Source: Lachnospiraceae bacterium
Lineage (GTDB): Bacteria; Bacillota; Clostridia; Lachnospirales; Lachnospiraceae
Assembly: GCA_030526195.1 (NCBI GenBank)
Contig: JAUNDG010000010.1
Location: 16,475 to 80,474 of the forward strand
DNA: 64,000 nucleotides
Direction of reading: 5' to 3'
The notes under the pieces are model-generated. The model was not told where the DNA came from, ran no database searches, and worked only from the letters and a program-made list of their open reading frames with translations. The translations under genes were made by a program, and so were the position numbers. Shown one piece after another: positions 1 through 64,000 of this stretch. The stretch's first letter is position 1. Every line of letters starts with the position of its first letter.

Positions 1-641
1 TATTCGGCATCACCTTCGAGCAGGGCAGAAATGAGCTGGCCATCACACCGGAAACCTTTGCCAATGTGGTGACAGAGAATAAGGCCCTCACCGACGAGGT
101 GATCCGGGATATGATCGTGTCCCTCATCACCCTGAAATACACCCAGTCCAATTCCGTGTGCTTTGCCATCGACGGCCAGACCATCGGTGTGGGGGCCGGT
201 CAGCAGTCCCGTATTCACTGCACACGCCTGGCCGCTTCCAAGGCTGATCTGTGGTGGCTCCGTCAGAGCGACAAGGTGCTGAACCTTGAATTTGCCGACG
301 GCCTGAAGCGCCCGGACAAGAATAACGTGATCGACCTGTATCTGTCCGCCGATGATGACGAAGTGCTGGCTGAAGGCAAATGGCAGCAGTATTTCAAAAC
401 ACGGCCGGAACGCTTCACAGAAGAAGAAAAGAAGGCTTACCTGGCCGCTCATGCCACCGGTGTGACCCTGGGCTCCGATGCCTTCTTCCCCTTCTCCGAT
501 AACATTGAGCGCGGTGCAGCCAGCGGCGTGTCCTACGTGGTACAGCCCGGCGGCTCCTTAAGAGACGACGTGGTTATCGACGCCTGCAATGCCCACAACA
601 TGGTGATGTGCTTCACAGGCATCCGTCTGTTCCACCATTAA
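1..641 (+). CDS. purH: AICAR transformylase (PurH-type), 3' part only
   Basis: Only the C-terminal part is present. The frame is open from base 3, and the start lies outside the window. The product resembles phosphoribosylaminoimidazolecarboxamide formyltransferase, which formylates AICAR with 10-formyl-tetrahydrofolate late in purine synthesis. Visible family hallmarks are the SNSVCFA block, the GxGAGQQSR segment, the conserved SDAFFPFSDNI block, a QPGGS-RDD stretch and the typical FTGIRLFHH end. The first internal ATG (66) is not the real start, because family sequence continues upstream of it. The IMP cyclohydrolase half, if any, cannot be judged; many Clostridia carry a shorter transformylase-only protein. 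It ends in TAA 7 bases before the next gene, so the two may be co-transcribed. Confidence 0.9.
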   Translation, partial: FGITFEQGRNELAITPETFANVVTENKALTDEVIRDMIVSLITLKYTQSNSVCFAIDGQTIGVGAGQQSRIHCTRLAASKADLWWLRQSDKVLNLEFADGLKRPDKNNVIDLYLSADDDEVLAEGKWQQYFKTRPERFTEEEKKAYLAAHATGVTLGSDAFFPFSDNIERGAASGVSYVVQPGGSLRDDVVIDACNAHNMVMCFTGIRLFHH

Positions 642-648
642 TAATGAC

Positions 649-1623
649 ATGAGCGATTACAGAGAATTATCCTGCCGCATCGATGCCTCGACGGCGGGGC
701 TCACCATCCGCCAGGTCATCAAGAAAACCTTCGGCCTGGTGGACCACGATATCAGCCGGGCCAAGTACCGAAAGGACGGCATCCGCTTAAACGGCACCCG
801 GGTCTTTGTCTCTACCGTCACATCGGAAGGAGACGAGCTGGTGATCCGCATTGAGGATGAACCCGCCGGCCGGACCGTGCCACGGAACGGCCCCCTTCAG
901 ATTCTTTACGAGGATGAGGACCTGCTGGCCCTCAACAAGCCCGCGGGCATCGTGGTGCATCCCTCCCACGGCCATTACGCCGATTCCCTGGGGAATTACG
1001 TGGCCGGCTATTACGAACGCTGTGGCCGTCATCACGACAGCCGCACCATCGGCCGCCTCGATATGGAAACCTCCGGGGTCATTTTATACGGCAAGACCCG
1101 CAGCTCCGTGAGCCTGATGATGAAGGAGGCGGAAATGGGTCGGTCCGAGAAAACGTATCTGGCGCTGGCGGAGGGCATTTTCGAACATGAGACTTACGAT
1201 TTCGACGGCCCCATCGGCCGGGTGGACGGGGAGAAGCTTCTCCGCATGGTCCGCCCCGACGGTGACCGGGCCCTGACCCATGTGCGGGTGCTGAAGCAGT
1301 ACGCCGATTATGCCCTGGTGCGGGTCAACATCGAAACCGGTCGCACCCATCAGATCCGGGTGCATTTATCAAACGCCGGCCACCCGCTGCTGGGAGATAC
1401 CCTCTACGGCAACACCACGCGGATGGACCGGGCGGCGCTCCATTGCTGGGAGAGCCGTTTTGAACAGCTTTATACCGGTGTCCCGGTGACGATCCGGGCC
1501 TCCCTGCCGGCGGATATGGCCGCCTTTATCGACGAAGACACCATGGCCCTTCTGGGACCCTTTACCCCGGAACGGTCGGAGGGACAATATGAAGAAAGAG
1601 ACGCTGTGTCAGCATCTGAGTGA
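649..1623 (+). CDS. RluA-family pseudouridine synthase
   Basis: 324 residues. It should convert specific uridines of rRNA (RluD/RluC type) or tRNA (RluA type) to pseudouridine in the cytoplasm. The N-terminal ~60 residues look like an S4 RNA-binding domain. The catalytic domain starts near LNKPAGIVVHPS. The active-site motif GRLDMETSG (about residues 138-146) contains the catalytic Asp, and GRTHQIRVH follows near residue 231. Length and order fit the RluD-like subfamily, but the RNA target cannot be read from sequence. There is no good Shine-Dalgarno upstream and only 7 bases separate it from the preceding stop, so translation may be coupled. The 3' end overlaps the next gene by 35 bases. Confidence 0.9.
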   Translation: MSDYRELSCRIDASTAGLTIRQVIKKTFGLVDHDISRAKYRKDGIRLNGTRVFVSTVTSEGDELVIRIEDEPAGRTVPRNGPLQILYEDEDLLALNKPAGIVVHPSHGHYADSLGNYVAGYYERCGRHHDSRTIGRLDMETSGVILYGKTRSSVSLMMKEAEMGRSEKTYLALAEGIFEHETYDFDGPIGRVDGEKLLRMVRPDGDRALTHVRVLKQYADYALVRVNIETGRTHQIRVHLSNAGHPLLGDTLYGNTTRMDRAALHCWESRFEQLYTGVPVTIRASLPADMAAFIDEDTMALLGPFTPERSEGQYEERDAVSASE

Positions 1624-2902
1624 GATCATTCAATTTGAGACTGTGACCTACTTTGACCGCTCCCTGGAGGATCAGAGTATCTTTGAGGCGCTCATCGCCT
1701 ACCTCAAAAAGACCTATCCGTTGGTCCACGAGAAGACGACCCTCACCCGCATCGGGCAGCGGGGCCTCCTTTACACCCTGCCCGGTGGCAGCCGCTCCTG
1801 CGTGCTGATGGCCCACTACGATGTGGTGCCCGCCGTGCGGGAGGATTGGTCCGATGAACCATTTTCGGGCCGCATCGGTGACGGCATGGTCTTTGGTCGG
1901 GGGACTCTCGACACCAAGAGCTCCTTCTGCTGCATTTTCGAAGCGCTGGAAGAGCATCTGGCTCAGGGCAAAACCTTTGAGCACACCCTCTACCTGGCAT
2001 TTTCGGGGGAGGAGGAGATCGAAGGCCCGGCAGCGGAAGAGATCATGCAGTACCTCAAGGACAAGGGGGTCCGCCCCGAATTCGTGCTGGACGAGGGCGG
2101 TGCCATTTTCGAAAATGGGATTCCCGGCGTCAACAAGGCTGCGGCGATGGTCGGGGTTGCGGAGAAGGGTGTTGTCAACATGAAAATGACGGTCAAGGGC
2201 CGTCAGGGGCATGCCTCTGTGCCGCCGAAGCATACCGCCGCGGGGAAACTGGCCGCCGCCTGTGCGGCGCTTGAAAAGCATCCCTTCGGGCCACGGCTCA
2301 CGGATGCCAATGTGATGATGTTTCAGGCCGTCGGCCGCCAGCGGGGCGGGCTTATCGGCTTTTTGTTCCGTCATGTGAACCTCTATCGCCTGCCGGTGGC
2401 GCTGCTGGCGTCTTACCTTGGCGGCACCTTTAATGCCATGGTGCGGACCACGGCGGCGGTGACCATGCTGCAGGGCTCCGAGTCCTACAACATTCTGCCC
2501 AAAGAGGCGGAGGCCGGCATCAATCTGCGGCTTCTGCGGGGCGACACCATTGAATCCGCCACTGCCCGTATGGCCAGGATCACAGCCCGCTGGGGCGCAG
2601 AATTTACCTATGTGTCCGGCAGCAATCCCTCCCCGGTATCCCGGGCGGACGGGGAGCCCTGGACCCATCTTGAAAAGACGGTGGCCACGGTCTGGCCCGG
2701 CACCATCACTGTGCCTTACACCATGAACGGCGGCACGGACTCCCGTGTGTGGCACGAGATCTGCGACCGGGTGTACAAATTCACCCCCATGGTCATGACC
2801 CGGGAGGAAACTGCCACGGCCCACGGCATCGATGAGAAGATCCGGATTGAAGCCCTCGAGGAAATGGGCCGGTTCTTCCTGACCTTCCTGGCCGGACTTT
2901 GA
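1589..2902 (+). CDS. M20-family metallopeptidase/amidohydrolase
   Basis: 437 residues, a probable two-zinc M20 hydrolase (carboxypeptidase or aminoacylase type) acting on small peptides or N-acyl amino acids. The zinc-site pattern is in order: MAHYDVVP (first His, near residue 74), RGTLDTKS (bridging Asp), SGEEEIEG (catalytic Glu pair), an Asp in LDEGG, and a late His in TAHGIDE. A dimerisation/lid insert is present (GRQGHASVPP). The start overlaps the previous gene by 35 bases but is backed by GGAGGG just upstream, so the overlap is probably real and suggests co-expression. No signal peptide is visible. The substrate is not predictable. Confidence 0.88.
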   Translation: MKKETLCQHLSEIIQFETVTYFDRSLEDQSIFEALIAYLKKTYPLVHEKTTLTRIGQRGLLYTLPGGSRSCVLMAHYDVVPAVREDWSDEPFSGRIGDGMVFGRGTLDTKSSFCCIFEALEEHLAQGKTFEHTLYLAFSGEEEIEGPAAEEIMQYLKDKGVRPEFVLDEGGAIFENGIPGVNKAAAMVGVAEKGVVNMKMTVKGRQGHASVPPKHTAAGKLAAACAALEKHPFGPRLTDANVMMFQAVGRQRGGLIGFLFRHVNLYRLPVALLASYLGGTFNAMVRTTAAVTMLQGSESYNILPKEAEAGINLRLLRGDTIESATARMARITARWGAEFTYVSGSNPSPVSRADGEPWTHLEKTVATVWPGTITVPYTMNGGTDSRVWHEICDRVYKFTPMVMTREETATAHGIDEKIRIEALEEMGRFFLTFLAGL

Positions 2903-2983
2903 TATTTCCGGCAACACAGACGGTTTTTCGCAAACACACGCACGGCCCGGCCGTGCAGTTTCGAGATAAGGAGCCTCATTTTT

Positions 2984-5455
2984 ATGAAAAAATGGTTATC
3001 GACAATCCTGACAGCTTCCCTGATGCTGGGGCTTTTGAGTGTCCCGGCACTGGCCGAGCCTCTGGATCCTTCCTTAGAAAATGGCGCACCTTCAGGCGCT
3101 TCGGTTGTGACGGTCGACGGTGAGTCCGCCGGCGCTGAGATGCCCGGTGATGGCCTGGCCGGAACAGGTGCGGAGACACCCGATGTTTCGACCGGCACCG
3201 GTTCTGAGATACCCGGCGGTACTTTGACCGGCACCGGCACACTTGAGGGCGACAACAACACTGCCGAAGACAGCGCCCTCGAGGATCTTGAGGATCTGGC
3301 GGAGGGCTCCGGTGGTCTTATCACAGACATCACCCTGGAGGACCTGGACGAAGCTATTTCCGGCGGGCTCCTTGGTGAAGAGGAAGAGCTGTTGGAGGCT
3401 GACGATGCGGCACTTCTCACGGAAGAAGAGGCATTTCAGACAACAAGTCGAAGCCTTGAGGAATTGCTTGAGGCCTATCCGGATGCGCAGGTGCCGGCGG
3501 GCATTTACAACATCAGCACAGCCGTGCCTTCTTTTAATATCTGGGGCATTCCCGGTGGCGGCACCGCTGATCTTGCCGTGAAAATGGAACGCTACAACGG
3601 CAGCATGAGCCAGAAGTTTGTCATCACCCCCAAGGGGAACGGCCGCTACAGCATTGTGAATTATGCTTCCGGCCGGTCACTGGATATCGCCAATCAGGCG
3701 GAGACAGCGGGGGTGACGGTGAAGCAGCACCGCCGCAACCAGACAGCGGCTCAGGAGTTTTATCTCCGTGTGAGCGGGGACAGCATCATCTGCCTCACTT
3801 CTTATGTCCCGTTATGCATCGCGCCGGACCCCCTGGCCTACGGTCAGGAAGTGAAAACCCAGGCCGTTCGGGAAAATGAAAATGGCCTTGATGAGGCTCA
3901 GATGATCTCGCTCATTATCGCCGGGGCTGAGTCCCTCAAGGGCGGCAGCTACATGCTTCACGCCGCCGATGATGAGGGCTACGTGGTGACAGTGGCCGGG
4001 GCTTCCAAGGATACGAAGGCCGCGGTCCGTCTTGAGGGCACCGTCAGCGGCGCTCATCAGAAATTTGTGGTGTACGATGTGATCGGCGGCACCATGCTGG
4101 CCGCCACTTCATCCCATCTGGCGCTGGATGTGGCCGGCGGCACCATGGCCGAGGGCACAAAGCTTCAGCAGTACACTCCCAACAACACACCGGCTCAGAA
4201 ATGGCAGGTCGTGGCCAATGACGACGGCACCTACAGCCTCCGGTCGGTGAAGGACAATCGCTACTATCTGACACGGCAAAACCGTCAGACAGGTGCAGCC
4301 TCCGATCTTTGCATTGCCGGTAAGCTCTCCGGCGAAGCGGAGCGTTATCAGAAATTCAGCTTTGAGCGGCTGGATGCGGATCGGACACTGCCGGATGGTG
4401 TGTTCACCATCTCAGCCGCGGCCAATGAAAGCCTGGTGCTTGACGTGGACAGTGCTTCCCGTGAAAATCGGGCCAATGTGCGGATCCACAAGAGCAACAA
4501 CAGCAACGCTCAGAAATTCCGCCTGGCCTACCAGGGGAACGGCTATTACACCGTCGCCAATGTGAATTCAGAAAAGGTGCTGGATGTGGCCGGCGGGTCA
4601 TCTGCCAACCGCACCAACATTCAGCAGTATAAGCCCAACGGCTCCGCGGCTCAGAAATGGCGCTTTGTCAAGGACGGCAGTCGTTACCGCATCGAGTCCG
4701 GTCTCGGGAAAATGATGGATGTGGCGGACGGTCGGATCGCCAATAACAGCAATCTTCAGATTTACAAAAATAACGGCTCTGAGGCTCAGGCCTTCACCCT
4801 GGCGCCCACCAAGCCTCTGCCGGTGAAGAGAAAACTGGTGGCCATCGACGCCGGTCATCAGGCCCATGCCAACAGCGGCAAGGAGCCCAACGGTCCCGGC
4901 TCATCGGTGATGAAGCAGAAGGTCACCTCCGGTACCTACGGAAAATGGTCCGGTCTCAACGAATATGTCCTGAATCTGCAGGTGTCACTGCAGCTGCAGG
5001 CAGAGCTGCAAAGACGGGGCTACGATGTTTATATGGTGCGCAGCACCCATAACGTGGATCTGAGTAACGCCCAGCGCGCCCAGATGGCCACCGCCGCAGG
5101 AGCGGATATCTTCATCCGTATCCATGCCAACAGCTCAAGCAACTCCAGTGTCCGGGGTGTCATGATGTATCAGCCCTCCGGCAGTAACCGCTACTTAAGC
5201 CAGTCCGTCATCGCGGGCAGCCAGCGCCTGGCCTCACTGCTCATCCAGCATCAGTGCGCCGCCACCGGCATGCCCAACAAAGGGATCCTCACCGGCGATG
5301 ACATGACCGGCATCAACTGGGCCACCATGCCCGTCACCATTGTGGAAATGGGCTTCATGTCCAACCCCACAGACGATATCTACATGGCCTCCGCCGCCGG
5401 CCAGGCCGCCATCGTCCAAGGCCTTGCCAATGGTGTGGATGCTTACTATAAGTGA
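2984..5455 (+). CDS. Secreted N-acetylmuramoyl-L-alanine amidase with ricin-type lectin repeats
   Basis: 823 residues with a signal peptide (positively charged start, hydrophobic core, ALA-E cleavage region near residue 25). Residues ~30-160 are an acidic Thr/Glu/Gly-rich linker. Residues ~165-605 hold a long run of ricin-B-like units recognisable by repeated AQKW/AQKF-type motifs and LDVA segments, usually carbohydrate binding. The C-terminal ~205 residues are an Amidase_3 domain: the zinc ligands appear as DAGH, NE and RIHAN, and the catalytic Glu as VEMGF. It probably cleaves the muramoyl-alanine bond of peptidoglycan outside the cell. AAGGAG lies 11 bases before the ATG. It is followed by a strong terminator. 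Confidence 0.92.
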   Translation: MKKWLSTILTASLMLGLLSVPALAEPLDPSLENGAPSGASVVTVDGESAGAEMPGDGLAGTGAETPDVSTGTGSEIPGGTLTGTGTLEGDNNTAEDSALEDLEDLAEGSGGLITDITLEDLDEAISGGLLGEEEELLEADDAALLTEEEAFQTTSRSLEELLEAYPDAQVPAGIYNISTAVPSFNIWGIPGGGTADLAVKMERYNGSMSQKFVITPKGNGRYSIVNYASGRSLDIANQAETAGVTVKQHRRNQTAAQEFYLRVSGDSIICLTSYVPLCIAPDPLAYGQEVKTQAVRENENGLDEAQMISLIIAGAESLKGGSYMLHAADDEGYVVTVAGASKDTKAAVRLEGTVSGAHQKFVVYDVIGGTMLAATSSHLALDVAGGTMAEGTKLQQYTPNNTPAQKWQVVANDDGTYSLRSVKDNRYYLTRQNRQTGAASDLCIAGKLSGEAERYQKFSFERLDADRTLPDGVFTISAAANESLVLDVDSASRENRANVRIHKSNNSNAQKFRLAYQGNGYYTVANVNSEKVLDVAGGSSANRTNIQQYKPNGSAAQKWRFVKDGSRYRIESGLGKMMDVADGRIANNSNLQIYKNNGSEAQAFTLAPTKPLPVKRKLVAIDAGHQAHANSGKEPNGPGSSVMKQKVTSGTYGKWSGLNEYVLNLQVSLQLQAELQRRGYDVYMVRSTHNVDLSNAQRAQMATAAGADIFIRIHANSSSNSSVRGVMMYQPSGSNRYLSQSVIAGSQRLASLLIQHQCAATGMPNKGILTGDDMTGINWATMPVTIVEMGFMSNPTDDIYMASAAGQAAIVQGLANGVDAYYK

Positions 5456-5459
5456 TTCA

Positions 5460-5489
5460 GAAAAATCCCGGAACGGGATTTTTCTGTCA
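5460..5489 (+). terminator. Rho-independent terminator after amidase
   Basis: A perfect 11-bp inverted repeat (5460-5470 and 5474-5484) with a 3-base loop lies 4 bases after the amidase stop. The right arm contains five T residues. This is a strong intrinsic-terminator shape. Confidence 0.85.
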
Positions 5490-5535
5490 CAGCGGAACGC
5501 AGTGATGATGTGTGGACGACGCAGTCGTCAATTGC

Positions 5536-5568
5536 TTATGAGCAAGCGGCGAAGCCGGTTGCGAATAA
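5536..5568 (+). repeat. Dispersed hairpin element, family A (copy 1)
   Basis: Imperfect hairpin: TTAT, then GA, then GCAA, a small CGGC-GAA-GCCG inner hairpin, then TTGC, GA and ATAA. The two GA steps face each other as tandem G-A mismatches inside the stem. The same architecture with different paired bases occurs at 25185-25226 and 57887-57946. It sits in the gap between the amidase and the phosphatase gene. Confidence 0.55.
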
Positions 5569-5622
5569 TGGGTAGAGCCATAAACCGCGCGGATCAAACT
5601 TTTTATCAACTAGGAGAAGAGT

Positions 5623-6207
5623 ATGAACATCTGGGTCACCCGTCACGGTCAGACGGATCTGAACAAATCCCATCTTATGCAGGGCATCAGCGATCACCCG
5701 TTGAACGCCCGGGGCCTCGAGCAGGCCCGGGCCGTCCGGTCCCGCATCGGCGAGGTGACCTTTGATGCGGTTTATGCCAGTCCTTTAGACCGGGCCATCA
5801 CCACCGCCACCATCGTGGGCAACGTGCCCCGGGAATCCATTCAGGTGGACGAGCGCATTATCGAGATGGATTTCGGCCGCTATGAGGGCCGGCCCTACAC
5901 GGGCATGGGCCCGGCCATGACCCTTTACTGGGTCCTGCCGGAGCTTTTTCCGGCCCCGAAAACGGTGGAGAGTGTCGCATCCATGAGGGCCCGCACCACC
6001 TCATTTTTGAAGGAACTGGAAGATAAGGATTACGACAATGTCCTGATCGTCTGCCACGGCGGTGTGATCCGGGGCATCTGCGGATATCTGGAGGATCGGT
6101 CCAACGGCATCAAATGGCGGCCGAAGCCCAAGAACTGTGAGGTGCGGGTTTACCGATCGGAGAACGGTCAGCACAGTTTTGTGAAAGACATTCTGGCCGA
6201 CGTCTGA
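5623..6207 (+). CDS. Histidine phosphatase family protein
   Basis: 194 residues, phosphoglycerate-mutase-like fold. The phosphohistidine motif TRHGQT lies at the N-terminus (residues 6-11). The second conserved block, YASPLDRAITTA, lies near residue 50, an acidic EMDFGRYEGR block follows, and the catalytic CHGG lies near residue 147. Such enzymes dephosphorylate small metabolites (phosphosugars, alpha-ribazole phosphate, nucleotides) in the cytoplasm; the substrate is not readable here. An AGGAGA ribosome site lies just upstream. It stands alone, between the repeat element and the gap before the large fusion gene. Confidence 0.88.
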   Translation: MNIWVTRHGQTDLNKSHLMQGISDHPLNARGLEQARAVRSRIGEVTFDAVYASPLDRAITTATIVGNVPRESIQVDERIIEMDFGRYEGRPYTGMGPAMTLYWVLPELFPAPKTVESVASMRARTTSFLKELEDKDYDNVLIVCHGGVIRGICGYLEDRSNGIKWRPKPKNCEVRVYRSENGQHSFVKDILADV

Positions 6208-6354
6208 CACGGCCACAAGACACCGGCGGACAGTTGTCGGGATCAGGCAGGCGATACAAAGGCACAGACAACGACGTAGCTGCGGCACCTTGTCCGGTGA
6301 CGGGGTGATTGCTCGTGCCGCTGTCTGCCAAATCTTTGAACCATAACAATTTTG

Positions 6355-6398
6355 CCCCTGTTTCAAAGCCGCAAAGCCTTGAGCAAGGGTCACGGGGA
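6355..6398 (+). repeat. Dispersed element, family C (copy 1, degenerate)
   Basis: CCCCTGTTTCAAAG, then a short AAAG-rich middle, then GAGCAAGGG and ACGGGGAG. This matches the order and much of the sequence of the elements at 25087 and 26566, but the outer stem is partly lost. Its tail (GGGGAG) is also the ribosome-binding site of the gene starting at 6404. Confidence 0.5.
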
Positions 6399-6403
6399 GT
6401 CCT

Positions 6404-9400
6404 ATGAACGAACGAGCACAGAGAATAGCTGCAAAGCTTCTTGATATGTATCCGCCCAGGGAGGGGATGGTCACCTGCCGGGGCATTGCTGCCATGTGCA
6501 GCGAAAATCTCAATCTGTTCAGTGGTACCAGCAAAAGTGCGGATCAGTGGATGATGCTCACTTTTGATGTGCTGAAAGCACGTTACTTTCCGGACAATTT
6601 TTCCTTTGTCGGGACTGAAAATGAAAAATTAGCTGCCGAAGTCATGGCAGCTTTTATGACTGAGCATCTGGAATATGAGTTCCAGACGATGCCCTTTGAC
6701 CGTTGTCGTCATTTCCAATTGCTGACGAGAGAAGAACTGGTGAAAGACCGCCATTCAGACGAATACAAAGTCTTTATGCGCTGTCTGCAGGATCAGTACT
6801 TCCTCGTCTTTTTTCGTTTATCGGTGGAATGCACACCCTTTGACACCCTGGGCCACATCGCCGGGGTCCATCACGTGTCCATGTACATGGCCCGCCAGAT
6901 CGCCAAAACCAATCTGCCCATCGATTTGAGCACCGTTTCCGCGGCAGCGATCTTGCATGATATCGGCAAATTCGGGTGCACCCGCCAGGAAGCGGGCCGG
7001 GTGCCTTACCTCCATTATTATTACACAGCTGTCTTTGCCTCCCGGTTCCATCTGGATTACTTTGGCCACATTGCCGCCAACCATTCCACCTGGGACCTTG
7101 AGTTCGACAACCTGTCCCTGGAGAACCTGCTGCTCATTTACGCCGATTTCCGCGTGAAGAGTACCCGGGTGGACGGGAAAGAAGTGGTGATATTCAGTTC
7201 GCTGAAGGATGCCTACGACGTCATTTTAAATAAGCTGGACAACGTGGATGACGCCAAGAAAATGCGCTACGAGAAGGTTTATCGGAAGCTCAAAACCTTC
7301 GAGGATTACCTGGTGAGCCTGGGTATTTCCACGGACCTTGTTTCCGAACCGGGCCCGGCGGAAAGTGTGGCGGATAAGGCCTTTCTGGAGGGGCGGGCCT
7401 TGCTGCGCCGCATCGGTTTTGAGGCCACGGAAGCCAATCTGCGTGTCATGCATGCCCTGGATGCACCGAATGCCGTCACCGCCTTGCCGGATGAAAATGA
7501 TGCGCCTTTCAATCCCAGGTTTCTGCGCATTTCCCTTTCTATTATCGACAATTATTCCACCTACCTGACGGCGGCCCAGAAAAATGCCGCTGTTCGGTTC
7601 CTCTGCGAAATGCTGGCTCACCGGGACGGTGACATCCGTCGCCAGGCCGCGGGGATCCTGGGCCGGATCATCGCGCATTTCGATGCCCCATTTACGAAGG
7701 AATTGCCCGCCCAGGCCTCGCCCATCGTGGCGGTGAATGAATGGATCCGTGTCTGGAAACGGGTGCTGGCCCGGGTGCTGACCCCCGACTACAAGACCAC
7801 CTATCGCCACAGACGGTGGCTGGGCTTCACTCTGAAGACCGTACTGGCATCACTCCTTGATGAGCTGCCGGACAACCAGCGCAGCACCGCCGTTCACCAT
7901 GTGGTGACCCATTATAAGGGGCGGGTGCGGGACAACCTTCACTGGTTTATCCTGATGGAAAATGCCTCCGTGATCCCCTGGGACCTGTGCACCCCGGACG
8001 ATCGCCGGGTGCTGGAGACTTTCGCCCTAAAAAGTCTGGAATCCGAAGACGATGAGATTGTGGCCGCAACCCTGCGGTTCCTCACCATCTGGCGGAAATA
8101 CGGCTGGCCAATGCCCGAACGTTTCACGGAGCAGTTCCGGGAACGGCTGGCGGCGCTTCATGAGACCCGTCCAGCCATCAGGTTCCTTAAGGCTCACTTT
8201 GTCGATGTCGAAAATGGGTCTGCCTCAGACGAAGCGATCCTGGCACTCATCGGTCAGACGGATATCAGCGCCATTGTCACAGATAATCAGATGTCGGACA
8301 CCCCCTGGATCTTCAAACTGGTGCACATCGATATGCTGAACCGGGGTTTTGAAGCGGGCCTTTATCACGATGCCTTTAAGTATGCCGTGCATCTGGTGCA
8401 TTTGCTGCAGGTTGAGGATCGCATCGTTATCCGCCACAAGGCCGGGAGCAGTCTGGTGGCCCTGATGGGGGCTATGGGCGAACCGGAGCGCTACGAGATC
8501 GCTTTGGAAATGATCAAAGGCCTCGAAAATGGCGCTGATTCCTCCGTGGCTTATATGCCCAATTATCTGGGTGGCATCTTTGTGTACCTGTCCTACGAAA
8601 ACCGGAAGGAGCTGCTGCGGCGCTGCGCCATTTTGTTGGACAGCCCCATGCCCCGGATCGTCTGCAGTATCCTGCGCACCGTGGGTGTTATGCTGGATGT
8701 GGTGCTACGCTTCGGCCATGATATTCAAAAAGAGGAGATTCAACAGCTGGAGGGGCTTCTTTATAAGGGCATGGCGGATTACCGGGAGGAGATCCGCTGC
8801 GAAGCCTTTTATGAGACGGCCCATGACATTTTCTATAACACGAACCTGACAGATGAGCAGAAGCTGCCGCTTTTCTGCGATATGTATAAGAAGATTTACC
8901 ACTATCTGTCGGATGAAGAGGACCGGACTGAGAACAGCCGGTTCCATTTCCTGGAATACACCAAGGCGGCGCTGTGGAAGTTTATGTACCGCCTTTTTAC
9001 GGACCGCTTCGAGGAAACGGCCCGGATGCTGCCGGTTAATAACCGGGTGGTCTTTTATCCCGGCACCTTTGACCCATTCACGGTGAGCCATAAGGCCATC
9101 GTGGAGCTCATCCGCGAACGGGGCTGCGAGGTCTACATCGGTGTGGATGAATTTTCCTGGTCAAAGAATGCCCAGCCTAATCGGATCCGCCGCCGCATTA
9201 TCAGCATGTCAACGGCGGCTATGCCCGGGGTATATCTTTTCCCGGAAAGCATCTCTGTGAACATCGCCAATCCGCTGGACATCAAGCGCTTAAAGAGCGT
9301 GTTTGCCGGTAAGAATCTGGCCATCACCATGGGCTCTGATGTGGTGGAGCACGCCTCCGCCTATCGTCAGGAGGGTGAGGACACGGTGAAGACTCTCAAT

Positions 9401-11053
9401 CACCTCATTTTCCACCGGCCGGTGGGGGGCGATATGACCGTGGGCGAGAGAGAAGAGTATTACCGGTCCATCATTTCCGGACGGGTGGAGTGCCTTTCAC
9501 TGCCGAAGCAATTCGAGGCCGTCAGCTCCACCATGATCCGTGACAACATCGACCGTGATCGCGAAATCTCAGGCCTTGTGGACCGCAGCGCGCGGAATTT
9601 CATCAATGCCCATACCCTTTATGTGGGGGAACCGGTCTACAAGCCGGTCCTGAAAAGCGAGATTCTGACGGTCCTGCGGGAAAATGACGTGGCCTCAGGT
9701 CGCCGCTCTGTGGCGGTCCGCCGGGAGAGCGACAGCTGCGTGCTGGGCATCATCACCTATCGCCGTCCGCTGGAGGAGGAGAAGATGTACCTGTTGCCGG
9801 AGGATCGGGGCGAGCGGAAGCATGTGCATGATAACGTGCTGGTGATCACGGCCCTTCGCGGCATGAGCGAGAAGGATGGTGTCGACCATCGGCAGACAGT
9901 GTTGACGGAGTTCTTCGCGGCGGCCATCGAAAAGGGTTGCCGGGCGGTCATCACCTTGCCGCAGGAAGCCGATCGGGATATTTTAAGACGTCAGGGCTTT
10001 GTGGATCTTGGCGGTGAGAAGCCCTACATGGGCGTGCTGCTCAGAAAGCCCTTGCTGCTCTTTGCCAATGCCGCGGCGTATCTTAAGGCTCCCTTCAGCG
10101 AGGACCCGGAGGTGCGGCGGACTTTACGGAAATGTCACGAGGCGCTGCAGCGCACCATGGCAGATCTCTACCCAGGTTTCCTGGTATTCTCACCGGAGGC
10201 TGACGTCATGAACGGTCATCTCATCCGGCGGATCCTTGAAGAAAATGGCCATGCCGAGATCAGCGGCCGTAATACGCCGGGTCCCAACATGTGTGTGCCC
10301 TTTGGACGCTTGATGAACGGTCTCCGGATTCCGCGGTGTGTCACCAAGGATCTTAATGTGGAGAAGTTTTATGATGCGGCCCTGGAGCATTTTGAAATCC
10401 GGGAGTTCCCGTATTTTTCCGATATCCGGTCCCAGATGCGGGCCATTCGGTCCTTCCGCCGGCCGGTTATCCTGATCGATGATCTTTTCGATCGGGGCCA
10501 TCGTTTTGCCAACATCAAGCCCTACATCGATGAGGAAAATGTGCCCCTTAAGAAAATGCTGGTAGGTGTTCTGACCCATCGCGGACGTGAAACGGCGCTG
10601 CCCTTCGGCCTTGATGTGGAGGGCATTTACAACCTGAAGGATATCCGGGCCTGGTTCGTGGAAGCGGACCTTTATCCCTTTATCGGCGGGGACAGCATTG
10701 AAACGGCGGATGCCTCCGGGAAAGAAGGCCCGGTGCTGGCTTCCATCAATCCGATCCTGCCTTATCGGATGCCCCGTTTCCTGAAACAGACCATGATGGA
10801 GCGCTTCTATGTCTTCTCCGATCAGTGTCTTGAAAATGCAGAGGAGATCCTGAAGGTATTGGAAAAGGTCTATCAGGAACAGAACGACCGCTGTCTGACA
10901 GTGAAACGTCTCGGTAAGGTCATCACGGAGCCCCGGTGTCCGGAAGGCTGGTATCATGATGAAGAATCCCGGGGCCTTAAGCCCTCAGACTGTGTGGCTT
11001 TGGAGAAAAAGAGGCTTCGCCGGATGAAAAGCATTGCGGGGCTGTCGAAGTGA
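6404..11053 (+). CDS. Giant multidomain protein: HD hydrolase, HEAT-like repeats, nucleotidyltransferase, GNAT-like, phosphoribosyltransferase-like
   Basis: 1549 residues, cytoplasmic, no signal peptide. N-terminal part: an HD phosphohydrolase with the His, ILHDIG (near residue 184), a later His and an Asp in YADF all kept. Middle (~350-860): helical repeat-like sequence resembling HEAT repeats. Residues ~878-1050: a NadD/cytidylyltransferase-like domain (YPGTFDPFTVSH, a T-x-S-H variant of the (H/T)xGH site, and SSTMIR near 1045). About 1085-1215: a GNAT-like stretch ending RRQGFVDLG. About 1220-1480: a phosphoribosyltransferase-like domain with the PRPP-loop-like VILIDDLFDRGHR. Reactions are unknown; the mix points to nucleotide or NAD-type cofactor chemistry (inference). 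GGGGAG precedes the ATG. The next two genes follow on the same strand. Confidence 0.72.
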   Translation: MNERAQRIAAKLLDMYPPREGMVTCRGIAAMCSENLNLFSGTSKSADQWMMLTFDVLKARYFPDNFSFVGTENEKLAAEVMAAFMTEHLEYEFQTMPFDRCRHFQLLTREELVKDRHSDEYKVFMRCLQDQYFLVFFRLSVECTPFDTLGHIAGVHHVSMYMARQIAKTNLPIDLSTVSAAAILHDIGKFGCTRQEAGRVPYLHYYYTAVFASRFHLDYFGHIAANHSTWDLEFDNLSLENLLLIYADFRVKSTRVDGKEVVIFSSLKDAYDVILNKLDNVDDAKKMRYEKVYRKLKTFEDYLVSLGISTDLVSEPGPAESVADKAFLEGRALLRRIGFEATEANLRVMHALDAPNAVTALPDENDAPFNPRFLRISLSIIDNYSTYLTAAQKNAAVRFLCEMLAHRDGDIRRQAAGILGRIIAHFDAPFTKELPAQASPIVAVNEWIRVWKRVLARVLTPDYKTTYRHRRWLGFTLKTVLASLLDELPDNQRSTAVHHVVTHYKGRVRDNLHWFILMENASVIPWDLCTPDDRRVLETFALKSLESEDDEIVAATLRFLTIWRKYGWPMPERFTEQFRERLAALHETRPAIRFLKAHFVDVENGSASDEAILALIGQTDISAIVTDNQMSDTPWIFKLVHIDMLNRGFEAGLYHDAFKYAVHLVHLLQVEDRIVIRHKAGSSLVALMGAMGEPERYEIALEMIKGLENGADSSVAYMPNYLGGIFVYLSYENRKELLRRCAILLDSPMPRIVCSILRTVGVMLDVVLRFGHDIQKEEIQQLEGLLYKGMADYREEIRCEAFYETAHDIFYNTNLTDEQKLPLFCDMYKKIYHYLSDEEDRTENSRFHFLEYTKAALWKFMYRLFTDRFEETARMLPVNNRVVFYPGTFDPFTVSHKAIVELIRERGCEVYIGVDEFSWSKNAQPNRIRRRIISMSTAAMPGVYLFPESISVNIANPLDIKRLKSVFAGKNLAITMGSDVVEHASAYRQEGEDTVKTLNHLIFHRPVGGDMTVGEREEYYRSIISGRVECLSLPKQFEAVSSTMIRDNIDRDREISGLVDRSARNFINAHTLYVGEPVYKPVLKSEILTVLRENDVASGRRSVAVRRESDSCVLGIITYRRPLEEEKMYLLPEDRGERKHVHDNVLVITALRGMSEKDGVDHRQTVLTEFFAAAIEKGCRAVITLPQEADRDILRRQGFVDLGGEKPYMGVLLRKPLLLFANAAAYLKAPFSEDPEVRRTLRKCHEALQRTMADLYPGFLVFSPEADVMNGHLIRRILEENGHAEISGRNTPGPNMCVPFGRLMNGLRIPRCVTKDLNVEKFYDAALEHFEIREFPYFSDIRSQMRAIRSFRRPVILIDDLFDRGHRFANIKPYIDEENVPLKKMLVGVLTHRGRETALPFGLDVEGIYNLKDIRAWFVEADLYPFIGGDSIETADASGKEGPVLASINPILPYRMPRFLKQTMMERFYVFSDQCLENAEEILKVLEKVYQEQNDRCLTVKRLGKVITEPRCPEGWYHDEESRGLKPSDCVALEKKRLRRMKSIAGLSK

Positions 11054-11228
11054 TCAGAAAACAAAAATAAGGAATAGTCAACAACACAAAACGGCATGTT
11101 CTGCTGCTTGAAAGACTCAGAGCATGATCGGTGTACCCAAGTATTTGATTGGTTTGGTACCGCAAACGTAACAGACGACGTGCTCGATGGCACGTGTTGA
11201 TGACTAACAGATATGTGAGGCATATAGT

Positions 11229-12209
11229 ATGAAGACAATCACAAACCTCGGGACCCCGATGACGGTCCCGGCTTATGATATGAACTGGCTCATGAAGGAT
11301 GAGCAGGATAAAAAGACGATTCACGTAGCCGGCATCGGCCGGGTGGGCAGCACCCTTCTGATGGGCCTTAAGCTTTTAGGCCGTCGGGAACTGAAGGAAA
11401 TCGGTTTGTTTGACCTCAATGACAACACCTGCCTGCGCTGGGAGATGGAACTCAACCAGGTGATGGAAGGGTGCTCGGAAGAGCCGAGTCCGGAGGTTAA
11501 GATCCTCACAGATGAGGCGCTCTTTGACTGCGATGTTTTTATGTTCTGTATCGCCCGGGCTGTGCCGGAGATTTCCGATAAGAAGATCGATGTGCGTCTG
11601 GCCCAGCTGGAAGCCAACGGCGCCATCGTGCGTGCCTATGCCAAAAAGGCAGCGGATCGTGGCTTTAAGGGACTCTTTGTGGTGGTGTCCGACCCGGTGG
11701 ATCTGCTGTGCCGAGAGGCCTTCGCAGCTTCACAGGAAGGGGCTCATCCTTTCCATCCCTATCAGGTGACGGGCCTTGGCCTTGGGGTTATGAATGCCCG
11801 GGCTGCCTACTATGCCAAAAAGGAAGGTCTGCCCCGGTACCTTACCGAAGGCCGTGTTTTCGGTCCCCACGGTGCCATGCTGGTGGTGGCGGATTCCCTC
11901 GATGAAAACCATTATTCCGAAGGGGATTCCGACAGACTGCAAAAACTTACCACCATGGCCAATATGGCCATGCGTGAGCTGGGCCACCTGCCCTACACCG
12001 CACCGGCCCTGTCCTCAGGAGCCTACACCATCCTGCGGATCCTGCGGGGTGAATGGAATTACAGCGCCAACTACCTGAATGGCGTTTATTTCGGTGCCAA
12101 AAACCGCTCCGCCGGCGATCATGTTGAATGGGAAAATGAGCCGTTGCCGGACAAGTTGTTTGCGAAACTGGAGACCGTGTACGCATCGTTACGTGATTTC
12201 CGGGCTTAA
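11229..12209 (+). CDS. Divergent lactate/malate dehydrogenase-like protein
   Basis: 326 residues with an N-terminal Rossmann fold (GIGRVGS, near residue 38) and the overall layout of NAD-dependent L-2-hydroxyacid dehydrogenases. SDPVDLL replaces the usual NPVD, GPHG keeps the catalytic His region (normally GEHGDS), and an Arg is kept in VMNAR where LDH has LDSAR. The Asp that normally pairs with the catalytic His appears to be Met in this motif, so ordinary lactate or malate oxidation is doubtful. It lies 175 bases after the giant fusion gene and 103 before the flavodoxin-like gene, all on one strand, suggesting a shared pathway. Weak GAGG ribosome site. Confidence 0.7.
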   Translation: MKTITNLGTPMTVPAYDMNWLMKDEQDKKTIHVAGIGRVGSTLLMGLKLLGRRELKEIGLFDLNDNTCLRWEMELNQVMEGCSEEPSPEVKILTDEALFDCDVFMFCIARAVPEISDKKIDVRLAQLEANGAIVRAYAKKAADRGFKGLFVVVSDPVDLLCREAFAASQEGAHPFHPYQVTGLGLGVMNARAAYYAKKEGLPRYLTEGRVFGPHGAMLVVADSLDENHYSEGDSDRLQKLTTMANMAMRELGHLPYTAPALSSGAYTILRILRGEWNYSANYLNGVYFGAKNRSAGDHVEWENEPLPDKLFAKLETVYASLRDFRA

Positions 12210-12312
12210 CGCGTTGGCTAAGGTGTCTGTCACAATGGTTTTGCAGGAACCGACCGGTAAGACAGCATAAGCGACAATAGTGACCATGTGATGAGTATGA
12301 GGGGGACTGGAA

Positions 12313-13464
12313 ATGGCATTAACCGTCATCAGGCTGGATAATGTGACAACTGAAAATGGGCAGCGTCTCAAGAACCTGCTGGCGGGCTTGCCCCACCTGC
12401 AGGAGACACCGCATGAGGTATTTGACGGTGCAGAGGCATTTCTTGAGCAGATGAAGACACCGGAACAGTTCAAAGGTCGACGGGTGCTCTTTTGTGTTGC
12501 CTTGGATGATACGGGCACCAATGATGACCTCATGGATGTGCTGCGGTCGATCCGGCGTCAGAAAACCGCTTTTGACAGAAGCCTTCTGGCCCTTATTATC
12601 GATACGGCAGGAGACCTCTATTCCAAGTCCTCAGCCTGCGGTATCGCTTTGGCCATCAACAATGCCGGCGGTGCTATTCTGGGCGGGCCTCTGGTGGAGG
12701 CCACCGGGTCCCTGAAGAATTTCAAGATCAGAGCCATGAACTACAACATGTCTCTGGAGAATGCCTATGCCTTTGCAGCGGATCGTCTGGTGCGCCGCCT
12801 GTTGGAAGAGCCCCTTCGAGGTGAAGCATCGCCGGATCATTCAAAGTTGACTGAAAAACTTGAAAAACCGGAAGAGATAGATGCCTTTCCGCCTCATCGT
12901 CGGTTGCTGTGTCTTCACACCAACCATACGGAAAGCTCCAACACATTTTCGCTCTGGCAGATGGTGAAGGCGGCGTTGCCTCACTATATCGAGGTGGCAG
13001 AAATTTCCCTTGAAAACGAGGTCATTCACGATTGTCGTGGCTGTTCCTATGATGTTTGCCACAGCATGGGGAAGCGCACAGAGTGCTTCTTCCATGATAT
13101 CGTGGACACCACCATTTATCCGGCACTGGAAGAGGCGGATGCCCTGATCATGCTCTGCGCCAATCGCAATGATGCTCTGGCGGCTAACCTGACAGCCTTT
13201 ATCAATCGCCTGACCGCCATTTTCCGGAAGCGTGAGCTCTTCAGCGATAAGAAACTCTTCGCCATCATTGTCTCCGGATACAGCGGCAGTGATATTATCG
13301 AAAAACAGCTCATCGCCGCCCTGGGCATGAACAAGACATTTTCCATCCCGCCCCATTTTGCCCTGGCGGTAACGGCGAATGCTCCGGGTGAAATTTTCGA
13401 GGTGGAAGGCATCGAAGAACTGGCCGGTCGATATGCCTCCCATGTGGCCGGCATGCTGTGGTAA
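12313..13464 (+). CDS. Flavodoxin/NADPH-dependent FMN reductase-like protein
   Basis: 383 residues. The C-terminal half (from about residue 195) resembles the flavodoxin-like FMN reductase (WrbA/iron-sulfur flavoprotein) fold: LCLHTNHTESSNT at the phosphate loop, a CRGCSYDVC cysteine cluster near residue 240, EEADALIMLCANR and FINRLTAIF. The N-terminal half also has an alternating strand/helix pattern, including a GGAILGGPL loop, and may be a second degenerate copy. It probably binds FMN; the Cys pair could hold a metal or be redox active (inference). Good AGGGGGA ribosome site. Third gene of the block beginning at 6404. Confidence 0.62.
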   Translation: MALTVIRLDNVTTENGQRLKNLLAGLPHLQETPHEVFDGAEAFLEQMKTPEQFKGRRVLFCVALDDTGTNDDLMDVLRSIRRQKTAFDRSLLALIIDTAGDLYSKSSACGIALAINNAGGAILGGPLVEATGSLKNFKIRAMNYNMSLENAYAFAADRLVRRLLEEPLRGEASPDHSKLTEKLEKPEEIDAFPPHRRLLCLHTNHTESSNTFSLWQMVKAALPHYIEVAEISLENEVIHDCRGCSYDVCHSMGKRTECFFHDIVDTTIYPALEEADALIMLCANRNDALAANLTAFINRLTAIFRKRELFSDKKLFAIIVSGYSGSDIIEKQLIAALGMNKTFSIPPHFALAVTANAPGEIFEVEGIEELAGRYASHVAGMLW

Positions 13465-13543
13465 GCCAAACAGATCAATCGGCGGGTAGCATGGGCTGTA
13501 AGTTAAACTTGTTTCGGTAATTGACAGACTGTGACAGCGTGTA

Positions 13544-14341
13544 TTACCAGGTGAGTTTGGCAATTCCTCCTTTTAAAAAGAGGTTGCCTCTGACATCCTG
13601 TTTTAAGGAATGCAGGTGGTTATGTTTTACTAAATAAGATAAGTTCTGACGGGAACAGCTCAGCGCTTCACAACAGTCCGTGGTATCCATTACATTGCAG
13701 AGCACAAAATCGGTAAAGTCTGATGGCTTCAGTGGGATAGCCGTTCCTGACCGATAAAGTAGCTCAGCAGACAAATCAATAGCATCATCGAAGGTGATAC
13801 AACGTCCGCCTGCCACAATACGGCAGGACTCAAAAAGCAAGCGGTTGTTAAGCAGTTTCTGACCGTTGGCAAAACCGGCAATTTCATCGGCTTTGATTTT
13901 TCGAATCGTGTCATCGGCAAAAAAGCAAAGAAGGGCATTGTCCCGACAGGCCACACATTCCGTCAGATTGTGTTCCATACGTTTTTCTACATAATCGGGG
14001 AGTGTCTCCATAGGCCGAATTTCAAGAGCATCCTGGCAACAACGTCCTTGAGAGAGTTTTAGGAATGTCATTTCATCATAGGCTTCCAGGTTATGGTTTG
14101 TCAGGATTTGTCCTATGTTCTGTCGATTCCCGGGAATAATACGTTCTTTGACCCACATGAAACTGACATCCCGTGATATGGAATACTCACCTTTTTTGAC
14201 AAAAGCGGTCAAAAGGAGAGGGGCGGTCCATTCATCCAGATCTTCAACAAGTTCAATAACAAAACTGTGCTCTTTTTCGAAATAAAACAGCACACCGATA
14301 TCCATTTTCAACTCTTGGTCATAGATAGCAAAAAATGTCAT
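13544..14341 (-). CDS. Unknown protein with C-terminal helix-turn-helix-like segment
   Basis: 265 residues from the start chosen here (ATG at 14341, GAGG 6 bases upstream); another in-frame ATG lies at 14353 with a poorer ribosome site. I do not recognise a named family. The protein is soluble and has a conserved-looking N-terminal region (FAIYDQEL, DEWTAPLLL, WVKERIIP). The last ~50 residues (CCEALSCSRQNLSYLVKHNHL followed by a KGG turn) resemble an excisionase/MerR-like DNA-binding helix-turn-helix. A 20-bp perfect palindrome overlaps its own promoter, which would suit autoregulation. Transcribed away from the small double-glycine protein gene. Confidence 0.55.
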   Translation of the reverse strand: MTFFAIYDQELKMDIGVLFYFEKEHSFVIELVEDLDEWTAPLLLTAFVKKGEYSISRDVSFMWVKERIIPGNRQNIGQILTNHNLEAYDEMTFLKLSQGRCCQDALEIRPMETLPDYVEKRMEHNLTECVACRDNALLCFFADDTIRKIKADEIAGFANGQKLLNNRLLFESCRIVAGGRCITFDDAIDLSAELLYRSGTAIPLKPSDFTDFVLCNVMDTTDCCEALSCSRQNLSYLVKHNHLHSLKQDVRGNLFLKGGIAKLTW

Positions 14342-14419
14342 ATGTAACCTCATTTCCTAAAAAACCGCACCTTGATTGTCGATTAGGTTTTGTCAATGAA
14401 ACCCGTATCAATATGATAT

Positions 14420-14443
14420 ATTATATTTGACGCGCGTCAAATA
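14420..14443 (-). promoter_or_regulatory. 20-bp perfect palindrome overlapping minus-strand promoter (putative operator)
   Basis: TATTTGACGC followed by its exact reverse complement occupies 14424-14443. On the minus strand it abuts and partly overlaps TATAAT (14420-14425), the likely -10 box of the gene ending at 13544; TTGACG inside the palindrome could alternatively be a -35. A repressor bound here should block that promoter. The HTH-bearing product of that gene is the obvious candidate ligand (inference). Confidence 0.6.
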
Positions 14444-14514
14444 CTTGTGAAGTAAATGTGCAAATCCGGGCCATCTGGCCGTTCCCCATCTATTCCCCAT
14501 CAGAATTGTATACT

Positions 14515-14548
14515 GAATCCATCAGATGAATCATCGTCTGATGGATTC
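14515..14548 (+). other. Strong hairpin at presumed transcript start
   Basis: A 12-bp perfect stem (14515-14526 with 14537-14548) extends inward by three more pairs including one G-U, leaving a 4-base ATCA loop. It directly follows TATACT (14509-14514), so it would lie at or near the 5' end of a transcript reading into the gene at 14647. It has no proper T tract, so it is either a weak terminator/attenuator or an mRNA 5' stabiliser. Confidence 0.5.
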
Positions 14549-14646
14549 TTGTCATTTTAAAAAGAAAATGGCGCTTCCGAAAACCGGATGCGGTCTGAGA
14601 CCGGTAACGGGAGAGAAAAAATCTATTTATGTGAAGAGAGGAACAT

Positions 14647-14949
14647 ATGATGAATAAAGACATTGAAAACAAAGCCTTAAACGATAACGACACTCAGGAA
14701 GTAACCGGCGGTATGCTGACCCCGAAAGAAAGCGACAATCTTAAAGTGGGTCAGACACTGTACGTTTCTGATGGTCTTGGTGGTTCCCTGGCCAAGGTAG
14801 AATACGTAGGCGGGACGCAAGAAGGTGCCTGGTGTTGGAAGCGCAAGGTCAGAGTGGTTGAAGTTTATAAGGTTTCCAGCAGAAATTACCAGGTGGGTCA
14901 GGAATACTGGGTGAGCGAAGGCAGTCTGCAACTCCAGGCAGGAAGATAA
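14647..14949 (+). CDS. Small protein with double-glycine leader
   Basis: 100 residues. The N-terminus ends in QEVTGG (residues 17-22), after a short polar leader with an LNDND segment. This is like the double-glycine leaders that C39 peptidase transporters cleave from bacteriocin-type and related peptides. The remaining 78 residues contain several VG-Q-Y/W strands (VGQTLYV, VGQEYWV), suggesting a small beta-barrel rather than a short amphipathic bacteriocin. One Cys. AGAGG lies 6 bases before the ATG pair. No C39 transporter or modification enzyme is next to it. Function unknown; export and cleavage are inferences from the leader only. Confidence 0.6.
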   Translation: MMNKDIENKALNDNDTQEVTGGMLTPKESDNLKVGQTLYVSDGLGGSLAKVEYVGGTQEGAWCWKRKVRVVEVYKVSSRNYQVGQEYWVSEGSLQLQAGR

Positions 14950-14989
14950 ATGGTAAATTCAAAAAATCGGGGCTTATTTCTGACATTAT

Positions 14990-15018
14990 TTGCCAAATAA
15001 AGAAAAATGTCGTATGAT
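14990..15018 (+). promoter_or_regulatory. Promoter of Bax-inhibitor-like gene
   Basis: TTGCCA (14990-14995), a 17-base spacer and TATGAT (15013-15018). The predicted start is near 15025, giving a leader of about 65 bases before the ATG at 15092. Because the -35 coincides with a possible TTG start at 14990, that longer frame is unlikely to be translated. Confidence 0.65.
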
Positions 15019-15091
15019 AGGCTCTTGTGGGATGACGGCGGGTTTCGTTGTCGTCTCTCACGAAATACAAGTTGAAAGGTTTTTTACTAAA

Positions 15092-15958
15092 ATGGCAGCA
15101 ACAGCAACAAAAACATCGGCTCTGGCTAATCCGGTCATCCGTAAGATGCAGAAGCATGCATCCTACAGCGGTGAGAAGTGTGCCACCTACGGCGGCATCA
15201 CAGCCAAGACACTGTATTTTCTTTTTATGACACTGGTGGGCGTCATCGGATGCCTGGCCACTCACAACATTCTGCTGAACAGCGGCAGACAGGTGTTCCA
15301 CTTTGCGGATGCCAAGGGTCTTTATGATCTTTACATCACAATGCCGGAGGTGCCGGTGATCCTGATCGCTCTGGTGATCTCCATCGTCGCACCGTTAATG
15401 GCCTGGCTGATCCGTGCCACCATCCCGGTGATCGGCACACTGTACACACTGTCTCAGGGTATTGTGATCGGTTTCATCACCGTGGCTCTGCCGGCTGACC
15501 TGAAGTGGCTGGCTCTTCTGGCCGCTATCCTGACAACCGCTCTGGTGGGTGTTCTGCTTTTCGTTTATGCCAAGCGCATCATCAGACTGAATGCCCGTGT
15601 GAAGGGAATCGTCTTCACTGTCTTTGGTACAGTGGTCATCAGCAGCCTTCTGTTTGTGGTCCTGAACCTGATCCCGGTAACACGTCAGTGGATGACCGGT
15701 ATCAACGAGATCATCAACAACCCCATCGTGGCTGTTATCATGTCCGTGATCTTCATCGTGATCGCCGCCTTCTTCATGCTGGCTGATTTCGACTCCATTG
15801 AAGACTGCGTGGAACGTAAGGTTGACAAGAAGTTCGAATGGATGGCCGCCTGGGGCCTGGCCTTCACCATCCTGTATGTCTACTTCAAGATCTTAAGACT
15901 GCTGCTGATCCTGTTCGGTAATTCCAAGAATAGCTCAAGCAACAGCAACTCATTCTAA
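15092..15958 (+). CDS. Bax inhibitor-1/YccA-type membrane protein
   Basis: 288 residues with about seven hydrophobic segments: the first near residues 35-55, others around 80-100, 110-130, 135-155, 170-190, 205-225 and 240-260. A polar Ser/Asn tail closes the protein. The pattern and the late acidic ADFDSIED segment fit the BI-1-like/YccA family of integral membrane proteins, whose bacterial members are linked to calcium leak or membrane protease interaction. The start is placed at 15092 because the promoter lies inside the longer frame. Thr ACA and Gly GGT codons suggest good expression. A bidirectional terminator follows. Confidence 0.75.
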   Translation: MAATATKTSALANPVIRKMQKHASYSGEKCATYGGITAKTLYFLFMTLVGVIGCLATHNILLNSGRQVFHFADAKGLYDLYITMPEVPVILIALVISIVAPLMAWLIRATIPVIGTLYTLSQGIVIGFITVALPADLKWLALLAAILTTALVGVLLFVYAKRIIRLNARVKGIVFTVFGTVVISSLLFVVLNLIPVTRQWMTGINEIINNPIVAVIMSVIFIVIAAFFMLADFDSIEDCVERKVDKKFEWMAAWGLAFTILYVYFKILRLLLILFGNSKNSSSNSNSF

Positions 15959-15976
15959 ACAGAACAAAATGACAAA

Positions 15977-16015
15977 AAACGAGCAGGAGGGGATCCTCCT
16001 GCTCGTTTGGTTTTC
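15977..16015. terminator. Bidirectional terminator between convergent genes
   Basis: A 14-bp perfect stem (15977-15990 and 15995-16008) with a 4-base GGAT loop, A-rich on the left and T-rich on the right. It sits between the convergent Bax-inhibitor-like gene and tex and can serve both. Confidence 0.85.
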
Positions 16016-16023
16016 TCTGTGAT

Positions 16024-18324
16024 TTATCGGCGCGGTTTGCGATTGCCGCCGTTGCGGTTCTGATCGCCACGGCCCTGATCGCCGCGGTTTCGGTTACCGT
16101 TGTTCTGATTGCCCCGGTTCCGGTCGTGACGGCCGGAGGACTTGCGGGCTTCACGCATTTTCCGCAGCTCTTCATTCCGGGCATCCCGGGCAGCCAGTAC
16201 ATCCGGCGGCAGAAGAGACAGCTGCACACGGTGACGGGCTTCGTCGATGCCGAAGACATAGACCGTGACGATGTCGTTGACAGACAGCATTTCCGACGGA
16301 TGATTGATGCGGCGCTCTGCCATACGGGAAATGTGCACCAGACCGTCTTCATGGAGGCCGATGTCCACAAAGGCGCCGAAGTCAACCACGTTCCGGACTG
16401 TGCCGGAGAGTTCATCGCCCACCTTAAGGTCTGACAGCTCCAGGATGTGGCTCTTTAAAAGCGCTCCGTCAAACTGATCACGGTAGTCACGCATGGGTGA
16501 ACGGATGGCATCCTTGATGTCGTCCAGAGTGAAGCTATCCACCTCAAGGGCTTCGATGGCCTTGTCATTGAAGACCACATTGGCAGCCCCCGGTGTGTCA
16601 ATGCCGGACAGAGTCATAACCTGACGGGCAATGTCATAGCTTTCCGGATGGATGGAAGTGGCATCCAACGGCTCTTTACCGTTGGTGATGCGCAGGAACC
16701 CGGCGCACTGTGTGAAGGCTTTCGGGCCCAGCTTGTTGACCTTCAGCAGTTCACGGCGGCTTTCGAAGCGGCCGTTGGCATTACGATAAGCCACGATTTC
16801 ACGGGCAATACCGGCATTCAGACCGGAAATGTTGCGGAGCAGCTCAACGGAGGCTGTGTTAAGGTCAGCCCCGACTCGGTTCACCACCTTCATGGTGGCT
16901 TCGTCAAGGCGTTCTGTCAGCGCTTTCTCCGGCAGGTCGTGCTGGTACTGACCCACACCGATGGACTTGGGATCGATTTTGATAAGCTCAGCCAGCGGGT
17001 CAAGGAGACGGCGACCAATGGACACGGCGGAGCGTTCCTCAATGGCCATATCCGGGAATTCCTCACGGGCGGCTTCCTGAGCGGACCAGACAGAGGCCCC
17101 GGCTTCAGAGACGATGGCATAGGTCACATCCAGATGATGATCGGAAATGAGCTGTGCGATCAGCTTTTCGCTTTCGCGGGAAGCGGTGCCGTTACCGATG
17201 GCAATGGTCTTGACATCGTATTTCTTGATAAGAGACAGCAGTTTTTTCTCAGTGACAGGGCCGTCTCCATCACGGCGGAAGGGGAAGACCTTATCCACTG
17301 TGAGCATCTTGCCGGTGGCATCCAGAACGGCAATTTTGCAGCCGTTGTAGAAGCCCGGGTCAAAGCCCATGACCACGCGGCCCTTAAGGGGCGGCTGGGA
17401 GAGGAGCTTTTCAAGATTTAAAGAGAAGACCTCAATGGAGCTGGCATGAGCCTTTTCCGACAGGTCGGCGCGAATCTCATTTTCAATGGACGGCAGAAGA
17501 AGGCGGGTCAGACCGTCGGCGGCAGCGGCACGCAGCAGGTCTTCGGCAGCGGTCTTCTGACCTTTGAGGAGCAGGCCGGCGGCTTTGCCGGTGAAGAGCT
17601 CCAGATCATAGACGAAGGACACGGTGAGGATCTTTTCCTTTTCGCCGCGATTGATGGCCATAACGCGGTGGTCAGCCATGCGGCGGATGGCTTCGCTGTA
17701 CTCATAGTACATGGCATAGACACCCTTCTCATCTTCGGCATCCTTTTTCTTGCGGGTTTCGATCACGCCGTCCTTTTCGATGCAGGCCTTGATATCCCAG
17801 CGCAGGGTGGCATTATCGGACACAAACTCGGCGATGATGTCGGAAGCCCCTTTGAGGGCATCGGCTGTTGAGGGAACTTCTTCTGTGATGTATTTTGCCG
17901 CTTCCTCTTCAATGTGATCCTCGGCGGGCAGAGAGAGCAGATAATCAGCCAGGGGCTGCAGACCTTTGTTGATGGCGGCAGCGGCACGGGTTTTCTTTTT
18001 CTGCTTGTAGGGCTTGTAGAGGTCCTCCACCTGAGACAGTTTTTCGCAGGCCATGACAGCGGTCTTGATCTCCTCTGTCAGTTTACCCTGCTGTTCGATG
18101 AGGGCCAGGACGGCTTCCTTACGTTCAGCCAGGTTCAGCTGGTATTTATATTGTTTTTCAATCTGAAGGATCTGGGCCTCGTCAAGGGCACCGGTGGCTT
18201 CCTTGCGGTAACGGGCAATGAAGGGCACGGTGTTGCCTTCCTGCAGCATGGTCAGGGTATCGGTGACCTGCTTTTCTGTGATGGACAGCTCGCGGGCCAG
18301 ATGCTTGATGATCGTTGCGTTCAT
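16024..18324 (-). CDS. tex: Tex family RNA-binding transcription accessory protein
   Basis: 766 residues. The order is an N-terminal helical Tex domain, an RNase H-like (YqgF-type) domain (MGFDPGFYNGCKIAVLD near residue 320), a helix-hairpin-helix segment (NISGLNAGIAREIV near 495) and a C-terminal S1 domain (GTVRNVVDFGAFVDIG near 645). It finishes with a basic Arg/Asn/Gly/Asp-rich tail of about 40 residues, likely an added RNA-binding extension. Tex proteins bind RNA/DNA and the transcription machinery and influence stress response; the exact activity is not settled. The ATG has AAGGAG at good spacing. It shares its terminator with the convergent upstream neighbour. Confidence 0.93.
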   Translation of the reverse strand: MNATIIKHLARELSITEKQVTDTLTMLQEGNTVPFIARYRKEATGALDEAQILQIEKQYKYQLNLAERKEAVLALIEQQGKLTEEIKTAVMACEKLSQVEDLYKPYKQKKKTRAAAAINKGLQPLADYLLSLPAEDHIEEEAAKYITEEVPSTADALKGASDIIAEFVSDNATLRWDIKACIEKDGVIETRKKKDAEDEKGVYAMYYEYSEAIRRMADHRVMAINRGEKEKILTVSFVYDLELFTGKAAGLLLKGQKTAAEDLLRAAAADGLTRLLLPSIENEIRADLSEKAHASSIEVFSLNLEKLLSQPPLKGRVVMGFDPGFYNGCKIAVLDATGKMLTVDKVFPFRRDGDGPVTEKKLLSLIKKYDVKTIAIGNGTASRESEKLIAQLISDHHLDVTYAIVSEAGASVWSAQEAAREEFPDMAIEERSAVSIGRRLLDPLAELIKIDPKSIGVGQYQHDLPEKALTERLDEATMKVVNRVGADLNTASVELLRNISGLNAGIAREIVAYRNANGRFESRRELLKVNKLGPKAFTQCAGFLRITNGKEPLDATSIHPESYDIARQVMTLSGIDTPGAANVVFNDKAIEALEVDSFTLDDIKDAIRSPMRDYRDQFDGALLKSHILELSDLKVGDELSGTVRNVVDFGAFVDIGLHEDGLVHISRMAERRINHPSEMLSVNDIVTVYVFGIDEARHRVQLSLLPPDVLAARDARNEELRKMREARKSSGRHDRNRGNQNNGNRNRGDQGRGDQNRNGGNRKPRR

Positions 18325-18478
18325 GTTTTAAACTCCTTTGTGGTTTTACGGCCGGCTTGGACATTGCCTTTTGGCAGGCAAGCCGCCAAAGACGGCACGA
18401 AACCTATTGTATCATGAATGAGCGATGTTGGCCATGCACTTGGCTCATCGTCGACAAGGCGCTGTACAATATAAAGAA

Positions 18479-18508
18479 GGTGCTGCCGCCTGAGCAGGCG
18501 ACAGCACC
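18479..18508 (-). terminator. Terminator after asnA
   Basis: A 7-bp stem (18479-18485 with 18502-18508) continues as a further 5-bp stem after one mismatch, with a GAGC loop. On the minus strand it is followed by a T-rich stretch. It lies about 35 bases past the asnA stop. Confidence 0.65.
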
Positions 18509-18542
18509 GGATATAAGCATTATGACAGTATAGCTTTGTGAA

Positions 18543-19550
18543 TTACAGCAGGACAACGTTGTGTTCTGCACATTCTTTACGCTGATCTTCCGGCCAGACA
18601 GAAGACTGAACCTCACCGATGTGAACACGGCCCAGAAGCAGCATGCACAGACGTGACTGACCGATACCACCACCAATGGAATAGGGCAGTTCACAGTTCA
18701 GGATATCCTGATGATACGGCAGGTTAGCGCGGTCAAGGCACTTGCTGGCCTCAAGCTGAACCTTCATGGCCTCTTCATCAACACGGATACCCATGGAAGA
18801 GATTTCAAGAGCGCACTGCAGCGGCTCGAACCAGAAGATGATATCACCGTTTAAGTTCCAATCATCGTAGTCCGGCGCACGGCCATCGTGGGGTTTGCCG
18901 TCAGCCAGCGGCCAGCCGATCTTCTGAAGGAAGATGCAGCCGTATTCCTTGGCAGCAGCATTTTCACGTTCTTTACGTGTCATTTCCGGATAACGTTCCT
19001 CCAGCTCCTTAGTGGTGATGAAGGTGATCTTGTCCGGCAGTCTGTAGGAAGCATCCGGATAGCGATACCAGACCTCGTGTTCCATGTGCTTGATCACGCG
19101 GAAGATCTTGCGGACCACTTCTTTGAGCTTCTTTTCAGTACGGTCTTCCTTGCGGATGGCCATTTCCCAATCCCACTGATCAACATAAGCGGAATGCAGG
19201 TTATCCAGGTCTTCATCGCGACGGATGGCGTTCATGTTGGTGTAAAGACCTTCATCCGGGCCGAAGCCGTAAGTCTTCAGAGCTGTTCTTTTCCATTTGG
19301 CCAGAGACTGAACAACTTCATAGGTGACACCCGGCAAAGACTTCATGTCAAAGCTGACGGGACGCTCAACACCATTCAGGTTGTCATTGAGGCCTGTGGA
19401 TTTATCAACAAAAAGCGGAGCGGAAACGCGTTCAAGATTGAGGCGCTTACCGAATTCGCGTGTGAACAGATCGCGGATGAATTTGATGGCCGCCTGTGTT
19501 GTGCGGACATCCATATGGGCATCGTAGCCCTCGGGTAAATAAAGTGCCAT
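18543..19550 (-). CDS. asnA: Aspartate--ammonia ligase (asparagine synthetase A)
   Basis: 335 residues, the normal size for AsnA. It makes asparagine from aspartate, ammonia and ATP in the cytoplasm and is related to class II aminoacyl-tRNA synthetase cores. Recognisable blocks are the N-terminal [38 protein letters not shown] and the C-terminal [11 protein letters not shown] motif-3 region with the ATP-binding Arg. Excellent ribosome site (AGGAGG) 8 bases before the ATG. It has its own promoter and terminator, so it is a single-gene unit. Two further asparagine-synthetase-like (B-type) proteins occur in the window but are not linked to it. Confidence 0.95.
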
Positions 19551-19610
19551 GTGAGTTACCCTCCTAACAAGTATTTTATTTAATTTTTTATATATAAAAA
19601 ATATTCTACA

Positions 19611-19639
19611 ATATTACACTGCGAAAATCATCTGTGCAA
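19611..19639 (-). promoter_or_regulatory. Promoter of asnA
   Basis: Read on the minus strand: TTGCAC (19639-19634), a 17-base spacer and TAATAT (19616-19611), in a very AT-rich leader about 60 bases before the asnA start. No T-box or other leader fold was recognised in the leader. Confidence 0.5.
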
Positions 19640-19691
19640 GCCCATTATCATATGGTTTCACAATTATTGAAGGTATTATTTAGAAATATTT

Positions 19692-19757
19692 CATGATGTG
19701 GGTGTCAAAAGCCACCCTTTAACGGTCACATCACGGGACCCTATCCTGGTAGGATTA
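19692..19757 (-). ncRNA. Putative right end / omega-RNA 3' scaffold of the TnpB element
   Basis: Directly after the tnpB stop codon the minus strand carries three nested or adjacent hairpins: ATCCT/AGGAT (19743-19755), an outer TGATGTG/CACATCA stem (19694-19700 with 19727-19733) and an inner GGTG/CACC. IS200/IS605 right ends have such subterminal hairpins, and in TnpB systems this end is transcribed as the guide RNA scaffold. If so, the guide would be the AT-rich bases at 19691 and below on the plus-strand map. The exact boundary is inferred. Confidence 0.5.
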
Positions 19758-21173
19758 CATTTTTATAAAATCTGGATGTGTAAATACCAGTACATCATTC
19801 AGATTCACATTTTGCGGCTGAAACAGATCGGGATAACACTTTCTGCCTATATTGGCACTTCCGTTCAGATCTGCGTTCACGATTGTTCCGTCGTTGTTTT
19901 GGTATAATCCGTGAAAGCCGCTCTTTTTTGATTTCTCCTTGTGTTTTTTCGGACTACGGCGTCCAGAAAAACGATATTTGGTACTGTCTCCCTTTTTGTA
20001 AACAGGGATCGGATCCTGCATCAGAAAAGAAGCCTGTGAGGTGTAAGATTCCTCCTGCTCTACATATCGGATCCCGTTCCATTCACACAGATACTTCAGC
20101 ATCTTCCGAAACTGCTCAAAGGGGATCTGTTCAAAGACCTGGTTATTCTCCTTGCTCATAGATGCATTTTGCTTCCATCCGGAGTTCGTTCCCACGACAA
20201 CAGTGTCAATCCGATTCTCAAGGCACCAGCGGATGAGCCTTTTAGCGGTCTTGTGCATGAAATCCTTCATCTGATCCTGCCGTTTCCTTCCGAGCTTCCG
20301 ATATTCCGGTGTACTCCTGAAACGGTTGGTGGCACCGGCGGCCTGTTCCGACTGGAGTTTCGCACATTTTTTGCTGAACCACTGATTATTGCTCTTGATA
20401 ATCCCGCCCTTGAACAGAATTGCAGGAAGTCCTGCATTGTTCGATATGGCTGCGAAATTACGGATGCCCAGATCAATAGCGCAGATACGCTCCGGTGTCT
20501 CACTCATGAGATCCACTTGCGGGATGCCATCTTCTAAAACGATATTCACAGTGAAAAGATCAAAACGTGGCTTTACCATAACCTGCCGCAGGCTCCATCC
20601 GGACTTCAAGACCTTTCCAAGGACAAGACGCGCCTTGGTCTTGCCAAAGGAAAGTACATCCTTGCCCGACTCCCGGATAATCCGACAGGTCTGGTTGGAA
20701 AAGTCCATGGAACACATACCGCCGGACTTCTTGTAGCCGGGGAGTTTTGGCATTCCCAGATATGCAGAAGGGTCCAAGCGATACTTCTTCAAGGAAGCCA
20801 GATAAGAGATCATATCAGCCACGGCCTTGCGGATCATGTTCTGGGCACACTGTCTGGGAAGTGCAGGAGCCTGGTAATCCGGATTATCCGTCTTCAGGAA
20901 ATATTCATTCAGAAAGTAATAATTCAGGAGCCAGTTTTCCTTTGTCGGCATCTGAAATTTATCCTTCATCATGGGCAGTGCCCGGTGGATACCTTCGATC
21001 ACATCCCTTTCATTTGGCTGACGATCCTCCTGAACCTTCTGTATTCCGGTCATGACCTGACGGATATGATACAGGGAAACATTATAAAGATTGTTTGCCA
21101 GGTGGAGGACAGTGTCGAAGTAGGGATACAGTGGATGGTCGTTGTGGACTTCGATCTGCATGGTATGGAGCAA
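19755..21173 (-). CDS. tnpB: TnpB-type RNA-guided nuclease, IS200/IS605 family
   Basis: 472 residues from the TTG at 21173, which has AGGAGG 8 bases upstream; an ATG follows at 21161. The RuvC-like acidic triad seems intact: Asp in AIDLGIRN (about residue 250), Glu in VEQEESY and Asp in NADLNGSANI near the C-terminus. The usual CxxC zinc-ribbon pairs between the last two motifs are missing; only the GRR-x-PKKH / GFHGLY stretch remains. TnpB proteins cut DNA guided by an RNA from the element's right end and help the element persist. No tnpA lies in the window, so the element is non-autonomous. Its left end was not identified. Confidence 0.85.
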   Translation of the reverse strand: MLHTMQIEVHNDHPLYPYFDTVLHLANNLYNVSLYHIRQVMTGIQKVQEDRQPNERDVIEGIHRALPMMKDKFQMPTKENWLLNYYFLNEYFLKTDNPDYQAPALPRQCAQNMIRKAVADMISYLASLKKYRLDPSAYLGMPKLPGYKKSGGMCSMDFSNQTCRIIRESGKDVLSFGKTKARLVLGKVLKSGWSLRQVMVKPRFDLFTVNIVLEDGIPQVDLMSETPERICAIDLGIRNFAAISNNAGLPAILFKGGIIKSNNQWFSKKCAKLQSEQAAGATNRFRSTPEYRKLGRKRQDQMKDFMHKTAKRLIRWCLENRIDTVVVGTNSGWKQNASMSKENNQVFEQIPFEQFRKMLKYLCEWNGIRYVEQEESYTSQASFLMQDPIPVYKKGDSTKYRFSGRRSPKKHKEKSKKSGFHGLYQNNDGTIVNADLNGSANIGRKCYPDLFQPQNVNLNDVLVFTHPDFIKM

Positions 21174-21384
21174 GATTATCACCTCCTCTTTTTCCTCTGT
21201 TTTCATTATAATAGAACAGATGTTCGATTTCAAGAGAAGAGTATATTAGCTAAATAAAATATAGCGCTGCTAGTATATGTCGACTTAATGCCCGCTGCTT
21301 CTATAGTGTGCTTTTAATTATCCATTAAAGAAAAACAGAGAAAAAAGGAACTATTGACACTTGAATCGTTGTATAATAGGCTCT

Positions 21385-23139
21385 ATGAAAATGATTAGAG
21401 AATTGAGTCACTACATTAAACAATTCAAGAAAGCTACGATCGCCACACCGATCTGTATGGTCGCGGAAGTCATTATGGAAATGTTTCTGCCTCTCTTGAT
21501 GGCTTACATCGTTGATAACGGTGTCTATCAGGGAAATATGTCGGCCATATTCATCGTGGGGCTCATCATGCTTGTCTGCTCTGTTCTGGGGCTCGCGGCC
21601 GGTATCGGCGGCGGTTATTTCGGCGCCAAAGCCTCCACAGGCTTTGCCCGGAATCTGCGCAAGGCGATGTTTGCCAACATTCAGGAGTTCTCTTTTGCTG
21701 AGATTGACAAATTCAGCACCTCCGGCCTTGTCACCCGTCTGACCACAGACGTCACCATGGTACAGAACTCCTTCCAGATGCTTTTGCGTATGGCGGTGCG
21801 GGCCCCCATCTCACTGGTGGTGGCCATGACCATGACCTTCATTATTAATAAACGCATCGCCCTCATTTATCTGTTCGCGGTGCTTATTTTGGGTGTCATT
21901 GTCTTCTTTATTATCAGACGGACCACGAAGTTCTTCCGCCAGATGTTCGAACGCTACGACAAGCTGAACGAAAGTGTGGAAGAGAACCTGTCCGGTATGC
22001 GTCTGGTAAAGGCCTACAATCGTGAGGCCTATGAAAACAACCGTTTCGTGAAAGCAGTTCAGAAGCTCTATGACATCAGCGTCAAGGCCGAGAACAACAT
22101 GATCATCCTGATGCCGGTTATGACTCTGACCATTTATACCTGCATCATCCTCATTTCCTGGGTCGGTGCCAACATGATCGTGTCCGCCACCCTGACCACC
22201 GGTGAGCTCATGTCCCTGCTGACTTACTGCATGAACATCCTCATGAGCCTCATGATGTTTGCGATGGTTATTGTCATGATGACCATGGCGGTGGCTGCCG
22301 CCCAGCGTATCTACGAGGTGCTGGATCAGAAGACATCACTGCCGGAGCCCGAGAACCCCATTTTCGAAGTGAAGGATGGCAGTATCGACTTCAACGATGT
22401 TGATTTCAGTTATCGCCAGGGCAGCAGGGTGGCTGACCTGAAGGATGTGGAACTTCATATTAAGAGCGGTGAGGTCATCGGTATCATCGGCGGCACCGGT
22501 TCAGCCAAGACAACCCTCGTCAATCTCATTTCACGCCTGTATGACACCACTCAGGGCACTGTCTTTGTGGGCGGCGTGGATGTCACCGAATATGACCGGA
22601 AGACACTGCGTGATGCCGTGGCGGTGGTCCTTCAGAAAAATGTGCTGTTCTCAGGCACAGTGCTGGAGAACCTGCGCTGGGGTAACAAGGATGCCACGGA
22701 AGAGGAATGCCGCGAGGTCTGCCGCATTGCCTGCGCCGATGAATTTGTGTCGAAAATGCCGGAGGGGTACAACACCCATCTTGAGCAGGGCGCGACCAAC
22801 ATTTCCGGCGGCCAGAAGCAGCGTCTTTGCATTGCCCGGGCGCTCCTGAAAAAGCCGCGGATCCTGATTCTCGATGACAGTACTTCTGCCGTCGATACCG
22901 CCACAGAAAAGAAGATACGGGAAGGCATGAAGACCTTTATTCCCGGCACCACCAAGATCATCATCAGCCAACGGATCAGTGCCGTGGAGCACGCGGACCG
23001 CGTCATTGTCATGGATGACGGTCGTGTGTCCGGCTTCGATACGCCCGCTAATCTGATGGAAAACAATGCCATCTACCGCGAAGTCTGGGAAGCTCAGAAC
23101 GCGGCAGGCGGTGATTTTGACGAGAAAGGAGGCGAATAA
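21385..23139 (+). CDS. ABC exporter half, ATP-binding/permease (degenerate site)
   Basis: 584 residues: six predicted membrane helices (residues ~15-315), then an ATPase domain. The Walker A is GGTGSAKTT (residues ~370), with Ala in place of the usual Gly before Lys. The signature is ISGGQKQRL (~472). Walker B is followed by Asp (LILDDSTSAVD) instead of the catalytic Glu. This is the pattern of the non-hydrolysing site in heterodimeric exporters. The start is taken as ATG 21385; a TTG at 21361 lies inside the probable promoter. TATAAT (21372-21377) is so close to the ATG that the mRNA may have almost no leader. The partner gene follows after 2 bases. Substrate unknown (drug or lipid type). 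Confidence 0.88.
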   Translation: MKMIRELSHYIKQFKKATIATPICMVAEVIMEMFLPLLMAYIVDNGVYQGNMSAIFIVGLIMLVCSVLGLAAGIGGGYFGAKASTGFARNLRKAMFANIQEFSFAEIDKFSTSGLVTRLTTDVTMVQNSFQMLLRMAVRAPISLVVAMTMTFIINKRIALIYLFAVLILGVIVFFIIRRTTKFFRQMFERYDKLNESVEENLSGMRLVKAYNREAYENNRFVKAVQKLYDISVKAENNMIILMPVMTLTIYTCIILISWVGANMIVSATLTTGELMSLLTYCMNILMSLMMFAMVIVMMTMAVAAAQRIYEVLDQKTSLPEPENPIFEVKDGSIDFNDVDFSYRQGSRVADLKDVELHIKSGEVIGIIGGTGSAKTTLVNLISRLYDTTQGTVFVGGVDVTEYDRKTLRDAVAVVLQKNVLFSGTVLENLRWGNKDATEEECREVCRIACADEFVSKMPEGYNTHLEQGATNISGGQKQRLCIARALLKKPRILILDDSTSAVDTATEKKIREGMKTFIPGTTKIIISQRISAVEHADRVIVMDDGRVSGFDTPANLMENNAIYREVWEAQNAAGGDFDEKGGE

Positions 23140-23141
23140 AG

Positions 23142-25049
23142 ATGGCTCATGCACATCACGGCCCCGGCCGCAACAAAATGGCGCGCGGCGCCAAGGTTGA
23201 GAATTCGGGCAAGGTTTTAAAACGTCTCCTGAAAATGATGTTCCGGCACTACGGTCTTCAGATGGTGCTGGTGTTCATTTTCATCATCGTGAACGTGGCG
23301 GCTTCCCTGCAGGGGACCCTGTTTATCCGCAACCTGATCGATGACTACATCACACCGCTCCTGGGCCAGGCCAATCCGGATTTCCATCCGCTGCTCATGG
23401 CCATTGCCCGCGTGGCGATGTTCTATATTATTGGCATCGTGGCCATTTTCCTGCAGAACAAGCTGATGATCTCTGTCAGCCAGGGCATGTTGCTGCGCAT
23501 CCGTAAGCAGCTCTTTGTGAAAATGGAGTCGCTGCCGATCCGCTACTTCGACACCCATGCCCGTGGCGACATCATGTCCATTTACACCAATGACGTGGAT
23601 ACCCTGCGTCAGATGATGAGCCAGTCTCTGACACAGCTTTTCAGCAGCGGTATCACCATTGTTTCCGTGCTGGTGAGCATGTTTGCCCTCAGTGTACCGC
23701 TGACCTGCGTGACACTGTTTATGGTGGCCGTCATGCTGGTTGTGGTGGCCCGCCTCGGCAAACAGTCCGGTACCTACTTCATGAAGCAGCAGAAGGATCT
23801 GGCGGCCATGAACGGCTACATTGAGGAAATGATGGCCGGCGAGAAGGTCGTCAAGGTTTTCTCCCATGAAGAAGAGGCCATCGAGCGTTTCAATGAGCTC
23901 AACGATCAGCTCTTTGATTCCGCCAACAAGGCCAACCGTTTTGCCAATATCCTGATGCCCTCCGTGGCTCAGATCGGTAATGTCAGCTACGTGCTGTGCG
24001 CCATCGTGGGCGGTATCCTCGCCCTGGGGACCGGCACCCTGTCCGTCGGTTCTCTGGCCAGCTTCCTGGCTTTCAACAAGAGCTTCAATATGCCCATCAA
24101 CCAGGTCAGCACCCAGTTCAACGCCATCATCATGGCCCTGGCCGGTGCGGACCGTATCTTCAAACTGATGGATGAAGAGCCGGAAGCCGATGAGGGCTAT
24201 GTCACCCTGGTGCATGCCCGTGAAGAAAATGGTGTTCTCGTCGAGAGCGAGGATGAGACGGGTCTGTGGGCCTGGAAGCATCCCCATAAGGACGGCACCG
24301 TGACATTTACGGAACTAAAGGGCGACATCGTCATGGACCATGTGGACTTCGGTTATACTGAGGAGCAGGAGATCCTTCACGATATCGAGCTTTATGCCAA
24401 GCCCGGTCAGAAAATCGCTTTTGTCGGTTCCACCGGTGCCGGCAAGACCACGATCATCAACCTGCTGACCCGGTTCTATGATATCCAGGACGGCAAGATC
24501 CGTTACGACGACATCAACATCAATAAGATCAAAAAGGCTGACCTGCGTCGCTCCTACAGCATGGTTCTGCAGGACACCCACCTCTTTACCGGCACTATCC
24601 GGGACAATATCCGTTTCGGCCGCTTAAATGCCACGGATGACGAGGTGGTGGCAGCGGCTAAACTGGCCAACGCCGACAGCTTCATCAGCCGTCTGCCGGA
24701 TGGCTATGACACTGTGATCTCCGGTGAGGGCGGTCGTCTCTCCCAGGGTCAGAGGCAGCTTCTGTCCATCGCCCGGGCCGCTTTGGCCAACGCGCCGGTG
24801 CTGATCCTCGACGAGGCCACCTCCTCCATCGACTCCCGTACGGAGAAGATCGTGCAGGATGGTATGGACAACCTGATGAAGGGGCGCACTTCCTTCGTCA
24901 TCGCCCACCGTCTGTCCACGATCCAGAACTCCGACTGCATCATGGTTATGGAAAATGGCCGGATCATCGAGCGCGGCAGCCACGACAGCCTGCTGGCCGA
25001 GAAGGGCAAGTATTACGAGCTGTATACCGGTTTGTCGGTCGTGTCCTGA
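23142..25049 (+). CDS. ABC exporter half, ATP-binding/permease (catalytic site)
   Basis: 635 residues. The N-terminal ~45 residues are polar and His/Gly/Lys-rich, followed by six membrane helices and an ATPase domain. Walker A is GSTGAGKTT (~429), the signature is LSQGQRQL (~533), and Walker B is followed by the catalytic Glu (LILDEATSSID). It therefore supplies the canonical hydrolysis chemistry that its upstream partner lacks, and the two should form one heterodimeric exporter in the cytoplasmic membrane. An extra ~40-residue segment (near residues 350-390) separates membrane and ATPase parts. AAGGAGG lies 8 bases before the ATG, inside the end of the partner gene. Confidence 0.92.
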   Translation: MAHAHHGPGRNKMARGAKVENSGKVLKRLLKMMFRHYGLQMVLVFIFIIVNVAASLQGTLFIRNLIDDYITPLLGQANPDFHPLLMAIARVAMFYIIGIVAIFLQNKLMISVSQGMLLRIRKQLFVKMESLPIRYFDTHARGDIMSIYTNDVDTLRQMMSQSLTQLFSSGITIVSVLVSMFALSVPLTCVTLFMVAVMLVVVARLGKQSGTYFMKQQKDLAAMNGYIEEMMAGEKVVKVFSHEEEAIERFNELNDQLFDSANKANRFANILMPSVAQIGNVSYVLCAIVGGILALGTGTLSVGSLASFLAFNKSFNMPINQVSTQFNAIIMALAGADRIFKLMDEEPEADEGYVTLVHAREENGVLVESEDETGLWAWKHPHKDGTVTFTELKGDIVMDHVDFGYTEEQEILHDIELYAKPGQKIAFVGSTGAGKTTIINLLTRFYDIQDGKIRYDDININKIKKADLRRSYSMVLQDTHLFTGTIRDNIRFGRLNATDDEVVAAAKLANADSFISRLPDGYDTVISGEGGRLSQGQRQLLSIARAALANAPVLILDEATSSIDSRTEKIVQDGMDNLMKGRTSFVIAHRLSTIQNSDCIMVMENGRIIERGSHDSLLAEKGKYYELYTGLSVVS

Positions 25050-25086
25050 TGCGGCCACAGCCTCAATTTGAACCGCAGCAAGCATT

Positions 25087-25121
25087 CCCCCGCTTCAAAG
25101 ACACAGAGTCTTAAGTGGGGG
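25087..25121 (+). repeat. Dispersed hairpin element, family C (copy 2)
   Basis: CCCCCGCTT (25087-25095) pairs with AAGTGGGGG (25113-25121) around an AAAGACACAGAGTCTT core that itself can pair. The copy at 26566 has the same core with matched stem changes. It lies just after the ABC exporter operon and may also act as a terminator-like hairpin. Confidence 0.65.
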
Positions 25122-25137
25122 GGACGGGGGAAGCTTG

Positions 25138-25167
25138 CATCAGCAGGGGTAAAAGCCCCTGCTGATG
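25138..25167 (+). other. Perfect 12-bp hairpin
   Basis: CATCAGCAGGGG (25138-25149) and CCCCTGCTGATG (25156-25167) enclose a 6-base loop. Together with the flanking family C and family A elements it forms a compact structured block of about 150 bases between the exporter and the MurT-like gene. There is no T tract, so it is not a typical terminator. Confidence 0.6.
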
Positions 25168-25184
25168 GGCTACCGAAGGTAGCT

Positions 25185-25226
25185 GCGGTTCACGAGCAAG
25201 TAGCGAAGCGGATTGCGAGTGTCCGC
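25185..25226 (+). repeat. Dispersed hairpin element, family A (copy 2)
   Basis: GCGG-TT-CAC-GA-GCAA on the left pairs with TTGC-GA-GTG-T-CCGC on the right, around a loop containing GCGAAGC. Tandem G-A mismatches sit between the CAC/GTG and GCAA/TTGC stems. The rest of the 25050-25401 gap, apart from the hairpins listed, shows only an imperfect GC-rich inverted repeat near 25295-25325 and a T-rich stretch near 25340. Confidence 0.65.
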
Positions 25227-25401
25227 TTTACAATGAGGTGTCCGTCGGCCGGGACGTTCCGGCTGTGATCGACATTTTTCGGAAGGGCTTCCGGGGCCTT
25301 ACCACCGTATCGGGCGGTAGGGCTTCGGGAGACCTTTCTTTGTTTTTTCTGATAACTCTGGTATCGCTTGCCTCTGCTGTTATGTCGGCAGATATATTCA
25401 T

Positions 25402-26550
25402 GTGAAAACTTTGAGGCGTTTACAGGACATGAGATTCCGATTTGCTTTATTTATATGTCGGGTATTGAGTAAGATATTGCGTTATTGTCACGCCGGGGGG
25501 ACCGGCATGCCGGGAAGACTGGCATTGCGGGTCTGCCCTGATTTTTTGGATCACTTGTCAGATGGCTACAGGACGATTATCGTGACCGGCACAAACGGGA
25601 AAACGACGACTACCCGCATGATCTCACATATGCTGGCGTCATTGGCCATTGACCATGTGAGCAACCGAGAAGGGGCCAATGAAATATCCGGCATTGCCAC
25701 GACACTGGGCGTGGATTTCCGGAAAAGAAAAACAAAACCTGTGGCGGTCCTGGAATGCGACGAGTATTATCTGAAGGCTGTTGCGAAGGCTCTTAAGCCG
25801 GCCATCATCCTGGTTACCAACATTGCCGAAGACCAGACATACAGATTGATCAGCGTTGACCATGTCACGGCCGTACTGGTCGATGCGATAGCGCAGAATC
25901 CCCGGGCGATATGTTGTGTAAACGGAGGCAATGAGGCTTGCCTCAGGCTGAAGGATAAACTGATCGAAGGAATGGTTATTGATCATCAGTCATATGCCTC
26001 GGATTGGCAGCTGTTTGCTGCGGTTAATTTGCCGGGGAAGTATAACCGGGAAAATGCTGCCGCTGCCTGCACAGTCATCAAGTGCCTGGGCCTTGATGTG
26101 GACCGGGCGGCCGAATCTCTTAAGCACTTTAAGCTGCCCTTCGGACGCATGGAGACACTTTCCGTAGAGGGCAGGGATGTCCTCCTTGTCCTGGCTAAAA
26201 ATGCCGTCAATCTGGATCTTGTGATCGAGACCTGTTCCGAGCAGGGAAGAGGTGGCACCCTGATTTTTGCTGTTAATAATGAAATGGCCGATGATATCAC
26301 CACAGACTGGATCGGTCAGGCAAAAATCGAGGCTGTTGATAAGGTGTTCAGCGAAGTCCTTTTGTGTGGAAAATGTGCCGGCGAGGTTAAGCAGCGGTTT
26401 TTTCCGCAAGGCCGGATCATAACGTCTGTCATCGATGAAATCAGGCAAAGTTCAGGTCGGGTCACGATTATTGCCAATTACACGGCCATGATGCAGATCA
26501 GGGGACAGCTGTCGAAAATGGGTTATACGCATGATTTCCGGGAGGATTGA
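25402..26550 (+). CDS. MurT-like Mur ligase (DUF1727 type)
   Basis: 382 residues. MurT normally pairs with the glutaminase GatD to amidate lipid II glutamate. Matching features are the N-terminal hydrophobic helix ending GGTGMPGRLAL, the P-loop GTNGKTTTTR (near residue 64), NREGANEISGIAT, ECDEY, TNIAEDQ, LPGKYNRENAAAA and the C-terminal DUF1727 start GRMETLSVEGRDV-LAKN. Differences are that the Cys4 zinc-ribbon insert typical of MurT is missing and no gatD lies nearby. Instead an asparagine-synthetase-like gene follows after 94 bases. The start is uncertain: GTG 25402 has no clear ribosome site, and ATG 25429 would give a typical MurT N-terminus. Substrate unknown; a peptidoglycan precursor is the leading inference. 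Confidence 0.78.
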   Translation: MKTLRRLQDMRFRFALFICRVLSKILRYCHAGGTGMPGRLALRVCPDFLDHLSDGYRTIIVTGTNGKTTTTRMISHMLASLAIDHVSNREGANEISGIATTLGVDFRKRKTKPVAVLECDEYYLKAVAKALKPAIILVTNIAEDQTYRLISVDHVTAVLVDAIAQNPRAICCVNGGNEACLRLKDKLIEGMVIDHQSYASDWQLFAAVNLPGKYNRENAAAACTVIKCLGLDVDRAAESLKHFKLPFGRMETLSVEGRDVLLVLAKNAVNLDLVIETCSEQGRGGTLIFAVNNEMADDITTDWIGQAKIEAVDKVFSEVLLCGKCAGEVKQRFFPQGRIITSVIDEIRQSSGRVTIIANYTAMMQIRGQLSKMGYTHDFRED

Positions 26551-26565
26551 ACTGCCGTAAGCATT

Positions 26566-26598
26566 CCCTGCTTTAAAGTCACAGAGTCTTAAGCAGGG
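26566..26598 (+). repeat. Dispersed hairpin element, family C (copy 3)
   Basis: CCCTGCTT (26566-26573) and AAGCAGGG (26591-26598) form a perfect 8-bp stem around a core nearly identical to that at 25096-25112 (CACAGAGTCTT shared). Compared with that copy, the stem pair G-T/C-G changes are compensated. Together the two copies bracket the MurT-like gene. Confidence 0.65.
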
Positions 26599-26644
26599 GG
26601 ACGGGGAGATCTTGCATCAGCGGGGATGAAACCGGAAAGATAGA

Positions 26645-28255
26645 ATGAAAATGAGAGAAAATGCACGTGTGCCGGGTTTCTGGGGAACCATAAAGAATAA
26701 AGAGGAACTGGCTGCCCGGCTTCAATTGGATAATGACACGAAAAACAAAGAACTTCTCAAAAAGGGCTATCAGTGTCTCGGCAATGACTTTTTTGAGAAG
26801 ATAAACGGTCTCTTTGGTCTGGTGATAAAGGACCGGGATAAGTATGTGCTGGTGCGCGATCGTTTTGGTGCGCGCTCTCTGTATTATGCGGTTTTGCCCG
26901 ATGGTCAGGTGCTCTTTGCGGAGTCCATCGGTGACATATTGAAAACGGGTCAGGTAAAAAAGGCATTCAGAGAGGACCTTCTGGGGCTCTATCTGAGTTT
27001 CTCCTATCTGCCGGGGAATGAGACATTTTTCAAGGGCATCTATAAGGTCATGCCGGGGTATATCTATGAGATAGAAAATGGCCGGGTAAAGAAAAGCCGG
27101 TACTTTACACCTCACATGCGCCCGGATGAGAACCTGACTTTCGCAGAACACGCCAATCGCCTTCAGGCTGTGCTGGAGGAGGTGCTTGCAGATAGCTGCG
27201 GGATAGAACGAGCCGATCCGGAGGCAGAAGGCTCAAGGTTATCAAAGCTGACAGACAATATCGGACAAGGAGGGGAAAAAAGAACAGCCTCCCTCCTGTC
27301 AAGTGGCGTAGACTCATCTTTGATGGGGCTCAAACTTAAGGTCAGTGACACCTATACGGCTGACTATGAAAATGAGAACTTCAGTGAGGCTGCCTTGGCG
27401 GAAAGCATGAGCCGGACAATCGGCGCTGTTCATCATCGCTGTGTGATCGGTCCGGAAAGCTATCTGGCCTGCGTCGGGGAAACCATGGCAGAGCTGGAGC
27501 AGCCCACAGGTGATGCTTCGGCCGAGGTTTTATACCTCATGGGGCAGATGATCGCCCGTGATTATGACAGTTGCTTTTCGGGAGAGGGCATCGATGAGCT
27601 GTTTTACGGCTATTATTATGGCGATGTGATCGAGATGCCGGAAGGACGATCGCTTAAGGACATAGAGTGTATCGGGACGACCCAGCTTATGTCAGAGGAT
27701 GAGAAACGTGAGATTCTCCTGACACCCGGAGGCAGGGACAAGATGGAACTGTGTGAGGAGGCGTATGCCCTGACAGCCGGCATGAAACCCATTTGCCAGA
27801 TGGCTATGCTGGATTTGCTGCTCTGGTTTGAGGGCAATATTCTGAGAAATGTCGACAGGATAGGTCGCGGTCACGGATTGACCATGGTGACACCCTACCT
27901 GGATAACAGGCTGCTGGAGGTGGCCTTGTCGATACCGGCTCAATATTCTGTCGATCAGAAACTGACAAAACGTGCCTTCCGTCAGGCCGATTCGGCATGG
28001 CTGGATAAGGATGTGGCCATGCGCGCCAAGAAAGGCTTCCCGGTGCCGATCCGTCTCTGGATCAGAAGACCGGATTTTGAAGCTGAGATAAAACGGGCCT
28101 TTGCGTCAGAAACCGCCGGGCGCTTTTTCAGAAGCGAAAAGCTCCTGGCTATCTATGAGGCCTATCTCAAGGATGAAAATGACAGCTGGCACTGGCGGCA
28201 GATCTGGAATATCTATTGCTTTATTATCTGGTATGAGGGTGCGTTTCTTAATTGA
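26645..28255 (+). CDS. Asparagine-synthetase-B-like amide synthase lacking the glutaminase cysteine
   Basis: 536 residues. The synthetase half is clear: PP-loop SSGVDSS (near residue 221), FSGEGIDELFYGYYYGD and a C-terminal RAKKGFPVPIR block. The N-terminal half keeps the later glutaminase-domain block (INGLFGLVIKDRDKY, RDRFGARSLYY), but the start is shortened: the VPGFWGTI segment (about residues 10-17) stands where AsnB has a Met-Cys-Gly start, with Pro in the nucleophile position, and the RGPD/H region is missing. It therefore probably uses free ammonia or forms another amide, as beta-lactam synthetase and lasso-peptide cyclases do. Good ribosome site (GGAAAG). The MurT-like neighbour suggests amidation or ligation of a cell-wall precursor (inference). 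Confidence 0.8.
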   Translation: MKMRENARVPGFWGTIKNKEELAARLQLDNDTKNKELLKKGYQCLGNDFFEKINGLFGLVIKDRDKYVLVRDRFGARSLYYAVLPDGQVLFAESIGDILKTGQVKKAFREDLLGLYLSFSYLPGNETFFKGIYKVMPGYIYEIENGRVKKSRYFTPHMRPDENLTFAEHANRLQAVLEEVLADSCGIERADPEAEGSRLSKLTDNIGQGGEKRTASLLSSGVDSSLMGLKLKVSDTYTADYENENFSEAALAESMSRTIGAVHHRCVIGPESYLACVGETMAELEQPTGDASAEVLYLMGQMIARDYDSCFSGEGIDELFYGYYYGDVIEMPEGRSLKDIECIGTTQLMSEDEKREILLTPGGRDKMELCEEAYALTAGMKPICQMAMLDLLLWFEGNILRNVDRIGRGHGLTMVTPYLDNRLLEVALSIPAQYSVDQKLTKRAFRQADSAWLDKDVAMRAKKGFPVPIRLWIRRPDFEAEIKRAFASETAGRFFRSEKLLAIYEAYLKDENDSWHWRQIWNIYCFIIWYEGAFLN

Positions 28256-28437
28256 TGCACGATAGACATAGGTAATGCAGGCAACGGCATTTTCTCAGGA
28301 GATGTCCTGTCCGCTATTTGCATATCAGGCAAAAGGCAGTATATAATTATTTCATCGAGCCGGTATGCCGGAAACTATTTTCTAAACAGAAAGCGGTCAT
28401 GCGTACGGCAGCAGGCATTCATTGGCTGAGGGTCTGC

Positions 28438-28500
28438 GTAAGCTGCTACGTTTCACAAACAGGCAGCGAAGCGGACATCCGGCTTTGCGAGGCTCACGTA
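28438..28500 (+). repeat. Degenerate family-A-like element
   Basis: TTTCACAAACAGGCAGCGAAGCGGA followed later by TTTGCGAG and CTCACG is reminiscent of the family A layout (TTCAC, GCGAAGCGG, TTGCGAG), but the stem pairing is poor. A GACCGCGTGTGAG stretch just after it (near 28521) recurs near 40954. Nothing else notable was seen in the 28256-28581 gap. Confidence 0.3.
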
Positions 28501-28581
28501 TGCGCCGGATAAAAACGTGTGACCGCGTGTGAGCAGAGGGATATGTGCCCGCCTGAAGATTAAGAGATAAGGGGATACAGT

Positions 28582-29010
28582 ATGAATAAAAGAAACAGAC
28601 TGACAGCGGCCGCCCTGGCGCTGGCATCAGTGGTCGTGATGATGACAGGGTGCGGCGGAGCCTCCGGTCAGGTGGGGGTGAAAACCTCCGGCAGCACCAT
28701 GACGGTGACTCAGGAAGCCAATCCCACGACAGGCTACAGCTGGACCGTGGAGATTGAAGATCCGTCCGTTATTGAACTGACGGATGACACCTATAAATCC
28801 TCCGATGCGGAGCTGGGCTCCGGCGGCGTGGAAATCTTTACCTTTAAGGCCCGGTCGGAAGGCACCACCCATATTTATCTGACCTACGGCCAGCACTGGG
28901 AAGGGGGCACGACGGATTCAGTCACCACCGTCACGGTACAGGTGGAAGGCTCCAAGATCGTCAATGCCGGCTCTGTCACAGAGTCCGTGACCGCACCTGT
29001 GACGGGGTGA
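28582..29010 (+). CDS. Lipoprotein of the chagasin (I42) protease-inhibitor family
   Basis: 142 residues. A lipoprotein signal with the lipobox MTGC (Cys at residue 24) indicates membrane anchoring outside the cell. The mature part matches the three binding loops of chagasin-like cysteine-protease inhibitors: NPTTGYSW, the GSGG-EIFTF region and the HWEGG loop in place of RPWE. The Thr/Ser/Gly-rich C-terminal tail is extra. It probably inhibits papain-type proteases, its own or the host's (family knowledge; target unknown). AAGGGG lies 7 bases before the ATG. It is upstream of, and separated by 347 bases from, a cell-wall hydrolase gene with its own promoter. Confidence 0.82.
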   Translation: MNKRNRLTAAALALASVVVMMTGCGGASGQVGVKTSGSTMTVTQEANPTTGYSWTVEIEDPSVIELTDDTYKSSDAELGSGGVEIFTFKARSEGTTHIYLTYGQHWEGGTTDSVTTVTVQVEGSKIVNAGSVTESVTAPVTG

Positions 29011-29230
29011 TTTCTGCTGATTCTTGGCCCATAATGGTTCGCCCCTCAGATATAGGACGATAACCGACCCTCCGGATGATGGGCGAGGCAGCGGTATTAT
29101 CGGAAGGGTTTTGCGTCGACTTTCGGCGGTCAGAAGAGGGGAAAATTGTCGGATTTGACGATAATATTAACCAACGAGCTCGAATAAGTGATATGAAATT
29201 ACATAAATATTACAAGATTTAACAAATTGC

Positions 29231-29259
29231 TTTAAAAGTGGCAATAAATATGCTATAAT
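29231..29259 (+). promoter_or_regulatory. Extended -10 promoter of the coiled-coil/SleB-like gene
   Basis: TGCTATAAT (TATAAT at 29254-29259 with the TGN extension) and a TTTAAA -35 candidate at 29231-29236 with 17-base spacing. The start is predicted near 29266, leaving a ~92-base leader. Upstream, 29011-29230 shows no clear gene or strong terminator. Confidence 0.6.
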
Positions 29260-29277
29260 CCCTGTGACTTATTTTTA

Positions 29278-29330
29278 TCAGTCGTACTATGCGCAGATTT
29301 CCGACAGGGGAATCTTTGTGCTCTGACTGA
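29278..29330 (+). other. Structured 5' leader, function unknown
   Basis: TCAGTC (29278-29283) pairs with GACTGA (29325-29330). Inside, GCGCAGATTTCC (29291-29302) pairs with minor bulging to GGGGAATCTTTGTGC (29307-29321). The fold lies between the promoter and the ribosome site of the gene at 29358. It does not match a riboswitch class I can recognise. Confidence 0.45.
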
Positions 29331-29357
29331 AATAACGATAAGGCAGGGATTATTTTT

Positions 29358-30659
29358 ATGATTATGAAAAAAGCAGGGCTGCTGGTCACCACGGCGGCTT
29401 TGACGATGAGTCTTGCGCTGCCGGTCATGGCCGACACACAGGATGAGATCGCCGATGCCAAAGCCAGACAGGAAGCGGCTCAGTCAGGTCTTGATGCCAC
29501 AAGAGCACAGATCAGTTCGTTAGAGGAGGCCCGGGCCAGCCTGGAGGCTTACCTGACAGATTTGAATGCCCAGTTGGCTCAGCTGTCAAATGAACTGAAT
29601 ACGATCAATACGCAGATTACGGAAAAACAGGCCGCCATCGAACAGGCCCGCGAGGATGTGCGCAATGCCCGCGCGGACGTGGAAGATCAGTACGATGCCA
29701 TGAAGGTCCGTATCCGCTATATGTATGAGAATGGTCAGGCATCCCTTTTCACCGCCATTATGGAATCTCACAGCATCACCGAGTTCCTGAACCGCGTGGA
29801 GGAAGTGCGCCAGATTTCCCGCTATGACCGTGAGAGCCTTGGGACCTTCAAAGAAGCTCAGGCGGATCGGGAAGAGCAGGAGCTGCGTCTTCTGCAGGAA
29901 GAAAGCGAACTGGAGGACCTGAAGGTTCAGCAGGAAGCTGCCCTGGCAGAAGTCCAGAGGGTGGCCGGTGAGGTGAACACTGAGATCGCCAATCATGTGG
30001 CCATCATCGAGGAACAGAAGGGTGCTGCCGCCGATCTGGAAGCTGAGATTTCTGCCCAGACCGTTCTGATCGCCGAACTGGAGGAAAGAGCCAGAGCGGA
30101 AGAGGAGGCCAGACGGAAGGCGGAAGAAGAAGCCAGACGAAAAGCTGAGGAAGAACGGCTTGCAGCCGAACGGGCCGCCAAAGCCCGGGCTGAAGCCCAG
30201 GCCAGAGCCGAGGCAGAAGCTGCCCGCAATAAAGGGACTGCTTCGGTCGTTGTCACAGAAGGCGAAACCGGTGCTGATATCAACAGCAGCGGGTCTTACA
30301 ATTATTCACAGGCTGATCTTGAACTTATGTGGGCTATTGTGGCCCAGGAGGATGACCGCTCCTACACCGGAGCCCTGGCTGTCATTTCCTGCGCCATGGC
30401 CAGAGCTGACCGCAACTACGGCGGCCACGGCACAGACCCCTTAAGCCAGCTGAAGGCACCGGGTCAGTTCTGCTACTCACCGTCCATTTCCGCCAGCGTC
30501 TACTGGCAGAGACGTCTCGGTGGCCGTGTGCCGTCCTATGTCAAACAGGCGGTGGCCGATTGCCTCAACAACGGTGTGCGCAATCACAACCATATCTATT
30601 TCCGTAGCCGCAGCGGCCCCGGCCGAGTGCAGATCGGCGGGAACTGGTACTTCGGGTAA
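29358..30659 (+). CDS. Secreted coiled-coil protein with SleB-like cell-wall hydrolase domain
   Basis: 433 residues with a signal peptide (cleavage near VMADT, residue ~26). Residues ~28-285 are a long heptad-rich coiled coil of the PcsB/CwlO N-terminal type; the last part (~235-290) is an Ala/Glu/Arg run. The C-terminal ~120 residues resemble the Hydrolase_2 (SleB) family: LELMWAIVAQED (likely catalytic Glu), YTGALAVISCAMAR and GQFCYS. It probably cleaves peptidoglycan, with the coiled coil used for regulation or localisation as in FtsEX-controlled hydrolases (inference). AAGGCAGGGA ribosome site. Its own extended -10 promoter and a folded leader suggest separate control. Confidence 0.8.
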   Translation: MIMKKAGLLVTTAALTMSLALPVMADTQDEIADAKARQEAAQSGLDATRAQISSLEEARASLEAYLTDLNAQLAQLSNELNTINTQITEKQAAIEQAREDVRNARADVEDQYDAMKVRIRYMYENGQASLFTAIMESHSITEFLNRVEEVRQISRYDRESLGTFKEAQADREEQELRLLQEESELEDLKVQQEAALAEVQRVAGEVNTEIANHVAIIEEQKGAAADLEAEISAQTVLIAELEERARAEEEARRKAEEEARRKAEEERLAAERAAKARAEAQARAEAEAARNKGTASVVVTEGETGADINSSGSYNYSQADLELMWAIVAQEDDRSYTGALAVISCAMARADRNYGGHGTDPLSQLKAPGQFCYSPSISASVYWQRRLGGRVPSYVKQAVADCLNNGVRNHNHIYFRSRSGPGRVQIGGNWYFG

Positions 30660-30764
30660 GACGAGATAATCGGGTAAGCACGAGGCAAGAATCAAGTCAA
30701 AATCTGGTAAAGGGAATCCGACACCGCCGGGTGCAGGCATGAAATAAAAAAATAAAAAAAGTGC

Positions 30765-30793
30765 TTGCATTGCCTCTAACCCTTTGCTATAAT
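30765..30793 (+). promoter_or_regulatory. Promoter of tRNA-Val
   Basis: TTGCAT (30765-30770), a 17-base spacer and TATAAT (30788-30793), 18 bases before the tRNA. An A-rich stretch upstream (30741-30760) could act as an UP element. Confidence 0.8.
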
Positions 30794-30811
30794 AAACCTC
30801 GCTGAAGAGAT

Positions 30812-30884
30812 GGAAGGTTAGCTCAGCTGGGAGAGCATTCGCTTGACGTGTGAAAGGTCACAGGTTCGAATCCTGCACCTTCCA
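30812..30884 (+). tRNA. tRNA-Val (anticodon GAC)
   Basis: A full cloverleaf of 73 bases fits: acceptor GGAAGGT/ACCTTCC, D stem GCTC/GAGC, anticodon stem TTCGC/GTGAA with loop TTGACGT (anticodon GAC), and T stem ACAGG/CCTGC with loop TTCGAAT. The anticodon stem has one G-U and the T stem one A-C mismatch. CCA is not encoded. Own promoter and terminator. The family call rests on the anticodon. Confidence 0.85.
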
Positions 30885-30890
30885 TTAGCA

Positions 30891-30920
30891 GAAGGAAGTC
30901 CGAAAGGGCTTCCTTTTTTT
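30891..30920 (+). terminator. Terminator after tRNA-Val
   Basis: An 8-bp stem (30894-30901 with 30906-30913, one G-U) with a GAAA tetraloop is followed by seven T residues. Confidence 0.9.
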
Positions 30921-31036
30921 CGTTCCGATGCCCAAAAAACGGGTGGGGAAATTAAAGCCTTGTATCATTTCCCTCTGCGGTATATAATGAGAAAAAGCTG
31001 ACTGAATAGTCAGGTCTGTAGATGGAGAGGATTGTT

Positions 31037-31555
31037 ATGAGCAAACTGACTGTTAAAAGAAGTGACATTACTCAGATGAAAACAGACGCCATTGTCTGTC
31101 CCGCCAACATCGGCCTGTTTGAAGGGGCCGGGATCTGCGGGGACATTTTCAGAGAAGCCGGTGCCGATCGCATGACAGATGCCTGCGATATCATCGGGCG
31201 CTGCGAAGTCGGCGCATCCGTCATTTCCGAAGGGTTCAAATTGAAATGCCGCTATGTCATTCACACAGTGGGTCCGCAGTGGGTGGATGGTCAGCATGGC
31301 GAAAATGAACTGATGTACAAGGCTTACAGAAGTGCGCTTGATATGGCTATGCAGTACGATGTGCACTCGATCTCCATTCCGCTTCTGGCCGTGGAACTTT
31401 ATGACTATCCGAAGGAAGAATCCTGGCGTCAGGGTCTTCAGGCAGCCATTGATTTCCAGAAAGAGACAGATTACGAACTGGATATCCAGTTTGTCGTGCC
31501 GAGCGAAAGCACCAGAAAGCTGGGCCGCGAGATTCTGGATGAACTGACAAAATAA
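31037..31555 (+). CDS. Macrodomain (ADP-ribose-binding) protein
   Basis: 172 residues from ATG 31037, chosen because GGAGAGG lies 7 bases upstream; an in-frame ATG at 31022 overlaps that site. Macro fold features are the start ITQMKTDAIVCPANIGLFEGAGICGDIF, with an Asn/Gly-rich ligand loop, then CEVGASVISEGFKLKCRYVIHTVGPQW and the late SISIPLLAVELYDYP. Macrodomains bind ADP-ribose or its derivatives and often remove ADP-ribose from proteins or process Appr-1''-p. The usual second glycine-rich loop (SxG-I/V-xG) is weak here, so activity may differ. It is a stand-alone gene between a tRNA and a terminator. Confidence 0.83.
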   Translation: MSKLTVKRSDITQMKTDAIVCPANIGLFEGAGICGDIFREAGADRMTDACDIIGRCEVGASVISEGFKLKCRYVIHTVGPQWVDGQHGENELMYKAYRSALDMAMQYDVHSISIPLLAVELYDYPKEESWRQGLQAAIDFQKETDYELDIQFVVPSESTRKLGREILDELTK

Positions 31556-31578
31556 GCTTACTAAATCAATTTCAATAT

Positions 31579-31634
31579 AAAAATGCCAACCATGCACAAG
31601 GGTGATGGAACCGGAGGCGGTGGTTGGCATTTTT
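31579..31634 (+). terminator. Terminator after macrodomain gene
   Basis: A perfect 14-bp stem (31579-31592 with 31621-31634) ends in TTTTT. The loop is long (28 bases), which is unusual, but the position just after the stop fits termination. Confidence 0.6.
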
Positions 31635-31825
31635 GTCTTCTTTTTGAGGGCGGGGATGTGTATACTGGAAGCAAGAATATATCTCAACACGAACTGCAGC
31701 ATACAGCGCAGCAGACATCGTGCTTTGAGGGCGTTGCGTGTTTTCGCTATACAAGCAAGCATTAAGGCAGACACCGTACCTGACAGAGGGTGCGCGTGTT
31801 CATATGAGAAAGAGGAAGGATAACC

Positions 31826-34441
31826 ATGTTCAGAAAGAAATTACTGGCGGTTTTGGTCGCAGCCTGCTGCGCCTTGTCAGCGCCCCTGAGTCTTATGACG
31901 GTTTTCGCAGAAAATGGCACAGCAACCGAGACGACAGATGTTGAACCGGCAGATGAATTGACAGAGGATCTGACAGAGGCTGTGGGCGATGAGGCATCCG
32001 ATGTGCTCATGAGAGCAGATGAGGAAGGCTCAGTGTCCTTCGTTTTCAACGACAGAGATTTCCAAAATGCTCTGGATTTTATTAAAAGGAGCCCGCTGAG
32101 GAATCATGAAATTGCGCTTTTGGGCGATGTCGGCTCTTCGGAAAATTTCGATGCGCCGGCGTGTGTCTTTGATCAGGACTATAACATCACCATTACCGGT
32201 CACGGCCATACCATTTACGCCAAGGATACATGGCTGACGGTAAAAAACGGCGCCAACGTGACACTGGGTGACGGTCAATCGGAACTGACGATCAAGGGAA
32301 CCTATTATAAGGATAACCCGGGCCTTATCACCGTCGAAAAGGATTCGACTTTAAATATGCAAGACAAGGTCACCATCCGGGATAATCAGATTGAAAACAG
32401 TTCCGGCGGTGCGGTAGCGGTGTCCGGCGGTACCTTTAACATGACCGGCGGCAGCATCATCAACTGCGGGATTGTCTACGGTAAGGTATCCTACGGCGGC
32501 GGTGTGCTTGTCACAAACAGCGGTCTTTTCAATATGTCCGGCGGTCAGATCAAAGACTGCTTTGCGCTCACAAAAGAACCTTACAGTGACGATGCCATGC
32601 CCCCTGCTTCAGCCGGTGCCGGTGTTTTTGTCGGCGGTGCCTCCACTTTTAATATGACCGGCGGAAAGATCGACAACTGTACAACGACAGAAAGTGGCGC
32701 CGGTGTCTTTGTGGTAGCCTCGACAGATGCCTATTATGCCCATGAAGCCTGGGGCCATCTTGACAGCCGCTTCTCCATGACCGGCGGCGAGATCATCAAC
32801 TGTAGCGGTGGCATCAACGGCGGTGGCGTGGGTGTTTTCGGTTTTTATGTGCCTTCAGTTGCGCAGACCCCCGATCCGCAGGCGCCCGGTTTTCCCTCCG
32901 AGCCCGGTATCTTTATGACCGGCGGCTCAGTGACAAATAACACAGCCCTTCATGGCGGCGGTATCTGTTTCAAAAGACTGGATGAATCCGTTCCGGCGAT
33001 TGCTACGAATGTTATCTGCAACAATACGACCGGCTACTTCGCATCGGATGTGTATGCCAAAGATGCCAAGCTGGTCCTGGCGGACCCGTCAACCTGGAAC
33101 AAAACCTATAACAAGACGAATCCCGGCGATATTGCGGGAGAACTGATCGAAGGCTGGTTTGAGGATGGTGAGGCGGCTCCCTTCTATCGTTCAACAGTGA
33201 ATACGCGGAAACAGGTCACATCTCTGACTCTTGACTCAGAGATCATAGCACTGACCGCCGCTCGTAAAGATCTCCCCTCGTACACGGTGAGCTTTGATCT
33301 TCAGGGCCATGGCACAGCCATCGATGCGCAGACACTTAAAAAGTATTCAAAGGCAACCCAGCCGGCAGTCCCGGTCGAAGAGGGGTATGTTTTCGGTGGT
33401 TGGTACACCGATGCCGCCTGCACAGCCGGTCATGAATATGATTTCACATCAAATGTCACGGCCGAGACAACACTTTATGCCAAATGGATCGAGATGTTCG
33501 GTCTGAAACGTCTCGGCGGTGACAACCGCTACGGCACAGTGGCTAAGGTGGCGGCAGAGGCATTTCCGACAGGGGCTGATGAGATCATCCTGATCAACGG
33601 CGCCAAGTTCCCGGATGCTTTGTCCGCTTCCGGTTATGCCGGCGCCAAGAATTGTCCGCTGCTTCTGACCTCTCTTAAGGAACTGAAGCCGGAGATCAAG
33701 AACCTTCTGACCAATACCTGGCAGGGGCGTGTGAAGACAGTCACCATCATCGGCGGTGGGTTTGAGAGCGCCGTTCTTGAGGCTTTACAAAAATGTGGTG
33801 TCGAGAATATTCGCACCATTGCGGGTAAGGATCGATTTGAAACAGCGGAAATACTGGCGCGGGTCGGCCTGCAGGAAGGGCTTTACACCACCGATGCCTG
33901 CGTGGTGGCCACCGGTGCCACAGCGGCGGATGCCCTGTCTATTTCACCCTGGAGCTATAAGTATCACATGCCGCTGCTTCTGGCGGGCAAGAGCACAAAA
34001 TCCCTGACATCTGCCGGCCAGGCACTGGTGCAGCAGTTTGACAAGGTCTTTGTGGTCGGGTCTGAAAAGATCTTAAATGACCCGGTGGTGGCCGGTATGC
34101 CCAATGTGGAGCGTCTGGCCGGTGATGACCGCTATGCGACCTCTCTGAAGATCGCGGAGCGCTTTGCCGATCCGGAAACCTGCCTGACACTGACATTTGC
34201 AGCCGGCGGCAACAACAACTTCCCGGATGCTCTGGGCGGTGCCATGCTGGCCGGTTACTATGACAGCCCCATGATCCTGGTGTCCATGAAGGAACCCAAC
34301 AACAAGAACACTTACCAGTATGTGAGCGATACCTTCGGCGACACCGGCAACAGAGTGTATGTGCTGGGTTCAAATGTTGTGCTGACCGATAAGACCGCCA
34401 ATACCCTGGCGGATATTGTGAAAGCAAAAGCACAGAACTGA
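31826..34441 (+). CDS. Secreted cell-wall-binding protein: beta-helix, InlB-type repeat and CW_binding_2 repeats
   Basis: 871 residues with a signal peptide (cleavage after VFA, near residue 29). After an acidic linker, residues ~80-420 hold repeated NMTGG/SMTGG-type turns typical of a right-handed parallel beta-helix. Residues ~485-552 form an InlB B-repeat (Flg_new-like) ending GYVFGGWYTD...LYAKW. The last ~315 residues are three cell-wall-binding repeat 2 units (each starting near RLGGDNRYGT, IAGKDRFETA and LAGDDRYATS), which hold such proteins to the Gram-positive wall. Likely an adhesin or surface structural protein (inference). GGAAGG ribosome site; a terminator follows at 34566. Confidence 0.9.
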   Translation: MFRKKLLAVLVAACCALSAPLSLMTVFAENGTATETTDVEPADELTEDLTEAVGDEASDVLMRADEEGSVSFVFNDRDFQNALDFIKRSPLRNHEIALLGDVGSSENFDAPACVFDQDYNITITGHGHTIYAKDTWLTVKNGANVTLGDGQSELTIKGTYYKDNPGLITVEKDSTLNMQDKVTIRDNQIENSSGGAVAVSGGTFNMTGGSIINCGIVYGKVSYGGGVLVTNSGLFNMSGGQIKDCFALTKEPYSDDAMPPASAGAGVFVGGASTFNMTGGKIDNCTTTESGAGVFVVASTDAYYAHEAWGHLDSRFSMTGGEIINCSGGINGGGVGVFGFYVPSVAQTPDPQAPGFPSEPGIFMTGGSVTNNTALHGGGICFKRLDESVPAIATNVICNNTTGYFASDVYAKDAKLVLADPSTWNKTYNKTNPGDIAGELIEGWFEDGEAAPFYRSTVNTRKQVTSLTLDSEIIALTAARKDLPSYTVSFDLQGHGTAIDAQTLKKYSKATQPAVPVEEGYVFGGWYTDAACTAGHEYDFTSNVTAETTLYAKWIEMFGLKRLGGDNRYGTVAKVAAEAFPTGADEIILINGAKFPDALSASGYAGAKNCPLLLTSLKELKPEIKNLLTNTWQGRVKTVTIIGGGFESAVLEALQKCGVENIRTIAGKDRFETAEILARVGLQEGLYTTDACVVATGATAADALSISPWSYKYHMPLLLAGKSTKSLTSAGQALVQQFDKVFVVGSEKILNDPVVAGMPNVERLAGDDRYATSLKIAERFADPETCLTLTFAAGGNNNFPDALGGAMLAGYYDSPMILVSMKEPNNKNTYQYVSDTFGDTGNRVYVLGSNVVLTDKTANTLADIVKAKAQN

Positions 34442-34565
34442 CGGGGACGGATGATCCCTCACAGAATGTACGACATGACAGAGAGTCCCTCATAGCATTC
34501 TGGTGGGACAATGAAAAAGCACGAGATGCGATTATTACCCCGTGCGCATAAGGTAAAATAAGAAA

Positions 34566-34606
34566 ACGCCTCCTCAACGCAAATGACGATGAGGGGGCGT
34601 ATTTTT
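34566..34606 (+). terminator. Terminator after cell-wall-binding protein gene
   Basis: An 11-bp stem (34566-34576 with 34590-34600, one G-U) is followed by a short T run (34602-34606). It is 125 bases past the stop. The rest of 34442-34703 shows nothing else recognised. Confidence 0.7.
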
Positions 34607-34703
34607 ATGAGTGGGTCACGGGCGGCAACAGGTGGTTGGCTTAACGCCAATTGTCTGCGTATGCTCCGCTGAAAGTTTCAAGCAGTATGGGTTCTGGGTG
34701 ATA

Positions 34704-36473
34704 TCAGATGACACGCACCGCCGCATTATAGGTCAGCGGGTCCCGTTTCCGGTAATCAAAATGGTACACCCCGCGGCAGGGGACGATCTGACCACTTGAA
34801 AGAAGCTCCTCAGGATCGCAGGCAAAGACCTCCTGATGGGTATCATGGAGGAACTGCTTATACGAAACGGCGGGATGGTCAGACTGAGCGTCTGATGCAG
34901 ACTCATTTTCCCAAAGAGAACGGGCTTTTTCGGAAATGAGGCTCTTGTGGGCCGCCACATCTTCGGCAAAGGCCGGGCGGGATTTGGCTTTTTCCCGTAA
35001 ATAAATATCGAAAATGAGCAGTGTCTGAAGACCGGCAGCGGCTTCAGGCACATTTTCTTTGGCAAAGTCCAGAAGCACCGCGCAAAGGGCCGCCCGGGAG
35101 AGGGCAGCGCCCGGCTGGGTGTGGGTGTCAAAAAATGCGGCCAACGCCTCAAAGAAGGTGAAGGGCCGATCGAAGAACCGCAGGAGGTAAGTCACCGCGT
35201 TGTCGAACTGGTGACTGTTGTAGAAACGCTCCACCATGTCCTCGATGCCCTTGAGACGGATGACATCATCGAAGGTGAGCCACTTGGTACGCAGCACCTC
35301 GTAGGGGGCATCCGCTGTGTAAATGAGGCCGTAGTCCCCGCGATGGTCGAACATGTAAGACCCCTTCAGGACCTTGAGGAATCCCAGCTGAAGCTGGGCC
35401 GGTGCCAGGGCAAATACCTCATCGAAGGATTGGCCGAAACGGGTGTAATCCTCAAAGGGCAGGCCGGCGATGAGGTCAAGGTGTTGATGGATGTTGCCAA
35501 GGGCATTGATTTTCTGTACCACCGCGCTCACCTTGTCAAAATCCATCACCCGGCGAATAGTGGCCAGGGTGTCCGGATTGGTGGACTGAACGCCGATCTC
35601 CAGCTGAATAAGGCCGGGCCGCATTCGGGCAAACAGAGCCAGCATGGCCTCATCGATGAGGTCCGCGGCGGCCTCGAAATGGAAGTTGGTGACGCCGTTG
35701 TCGTGTTCGAGGATGTACTGCCAGATGGCCATGGCGTGGGCCTTGCCGGCATTGAAGGTGCGGTCGATGAATTTGACCTGAGGCACCCGGGCCTCAAGGA
35801 ACCTATCAAGGTCCCGGAAAACCTGGGTTAAGTCCCGGAAACGCAAATGCTTGTCCACGGAGGACAGGCAGTAGCTGCAGCTAAAAGGACAGCCCCGGCT
35901 GCTTTCGTAATAATAGATGCGGTGGCTGTCGGCGGACACATTTTCATAAGGAAATGGCAGGTCCGACAGATCAAACGCTGTGGCCTGGCCATTTTTGCCG
36001 AGAGTCCCGGTGCGCACGGGGGTGCCGTCGTTGCCACGGAAAATGATCCCCGGTACCGAGGTGAGGGGAGCGCCATTTTCATAAGCCTGTACCAGTCGGT
36101 GGAAAATGAGTTCGCCTTCGCCGATCATGATGCCGGTGACTCCGGGGAGGCACGCCAGGGTCTCCTCACATTCGTAGGAAACCTCCGGGCCGCCCAGCCA
36201 GATGGGGAGGTCCGGGCGGAGGGCCGCCATGTCGCCCACCAGGGAGGTGACCAGGGTGATGTTCCAGATATAGCAGGAAAAAATAAGGACATCCGGCGTG
36301 GCTGCGTAGATGTCCCTCAGGGTCTGGTCCTTCGGCTGGTTGATGGTGTAGGTGGCCACATGGATGGTGGTGTCCGGCGCAAGACCCGCCGATTCGGCAT
36401 AGGCCTTGAGGTCGACCACCGCCGGGTTTGAGTGAATGTATTTGGCGTTGATGGCTGTGAGAAGAATTTTCAC
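34704..36473 (-). CDS. B12-binding-domain radical SAM protein (DUF4080 type)
   Basis: 589 residues. The N-terminal ~150 residues are a cobalamin-binding-like Rossmann domain (AINAKYIHSNPAVVDL is typical for this group; the GPEVSYE block follows). The radical-SAM [4Fe-4S] motif is RGCPFSCSYCLSS (about residues 190-202), in the Cx3Cx2C pattern. The C-terminal part is of the DUF4080 type. It probably modifies an unknown small molecule or peptide by radical chemistry in the cytoplasm. It starts at GTG with GAAGG upstream. It lies 36 bases after tmcAL on the same strand, so the two are probably co-transcribed. Confidence 0.87.
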   Translation of the reverse strand: MKILLTAINAKYIHSNPAVVDLKAYAESAGLAPDTTIHVATYTINQPKDQTLRDIYAATPDVLIFSCYIWNITLVTSLVGDMAALRPDLPIWLGGPEVSYECEETLACLPGVTGIMIGEGELIFHRLVQAYENGAPLTSVPGIIFRGNDGTPVRTGTLGKNGQATAFDLSDLPFPYENVSADSHRIYYYESSRGCPFSCSYCLSSVDKHLRFRDLTQVFRDLDRFLEARVPQVKFIDRTFNAGKAHAMAIWQYILEHDNGVTNFHFEAAADLIDEAMLALFARMRPGLIQLEIGVQSTNPDTLATIRRVMDFDKVSAVVQKINALGNIHQHLDLIAGLPFEDYTRFGQSFDEVFALAPAQLQLGFLKVLKGSYMFDHRGDYGLIYTADAPYEVLRTKWLTFDDVIRLKGIEDMVERFYNSHQFDNAVTYLLRFFDRPFTFFEALAAFFDTHTQPGAALSRAALCAVLLDFAKENVPEAAAGLQTLLIFDIYLREKAKSRPAFAEDVAAHKSLISEKARSLWENESASDAQSDHPAVSYKQFLHDTHQEVFACDPEELLSSGQIVPCRGVYHFDYRKRDPLTYNAAVRVI

Positions 36474-36509
36474 GGGAACCTTCTTTCGTATAAAAGCGGG
36501 GATTGGTGA

Positions 36510-37976
36510 TTATGGTTCGGCCGGCATAAAGACAATCACAGGTCGTGACAGGGCGGGGCGCATGGCCTGGCCGCTCTTCATGGACCGCAGCGATTCGTAG
36601 AGGTTCGTCACCCGCTCCTCCTCGCGGAAGAGGGCCAGAGCCTCGCCGGTCAGGAGCGCCGGGCCGTCGGCGGGCCGGGTGATGACCGGGATGTCCGTCT
36701 GAGCGGTGATGGTTTTCAAAAGTGCCGCCTTGTCCTTGCGGAAGCCCAGGATCTGGGCATAGAGAAGTCCATCGCCGACGGGGTTACGGTTAAGGGACTC
36801 GCTGCTTTCGGGCTCTGACGAAGAGCCTGTGGACATAACGGGGCTCACCGAACTGATGGCAGCGGTGCCATTTGGATCACTGGATTGGGCGCGGATTCCC
36901 AGCGTCAGGTGAAGCAGCGCCCGGTTGATCCGGGTGCGGGTCAGGTTCTTTGATTTGAGCACCTCCGCAAAGGCAGCGAAGTCCGTAAAGGTCTGCCTCT
37001 TTTTGAAAATGGCGTTGCCAAGGTCCACGGTCATGTCGGCGATACCCATCAGGTCCTCGGGACAGGTGAGACTCCAAAGCTTCTCCGCCAGAATGGGAGA
37101 GAGGTCATTTTCATGCATAATGCCCCGAGCGCGGATGTCCGCTTCTAAAATGGTAAGCGCTTCCGCCGGGATGCCGGTAAGGGTGTTGTTTAAATGCTTG
37201 TCGTTGCCACCGCTTATATTTGTGTGTGCAGCATTGGCTGTATCTGTAGTTCTGTAGATGATGCGGCTTGATTCGCAACAACCGTTTGAGGTGATTGCTT
37301 CGAGATAGGCCCGAATGGCCGAAGCTGACGGCATCTGCGTGTCATCATCCGGCAGGGCCTCATCATGATAAGCCTGACCGGCCCGGGTGATGGTGACGGG
37401 TTTTATGTTAACCTTGAGGCGTTTGATGGCCTTTAAATACTCCAGGGCCAGAATATTGTTCGGGGTGGAGAGCAGCGTGGCAACATCCGAATGTTCCATT
37501 TTCATAAGAGAACTATCGGATGTGAGGGCTTCTTCCAGAGCCAGGGCACGGGCTGTCGGGAAGGACAGACCATTTTTAAGAGCCCTGCGCAGGGCTTCTT
37601 TGTATGTGGGCGGCTCGTCGGAGAGCGTGTCAGCCACAACATTGAGGGCCGTGAGATCGCCATTTTCGGAACCGAAAACAAGATAATCCACGCAGCCAAG
37701 ATGGCTGAGGATTTCCACGGCTTTCGCGGCAAAGCATTCCGCCGAGGCGGAGGCAAAGCGGGTCGGGTAAGCCAGGACGAGATCGTAGCCTGCGGCCAGG
37801 GCCATGCGGCAGCGGGTCTCCCGGTCTACAATGGCGGGCACCCCACGCTGGACATAATCGCCGCTCATGATGGCTATGACAAAATCGGCCCCGGTGAGCT
37901 CCCGGGCCATTTTCGCCAGATAGGCGTGGCCGTTGTGAAACGGATTAAATTCGGCGATGACAGCAGCGATGGTCAT
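36510..37976 (-). CDS. tmcAL: tRNA(Met) cytidine acetate ligase
   Basis: 488 residues, longer than the usual ~400. TmcAL uses ATP and acetate to form N4-acetylcytidine at the wobble base of elongator tRNA-Met. The nucleotidyltransferase start is classic: IAEFNPFHNGHAYL (HxGH site at HNGH, residues 14-17), MSGDYVQRGVPAI, then SASAECFAAKAVEIL and GSENGD. Two Ser/Asn/Thr-rich stretches (near 235-270 and 375-415) look like inserts and account for the extra length. GGAGGA precedes the ATG. First gene of a two-gene minus-strand unit with the radical SAM gene. The acetate-linked chemistry is unrelated in position to pta-ackA. Confidence 0.9.
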   Translation of the reverse strand: MTIAAVIAEFNPFHNGHAYLAKMARELTGADFVIAIMSGDYVQRGVPAIVDRETRCRMALAAGYDLVLAYPTRFASASAECFAAKAVEILSHLGCVDYLVFGSENGDLTALNVVADTLSDEPPTYKEALRRALKNGLSFPTARALALEEALTSDSSLMKMEHSDVATLLSTPNNILALEYLKAIKRLKVNIKPVTITRAGQAYHDEALPDDDTQMPSASAIRAYLEAITSNGCCESSRIIYRTTDTANAAHTNISGGNDKHLNNTLTGIPAEALTILEADIRARGIMHENDLSPILAEKLWSLTCPEDLMGIADMTVDLGNAIFKKRQTFTDFAAFAEVLKSKNLTRTRINRALLHLTLGIRAQSSDPNGTAAISSVSPVMSTGSSSEPESSESLNRNPVGDGLLYAQILGFRKDKAALLKTITAQTDIPVITRPADGPALLTGEALALFREEERVTNLYESLRSMKSGQAMRPALSRPVIVFMPAEP

Positions 37977-38231
37977 GGCGTCCTCCGCGAAATGTTTTAT
38001 GAGATAATAGAGTGGCAGACATTGTACCCGGTAGGTATCGTGCGTGTCCGCCTTTCAAAGATAGAGAAGCAGAGGGCGAGCCTCCGTTTAAAGTCTATTG
38101 GCGAAACAATGTTTCGGTAATAACTGTTCATTAGATTATGGTAATGGTGGCAGAGTTTTGTCAATGTATCTTGTTGAATAATCAGAATTGACACTCGCAT
38201 CTATAATTTGTACCATGACATTAAAACTTAA

Positions 38232-38342
38232 CCAATATAAGTCCACGATTGGGTTGGACGTTTCTACCGACTGCCGTAAACAGTTGACTATTGGCTATCT
38301 GCTTTGACATTTACCAATAGGACGCTGCGAGGCAGTTTTTTT
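38232..38342 (+). promoter_or_regulatory. Guanine-type purine riboswitch with terminator
   Basis: The aptamer spans 38232-38294. P1 is CCAATA/TATTGG, P2 is a GTCC-type stem with loop containing ATTGG, J2/3 is GTTTCTACC, P3 is GACTG/CAGTT with loop CCGTAAA, and J3/1 reads GAC. The C before the P1 3' strand is the base that selects guanine over adenine. The position-25/45 pair is G-C instead of the usual U-A. Downstream, TATTGG can instead pair with CCAATA at 38314-38319 (antiterminator), excluding a terminator CTGCTTTG/CGAGGCAG (38299-38306 with 38328-38335) followed by seven T. Ligand binding should therefore switch the gene off. Confidence 0.88.
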
Positions 38343-38357
38343 ATTTGGGAGGAAAAA

Positions 38358-39713
38358 ATGGCACGTTTACTGATCAAAAATGCTTCTCACATCGTTTCCT
38401 GCGACGCATCCGATACTGTCTACACAAACAGCCACCTGCTGGTGGAGGATGGCGTGATCACGTATATCGGCACCGACCTGCCGGAGGCGGCCGAAGTCAT
38501 TAATGCCGCCGGTTTTATTGTGTATCCGGGGCTCATCAACACGCACCATCACCTGTATCAGACCTTCAGCCGCAACCTTCCCCAGGTTCAGAACATGGAG
38601 CTTTTCGACTGGCTGAAAACCCTGTATGAGATCTGGAAAAATCTGGACAGTAAGGTGATCTATCACAGCTCCGTGACCGGTATGGGCGAGCTCATGAAAA
38701 ATGGCTGCACCACCTGCTTCGATCACCATTATGTCTTCCCGGAGGGCCGGGTCGACAGCCTGCTGGAAGCTCAGTTTGCGGCGGCGGATGACCTGGGCAT
38801 TCGGATGTTCGCCTCCCGGGGCAGCATGGACCTGAGCAAAAAGGACGGCGGTCTGCCACCGGACAGTGTGGTGCAGAGCATTGATGACATCCTGCGGGAT
38901 TGTCAGATTGCTGTCGAAAAGTACCACGATCCGTCCCGTTTTTCCATGAAAATGGTGGCGCTGGCGCCCTGTTCGCCGTTTAGTGTCTCCGAGGATCTGC
39001 TCCGCCAGTCGGCGATTCTGGCCCGGGATCTGGGGGTCCGTCTGCATACCCATTTATGTGAGACAAAGGACGAAGAGCGCTACGTGGCGGAACGCTGCGG
39101 CATGCGGCCCCTGGCCTACATGGAATCCCTGGGGTGGATCGGCTCCGACGTCTGGTATGCCCACGGGATCCATTTCAATGATGAAGAACTCCGCCATCTG
39201 GCCGAGACCGGCACCGGCGTGGCTCACTGTCCCATTTCCAATATGAAGCTCAGCTCCGGTGTGTGCCGCATTCCGGAAATGCTGGAACTTGGGGTGCCGG
39301 TGGGCCTGGCTGTGGACGGCAGCGCCAGCAATGATGGTTCCAATCTCCTGGAAGAACTGCGGGTGGCCTACCTGCTGCATCGCCTTCAGTCCAGTCACAA
39401 AGCCCCCAGCGGCTATGACATTTTGAAAATGGCCACTGTGGGGAGCGCGAAGATTCTGGGGCGGGATGACATAGGGGCCCTCGAGGTGGGCAAGGCCGGA
39501 GACCTTTTCATGATCGATACCCGTCGTCTGGAAATGGTGGGTGCGGATCTTGATCCGAAGTCTCTGCTTGGTACCGTCGGCTGGAAGGGCGCGGTGGATT
39601 ACACCGTTGTCAACGGCAAGGTGACAGTGCGGCAGGGCAAGCTGGTCTCGATTGACGAAGACAAAGCCTCTCGCAAGGCGGCGGCACTGGTGAGAGATTA
39701 TCTGGCCCGATGA
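38358..39713 (+). CDS. 8-oxoguanine deaminase-like amidohydrolase
   Basis: 451 residues from ATG 38358 (GGAGGA upstream; the longer frame from 38304 runs through the riboswitch terminator). It is a metal-dependent amidohydrolase of the ATZ/TRZ group: NTHHHLYQTF carries the HxH metal site, then HTHLCETKDE, WYAHGIHF and VDGSASNDGSNLLEE. The signature around LPQVQNMELFDWL resembles 8-oxoguanine deaminase, which turns 8-oxoguanine into urate. Guanine, isoguanine or a triazine cannot be excluded from sequence alone. The guanine riboswitch in front fits a purine-salvage or repair role, but off-control by guanine is unexpected for a catabolic enzyme. Confidence 0.82.
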   Translation: MARLLIKNASHIVSCDASDTVYTNSHLLVEDGVITYIGTDLPEAAEVINAAGFIVYPGLINTHHHLYQTFSRNLPQVQNMELFDWLKTLYEIWKNLDSKVIYHSSVTGMGELMKNGCTTCFDHHYVFPEGRVDSLLEAQFAAADDLGIRMFASRGSMDLSKKDGGLPPDSVVQSIDDILRDCQIAVEKYHDPSRFSMKMVALAPCSPFSVSEDLLRQSAILARDLGVRLHTHLCETKDEERYVAERCGMRPLAYMESLGWIGSDVWYAHGIHFNDEELRHLAETGTGVAHCPISNMKLSSGVCRIPEMLELGVPVGLAVDGSASNDGSNLLEELRVAYLLHRLQSSHKAPSGYDILKMATVGSAKILGRDDIGALEVGKAGDLFMIDTRRLEMVGADLDPKSLLGTVGWKGAVDYTVVNGKVTVRQGKLVSIDEDKASRKAAALVRDYLAR

Positions 39714-39843
39714 TGAGCGGCATGTGAGAGTGTCGTCAGTATGCGCAAAGGCCGGACCGCTCAGGACAGAGGCTTTTCCCCAGCCACCTGACTGTGTTAG
39801 AATGACTTCAGTATGAGGTGAATCATGAAAGGACTTTTCAAAA

Positions 39844-40893
39844 ATGATAATAGATAAAACCTACTGTATGAGCTCGTTTCTTCAGATGCGCACCGTCGCT
39901 GATGAAAACAAATGCTTTGCCGAGGGGCTGAAGCCGAATTTCTACGATGCTTCCCAGCTGAATCGGGAATTGGTTCATGATAGCTTTGAATTAGAAGCTG
40001 CTCTTGAAAAGCACATGAAGGCCTGGACAGCCGACGGGAAAGCAGCACTGGCCTTAAGCGGTGGTATTGATTCTGCGGTTCTGGCCAGTATGATGCCGAA
40101 GGGCTCAGTGGCCTACACCTTCCGCTGCGTGGTGCCGGGCAAGCAGTTCCATGATGAGACGACGCTGGCGGCCTCCTATTGTGAGAAATATGGCCTGGAG
40201 CACCGGATCGTCGACATTTACTGGGAAGACTTTGAAAAGTATACAGAGACGATTCTGAAGCATAAGGGCATGCCCATGCATTCCATTGAGGTGCAGATTT
40301 ACAAAGCGGCGCTTCAGGCAAAGGCTGAAGGCTTCGAACGGTTCATTTTCGGCCAGTCAGCCGACCTTAATTTCGGTGGTCTGAGCAAGATCTTATCACG
40401 GGACTGGACCTTCGGGGAATTTGTTGACCGCTATTCCTATGTGATGCCTTACACGGCGCTGAAGGATTACACCGTTATCACGGAGCCGTTCCTTGATTAT
40501 GTCGATGATAAGGGCTATGTGGATGTCCACGAGTTCCTGAGAAATTTTACGCTGAAGGTGGATATGGGCAGTTATGTGAATGCCTGCGAAACCGCCGGTA
40601 TCGAGATGCTCACACCGTACGTTCTGACGAAAATGGCGCATCCGCTTGACCTTGAGCGTGTGAGAAGAGGCGAGAATAAATACCTCATCCGTGAGGTTTT
40701 CGAAAGACGATTTGCCGGATTTGTGATGCCTGAGAAACTGCCCATGCCGCGACCGATGAATGAATGGTTTGCGGATTGGGAAGGCCCGACACGTGATGAG
40801 TTCTGGCCGCACTGCACCGATAACATGAACGGCGACCAGCGATGGATCGTGTGGGTTCTGGAGAAGTTCCTCAACCTGATCGATCCGCAGTAA
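39844..40893 (+). CDS. Stand-alone asparagine-synthetase-type amide ligase
   Basis: 349 residues. Only the synthetase domain of AsnB-like proteins is present: the AMP-forming PP-loop ALSGGIDSAVLAS lies near residue 68, and a GQSADLNFGG segment near 172 replaces the usual SGEGGDELFGGY motif. There is no N-terminal glutaminase domain, so it would need ammonia, an amine substrate or a partner. Family members without glutaminase carry out diverse amide formation (beta-lactams, lasso peptides, sugar amidation). Neighbours give no pathway hint. AAAGGA lies upstream. The real product is unknown; it is unrelated in detail to the AsnB-like protein at 26645. Confidence 0.65.
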   Translation: MIIDKTYCMSSFLQMRTVADENKCFAEGLKPNFYDASQLNRELVHDSFELEAALEKHMKAWTADGKAALALSGGIDSAVLASMMPKGSVAYTFRCVVPGKQFHDETTLAASYCEKYGLEHRIVDIYWEDFEKYTETILKHKGMPMHSIEVQIYKAALQAKAEGFERFIFGQSADLNFGGLSKILSRDWTFGEFVDRYSYVMPYTALKDYTVITEPFLDYVDDKGYVDVHEFLRNFTLKVDMGSYVNACETAGIEMLTPYVLTKMAHPLDLERVRRGENKYLIREVFERRFAGFVMPEKLPMPRPMNEWFADWEGPTRDEFWPHCTDNMNGDQRWIVWVLEKFLNLIDPQ

Positions 40894-41031
40894 AAGCCCG
40901 GGAAATCAAACCGGTAAAGCAGGCGATGTTTCGAGGCATGTGGGTTGCTGACCGCGTGTGAGTGGAGCGGTACGAAGTTGTGAAAAAATGGGATTTTCGG
41001 CACATTTTTTGTTCTTGATTCGATACATCCC

Positions 41032-41059
41032 TTGTTCCGCATTTTTTTCGGTGTATAAT
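41032..41059 (+). promoter_or_regulatory. Promoter of pta-ackA
   Basis: TTGTTC (41032-41037), a 16-base spacer and TATAAT (41054-41059), about 63 bases before the pta ATG. Upstream, AAAAAATG/CATTTTTT (40983-40990 and 41003-41010) forms an A/T hairpin that may end the preceding transcript. Confidence 0.65.
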
Positions 41060-41121
41060 GATTTTTGTATGGCTTGTATACAATGTTATTTAACTTACTA
41101 ATAGACGAAAGGGACTAGATT

Positions 41122-42120
41122 ATGGCATTTATCGACAAAATTTTCGAAAAAGCAAAAGCTGACAAGAAAACTATCGTTTTACCGGAATCCATGGACGAAA
41201 GAACTTATGCAGCTGCCGAAAAGATCCTGAAGGAAGGCATTGCCAACCTGATCATCATCGGTACACCGGAAGAAATCGCTAAGAACAGCGCCGGTTATGA
41301 CATCACAGGCGCTACTATCGTTGACCCGTTCAATGATCCGAACAAGCAGAAATACATCGACAAGTTCGTTGAACTGCGCGGCAAGAAGGGTGTGACTCCG
41401 GAAATCGCCAAAGAGCAGATGGAAAAGGATTATATGTACTATGCCTGCCTGATGTGCAAATGCGGTGATGCCGACGGCGCTGTATCAGGTGCCTGCCATT
41501 CCACAGCCAACACCATTCGTCCGGCTCTTCAGCTTCTGAAGACAAAACCGGGCATCAGCAGCGTCTCCGGTTTCTTCCTTATGGAAGTCCCGAACTGCGA
41601 ATATGGTGAAGACGGTCTCTTCGTTTTCGCTGACTGCGCCGTAAATCCGGAAATGACAAAAGAACAGATGGCTGAATGTGCCGCTGTTTCCGCTGAATCC
41701 TTCGAAAGCCTCGTTGGCAAGCAGGCTAAGGTTGCCATGCTGTCCTTCTCATCCAAGGGCTCTGCCAAGGCTGACAGCGTCACAAAGGTTCAGGAAGCTA
41801 CAGAACTGGCTAAGGCCAACTATCCGGATCTGCTGGTTGACGGCGAACTTCAGCTGGATGCCGCTATCGATATGAAGACAGGCCAGTCCAAGGCTCCGGG
41901 CAGTCCGGTTGCCGGTCAGGCCAACACACTCATTTTCCCGACACTGGAAGCCGGTAACATCGGTTACAAACTGGTTCAGAGACTGGCTAAGGCCGGTGCT
42001 TACGGTCCGGTTCTGCAGGGTCTGGCTCTGCCGGTTAACGATCTGTCCCGCGGCTGCTTCGCCGAAGACATCGTCGGTACTGTTGCCATCACAGCTGTTC
42101 AGGCTCAGAACGCTCAGTAA
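41122..42120 (+). CDS. pta: Phosphate acetyltransferase
   Basis: 332 residues, the usual size of the short Pta. It transfers acetyl from CoA to phosphate, giving acetyl phosphate for ATP formation by AckA during fermentation. Visible blocks are VLPESMDERTYAAAEKI, the DGAVSGACHSTANTIRPALQ acetyl-CoA/phosphate region, SVSGFFLMEVP and the C-terminal NTLIFPTLEAGNIGYKLVQRLA. Strong preference for ACA, CCG and GTT codons, shared with ackA, rpmF and modA and different from most neighbours, suggests high expression. GAAAGGGA ribosome site. First gene of the pta-ackA pair. Confidence 0.97.
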   Translation: MAFIDKIFEKAKADKKTIVLPESMDERTYAAAEKILKEGIANLIIIGTPEEIAKNSAGYDITGATIVDPFNDPNKQKYIDKFVELRGKKGVTPEIAKEQMEKDYMYYACLMCKCGDADGAVSGACHSTANTIRPALQLLKTKPGISSVSGFFLMEVPNCEYGEDGLFVFADCAVNPEMTKEQMAECAAVSAESFESLVGKQAKVAMLSFSSKGSAKADSVTKVQEATELAKANYPDLLVDGELQLDAAIDMKTGQSKAPGSPVAGQANTLIFPTLEAGNIGYKLVQRLAKAGAYGPVLQGLALPVNDLSRGCFAEDIVGTVAITAVQAQNAQ

Positions 42121-42138
42121 TTCATTATCAGTCACGTT

Positions 42139-42165
42139 CGGTCTCACCGCCAAAGGGTGAGACCG
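42139..42165 (+). other. Hairpin between pta and ackA
   Basis: A perfect 10-bp stem (42139-42148 with 42156-42165) and a 7-base loop, without a T tract. It probably protects or separates the pta and ackA parts of one mRNA, rather than ending transcription. Confidence 0.6.
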
Positions 42166-42192
42166 TCAGCGCATATAAAAGGAGAGAAAAAC

Positions 42193-43389
42193 ATGAAAGT
42201 ATTAGTCATCAATGCCGGTAGCTCTTCATTAAAATATCAGATCATCGATATGGACAATGAAGCCGTTCTGGCAAAAGGTCTTTGCGAAAGAATCGGTATC
42301 GACGGCTCAAAACTGACACATAAGGTGCCGGGTAAAGACGATTATGTTGTTGAAACACCGATGCCGTCCCATAAGGAAGCTGTTTCTCTGGTTATGGAAG
42401 CTCTGCTTGATGCCGATCATGGTGTTCTGAAGAGCCTTGACGAACTGTCAGCCATTGGTCACCGCGTCCTGCACGGCGGTATCGAATACACAGATTCCTG
42501 CCTGGTCACACCGGAAGTGAAGGATGTTATCCGTGCCAACTTCGACCTTGGCCCGCTGCACAACCCGGCTAACCTGATGGGCATCGAAGCCTGCGAAGCC
42601 GCTATCCCGGGCAAGCCGAACGTAGCCGTCTTCGATACAGCCTTCGGTATGTCTATGAAACCGGAAGCTTATATGTATGCCATCCCGATGGAATACTATG
42701 ATAAGTACAAAATTCGTCGTTACGGCTTCCACGGCACAAGCCACAAGTTCGTTTCCGGCGAAACCATCAAATTCGGTCAGCTGCCGGAAGGCCAGAGAAA
42801 GGTCATCGTCTGCCACCTGGGCAACGGTTCCTCCATTTCTGCCAGCATCGATGGCAAGTGCGTTGACACATCCATGGGTCTGACACCGCTTGAAGGTCTG
42901 ATGATGGGGACTCGTTCCGGTGATGTTGATCCGGCCGTTGTTCAGTTCATCTGCAACCATGACAACAAGACTGTTGATGAAGTCCTGAACATCCTCAACA
43001 AGAAATCAGGTGTCCTGGGTCTGTCCGGTCTGTCATCTGACTTCCGTGATGTTAAGAAAGCTGCCGGCGAAGGCAACGAAAGAGCTGCCATGGCGTCCAA
43101 CGCTTTCATTTATCGTGTCGCCAAGACAATCGGCAGCTATGTCGCCGCTATGAACGGTGTTGATGCTATCGCATTCACAGCCGGTATCGGTGAAAATGAT
43201 GTGGAATACAGAGGCTGGATCTGCGAATACCTGACATACCTGGGTATTGAGATCGACAAGGAAGCCAACAAGAAGCGTGGCCAGAACATCATGATCTCCA
43301 CACCGGATTCCAAGGTCAAAGTTTTCGTCATCCCGACAAACGAAGAGCTGGCTATTGCCCGTGACACAAAGGAAATCGTTGAAGGCTAA
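42193..43389 (+). CDS. ackA: Acetate kinase
   Basis: 398 residues from ATG 42193, chosen for the family start VLVINAGSSSLKYQ and the AAAAGGAGAG ribosome site; an upstream in-frame start at 42157 would add a non-family peptide. It converts acetyl phosphate and ADP to acetate and ATP. ASKHA-fold blocks are AIGHRVLHGG, FDTAFGMSM, RYGFHGTSH (catalytic His), CHLGNGSS, MGLTPLEGLMMGTRSGD and FTAGIGEN. Codon use matches pta. The end of the transcript is not obvious; the rpmF promoter begins about 50 bases later. Confidence 0.98.
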   Translation: MKVLVINAGSSSLKYQIIDMDNEAVLAKGLCERIGIDGSKLTHKVPGKDDYVVETPMPSHKEAVSLVMEALLDADHGVLKSLDELSAIGHRVLHGGIEYTDSCLVTPEVKDVIRANFDLGPLHNPANLMGIEACEAAIPGKPNVAVFDTAFGMSMKPEAYMYAIPMEYYDKYKIRRYGFHGTSHKFVSGETIKFGQLPEGQRKVIVCHLGNGSSISASIDGKCVDTSMGLTPLEGLMMGTRSGDVDPAVVQFICNHDNKTVDEVLNILNKKSGVLGLSGLSSDFRDVKKAAGEGNERAAMASNAFIYRVAKTIGSYVAAMNGVDAIAFTAGIGENDVEYRGWICEYLTYLGIEIDKEANKKRGQNIMISTPDSKVKVFVIPTNEELAIARDTKEIVEG

Positions 43390-43442
43390 TCGCGGCCATT
43401 GAAAAAACTTCGAAAAAGCACGAAAAATCAAGAGATTTCCTG

Positions 43443-43472
43443 TTGACAAGTTGCAGTATGCCCCTTTATAAT
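43443..43472 (+). promoter_or_regulatory. Promoter of rpmF
   Basis: Consensus TTGACA (43443-43448), an 18-base spacer and TATAAT (43467-43472), 28 bases before the rpmF ATG. Confidence 0.85.
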
Positions 43473-43500
43473 AACCCTTGTGCGTTAAGGAGGTGTTAGC

Positions 43501-43686
43501 ATGTCTATTTGTCCTAAGAATAAACATTCGGCCGCTCGCAGAGACAAAAGAAGAGCTCAGTGGAAGATGACTGCTCCGGCTCTGGTCCGTTGCAGCAAGT
43601 GCGGTGAACTGATGATGCCGCATCGTGTATGCAAAGCATGCGGTTCTTACAACAAGCGCGAGATCATTAAGCAGGAAGACGCTTAA
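43501..43686 (+). CDS. rpmF: 50S ribosomal protein L32
   Basis: 61 residues. It has the basic N-terminus (CPKNKHSAARRDKRRAQW) and a zinc-ribbon with two Cys pairs, CSKCG and CKACG. L32 sits near the peptidyl-transferase region and tunnel of the large subunit. AAGGAGG is 8 bases before the ATG. Consensus promoter before it and a terminator after it; it heads the common bacterial rpmF-plsX-fab/acp neighbourhood. Confidence 0.97.
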   Translation: MSICPKNKHSAARRDKRRAQWKMTAPALVRCSKCGELMMPHRVCKACGSYNKREIIKQEDA

Positions 43687-43714
43687 TCGCGAACTCAACA
43701 TGAAATGAACTAAG

Positions 43715-43742
43715 AGAGACTGCCTTTTGGCAGTCTCTTTTA
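43715..43742 (+). terminator. Terminator after rpmF
   Basis: A 10-bp stem (43715-43724 with 43729-43738), a TTTT loop and a following T tract. It should separate rpmF from the plsX operon, at least partly. Confidence 0.85.
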
Positions 43743-43756
43743 GTATTTTTGAAGCC

Positions 43757-43785
43757 TTGAAAATAAAGGCCTGACTGTGTATGAT
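43757..43785 (+). promoter_or_regulatory. Promoter of the plsX-acp-rnc-smc-ftsY operon
   Basis: TTGAAA (43757-43762), a 17-base spacer and TATGAT (43780-43785), about 33 bases before the plsX ATG. Confidence 0.65.
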
Positions 43786-43818
43786 AATAGAGGCTTATCA
43801 GATAGTGAGGTACTTATT

Positions 43819-44835
43819 ATGGAAGAGAGAAGAATTCGCATCGTCCTTGACGCTATGGGCGGTGATAATGCGCCGGTTTCCACTATTGAAGGGGCTGTGG
43901 ATGCCCTGAAGGAAAAAGACGGCTTCGAGCTGGTTCTGGTGGGTCGCGAAGAGGCGATCAAAGCGGAGCTGGCCAAATATGATTATCCGAAGGATCGCAT
44001 TGAGATCCGTCATGCTGAAGAAGTGATCGAGATGTGTGAAGCGCCGGCTGCGGCTATTCACAATAAGAAAGACTCCTCCATCGTGGTGGGTATGAAGATG
44101 ATTCGTAAAGGTGAAGCGGATGCCTTTGTTTCCGCCGGTTCTACAGGCGCTGTCCTGGTGGGCGGCCAGATTCTGGTGGGGAGACTCAAAGGTGTGGAAA
44201 GACCGCCTCTGGCTTGCCTTGTGCCCACAGAAAAGGGTATGGCCTGCATGATCGACTGCGGCGCCAACGTGGACGCCCGTCCCTCCTGGCTGGTGCAGTT
44301 TGCCCGCATGGGCTCTGTCTACATGAAAGATTTCATGAAGGTGGAAAATCCCCGCGTCGGTATCCTGAACATCGGGGCCGAAGAAGAGAAGGGCAACAGC
44401 CTGGTGAAGGAAACCTTCCCGCTTCTTAAAGCATGCAGCGATATTAATTTCATCGGCTCTGTGGAAGCCCGCGATATCCCGGGCGGCTATGCCGATGTTA
44501 TCGTCACGGATGCCTTCAGCGGCAACGTGGCGCTGAAGATGTATGAGGGCACCGCGTCTACACTGCTGAAGGTGGTGAAGGGTTCCATGATGACCTCCCT
44601 CAAGACAAAGATCGGGGCACTACTCATTAAAGACGCCCTGAAGAGCACCATGAAGAAATACGATGCCACAGCCTACGGCGGTGCGCCGCTTCTGGGCCTT
44701 AACGGTCTGGTGGTGAAGACACACGGCAGCTCCAAGGCCAAGGAGATCCGCATTTCTATTCTCCAGTGTCTGACATTCTGTGAGGAACGGATCAATGATA
44801 AGATCAAGGATCTGTTTGTGGCAGATAAAGCATAA
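43819..44835 (+). CDS. plsX: Phosphate acyltransferase PlsX
   Basis: 338 residues from ATG 43819 (GTGAGG upstream; a longer frame from 43777 overlaps the promoter). PlsX makes acyl phosphate from acyl-ACP, feeding PlsY for phosphatidic acid synthesis at the membrane surface. Family blocks are IVLDAMGGDNAP at the start, ASVVGMKMI, FVSAGSTGAVLVGG, RPPLACLVPT, the GNSLVKET region and VVTDAFSGNVALKMYEG. It is followed after 11 bases by a small acyl-carrier-like gene and then rnc. Confidence 0.96.
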   Translation: MEERRIRIVLDAMGGDNAPVSTIEGAVDALKEKDGFELVLVGREEAIKAELAKYDYPKDRIEIRHAEEVIEMCEAPAAAIHNKKDSSIVVGMKMIRKGEADAFVSAGSTGAVLVGGQILVGRLKGVERPPLACLVPTEKGMACMIDCGANVDARPSWLVQFARMGSVYMKDFMKVENPRVGILNIGAEEEKGNSLVKETFPLLKACSDINFIGSVEARDIPGGYADVIVTDAFSGNVALKMYEGTASTLLKVVKGSMMTSLKTKIGALLIKDALKSTMKKYDATAYGGAPLLGLNGLVVKTHGSSKAKEIRISILQCLTFCEERINDKIKDLFVADKA

Positions 44836-44846
44836 GAGGTGAGCCT

Positions 44847-45077
44847 ATGATTCTTCAGAAGGTCAGTCAGATCGTCGCGGATTGTTTAGGTCTGTATCCT
44901 CAGGAGATCACAGAGGATTTATCCTTTGAGGAGGACCTGGAGGTGCATGCCCTGGATCTCTATGAGATTCTGACAGCTGTGGAAGAAACATTTGATATAG
45001 AGATCGCGCCCGATGCCGCTGAGCACATCAGGACGGTGAGGGACCTGATCGAGGTAATAAAAGTTGCAGAAGAGTAA
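44847..45077 (+). CDS. Acyl-carrier-protein-like protein lacking the phosphopantetheine serine
   Basis: 76 residues, the right size, charge and four-helix pattern for ACP (KVSQIVADCLGL, EITEDLSFEEDLEV, DLYEILTAVEETFDIEI, TVRDLIEVI). It sits exactly where acpP usually lies, between plsX and rnc. The canonical GADSLD motif is instead LEVHALD: codons 33-37 read GTG CAT GCC CTG GAT, so the serine that carries 4'-phosphopantetheine is Ala35. As written it cannot be a normal acyl carrier. It could be a regulatory or structural ACP-like partner, or the working acpP is elsewhere. Its end overlaps rnc by 14 bases. Confidence 0.85.
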   Translation: MILQKVSQIVADCLGLYPQEITEDLSFEEDLEVHALDLYEILTAVEETFDIEIAPDAAEHIRTVRDLIEVIKVAEE

Positions 45078-45753
45078 AGAGACACTTTCAGAATTAGAAT
45101 CAGCGCTCGGGTATGTCTTCAAAGACCGGGCGCTTTTGCAATTAGCCCTGACCCATACCTCCTACGCCAATGAACATCGGCGGGAGGGGGTCGGCCACAA
45201 TGAACGACTGGAATTCCTGGGAGATGCCGTTTTGGAAATGGTGAGTTCCGAATTCCTCTTTGAACGCTTTCCGACCATGAAGGAGGGGGACCTGTCGAAA
45301 ATGAGGGCTTCCCTGGTCTGCGAGCCGACGCTGGCCCTCTGCGCCCGTGATTTTAATCTGATGCCTTTCATCAGACTGGGCCGCGGGGAGGAAATGAACG
45401 GCGGCCGCTTCCGTGACTCCATTGTGTCGGACGCGGTGGAATCCGTCATCGCCGCCATTTACTTAGACGGCGGATTTGAACCTGCCCGATCCTTTATCCG
45501 GCAGCATATATTAAATGATATCGATCGCAAGAAGACATTTGTGGACAGTAAGTCCCGTCTGCAGGAAATGGTGCAGGCCGACGGCCGCAGCTGCCAGTAT
45601 AAGCTCATCAGTGAGACCGGCCCCGACCACGACAAATGGTTCAAGGTGGAGGTTCTTATCGACGGCCGCCCCGTGGCGGAAGGCGAAGGCCATACCAAGA
45701 AACAGGCCGAGCAGCAGGCAGCTGACAATGCGATCAACCTGAAGGAAAGCTAA
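45064..45753 (+). CDS. rnc: Ribonuclease III
   Basis: 229 residues. It cuts double-stranded RNA in rRNA and mRNA maturation. The signature NERLEFLGDAVLE (near residue 44) carries the catalytic acidic residues, a second acidic block lies at DAVESVIAAIYLDGG, and a double-stranded RNA-binding domain fills the C-terminal third (SKSRLQEM ... KKQAEQQAADNAI). It starts at TTG 45064 within the end of the acp-like gene, with GAGGT upstream; no later Met would keep the conserved N-terminus. The stop directly abuts the smc start. Confidence 0.96.
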   Translation: MQKSKETLSELESALGYVFKDRALLQLALTHTSYANEHRREGVGHNERLEFLGDAVLEMVSSEFLFERFPTMKEGDLSKMRASLVCEPTLALCARDFNLMPFIRLGRGEEMNGGRFRDSIVSDAVESVIAAIYLDGGFEPARSFIRQHILNDIDRKKTFVDSKSRLQEMVQADGRSCQYKLISETGPDHDKWFKVEVLIDGRPVAEGEGHTKKQAEQQAADNAINLKES

Positions 45754-48700
45754 ATGTATTTAAAATCCATCGAAGTGCACGGGTTTAAATCCTTTGCCAA
45801 CAAACTGAAATTTGAATTTCATGGCGGTATCACCGGTATTGTCGGGCCCAACGGCTCCGGCAAAAGTAATGTCGTTGATGCGGTCCGCTGGGTTTTTGGT
45901 GAGCAGAGTGCCAAGCAGCTGCGAGGCGGCAACATGCAGGATGTTATCTTTGCCGGCTCTGAGCTTCGGCGTCCTCAGAGTTATGCGGAGGTGGCCATCA
46001 CCCTGGATAACGGCGATCATTCCCTGGACATTGCCTTTGACGAAGTGAAGATCACCAGACGTCTCTACCGGTCCGGTGAAAGTGAATATCTCATCAATGA
46101 CCGTTCCAGCCGTCTGAAAGATATCAATGAGCTCTTCTATGATACCGGTATCGGCAAGGAGGGCTATTCCATCATCGGTCAGAACCAGATCGAAAAGATC
46201 CTCTCCGGTAAGGCCGATGACCGTCGCGAGCTTTTTGACGAAGCCGCCGGTATCGTGAAATTCAAACGCCGCAAGAACACAGCGGTCAAAAAACTGGAAA
46301 GCGAACAGCAGAATCTTCTGCGTGTGGGCGATATTCTCCGTGAGTTAAGCTCGCAGCTGGGCCCCCTGGAAAAGCAGAGTGCCAATGCCCGTATTTACCT
46401 TAAGAAGAAGGAAAGTCTGAAGGCCTTCGAGGTCAACCTTTTCCTCCGGGAAATGGATGAGACGGAGAGCCGTCTTAAGGAACTGACGGAAAAGATCGCC
46501 ATCGTCACGCAGCAGATGACGGACTCCCAGAACGCCTACGAAGAGATCAAAACGGAATACGATGAGATCGAGGCCGCTTTGGCCGCTCTTGATGAGGCCA
46601 TCACCACTGTCCATGACGAGGGTGCGGCCGCTGTCCTGAAAAAACAGGAGCTGAAGGGCCACAGCGATCTGCTCAAGGAGCAGATCCGCACCGCTCAGAA
46701 CGACGATGAGCATTTCGAAAACCGTCGTCAGACCATTGCCGAGGAGATCCGCCGTCGTCAGGAAGAGATCGCCGGCAACGTGGAAACACAGGCCTCTTTA
46801 ACGGCTGCCATCGCCTCTATGGGTGAAGAAGAGGCCCGGGAATCCGAGCTGTTCCGTACCTATGACGAGGCCCTGACCAATGCCGCTGCCAAGCTGGATG
46901 AGCTGCAGAGCCGTATGATCGAGCTTCTGAATGACCGGGCCAACACCAAGAGCCGCATTCAGCGCTTCGACACCATGCTGGAGCAGATTGACATCCGCAA
47001 GGCCGAGCTTATGAGCCGTTCCCTCCGCTTTAAGGAAGAGGAAACGGATGCTCAGGCGATCATTGACCGGTCTCGCAGCACCATTTCCGAAATCGATGAG
47101 GAAATGGCGCGCCTCAAAGCCGAAACGGCTGAGAAGGAAAAGGCCCAGGCCGTCTGTCAGAATCGCATTAACGAAAACTCACACCGGCTGGATGAGGTCC
47201 AGGTGGCTTACCACCGTGAGGCTTCCCATCTGGAATCTCTGAAAAATCTGGAAGAGCATTATGACGGGTACGGCAACGGCATCCGGCGGGTCATGGAAGA
47301 AAAGGTCAAAGAACCCGGTATCGTCGGCGTTGTGGCTGAACTCTTATTTGTGGATAAAAAGTATGAGCTGGCTGTGGAAACGGCTCTGGGCAGCAAGACC
47401 CGAAACGTGGTCACTGACGAAGAGCAGACAGCCAAGCGCATGATCAATTTCCTGAAGAAAAACAAGCTGGGCCGGGCCACATTCCTGCCTATGACCCATA
47501 TCAACGGCGGCCGGTCCTTCGAACCGCGCTCTGCCCTTCAGGAAAATGGCGTGGTGGGCCTGGCCTCGAAGCTCTGCACCACCAAGCCCGGCTATGAGGT
47601 CCTGGCGGATTACCTCCTGGGCCGTACACTGGTTATTGATAACATCGATAACGCCCTGCGCATCGGGGCCAAGTATAAACATGGCCTTAACATGGTCACC
47701 CTTCAGGGGGAACTCTTTACTCCGGGCGGTGCCATCACCGGCGGTGCCTTCAAGAGCACCTCATCCCTGCTGGGCCGTCATCGTGAGATCGAAGAACTGT
47801 CCGTCTCCTCTGTCAAACTGAAAGAGGAACTGACCGCCCTTCAGGACAGCATCCGCAAGGATCGTGAGGAACGCAACAATCTCCGTCAGGTCATTGTTGA
47901 TCTCCACGAAAAGCTGCAGGATGCCAGCATTCGCCGGAATACGGCGGATATGCAGCTGCGTCAGGCCGAGGAGCGCCTGGGTGTGAGCCGCCTGTCCTCC
48001 ACGGAGCTCAGCGATGAGAGCAAGGAGATCACGGTTCAGATCGCGCAGATCAAGGAAAACCGCTCCGGTATGGAAGCGGAACTGACTGCTTCCGAAAATG
48101 AAGAGGCCACCTTAAGCCGTGAGGCTGAGGCTCTTCAGAAGGAGACGGAAGACTTGCAGCAGAAGAAGGAAGCCCAGAATACGGTTCTGGAAAAGATCCG
48201 TCTGCAGCATCTGTCTTTGAAGCAGCAAAGCGATTACATTTCCGAAAATGATAAGCGTCTCGAGAGCGAGATCGCGGCGTTTGAGGAGGAAGATAAGACC
48301 CTTCTGGCCGGCCGCGAGAATTCCGCCAAAGAGGTGGAGGAACGCGAGGAACGGATCGCCGCCATCGAGGCGGAGGCTGCCGCTCTTGATGCTGAAATCG
48401 AGGCTGCCGGCGAAAAGGAACGGGAACTCATCGACGAGAAGAATCAGTTGTCTGTTGAGCACCGCAACTTCTTTGACAAGCGGGAAGCCCTGTCCCAGGA
48501 ACTGGCTCGTCTCGATAAGGAAAACTTCCGTCTGACCTCCCATAAGGAGCATTGCGAAGAAAACCGCGAAAAGCAGACCGCTTACATGTGGGAGGAATAT
48601 GAGATCACCCCCAGTGAAGCGGCCACCATGAACGATCCCGAGCTTGGGGATCGGAGCGTACTCAAGAGCCAGGTTTCCGGCCTGAAGGATGAGATCCGTA

Positions 48701-49314
48701 AGCTGGGCCCGGTCAATGTCAATGCGATCGAGGAATACAAAGCCGTTTCCGAGCGTCACGCGTTCCTGTCGGAGCAGCATGACGACCTCATTAAATCCGA
48801 AGAATCCCTGATGAAGATCATCGAGGAGCTGGATGAGGGGATGAAGAAGCTCTTCAATGAGCGCTTCGCCATCATCAACCGCGAGTTCGATAAGGTCATC
48901 AAGGAAATGTTCGGCGGCGGTACCGGTCATCTGGACCTGAAGGATGCCGCTGATATCCTGGAAACCGATATTGCCATCACCGTACAGCCTCCGGGTAAGA
49001 AGCTTCAGAACATCAATCTGTTGTCCGGTGGTGAAAGAGCGCTGACCGCCATTGCGCTGCTCTTTGCCATTCAGAACATGAAGCCCTCACCCTTCTGTGT
49101 GCTGGACGAGATCGAGGCCGCTCTTGATGAGAGCAACGTTGAGCGTTTTGCCCGTTATCTCAAAAAGCTGACGCGCCACACTCAGTTCGTTGTCATCACC
49201 CATCGACGGGGCACTATGGCCTCCGCCGACCGCCTCTACGGTATCACCATGATGGAAAAGGGTGTGTCGACGCTTGTTTCCGTAAACCTGATTGAAGACA
49301 AACTGGATAACTGA
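45754..49314 (+). CDS. smc: Chromosome partition protein SMC
   Basis: 1186 residues, full length. SMC dimers with ScpAB organise and separate chromosomes. N-terminal Walker A is GPNGSGKSN (residues 32-40). Long coiled-coil arms lie on both sides of a hinge (about 510-680, with [10 protein letters not shown] and the GGAITGGAF stretch). The C-terminal signature [17 protein letters not shown] lies near 1090, with Walker [14 protein letters not shown]. It starts immediately after the rnc stop, with AAGGAAAG as ribosome site inside rnc, so translation is coupled. The rnc-smc-ftsY order is common in Firmicutes. Confidence 0.98.
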
Positions 49315-49315
49315 T

Positions 49316-50272
49316 ATGGAAGAAAAGAAAGAGAAAAAGGGGTTCTTTTCCCGCCTGATCAAGGGCCTCGGTAAAACAAGAAGCGGGATCGTCAGTGGGC
49401 TGGATAAGATTTTCTCCTCCTATGCCCGGATCGACGATGAATTCTATGAAGATCTGGAGGAGATCATGATCTCCGGCGATATGGGCATCCGCACCACGGA
49501 TGAGATCCTGGAAAACCTCCGGGAGACCGTCGCCGAGAAGAAGATCAAAGACCCGAAGGAATGCCGCCGGATCCTGGTGGATTCCATTAAAGAGAAAATG
49601 ATGGTGCAGGCTGCGGATTATGAGTTCGAAAACAAGACCTCCGTCATCCTGATGATCGGTGTCAACGGCACCGGTAAGACCACATCTGCCGGCAAGCTGG
49701 CCTCCATTTTCAAAGACAATGGGAAGAAGGTTATTCTGGCTGCCGCCGATACCTTCCGGGCCGCCGCCTGCGAACAGCTGCGCACCTGGTCCGAAAGAGC
49801 CGGTGTGGATCTCATTTCCGGCAGCGAAGGGGCTGATCCTGCCGCTGTGGTGTATGATGCGGTGGCTGCCGCCAAGGCCCGTCACGCGGACATCCTGATC
49901 TGCGATACCGCCGGCCGCCTTCACAATAAGAAGAATCTGATGGATGAACTTGGGAAGATCTACCGCATCATCGGTCGTGAATTCCCGGAGGCTCATCTGG
50001 AAACCCTGCTGGTGCTGGACGGCACCACCGGACAGAATGCCCTCATCCAGGCCAAGGAATTCTCCCAGGCTGCGGATGTGACCGGTATTGTCCTGACAAA
50101 GCTGGATGGTACAGCCAAGGGTGGCATCGCCGTGGCTATTCAGTCTGAGCTGCAGGTGCCGGTGAAATACATTGGCGTGGGCGAAACCCTGGAGGATCTC
50201 CAGAAGTTCGACCCGGAAGCCTTTGTGAATGCTTTATTTAATAATGAAAAGGATTTAGATGATCATGAGTGA
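49316..50272 (+). CDS. ftsY: Signal recognition particle receptor FtsY
   Basis: 318 residues from ATG 49316, 1 base after the smc stop. FtsY is the membrane-associated GTPase that receives SRP-ribosome complexes. The N-terminal charged A-region is very short ([23 protein letters not shown]), as in other Firmicutes. G-domain motifs are [15 protein letters not shown] (G1, near 120), [25 protein letters not shown] (G3), [10 protein letters not shown] (G4) and [11 protein letters not shown] near the end. No strong ribosome site, so it probably relies on coupling to smc. Overlaps the next gene by 14 bases. Confidence 0.96.
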
Positions 50273-51488
50273 AGAAATGCTGACGCTGAAAAGCTTTGAG
50301 GAAGCTTCCGAAAGAGTCAAGGAAGCCACCATCAATACCAACCTGATCCACAGTGAATATTTTTCAAAAATGTGTGGCAACACCGTTTACCTGAAACCGG
50401 AAAATATTCAGAGAACCGGCGCCTACAAGGTGCGTGGGGCCTATTATAAAATCAGCAAGCTCAGTGAAGAAGAGAAGAACCGCGGTCTGATCACCGCTTC
50501 TGCCGGCAACCACGCCCAGGGTGTGGCCTATGCCGCTTCCAAGTGCGGGGCCAGAGCGATTATCGTCATGCCTACTTCCACACCGCTGATCAAGGTGGAA
50601 CGGACCAAGAGCTACGGCGCCGAGGTGGTGCTTTACGGCGATGTTTATGACGAATCCTGTCAGCATGCCATGAAGCTGGCCGAAGAAAATGGCTATACCT
50701 TTATCCATCCCTTCAACGATCTGACGGTGGCCACCGGCCAGGGTTCCATTGCCATGGAAATCTTCAAGGAACAGCCCCTGGTGGATGTGATCCTGGTGCC
50801 TATCGGCGGCGGCGGTCTGGCCACAGGTGTGTCTGTGCTGTCAAAGCTTCTGCATCCCTCTGTCAAGGTCATCGGTGTTGAACCCGCCGGTGCGGCTTGC
50901 CTTAAGGCTTCTTTTGCCGCTGATGAAGTGGTCACCCTGCCGGGTGTGTCCACCATCGCCGACGGTACTGCTGTTATGACACCCGGGGACAAGCTGTTCC
51001 CGTACCTGAAGGAGAATCTGGATGACATCATCACCGTAGAAGACCACGAACTGGTGGCTGCCTACCTTGATATGGTGGAAAATCACAAGATGGTGGTGGA
51101 AAATTCCGGCCTTCTGACAGTGGCTGCCTTAAAGCATCTCAACCTGAAGGACAAGAAGGTGGTGTCCATCCTGTCCGGCGGCAATATGGACGTCATCACC
51201 ATGTCCTCCGTTATCCAGAATGGTCTCATTATGCGTGATCGTGTCTTCACCGTGTCTGTCCTTCTGCCGGATAAGCCCGGTATGCTGGTGCAGGTGGCTT
51301 CCGTTATCGCGGAAAACAACGGCAACGTTATTAAGCTGGATCACAATCAGTTCTATAACACCAATCGTCTGGAGGCGGTTGAACTGCGGGTGACCATTGA
51401 AGCCTTCGGCACCGATCACAAGGATCGCATCATGAAAGCGTTGGAAGAGAAGGGCTTCAGACCGAAGCAGACCCATACCAAACTTTGA
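50259..51488 (+). CDS. ilvA: Threonine ammonia-lyase (biosynthetic/catabolic type with ACT domain)
   Basis: 409 residues. This PLP enzyme converts threonine to 2-oxobutanoate and ammonia. The PLP lysine lies in TGAYKVRGA (near residue 55), the phosphate-binding site is GGGGLATG (near 187) and SAGNHAQGVA follows the fold's substrate loop. The C-terminal ~75 residues (VSVLLPDKPGMLVQVASVIAE) form one ACT regulatory domain. The length and single ACT domain fit the TdcB-like/short IlvA type; which role it plays is not decided. The start at 50259 overlaps ftsY by 14 bases with AAAAGGA upstream; 50265 is an alternative. The gene ends at a strong terminator. Confidence 0.92.
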   Translation: MIMSEEMLTLKSFEEASERVKEATINTNLIHSEYFSKMCGNTVYLKPENIQRTGAYKVRGAYYKISKLSEEEKNRGLITASAGNHAQGVAYAASKCGARAIIVMPTSTPLIKVERTKSYGAEVVLYGDVYDESCQHAMKLAEENGYTFIHPFNDLTVATGQGSIAMEIFKEQPLVDVILVPIGGGGLATGVSVLSKLLHPSVKVIGVEPAGAACLKASFAADEVVTLPGVSTIADGTAVMTPGDKLFPYLKENLDDIITVEDHELVAAYLDMVENHKMVVENSGLLTVAALKHLNLKDKKVVSILSGGNMDVITMSSVIQNGLIMRDRVFTVSVLLPDKPGMLVQVASVIAENNGNVIKLDHNQFYNTNRLEAVELRVTIEAFGTDHKDRIMKALEEKGFRPKQTHTKL

Positions 51489-51508
51489 TTTATATTTGAT
51501 TTTCGTAT

Positions 51509-51551
51509 AAGGCTGTATTGTCGCTTAAAGGCGATGATACGGCCTTTTTTT
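51509..51551 (+). terminator. Terminator of the plsX-to-threonine-lyase operon
   Basis: A long imperfect stem: AAGGC/GCCTT, GTAT/ATAC and CGC/GCG with small bulges between, followed by a T7 tract. It lies 20 bases past the stop. Confidence 0.75.
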
Positions 51552-51671
51552 CATGTTTACTTGACAGAAAGTGTGCTCTGTTTCAAAGAAGCATAGTTTT
51601 TCGCGTGGTTTGCGGAGACTGCATGCATCAACAGGGGACGGAGCACTTTCATCCCGGAAAGATGGAATTAT

Positions 51672-51694
51672 ATTTATTCGATATTCGAATAAAT
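51672..51694 (+). promoter_or_regulatory. Upstream palindrome of the modA promoter
   Basis: ATTTATTCGA (51672-51681), three bases, then its exact reverse complement (51685-51694). It lies just upstream of the predicted -35 of modA. An earlier part of this gap (51575-51660) has a CTGTTTCAAAG / GCATCAACAGGGGACGG stretch distantly like a family C element. Confidence 0.55.
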
Positions 51695-51711
51695 GAATTG
51701 AATTGATTATG

Positions 51712-51740
51712 TTGAAAGGTCATAAACCGAGTGTTAATAT
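51712..51740 (+). promoter_or_regulatory. Promoter of modA
   Basis: TTGAAA (51712-51717), a 17-base spacer and TAATAT (51735-51740). It lies between two inverted repeats, about 80 bases before the modA start. Confidence 0.55.
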
Positions 51741-51754
51741 GACACTAATCGAGT

Positions 51755-51780
51755 TCGAGTATCGTTCGAAAAATACTCGA
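51755..51780 (+). promoter_or_regulatory. Downstream inverted repeat of the modA promoter
   Basis: TCGAGTAT (51755-51762) and ATACTCGA (51773-51780) are exact reverse complements around a core containing TTCGAA, a hexamer also found at the centre-right of the upstream palindrome. The position at about +8 to +33 suits a repressor site. Confidence 0.5.
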
Positions 51781-51820
51781 CCCGCCAAGAAAACCATTTT
51801 CAAAAAGGAAGGATATGATT

Positions 51821-52753
51821 ATGAAGAAGAAAGTACTGGCTGTTATGCTGACAGCGGCTATGGCTATGAGCCTGGCTGCCTGTGGCACTGCAAAGGAAGA
51901 AGCTCCGGCTCCGGCAAAAGAAGAAGCTCCGGTAGAAGAAGCTAAGGAAGAAGAAGCTCCGGCAGAAGAAGAAGCCGCTCCGGAAGTCGAAGAGACAGAG
52001 GCTGATGCCGTCAACTATGAACTGGTTGTTTTCGCTGCCGCTTCTATGACAGAATCCCTGACAGCTGTTGCCGAAAAGTACAATGAATACAATCCGGATG
52101 TCAACATCACATTCACATTTGATTCATCAGGTACTCTGAAGACTCAGATCGAAGAAGGCGCTCACTGCGACCTCTTCATTTCAGCCGCTCCGAAGCAGAT
52201 GAACCAGCTGGACATCGAAGCCGATCCGGAAGTTAACACAGACGGTCTTGATTTCGTTGTTTCCGAAAGCCGCATCGACCTGCTTGAAAACAAAGTCACA
52301 CTGTGTGTCTCCGATACATCTGAAGCCGGTATCGATTCCTTCGACAGCCTGGCTGAAGCTCTGAAGGGCGGCAACGTGCTTCTGGCTATGGGTAATGCCG
52401 ATGTTCCGGTTGGCCAGTATACACAGAAGATCTTTGCTTTCTACGGCATCGATGAAGAAGCCATCCAGGATAAACTGACATACGGCTCCAACGTTAAGGA
52501 AGTCACCACAGCTGTTGTGGAAGGCACTGCTGACTGCGGTATCATCTACAAGACAGACGCTTTCTCAGCCGGCCTGACACCGGTAGACGAAGCCACATCC
52601 GATATGTGCGGTCAGGTCATCTACCCGGCAGCCGTTCTGAAGGAATCCTGCAATGTCGAACTGGCTTATGATTTCCTGACATTCCTGACAGGTCCGGAAG
52701 CTTCTGCAGAATTCGAAAAGGTTGGTTTCACACCGCTGGCTGCTGCTGAATAA
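51821..52753 (+). CDS. modA: Molybdate ABC transporter, substrate-binding lipoprotein
   Basis: 310 residues from ATG 51821 (GGAAGG 8 bases upstream; ATG 51815 would be too close). The lipoprotein signal ends at LAAC (Cys at residue 20), followed by a ~40-residue Glu/Ala/Pro linker that tethers the binding domain to the membrane. The binding domain starts VVFAAASMTESL, with SSGTLKTQIEEGAHCDLFISA, and the oxyanion-binding serines are visible. It captures molybdate (or tungstate) outside the cell for ModBC. Codon use (ACA, CCG) matches the highly expressed pta and ackA and differs from modC. modB follows after a promoter/hairpin region. Confidence 0.93.
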   Translation: MKKKVLAVMLTAAMAMSLAACGTAKEEAPAPAKEEAPVEEAKEEEAPAEEEAAPEVEETEADAVNYELVVFAAASMTESLTAVAEKYNEYNPDVNITFTFDSSGTLKTQIEEGAHCDLFISAAPKQMNQLDIEADPEVNTDGLDFVVSESRIDLLENKVTLCVSDTSEAGIDSFDSLAEALKGGNVLLAMGNADVPVGQYTQKIFAFYGIDEEAIQDKLTYGSNVKEVTTAVVEGTADCGIIYKTDAFSAGLTPVDEATSDMCGQVIYPAAVLKESCNVELAYDFLTFLTGPEASAEFEKVGFTPLAAAE

Positions 52754-52854
52754 GTAAACCGGCACAGGTGCTGCAGGCGCACACGACTTATAGGGTGCCT
52801 CAATAAATGAAGAGGCATAAACCGAATTGCGTGATGGCGAAATTCGCACAATCT

Positions 52855-52862
52855 GTTATAAT
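52855..52862 (+). promoter_or_regulatory. Extended -10 promoter before modB
   Basis: TGTTATAAT (TATAAT at 52857-52862, TGN extension) with no good -35. The start is predicted near 52869, directly before the hairpin at 52876. Confidence 0.5.
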
Positions 52863-52875
52863 GATACTTGCTGAT

Positions 52876-52901
52876 AGGACAACGCCTTCCGGCGTTGTCC
52901 T
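52876..52901 (+). other. Perfect hairpin in modB leader
   Basis: An 11-bp stem (52876-52886 with 52891-52901) and a TTCC tetraloop lie 20 bases before the modB ribosome site. The following TAATCGATTTT is only weakly T-rich, so it could be an attenuator or a 5' mRNA stabiliser. Confidence 0.6.
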
Positions 52902-52924
52902 AATCGATTTTAAAGGAAAAACAC

Positions 52925-53593
52925 ATGAACTGGTTTCCGCTTTTAAACTCATTAAGAATCGCGGCCATTGCGGCGGTGATCGTTTTCTTTACCGGCATTG
53001 CGGCGGCTTATTATATTGCCCGCCTGCCGAAACTTGTGAAGGGTGTGCTGGACGTTGTGCTGACACTCCCGCTGGTTTTACCGCCGACGGTTGTCGGCTA
53101 TCTGCTCCTGCGTCTCATGGGACCCAAGCGTGTGCTGGGCGTCTGGATGCTTGAGACCTTTGGCATCCGACTCACAATGCAGTGGTGGTCGGCTATTTTT
53201 GCTGTCACGGTGGTGGTGTTCCCGCTGATGTACCGGACAGCCCGTGGCGCTTTTGAAAGCTTTGATCCTGTGCTGGCCCAGGCCGGTCAGACACTGGGTC
53301 TTTCCAATACATATATTTTCTGGCGTATCCGGATGCCGTATTGCCGTCAGGGCATTATTGCCGGCGTGGTGTTGGCCTTTGCCCGCGCCATCGGTGAATA
53401 CGGTGCCACCAGCATGATTGCCGGTTACACACCGGGCAAGACCGCCACGGTGGCCACAGAGGTTTATCAGCTCTGGCGCATCGGTGATGATGCCATGGCC
53501 CTGAAGTGGGTCCTCATCAACATGGCCATTTCCGCTGTCGTGCTTCTGGCCGTCAATCTTCTGGAACGGAAGAACGGAAGGAGGAGAGCCTGA
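52925..53593 (+). CDS. modB: Molybdate ABC transporter permease
   Basis: 222 residues with about five membrane helices. The LPLVLPPTVVGYLLL segment near residues 45-60 is typical of ModB. The cytoplasmic EAA-like loop that contacts ModC reads LAQAGQTLGLSNTYIFWRIRMP (around residue 120-140), and AFARAIGEYGATSMIAG follows. Two copies form the channel for molybdate. AAAGGA lies upstream. The TGA stop overlaps the modC ATG by one base, giving tight translational coupling. Confidence 0.95.
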   Translation: MNWFPLLNSLRIAAIAAVIVFFTGIAAAYYIARLPKLVKGVLDVVLTLPLVLPPTVVGYLLLRLMGPKRVLGVWMLETFGIRLTMQWWSAIFAVTVVVFPLMYRTARGAFESFDPVLAQAGQTLGLSNTYIFWRIRMPYCRQGIIAGVVLAFARAIGEYGATSMIAGYTPGKTATVATEVYQLWRIGDDAMALKWVLINMAISAVVLLAVNLLERKNGRRRA

Positions 53594-54651
53594 TGCTGAG
53601 TGTTGATATCAAGAAAAAACTGGGTGACTTTGAACTCAATGTCGCCTTTGAAACAGAGGATGAGGTCATGGCTTTGCTGGGGGCTTCCGGTTGCGGCAAG
53701 AGCATGACCCTGAAATGCATCGCCGGCATCGAAAAGCCGGACAGCGGCCGGATCGTCTTAAACGACCGGGTGCTCTTTGACAGCGAAGCCCATGTGAATC
53801 TGACCCCGCAGGAGCGTCAGGTGGGCTACCTTTTCCAGCAGTATGCCCTGTTCCCCAACATGACCGTGGAGCAGAACATTATGCTGGGGGCTCATAAGAA
53901 GCCAAAGGAAGAGCGGAGTGCCATCGCCAAAGCCCAGATCAAGGCCTTCCGTCTTGACGGCCTTGAAAAGCATTATCCGCACCAGCTTTCCGGCGGTCAG
54001 ATGCAAAGAACCGCTCTGGCTCGGATCATGGCTGCAGAACCGGAAATATTGCTCCTCGATGAGCCATTTTCGGCATTGGACAGTTACCTGAAGTGGCAGC
54101 TGGAAATGGAAATGAGCGACACCCTGAAGGCTTTCGGCCGGGATGTGATCTTTGTGTCTCACAGCCGGGATGAGGTGTGTCGGCTTTGCGGCACGGTCTG
54201 CGTTCTCACAAACGGCAGCTCCGATCCGAAGGAATCGGTAACCGAGCTGATGCAGACGCCGGGCACGGTGGGCGCGGCTCTCTTGTCCGGTTGTAAGAAT
54301 TTCTCCAAAGCGGAGCGCCTGGACGACCATCATGTGCGCTGCCTCGAATGGGGCGTTGACCTGGAAACAGGGGCGGCTGTGCCGGCGGATATGACATTTG
54401 CCGGTATCCGGGCCCATTACTTTAAACTGTCTTATGACAAGAATCCCATCCCGACCCATGTGGAGCGGGTGGTGGAGGATGCTTTCTCCACGATCCTGAT
54501 GCTGTCCACACCAGGCGGCTCTGAAGGCCGAAGCCTTCTGCGTCTTGAGCTTGATAAGGGTGCCTTATCCGGTATCAGGATGGGGGATGACCTGACGGTC
54601 TACATCGCCCCTGAGGATGTGATGCTGCTGAGCGGCACGGGGCTTCAGTAA
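53593..54651 (+). CDS. modC: Molybdate ABC transporter ATPase
   Basis: 352 residues from ATG 53593, overlapping the modB stop by one base with GAGGAGAG upstream. Walker A is LGASGCGKSMT (near residue 34), the signature is LSGGQMQR (near 134), and Walker B is LLLDEPFSALDS. The C-terminal ~100 residues carry a TOBE/Mop-like regulatory domain (FAGIRAHYF, a DAFSTILML strand and a VYIAPEDVMLL end). It powers molybdate import. The modA-modB-modC order is followed by molybdenum-cofactor genes, so metal uptake and cofactor synthesis are co-located. Confidence 0.95.
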   Translation: MLSVDIKKKLGDFELNVAFETEDEVMALLGASGCGKSMTLKCIAGIEKPDSGRIVLNDRVLFDSEAHVNLTPQERQVGYLFQQYALFPNMTVEQNIMLGAHKKPKEERSAIAKAQIKAFRLDGLEKHYPHQLSGGQMQRTALARIMAAEPEILLLDEPFSALDSYLKWQLEMEMSDTLKAFGRDVIFVSHSRDEVCRLCGTVCVLTNGSSDPKESVTELMQTPGTVGAALLSGCKNFSKAERLDDHHVRCLEWGVDLETGAAVPADMTFAGIRAHYFKLSYDKNPIPTHVERVVEDAFSTILMLSTPGGSEGRSLLRLELDKGALSGIRMGDDLTVYIAPEDVMLLSGTGLQ

Positions 54652-54720
54652 GACCCGATCGGGCTATAAAAATATGCGAAAGCGGCAGGGGCTCTTGATG
54701 AGTGCCTGCATTCATGGAAG

Positions 54721-55668
54721 ATGAGAGATACTTTAAACAGAAATGTGGATTATCTGAGAATGTCCGTCACGGATCTTTGCAATCTGCGCTGCACGTATTG
54801 CATGCCGGAGTCCGGTATCTGCAAGGTGGAGCACGGCGATATCCTGTCCATCGAAGAACTGGCTGAGATTGGCCGGGCGGCGGTGGACTGCGGGGTGCGG
54901 AAGATTCGTCTCTCCGGCGGTGAGCCCCTGGTGCGCCGGGGGATTCTCGATCTGTGCCGGCAACTGCGAGCCTTAGAGGGGCTTGATGAACTGGTGATGA
55001 CCACCAACGGTGTGCTGCTGAAGGATATGGCAGCGGATCTTAAGGCCGCAGGGGTGGATCGCCTCAATGTGTCCCTGGATACCCTGAATCCGGAGAAGTA
55101 TCGGGCCATCACCCGAAACGGGCGGCTGGAGGATGTTTTTGACGGCCTTAGGGCCATGCATGAGGCGGGCTTCGGGAAACTGAAAATCAACGTGGTGCTG
55201 GTCGGAGGCTTTAATGATGACGAACTGGTGGATTTTGTGAATCTCACCCGGGAATACCCCATCGCGATCCGTTTTATCGAGCTCATGCCCATCGGTGCCT
55301 GCACGAACTGGCCTCGGGAATGCTTTATCCCGGCGGGCACGGTGCTGCAGAAGGTGCCGGAGCTTCAGCTGGCGGGGGTCGAAGGCGTGGCGGAGAAATA
55401 CCGCATTGAAGGGGCGCCGGGGTCCATCGGTCTCATTCATCCTATGAGCCACAAGTTCTGCTGTGACTGCAATCGCGTGCGGGTGACAGCGGACGGCAAG
55501 GTGAAGCCCTGCCTGCATTCAAAAGAGGAATTTGACCTCAAAGGTCTCAAAGGCGAGGCGCTTCGGGCGGCCTTTGAACGGTCCGTGATGGCCAAGCCGG
55601 AACGGCATTACTTAAATGAAAATCAGCGCAGCGACAGTCAGCGCGCAATGTATCGCATCGGAGGATAA
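54721..55668 (+). CDS. moaA: GTP 3',8-cyclase MoaA
   Basis: 315 residues, slightly short for MoaA. It starts the molybdenum-cofactor pathway by converting GTP to a cyclic dihydropterin using radical SAM chemistry. The N-terminal cluster Cys residues are 20, 24 and 27 (CNLRCTYC). The C-terminal cluster region (CCDCNRVRVT, then a third Cys in KPCLHS) is near 247-265. The GGEP and RLSGG blocks are present. The double Gly tail in IGG-stop fits the conserved C-terminal GG of MoaA. The weak GGAAG site is close to the ATG. No moaC is next to it. Confidence 0.95.
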   Translation: MRDTLNRNVDYLRMSVTDLCNLRCTYCMPESGICKVEHGDILSIEELAEIGRAAVDCGVRKIRLSGGEPLVRRGILDLCRQLRALEGLDELVMTTNGVLLKDMAADLKAAGVDRLNVSLDTLNPEKYRAITRNGRLEDVFDGLRAMHEAGFGKLKINVVLVGGFNDDELVDFVNLTREYPIAIRFIELMPIGACTNWPRECFIPAGTVLQKVPELQLAGVEGVAEKYRIEGAPGSIGLIHPMSHKFCCDCNRVRVTADGKVKPCLHSKEEFDLKGLKGEALRAAFERSVMAKPERHYLNENQRSDSQRAMYRIGG

Positions 55669-55672
55669 GGAA

Positions 55673-56107
55673 ATGGCAGAAGTTTTGGCAGTCTGTATCA
55701 GTGAAAGAAAAGGGATCCAGAAGCATCCCGTTGACTATATTGATGTGAAGAAAAATCACGGCATCGAGGGCGACGCCCATGCCGGCGACTGGCATCGTCA
55801 GATCAGCATGCTGGCGGATGAGAGCGTCGACATCATGCGGGCCGCCGGACTTACCCTGTCCGCCGGTGCCTTTGCCGAAAATATCCTGACCAAGGGCATC
55901 GCCGTGAAGGAACTGCCCATCGGCACACGGCTGCGTGTGGGTGAAACCCTGCTGGAGGTCACCCAGATCGGCAAGGAATGTCACAACGACTGTGCCATCA
56001 AGAAGACAGCCGGCAAGTGCGTCATGCCCACAGACGGCATTTTCGTCATTGTTATTGAAGAAGGCCGCATCAAGGCCGGCGATCAGATCACAGTAGTGGA
56101 GGCTTAA
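55673..56107 (+). CDS. MOSC-domain protein
   Basis: 144 residues from ATG 55673 (GGAGGATAAGGA upstream; a longer frame from 55616 overlaps moaA). MOSC domains handle molybdenum cofactor or transfer sulfur to it. Family features are GIEGDAHAGDWHRQISML, SAGAFAENILTKGI, LRVGETLLEVTQIGKECHNDC and a C-terminal IKAGDQI. The Cys of ECHN is the position implicated in cofactor/sulfur handling in some MOSC proteins. Stand-alone single-domain MOSC proteins like this often sit in anaerobe Moco clusters. 3 bases separate it from the next gene. Confidence 0.9.
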   Translation: MAEVLAVCISERKGIQKHPVDYIDVKKNHGIEGDAHAGDWHRQISMLADESVDIMRAAGLTLSAGAFAENILTKGIAVKELPIGTRLRVGETLLEVTQIGKECHNDCAIKKTAGKCVMPTDGIFVIVIEEGRIKAGDQITVVEA

Positions 56108-56110
56108 GAG

Positions 56111-57130
56111 ATGAAATGTATCAAAACCGTTGATGCCGTGGGCCAGGTGCTCTGCCACGACATGACACAGATCATTCCGGGCGTTGTGAAGGATGCCCGT
56201 TTCCGCAAGGGCCACGTGGTCACCGAGGAGGATATCCCGGTACTGCTGAGCATGGGGAAGGAAAACCTCTACGTCTGGGAAGTGAAGGAGGGTATCCTTC
56301 ATGAAAATGAGGCTGCCGAGCGCATGTGCGCTATGTGTCTCAATGACAACATGAGTCGCTCCGATGTGAAGGAAGGTAAGATCGAGATCAAAGCCGAGAT
56401 CGACGGGCTCTTTATGGTGGATTCCGAGAAGCTGATCGGTGTGAACAGCATCGATGAGCTGATGATCGCCACCCGTCACGGCAACCAGCCGGTGAAAGCC
56501 GGGGACAAGCTGTGCGGCACCCGCGTCATCCCCCTTGTTATCGAAGAAGAGAAACTCATCGAGGCCGAAAAGGTGGTGGGCGACAAGCCGATCCTGTCCC
56601 TGAAGCCTTATATCCTTAAGAAAGCCGGTATCATCACCACCGGCAGTGAGGTTTTCCACGGCCGTATTCAGGATAAATTCACACCGGTGGTCAAGAAGAA
56701 ACTGGCCGCCTTCGGTATCGAAACAACAGAACACATCCTGGTGGATGACGGTCTCGAAAATGTCAAAAATGCCATTGCGGATATGCGGAGCCGCGGTGTG
56801 GATATGATCGTCTGCACAGGCGGTATGAGTGTGGATCCCGATGACAATACACCAGGGGCCATTAAGGCGGCCGGTGCCCGCATCGTCACTTACGGCGCTC
56901 CGGTGCTGCCGGGGGCTATGTTCCTCCTGGGGTACTTTGAGGATGGTATGCCCATCATGGGGCTCCCCGGATGCGTGATGTACGCCAAAGCCACCATTTT
57001 CGATATGGCCCTGCCCCGTATCGCAGCCGGCGTGGAAATGGTGAAGAAGGACTTTGTGGTGCTGGGTGAAGGTGGTCTTTGCCTGGGCTGTGAAACCTGT
57101 CATTATCCGATCTGCCCCTACGGGAAGTAA
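56111..57130 (+). CDS. Molybdopterin-binding MoeA-like protein
   Basis: 339 residues. N-terminal region (KTVDAVGQVLCHDMTQI, ARFRKGHVV) precedes the molybdopterin-binding MoCF domain (TTGSEVFHGRIQDKF near 177, CTGGMSVDPDDNTP near 236, LPGCVMYAKATIFDM near 295). It is shorter than true MoeA (~400), lacks its last domain and ends in a cysteine-rich tail, CLGCETCHYPICPYG. MoeA inserts molybdate into adenylated molybdopterin; this shorter type is common in anaerobes and its precise step is uncertain. It lies between MOSC and mogA, consistent with a late step of cofactor formation. Confidence 0.85.
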   Translation: MKCIKTVDAVGQVLCHDMTQIIPGVVKDARFRKGHVVTEEDIPVLLSMGKENLYVWEVKEGILHENEAAERMCAMCLNDNMSRSDVKEGKIEIKAEIDGLFMVDSEKLIGVNSIDELMIATRHGNQPVKAGDKLCGTRVIPLVIEEEKLIEAEKVVGDKPILSLKPYILKKAGIITTGSEVFHGRIQDKFTPVVKKKLAAFGIETTEHILVDDGLENVKNAIADMRSRGVDMIVCTGGMSVDPDDNTPGAIKAAGARIVTYGAPVLPGAMFLLGYFEDGMPIMGLPGCVMYAKATIFDMALPRIAAGVEMVKKDFVVLGEGGLCLGCETCHYPICPYGK

Positions 57131-57293
57131 ATGGCAGCGGATGCGGGCGTACACATGTCGATCGCTGGTTAAAGGACAGCTGTCATTTTTCCTGTTATGG
57201 GGATAATAGTGACGCTGTTGTTCATGAGTCAGTAGTGCAGGGTGCGTGTCCGTATTCTGTAGATATGGAAATAATTGTGAGAAGGTGAATAAT

Positions 57294-57788
57294 ATGTACA
57301 CAGCGAAGGTGATCACAGTCAGCGACAGAAGCTTCCGCGGTGAGCGTCCCGACGAGGGCGGCCCCGCTGTTGAGGCTATTCTCCGGGAAGCCGGCTATGA
57401 GATTTTGCCGGGACTTATTGTGCCGGATGAAGTGGAAGAGATCAAAAAGGCCCTGTGTCAGGCAGCCGAAGAGGATGTGGCTTTTATCGTCACCACCGGC
57501 GGCACCGGCTTTGCGCCCCGTGATGTGACGCCGGAAGCCACTCTGGCGGTGGTCGAGAAGGTGACACCGGGGATTCCGGAAGCCATGCGGGCGGCCTCCA
57601 TGGCCATCACCCCCAGAGGGTGCCTGAGCCGTAGCGCAGCGGGCATTCTGAAACGGAGTCTCATCATCAATCTGCCGGGTTCGCCGAAGGCTGCCAAAGA
57701 AAATCTGGAAGCGGTGCTCGATCCCATTGCCCACGGGCTTATCATGCTCCGGGGCAAACCCATGAACTGCGCCGAGATTAAGGACTGA
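57294..57788 (+). CDS. mogA: Molybdopterin adenylyltransferase (MogA/MoaB type)
   Basis: 164 residues from ATG 57294 (GAAGGTG upstream). It adenylates molybdopterin before metal insertion. Family features are VITVSDRSFRGERPDEGGPA, the VTTGGTGFAPRDVTPEAT loop (near 65-82) and LSRSAAGILKRSLIINLPGSPKAAKENLEAV. Length fits MogA. Last gene of the molybdenum block; moaC, moaE and moaD are not seen, so they must be elsewhere. Confidence 0.93.
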   Translation: MYTAKVITVSDRSFRGERPDEGGPAVEAILREAGYEILPGLIVPDEVEEIKKALCQAAEEDVAFIVTTGGTGFAPRDVTPEATLAVVEKVTPGIPEAMRAASMAITPRGCLSRSAAGILKRSLIINLPGSPKAAKENLEAVLDPIAHGLIMLRGKPMNCAEIKD

Positions 57789-57886
57789 GACGGCCAGGGT
57801 CCGGATCAGATTAAACAAATCAGAATCAATCTGAGCCGCGGCTGCCGAAGGAATTTGCGGTTCACGAGTAAGTAGCGAAGGTATCT

Positions 57887-57946
57887 GCGGTTCACGAGCA
57901 AATAGCGAAGCGGGCATCGTGCCCTGCGGGTATTGCGAGTGTCCGC
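57887..57946 (+). repeat. Dispersed hairpin element, family A (copy 3), with truncated tandem unit
   Basis: GCGG-TT-CAC-GA-GCAA...TATTGC-GA-GTG-T-CCGC with the same tandem G-A mismatches and GCGAAGCG loop as the copy at 25185, plus a ~20-base insert after the loop. A truncated left half of the same unit lies directly upstream at 57857-57880, giving a tandem arrangement. Confidence 0.65.
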
Positions 57947-57977
57947 TTTACACATACACGAGCATACAGCATAAATG

Positions 57978-58012
57978 GCTCCATCTGAATGAAACAGGTG
58001 GAGCTTTTGTTT
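57978..58012 (+). terminator. Terminator before kinase gene 1
   Basis: A 10-bp stem (57978-57987 with 57995-58004, one G-U), a 7-base loop and TTTTGTTTG. It ends transcription from the molybdenum block and the repeat region. Confidence 0.7.
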
Positions 58013-58039
58013 GCCCATTTTGCCCAATATGCCTATAAT
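58011..58039 (+). promoter_or_regulatory. Promoter of hybrid kinase gene 1
   Basis: TTGCCC (58011-58016), a 17-base spacer and TATAAT (58034-58039), about 68 bases before the ATG. Confidence 0.6.
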
Positions 58040-58106
58040 AGAGATATATGGGTAAATATGTCAGATAATGCGAGAGACATTTCCAAACGGAAGGAGTGGA
58101 TCTTTG

Positions 58107-60875
58107 ATGACAAAAAGAAAGACCATCACAACCATTCTGTGTGTGTTGCTGATCCTGTTGACGGCCTTTCCGATGACGGTTCCGGCTGCGGAGAGCAAGG
58201 AAGTCCCAGAGAAGGTTCGGGTGGGCTATGTCAATGTCAAAACTTATGAAGAAGGCGGCGAGGGCGAATACAAGCGCGGCTTCGGTTATGAGTATCTGCA
58301 GCGTATCTCCTATATGACCGGATGGGAGTATGAATACGTGCATGCCAGCTTCAAGTCCTGCCTGGATATGCTCATCAACGGCGAGATCGACATGATGGGC
58401 AACGTGTCCTACACGCCGGAACGGGCGGAGAAAGTCCTGTTTTCCGCTTATCCCCAGGGCAAGGAGTTCTACTGGCTGTTCACAAGCAAGGACCATACCG
58501 AATTATTAGCCGGCGACCTCGAGGGCCTTATGGGCAGTGTGATCGGTGTTACCGAAGGCACCGTTCAGGAAACTCTGCTGAAGGACTGGCTTGTCGAAAA
58601 TGAGGTGTCGGCCACGGTGGTGGGCTGCGGCGGATACGATGATCTGATGGCCCGCATTGATGCCGGTGAGCTTGATGTGATCGCCACATCGGACCTGTCC
58701 ATGGGGTATCACTATAAAGCTATCACCAGTTTCGGCAGCAGTGAATATTACTTTGCCGTGTCAAAGAACCGGCCGGAGCTTCTGGATGAATTAAATGAAG
58801 CTCTGCGGGACATTCAGAACTCGGATGCCGATTTTAACAGCAATCTCAATTCCAAATATCAGTACATGATGGCCAGCGATCTCATGTTGAATGCCGACGA
58901 GCAGCAGTGGCTCGCGGAACATGACAACACGATTCGGCTGGGAAGTGTGGCCGAATACCTGCCTTTTATCGGCGAGGAAAACGGTGAGACTGTCGGTGTG
59001 ATCACCACAGTGATCAAGAGCCTGGAAGAGGATTACGGTGTCAATGTTGAGCTTAAGACCTATCCGGATATGGAGTCTGTACGAGTAGCCTTGGATGGCG
59101 GCGAGATTGATCTGGGCGGTCCGTTAGCCACAGATTATTATCTGGCTGAACAGAACAAACTGGTCCTGACGGATGCCATCATTGCCACAACACCGGTGGT
59201 GTTATACCGGGGGGATGATTTTGACAGCAGTGTGCAGACACTGGCGGCTTCAGAATTATCGGTGTTCACACCAAGGGTGGCCGGTATTCTGTTCCCGGGA
59301 TCCACAGTTCAGGCGTATGATACGCCCCAGGATTGTATGCAGGCGGTGGCTGACGGGGAAGTTGGCGCGATGCTGATTCCGTCTGTCCGTATCAATATCT
59401 TAAGATCTAACTCGCTGATCCGGTTTATGTCCATTGCGGAGCTGTCCCAGCGGATGGAGATCAGCATGGCAGCCACACGGGACAACCGACAGGCAGCCCT
59501 CATCATGAATAAGGCGATTTCCTATTCCGCCGCGATCCTGGGGGGCGTCACATTTACGCAAAACACCCATGTGGATCAGGAAATCACGGTGATGGACTTC
59601 CTGAAGCAGCATATGCTCTTCGTGATTGTTTTCCTGGGCATCATCATCGCGATCCTGGCCTATCTCACCATGCGTCTTATCAATAATAAGAAGAAGCTGG
59701 TGCAGGCTCTGGAGGAGGCCAACGTGGCCAATAAAGCCAAAACGGACTTCCTTTTCAGCATGTCCCACGATATCCGGACACCGATGAATGCCAGCGTGGG
59801 CTTTACGGAACTGCTGGAAAAGAATCTGGACAATCCGGAGAGAAGCCGCAATTACCTGCGGAAGATCAAGGATGCCAACCGATTGCTTTTGTCCATCATC
59901 AACAACGTGCTGGAAATGTCCCGGATCGAAAGCGGCTCCATTTCCGTGGAAGAAGTGGTCTATGCCACCGAGCAGTTTAATGATGCCATCAGCTCTATTT
60001 TCGAGGAAATGATGGCGCAGAAGGATATCACATTTACGCGCAGCATCAATGTGGAACATGATTATGTCTATTGCGATCCGCTGAAGCTGCGGGAGATTTT
60101 TGTCAACATCATCGGCAATGCTTATAAGTACACCAATCCCGGCGGCCGGGTGCACATGGCTCTCGAGGAAGTGCCCTCGGATCGGGAAGGCTGGGTGCTC
60201 TTCCGGACAACCATTTCCGATACCGGTATCGGCATGGATGAGGACTTCCTGCCGCATATCTTTGATCCCTTTACAAGAGAAGGGACGACCACTCAGACGA
60301 AGATCGAAGGCACCGGGCTTGGCCTGTCCATTGTGAAGCGCCTCATCGATCTTCTGGACGGCACCGTTGAGGTGAAGAGTCAGAAGGGTGAGGGCACATC
60401 TTTTATCGTGACCATCCCTCACCGTATCGCTTCCGGCGAAGATCTGATGAAATTTGAGACGACCGGTTATGATGTGGCAGCCTTCAAGGGCAAGCGGGTG
60501 CTGCTGGCGGAGGACAATGATCTCAATGCTGAGATTGCCTATGAGCTTCTGACGGAGGCCGGTTTTGTTGTCGAGCATGCGGAAAACGGGCTCAGATGTT
60601 ATGAGATGCTTCAGTTGGCTGAAGAGGGTTATTATGACCTTGTGCTGATGGATGTACAGATGCCGGAGATGAACGGCTATGATGCCACAAGAGCCATTCG
60701 GTCGCTGCCGAATCCGGCTAAGGCGAGCGTGCCCATCGTGGCCATGACGGCCAATGCCTTCGAAGAGGACAAGCGAGATGCCTTTGAAGCCGGCATGAAC
60801 GGCCATATCGCCAAGCCCATTGATATTCAGAAACTGATGGCGGTGCTGGCAGATGTGTTGAACACGAGCAAGTGA
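58107..60875 (+). CDS. Hybrid histidine kinase/response regulator with tandem solute-binding domains (1)
   Basis: 922 residues from ATG 58107 (AAGGAGTGG upstream). A signal peptide is followed by two extracellular type-3 solute-binding domains (~30-260 and ~270-490), one membrane helix (~500-522), a short linker, HisKA (MSHDIRTPMNA, phosphoacceptor His about 554), a HATPase domain (NIIGNAYKYTNPGG, DTGIGMDE, GTGLGLSIV) and a receiver domain (LLAEDNDLNAEIA, phosphoacceptor Asp in LVLMDVQMP). This is a BvgS-like arrangement without HPt or output domain, so phosphate must pass to a separate HPt or regulator. It probably senses small extracellular molecules such as amino acids. A close paralogue follows downstream. 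Confidence 0.9.
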   Translation: MTKRKTITTILCVLLILLTAFPMTVPAAESKEVPEKVRVGYVNVKTYEEGGEGEYKRGFGYEYLQRISYMTGWEYEYVHASFKSCLDMLINGEIDMMGNVSYTPERAEKVLFSAYPQGKEFYWLFTSKDHTELLAGDLEGLMGSVIGVTEGTVQETLLKDWLVENEVSATVVGCGGYDDLMARIDAGELDVIATSDLSMGYHYKAITSFGSSEYYFAVSKNRPELLDELNEALRDIQNSDADFNSNLNSKYQYMMASDLMLNADEQQWLAEHDNTIRLGSVAEYLPFIGEENGETVGVITTVIKSLEEDYGVNVELKTYPDMESVRVALDGGEIDLGGPLATDYYLAEQNKLVLTDAIIATTPVVLYRGDDFDSSVQTLAASELSVFTPRVAGILFPGSTVQAYDTPQDCMQAVADGEVGAMLIPSVRINILRSNSLIRFMSIAELSQRMEISMAATRDNRQAALIMNKAISYSAAILGGVTFTQNTHVDQEITVMDFLKQHMLFVIVFLGIIIAILAYLTMRLINNKKKLVQALEEANVANKAKTDFLFSMSHDIRTPMNASVGFTELLEKNLDNPERSRNYLRKIKDANRLLLSIINNVLEMSRIESGSISVEEVVYATEQFNDAISSIFEEMMAQKDITFTRSINVEHDYVYCDPLKLREIFVNIIGNAYKYTNPGGRVHMALEEVPSDREGWVLFRTTISDTGIGMDEDFLPHIFDPFTREGTTTQTKIEGTGLGLSIVKRLIDLLDGTVEVKSQKGEGTSFIVTIPHRIASGEDLMKFETTGYDVAAFKGKRVLLAEDNDLNAEIAYELLTEAGFVVEHAENGLRCYEMLQLAEEGYYDLVLMDVQMPEMNGYDATRAIRSLPNPAKASVPIVAMTANAFEEDKRDAFEAGMNGHIAKPIDIQKLMAVLADVLNTSK

Positions 60876-61146
60876 ATATTTAGATGAATGGGGACTTTCG
60901 ACATTTCCGTTTGATCAGGCGGGAGATGCCGAAGGTCCTTTTCATATCGAGAAGGAAATGACGGATGTTTGCATTCGGTATTGGCTTTTGGGTATCGATG
61001 AATAGCAAAACAGGCTGTGATGATGTAAAATAGTCTATATATTGCCATGACTTTTGAATATATTCGGAGGACAAGAGCAACGAAGCGGAGAGCGTGTCCT
61101 GTGGGTCATACGAGTGTCGGTTTTATCGGATGAAAGGGGTAATCAG

Positions 61147-63948
61147 ATGAATGGAAATAAGCCTTTAAGAAAGACAGGCAGAGGTCTTATCTCTATCATA
61201 TGTATAGTTGTGATGATAGGGCTGATGTTCCCGGCATCCGTCTTTGCAGCAGGCTCTGAAGACACAGAAAAGACGGTCAGAGTCGGCTGGTATCAGAGCA
61301 ATATGTTCCAGGAAGGCACCAGCGATGAAGAAGAAAAATGGGGCTATTCCTACATCTATTTACAAAAAATAGCCGATTATACCGCCTGGGATTATGAGTA
61401 TGTTTATGGTGACTGGGCGGATCTTCTGTACATGCTGGAAAATGGTGAGATCGATGTGATGGCCGGTGTTTCCAGCACGGAGGATAGAGCAGGGAAAATG
61501 CTTTTCCCGAACTTTTCGATGGGCCTCGATGAGTATTATTTCCTTAAAAATGCTGATGATGACTCCATCTCCGTGTCGGATTTCTCAACCTTAAACGGCA
61601 AAAAGGCGGGCGGCTTCAAAGACAATCTGATCACGGTATTTGCTCAAGAATGGTGTGAAGACAATGGTGTCGATGTGGAATTTGTTTACTTCGACAATTT
61701 CCGGGAACAGGAAGCGGCTTTTGAAAATGGGGAAATTGATCTTTTAGCGCAGACCATCACCAACGTGGATGGGCTTCTCAATGTGGCAACTCTGGCTAAG
61801 GTGGGCGAATATCCTTACTATCTGGCGGTCAATAAGAACAGACCGGATTTACTGGATGAGCTGAATATTGCATTAAATAACTTACACTCCATCGATCCTT
61901 ATATGGTCCAGAGTTTGCAGTATGAAAGCTACGGGGCCAACCTGATCAACAGAACTTTGTCACCGGAAGAAGTGCGCTGGGTGGAAGACCATAGTACCTT
62001 AACGGTGGGATACCTGGATGGCTATCTGCCTTATTGCTCATCCGATGAGCAGGGTGAAGCTACGGGTTTAATGACGGATGTGCTGAACGGGATGGTTTCT
62101 GCCATGGGGTTGGCAGATAAGGTTCACATTCAATATGTCGGCTTTTCCTCGGACAAAGATATGCTGGAAAGCCTCCACAACAAGACCATAGATGTGGCAT
62201 TTCCGGTGGAAAGCAATTTATGGAATCTGGAACAGGAAAACATCAATGCCTCATCCTCTGTGATCGATGGAAAGGGCGCCTTATTATATAAAGGTACCTA
62301 TAGAAAAGACAACATTAAACGGATCGCGGTAAACGGTAACAATAAAGTTCAGAAGAGTTACTCGGAATCGTGTTATCCGGAGGCCGAGATGGTGGCTTAT
62401 CCGACCACATCCGAGTGCCTGGATGCGGTCTTAAATGGTGAGGTGGACGGCACTATTATCAGCGGTCTGCGCACAGGCTATGTCATTGGTAACACAAAAT
62501 ATAAGAGCCTGTCTTTTATTATGATGGAGCAATCCGACAATAAGTGCTTTGGTGTGACAAATGATAACAGCACACTGTTGCTCCTGTTAAACCGTGGCCT
62601 GCGCATGGTGGGAATGAATTATGGCATGGATAATTCCCATAAATACATGGATAGCTTTTATGAATATGGGATTTCAGATTTTCTGAGAGATAATGCTCTT
62701 TGGATCGGATTGGCTATCCTGGTTATTGCCGGCACAATCGTGTTGCTTTTGCTGGTCAACCTGCAAAAGCAGAAACAGATTATTCGGGAGAAGGAAAAGG
62801 CGAACCGTGCCAAAACCCGGTTCCTGTTTAATATGTCTCATGATATCCGCACACCGATGAATGCCATTATCGGATTTACGAATCTTCTGGAAAAGCATCA
62901 GGACGAACCGGAGAAACGGCAGGATTGTATTGATAAGATCGGTGGGGCCAGCGATGTGCTGTTATCGATCATTAACAATGTTCTGGAAATGACCAGAATC
63001 GAACAGGGTACTGTTGAAGTCAATGAAGTGGCTGTGAACCTGGATACATTTTCTCAGAATCTCAACGCCGTATTTAAGGAAATGATGGATAAGAAGAATA
63101 TCCGATTCACCTTGGAGTCCAGGCATGACAATAAGTACGTTTATGGTGATCCGACAAAGGTTCAGGGGATTTTTATGAACCTCATTTCCAATGCTTATAA
63201 GTACACCAATCCGGGTGGCAGTATTCATGTCTTATCAGAAGAACTGCCATCTGACAAAGACGGCTATGTCCTGATCCGGTCGACGATCTCAGATACCGGC
63301 ATCGGTATGAGTGAGGAGTATCTCGGTCATCTTTTTGAGGAGTTTTCCAGAGAAAACAATACCACTGATGCTAAGGTCGAAGGGACCGGCCTTGGTATGG
63401 CCATCGTCAAACGTTTCGTTGACATATTAGGCGGTACGATTGATGTCAAGAGTCAGAAAAATGTCGGGACGACTGTGATCGTGACGCTGCCTCATCGTCT
63501 GGCTACGGCAGAGGATTGTCCTGAGGCAGAAGAGATGCAGCAGGCATCGCATGACTTCGACGGCAAACGTATTCTGCTGGCGGAGGATAATGATCTCAAT
63601 GCTGAAATTGCAACAGAAATCCTTCAGGAAGCCGGTTTTTCGATTGACCGGGCAGAGGATGGCCATATCTGTTGCGATATGTTGGAGAAAGCACAGGCCC
63701 ATTATTATGACCTGGTGTTGATGGATATCCAGATGCCGCACATGAATGGTTATGAGGCAGCCGTGGCTATCCGCCATATGGCGGATTCCAAAAAAGCAGG
63801 GATCCCGATCGTGGCTATGACAGCCAATGCCTTTGAGGAGGATAAGAAAGAAGCCATGGCCTGCGGCATGAATGGGCATCTCGGGAAGCCCATTGACATT
63901 ACGAAATTGATGTCAGTGCTTGCAGAAGTTTTGAATACACCTAACTGA
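61147..63948 (+). CDS. Hybrid histidine kinase/response regulator with tandem solute-binding domains (2)
   Basis: 933 residues from ATG 61147 (AAAGGGG upstream; a longer frame from 61054 lacks a ribosome site). The layout equals its upstream paralogue: signal peptide (MFPASVFAAGS region), two solute-binding domains, one membrane helix (~518-540), HisKA (MSHDIRTPMNAIIGF), HATPase (NLISNAYKYTNPGG, DTGIGMSE) and a receiver (ILLAEDNDLNAEIA, LVLMDIQMP). Kinase and receiver parts are much more alike between the two than the sensor parts, pointing to duplication with divergence of ligand. About 270 bases of intergenic DNA separate the two; only an A/T-rich stretch with a weak TAAAAT box near 61027 was seen there. 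Confidence 0.9.
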   Translation: MNGNKPLRKTGRGLISIICIVVMIGLMFPASVFAAGSEDTEKTVRVGWYQSNMFQEGTSDEEEKWGYSYIYLQKIADYTAWDYEYVYGDWADLLYMLENGEIDVMAGVSSTEDRAGKMLFPNFSMGLDEYYFLKNADDDSISVSDFSTLNGKKAGGFKDNLITVFAQEWCEDNGVDVEFVYFDNFREQEAAFENGEIDLLAQTITNVDGLLNVATLAKVGEYPYYLAVNKNRPDLLDELNIALNNLHSIDPYMVQSLQYESYGANLINRTLSPEEVRWVEDHSTLTVGYLDGYLPYCSSDEQGEATGLMTDVLNGMVSAMGLADKVHIQYVGFSSDKDMLESLHNKTIDVAFPVESNLWNLEQENINASSSVIDGKGALLYKGTYRKDNIKRIAVNGNNKVQKSYSESCYPEAEMVAYPTTSECLDAVLNGEVDGTIISGLRTGYVIGNTKYKSLSFIMMEQSDNKCFGVTNDNSTLLLLLNRGLRMVGMNYGMDNSHKYMDSFYEYGISDFLRDNALWIGLAILVIAGTIVLLLLVNLQKQKQIIREKEKANRAKTRFLFNMSHDIRTPMNAIIGFTNLLEKHQDEPEKRQDCIDKIGGASDVLLSIINNVLEMTRIEQGTVEVNEVAVNLDTFSQNLNAVFKEMMDKKNIRFTLESRHDNKYVYGDPTKVQGIFMNLISNAYKYTNPGGSIHVLSEELPSDKDGYVLIRSTISDTGIGMSEEYLGHLFEEFSRENNTTDAKVEGTGLGMAIVKRFVDILGGTIDVKSQKNVGTTVIVTLPHRLATAEDCPEAEEMQQASHDFDGKRILLAEDNDLNAEIATEILQEAGFSIDRAEDGHICCDMLEKAQAHYYDLVLMDIQMPHMNGYEAAVAIRHMADSKKAGIPIVAMTANAFEEDKKEAMACGMNGHLGKPIDITKLMSVLAEVLNTPN

Positions 63949-64000
63949 AAAATGCCTTGATTTATAAGGGCTTCCGGGTTTTTATCGCCCCATAGTGCGG

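Follow-up and report, generated by a model that had tools for sequence, protein, structure and literature searches.

What does a protein of 1549 residues do that appears to join several enzyme-like modules in one chain and is followed, on the same strand, by genes for a dehydrogenase-like and a flavodoxin-like protein? The question is raised by a three-gene block within a 64,000-nucleotide stretch of a Lachnospiraceae genome (hereafter the window), the features of which are listed in Table 1. The first-pass annotation, made from the letters alone, had singled out these three genes, and the observation was borne out: the giant is a real multidomain protein, and genes for an LDH-fold and a flavodoxin-fold protein follow it. 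No described function was found for this strictly co-occurring set, for which public genomes contain 526 or more related stretches, and a literature search, with subscription papers mostly outside its reach, found no paper on this architecture or context.

Table 1. Positions in the window of the three genes and of the domains assigned to their products.
Feature	Position	Strand	Basis
Three-gene block: giant, then LDH-fold protein, then flavodoxin-fold protein	6404..13464	+	
Gene 1, giant multidomain protein, 1549 aa	6404..11053	+	ORF
Predicted HD phosphohydrolase domain, about residues 130-310	6791..7333	+	Pfam HD E 2e-5, above Pfam cut-off
HEAT-type alpha-solenoid, about residues 330-875	7391..9028	+	fold
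NadD-type adenylyltransferase domain, acceptor site altered, about residues 878-1077	9035..9634	+	fold, hhalign
GNAT-like domain (equivocal) without acetyl-CoA loop, about residues 1086-1221	9659..10066	+	weak Pfam, fold matches
Type I PRTase-like domain, PRPP loop altered (DDxxHKGxR), about residues 1235-1432	10106..10699	+	Pfam, model
C-terminal helical tail, about residues 1465-1544	10796..11035	+	AlphaFold model
Gene 2, LDH/MDH-fold NAD-binding protein	11229..12209	+	Pfam, PDB profile matches
Gene 3, flavodoxin-fold protein	12313..13464	+	Pfam FMN_red, four cysteines
FMN_red domain of gene 3	12904-13368	+	Pfam E 9.1e-14

Extent, spread and inheritance of the block

A scan of public genome contigs for the giant yielded the related stretches counted above, the best 80 of which were combined with four loci of the window's genus into a set of 84 loci; since only these best 80 were kept, the set represents the closest relatives. 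The window and 78 of the 84 loci gave an alignment of 79 giants, loci being left out where the longest ORF had an odd length (L016, L043, L044, L064, and L079) or was not the giant (L081). Per-domain alignments of the giant comprised 39 of the 79 sequences, while those of the LDH-like protein and the flavoprotein contained 58 (the window and 57 of 71 ORFs) and 53 sequences (the window and 52 of 58 ORFs), respectively. Neighbourhood ORFs were chosen mechanically, so that some are spurious and some genes were possibly overlooked.

The three genes, grouped together by the first-pass annotation, also co-occur across genomes. In 391 genomes drawn evenly from the class (cut-offs E ≤1e-30, 1e-20, and 1e-30 for the giant, the LDH-like protein, and the flavoprotein, respectively), the counts were 32 for the giant, 31 for the LDH-like gene, and 30 for the flavoprotein; both smaller sets are nested in that of the giant, neither partner ever occurring without it. 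The absences concern genome G241, which lacks both partners, and G303, which lacks the flavoprotein; both are drafts (about 320 and 310 contigs, respectively) with the giant itself truncated. Genomes G219 and G262 each harbor two full giants and a single copy of each partner. Among the 84 loci, the LDH-like gene is present in 75, the flavoprotein in 63, and both in 62. In 15 of the 22 loci without the complete pair, the sequence following the giant is shorter than 2.4 kb; among the other seven, the LDH-like gene alone was found in L010, L052, and L065, and L040, L057, L074, and L077 have room behind the giant, yet neither partner nearby. The gap between the giant and the LDH-like gene has a median of 7 bp (63 loci, same strand in all), and the flavoprotein gene shares that strand in 49 of 50 loci. 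Distance trees of the three proteins are concordant (rho 0.77, 0.74, and 0.56; 0 of 500 permutations each; 46 loci), as would also be expected from plain vertical descent. The three genes form one co-inherited set of Clostridia and relatives: 71 of the 79 aligned giants come from Bacillota-named records, one from a Spirochaetota MAG, one from a Chloroflexota MAG, and six are unplaced. Anaerotignum neopropionicum (L029) is one of the carriers. Within the genus, a full-length giant was detected in 4 of 42 genomes (five loci), the window's genome among them, and these carriers are split between two well-separated regions of a rapidly built tree, a pattern suggestive of either transfer or repeated loss; the window and L005 form long branches, and their places in the tree are therefore unsure.

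The upstream His_Phos gene (5623-6207) was rejected as a member of the block, its protein having matched chosen ORFs only in L045, at the end of the locus, and in the window's own locus (L088). Membership of a known anti-phage defence system was likewise discarded, PADLOC having given no clear model match: there were three weak matches to the giant (two Cas3-type and one OloA, best E 0.0078) and none to genes 2 and 3. A phage origin was also set aside, the viral scan having yielded two short matches, both to the adenylyltransferase region and both from a single contig. Rfam, at gathering score, gave no match at the block in either the window or 10 of the other loci. A single T-box was seen behind the block in L014.

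Domains of the giant and its two partners

Of the five modules read by the first-pass annotation in the giant, HD is supported by sequence, and HEAT and NadD by fold, the support for the GNAT-like and PRTase-like regions being weaker; the fold-search matches listed for the giant were filled by NadD and HEAT, and the HD, PRTase, and GNAT folds did not appear there in their own right. The H-HD-H-D motif pointed out earlier could be confirmed: the metal ligands H151, H185, D186, H227, and D248, as well as H204, are invariant in all 79 aligned giants, as expected of a putative HD phosphohydrolase, and the region is helical in the predicted model. A PDB profile search of this region gave nothing under E 0.07. 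Alignment by hhalign with seven HD proteins encoded beside NadD in carrier genomes (assumed to be YqeK, one of them truncated) extended over 43 columns with a probability of 53, and the likeness to YqeK thus seems no more than generic. The fold matches of the solenoid that follows include the PP2A scaffold and importins, among others.

The nucleotidyltransferase motifs TFDPFTVSH and SSTMIR, highlighted in the first reading, belong to a domain with a genuine NadD/NMNAT fold. Compared by hhalign, this domain of 16 giants and eight NadD proteins of carrier genomes aligned over the length of the domain with a probability of 98.7. The motifs GTFDP, GxD, and SSTxIR are common to both, and G887, D890, H896, K921, D979, S1041, and R1046, catalytic residues among them, are invariant in 79 of 79 giants. 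The first His of HxGH is replaced by Ser or Thr and the NadD Trp column by Tyr, in all 79 giants in both cases, and YTxxTL has become NIANPxDL. In NadD this Trp stacks on the nicotinate; given the roles of these motifs in NadD, the residue pattern indicates that the nucleotide side has been kept and the acceptor side changed. The giants listed score 31-60 bits on TIGR00482 (37.6 for the window), below the curated cut-off of 112.45, and an ordinary NadD above this cut-off is encoded in 33 of 35 carrier genomes. With the acceptor site altered and ordinary NadD so widely present, the giant was rejected as a general NadD replacement. The two carriers without a NadD above the cut-off are G121 (98% complete) and G354 (an 86% complete draft); as G121 is nearly complete, the giant could stand in for NadD there.

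The GNAT-like region is poorly conserved and its assignment equivocal. Acetyltransf_1 was matched in 2 of 39 sequences (best E 0.06) and LytR_C in 5 (best E 5.8e-6), a PDB profile search found designed proteins only, and Elp3 chains appear among the Foldseek matches (E 5e-7) with an rmsd of 26 over 374 columns, which is no rigid match. Support for the PRTase assignment is moderate: Pribosyltran was matched in 21 of 39 sequences (E up to 1, best 8.1e-4), the window's own being without a match, PDB profile matches occurred only at E 0.096 and above, and strands and helices alternate in the AlphaFold model. The usual PRPP loop of type I PRTases is of the DDxxxTGGT type. In the stretch VILIDDLFD, claimed earlier as such a loop, the acidic pair is indeed kept (78 and 77 of 79 giants), but the remainder is non-standard and mostly reads xxHKGxR. 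The window's giant has Asp at position 1363, where 76 of the 79 have His.

The product of gene 2 matches Ldh_1_N (Pfam E 1.1e-6) and PDB profiles of the LDH/MDH family (from E 3e-10), and was correctly seen by the first-pass annotation as an altered LDH-like protein. H214, R191, and R123 are kept in all 58 LDH-like sequences, and Met188, aligned onto the catalytic Asp, is Met in all 58, so the catalytic Asp-His pair is broken. In the reading favoured below, the protein would have ceased to be an ordinary lactate or malate dehydrogenase. The part preceding window residue 30 measures 83-142 residues in 26 of the 58 sequences and 26-47 in the rest. At position 38 the window has Arg and the 57 others Asp. 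For gene 3, the FMN_red domain agrees with the flavodoxin-like protein reported before. Its cysteines C241, C244, C249, and C258, invariant in 53 of 53 sequences, suggest a predicted 4Fe-4S cluster, and domain and cysteines together make the product probably an iron-sulfur flavoprotein; a PDB profile search gave no match at E 0.001.

Ammonium and glutamate genes around the block

An ammonium/glutamate context of the block was absent from the first-pass annotation. The glutamate dehydrogenase gene gdhA occurs in 20 of 98 loci, namely 19 of the 84 and 1 of 14 class-sample loci. It lies upstream and co-directional in L003, L005, L007, L008, L009, and L012, upstream and divergent in L013, L018, L019, L025, L047, and L063, on the opposite strand with one gene between in L010, and downstream in L011, L026, L044, L053, L068, L075, and L104. 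On a tree limited to the 51 rows with sufficient flanking sequence, these arrangements require at least seven changes and gdhA presence or absence at least five, both counts being without a shuffled control. Six of 35 carrier genomes (G002, G006, G173, G196, G219, and G262) have gdhA within 5 kb of the block, and 21 of 35 have it anywhere in the genome; in the window's genome it lies on another contig (C29). The gene is no commoner in carriers (18/32) than in the class sample overall (254/391), and an obligate dependence of the block on gdhA was accordingly rejected.

Other nitrogen genes were found in single loci. In L101 and L102, the giant and gene 2 are separated by a gene for an ammonium transporter, on the opposite strand, and by three more that visual inspection suggests to be a split glutamate synthase of archaeal type; when L101 was compared with curated models, amt scored above the cut-off, and the synthase genes gave a single match, by the central gene, under the cut-off. 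Matches above curated cut-offs comprise a gltA-type NADPH glutamate synthase and an NfnA-type subunit (both in L111), L-serine ammonia-lyase alpha (L110), D-serine ammonia-lyase (L051), and gltS (L044); the symporter of L011 has curated matches only under the cut-offs. Among the best 25 of 131 Pfam families in 110 upstream proteins, the glutamate dehydrogenase N domain accounts for 12 proteins. The best 25 of 138 families in 108 downstream proteins include MgtE (5, the commonest), GATase_7 (3), and glutamate dehydrogenase, GSIII_N (type III glutamine synthetase), and YcbB (2 each). Many of the 98 loci have none of the nitrogen genes looked for.

Proposed function and relation to known systems

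The reading that we favour, at a probability of only about 0.38, is a module making and breaking an NAD-like (di)nucleotide in the service of ammonium/glutamate redox metabolism. The three genes would work as one unit, in which the PRTase-like domain makes or binds a mononucleotide, the NadD-type domain couples that mononucleotide with a nucleotidyl group, adenylate or another, the HD domain cleaves the resulting product, and the HEAT scaffold holds the activities of the giant together with partner proteins. The LDH-fold protein and the iron-sulfur flavoprotein would be redox partners that use or read this (di)nucleotide; being found only with the giant in the class sample, they are likely users or sensors of it. 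The likely setting is the metabolism of ammonium and glutamate, coupled in anaerobes to NAD(P)H and ferredoxin, and the closeness of its genes may reflect a shared function. A make-and-break nucleotide cycle appears most likely because HD and NadD domains in one chain have a precedent in NadD-YqeK fusions (PMC9426524), and the changed acceptor site together with a normal NadD in 33 of 35 carriers points to a product other than NaAD. This reading is supported by the nested occurrence, the 7 bp gap, the NadD fold, the invariant HD and nucleotidyltransferase residues, and the gdhA context, and weakened by the non-standard PRTase loop, the equivocal GNAT-like region, the dispensability of gdhA, the four loci without partners, MgtE as commonest downstream family, and the merely generic YqeK character of the HD domain. 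The dedicated nucleotide- or pyridine-cofactor pathway proposed at first pass finds partial support, in that the genes co-occur and the NadD fold and HD residues are preserved.

The same facts are accounted for nearly as well by the main rival, a nucleotidylating nitrogen regulator built from unrelated parts as a functional analogue of GlnD/GlnE, although we regard it as unlikely. GlnD and GlnE are bifunctional nitrogen-control enzymes that nucleotidylate a protein and reverse that modification; here the NadD-type domain would nucleotidylate a protein or small ligand (e.g. glutamate dehydrogenase or its own partners), HD would remove the group, HEAT would bind the target, and the LDH-fold protein and iron-sulfur flavoprotein would report NAD(H) and redox state. 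HD and nucleotidyltransferase in one chain, a solenoid resembling the PP2A scaffold and importins, among others, the ammonium/glutamate neighbours, and an Asp-less LDH fold with its NAD loop kept, as suits a sensor, are consistent with such a role, but HxGH nucleotidyltransferases are mostly small-molecule enzymes, the fold of the GlnD and GlnE nucleotidyltransferases differs from the NadD type, and gdhA is not enriched in carriers. This last finding, and the many loci without nitrogen genes, would rather suit a self-contained pathway, catabolic or biosynthetic, without any link to nitrogen, with all three proteins catalytic and the nitrogen-gene closeness a clade-wise synteny; that seems quite improbable, as gdhA adjacency appears in several lineages and in differing orientations, and other nitrogen genes recur. 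Hardly probable, too, is a complex for the control of metabolite damage in pyridine nucleotides or cofactors related to them: HD would remove faulty dinucleotides, which the adenylyltransferase would rebuild, and reduced forms would be repaired by the redox partners. NadD-YqeK fusions, whose HD domain cleaves faulty dinucleotides (PMC9426524), offer a precedent, and the NAD(P)H-hydrate dehydratase family (PF01256) occurs in 2 of 108 downstream neighbours scanned, but the likely loci of the latter, L018 and L025, belong to one clade, so that this adjacency may be plain synteny, and the altered acceptor site speaks against NaMN itself.

A more far-reaching and somewhat unlikely reading is a dedicated nucleotide circuit invented by Clostridia, based on either an NAD-like dinucleotide private to it or a switch that nucleotidylates proteins. 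Such a circuit would let redox state set the flux of ammonium and glutamate, as a counterpart to GlnD/GlnE/PII elsewhere, its parts being NadD, HD, HEAT, PRTase-like domain, LDH-fold protein, and Fe-S flavoprotein. Should a new nucleotide or nucleotidylation switch prove true, fermenting bacteria would possess a new layer in the control of ammonia and glutamate, testable through the genes and residues pinpointed here.

Among known systems, GlnD/GlnE resemble the giant in the idea of putting a nucleotide on and off within one protein, here tied to nitrogen genes, whereas their nucleotidyltransferase fold is unrelated. L-lactate/malate dehydrogenases share with the gene 2 product the NAD-binding half and the substrate Arg and His, from which Met in place of the catalytic Asp and, in 26 of 58 sequences, a longer N-terminal part set it apart. 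With Isf, the iron-sulfur flavoproteins of the FMN reductase family, the gene 3 product has in common an FMN_red domain with four cysteines; it differs in their C-x2-C-x4-C-x8-C spacing and in an N-terminal half of ~190 residues without Pfam match. NadD/NMNAT (TIGR00482) corresponds to the giant in the whole domain fold and its three shared motifs, but differs in the scores far under the cut-off and in the changed first His, Trp, and YTxxTL. In the NadD-YqeK fusion (JCVISYN3A_0380; PMC9426524), an HD phosphohydrolase and a NadD-type adenylyltransferase are combined in one chain as they appear to be in the giant; in the latter, however, HD comes first, a long HEAT solenoid lies between, GNAT-like and PRTase-like domains follow, the HD domain looks only generically YqeK-like, and an ordinary NadD is encoded besides in nearly all carriers.

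Duplicated giants and their partner genes

Genome G006 carries two genes for the giant multidomain protein, at loci L003 and L006, and the partner genes are divided between these copies, with the flavoprotein gene located behind one giant and the LDH-like gene behind the other. Loci L103 and L105 also hold second copies of the giant, and at each of them the partner genes are absent from the stretch fetched; in both, the second giant is adjoined by a divergent gene of approximately 310 aa. Among the families listed in the Pfam scan of 110 upstream proteins, the APH family had two matches, which probably correspond to these two divergent genes. An extended N-terminal part is present in 26 of the 58 LDH-like proteins related to gene 2 and is lacking in the window's own copy.

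Other features of the window

The TnpB-type gene lies about 6 kb past the three-gene block. In the Pfam scan, the 191-aa ORF covered just positions 255-311 of the 311 in the AICARFT/IMPCHase model.

Additional features in the window
Feature	Coordinates	Strand	Characteristics
191-aa ORF	66-641		AICARFT/IMPCHase model match, C-terminal end only
823-aa protein	2984-5455		Ricin-type lectin repeats, Amidase_3 domain
100-aa ORF	14647-14949		VTGGM, resembling a double-glycine leader
TnpB-type transposon nuclease gene	19755-21233	minus	Pfam OrfB_IS605 (E 2.1e-21), Cas12f1-like TNB (E 3.5e-9)
Purine riboswitch aptamer	38213-38310		Rfam match, 60 bits

Candidate secreted products

The 100-aa ORF, with no match in the Pfam scan, may encode a small exported peptide. 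Judged by eye, the N-terminus of the 823-aa lectin/amidase protein looks like a signal peptide.
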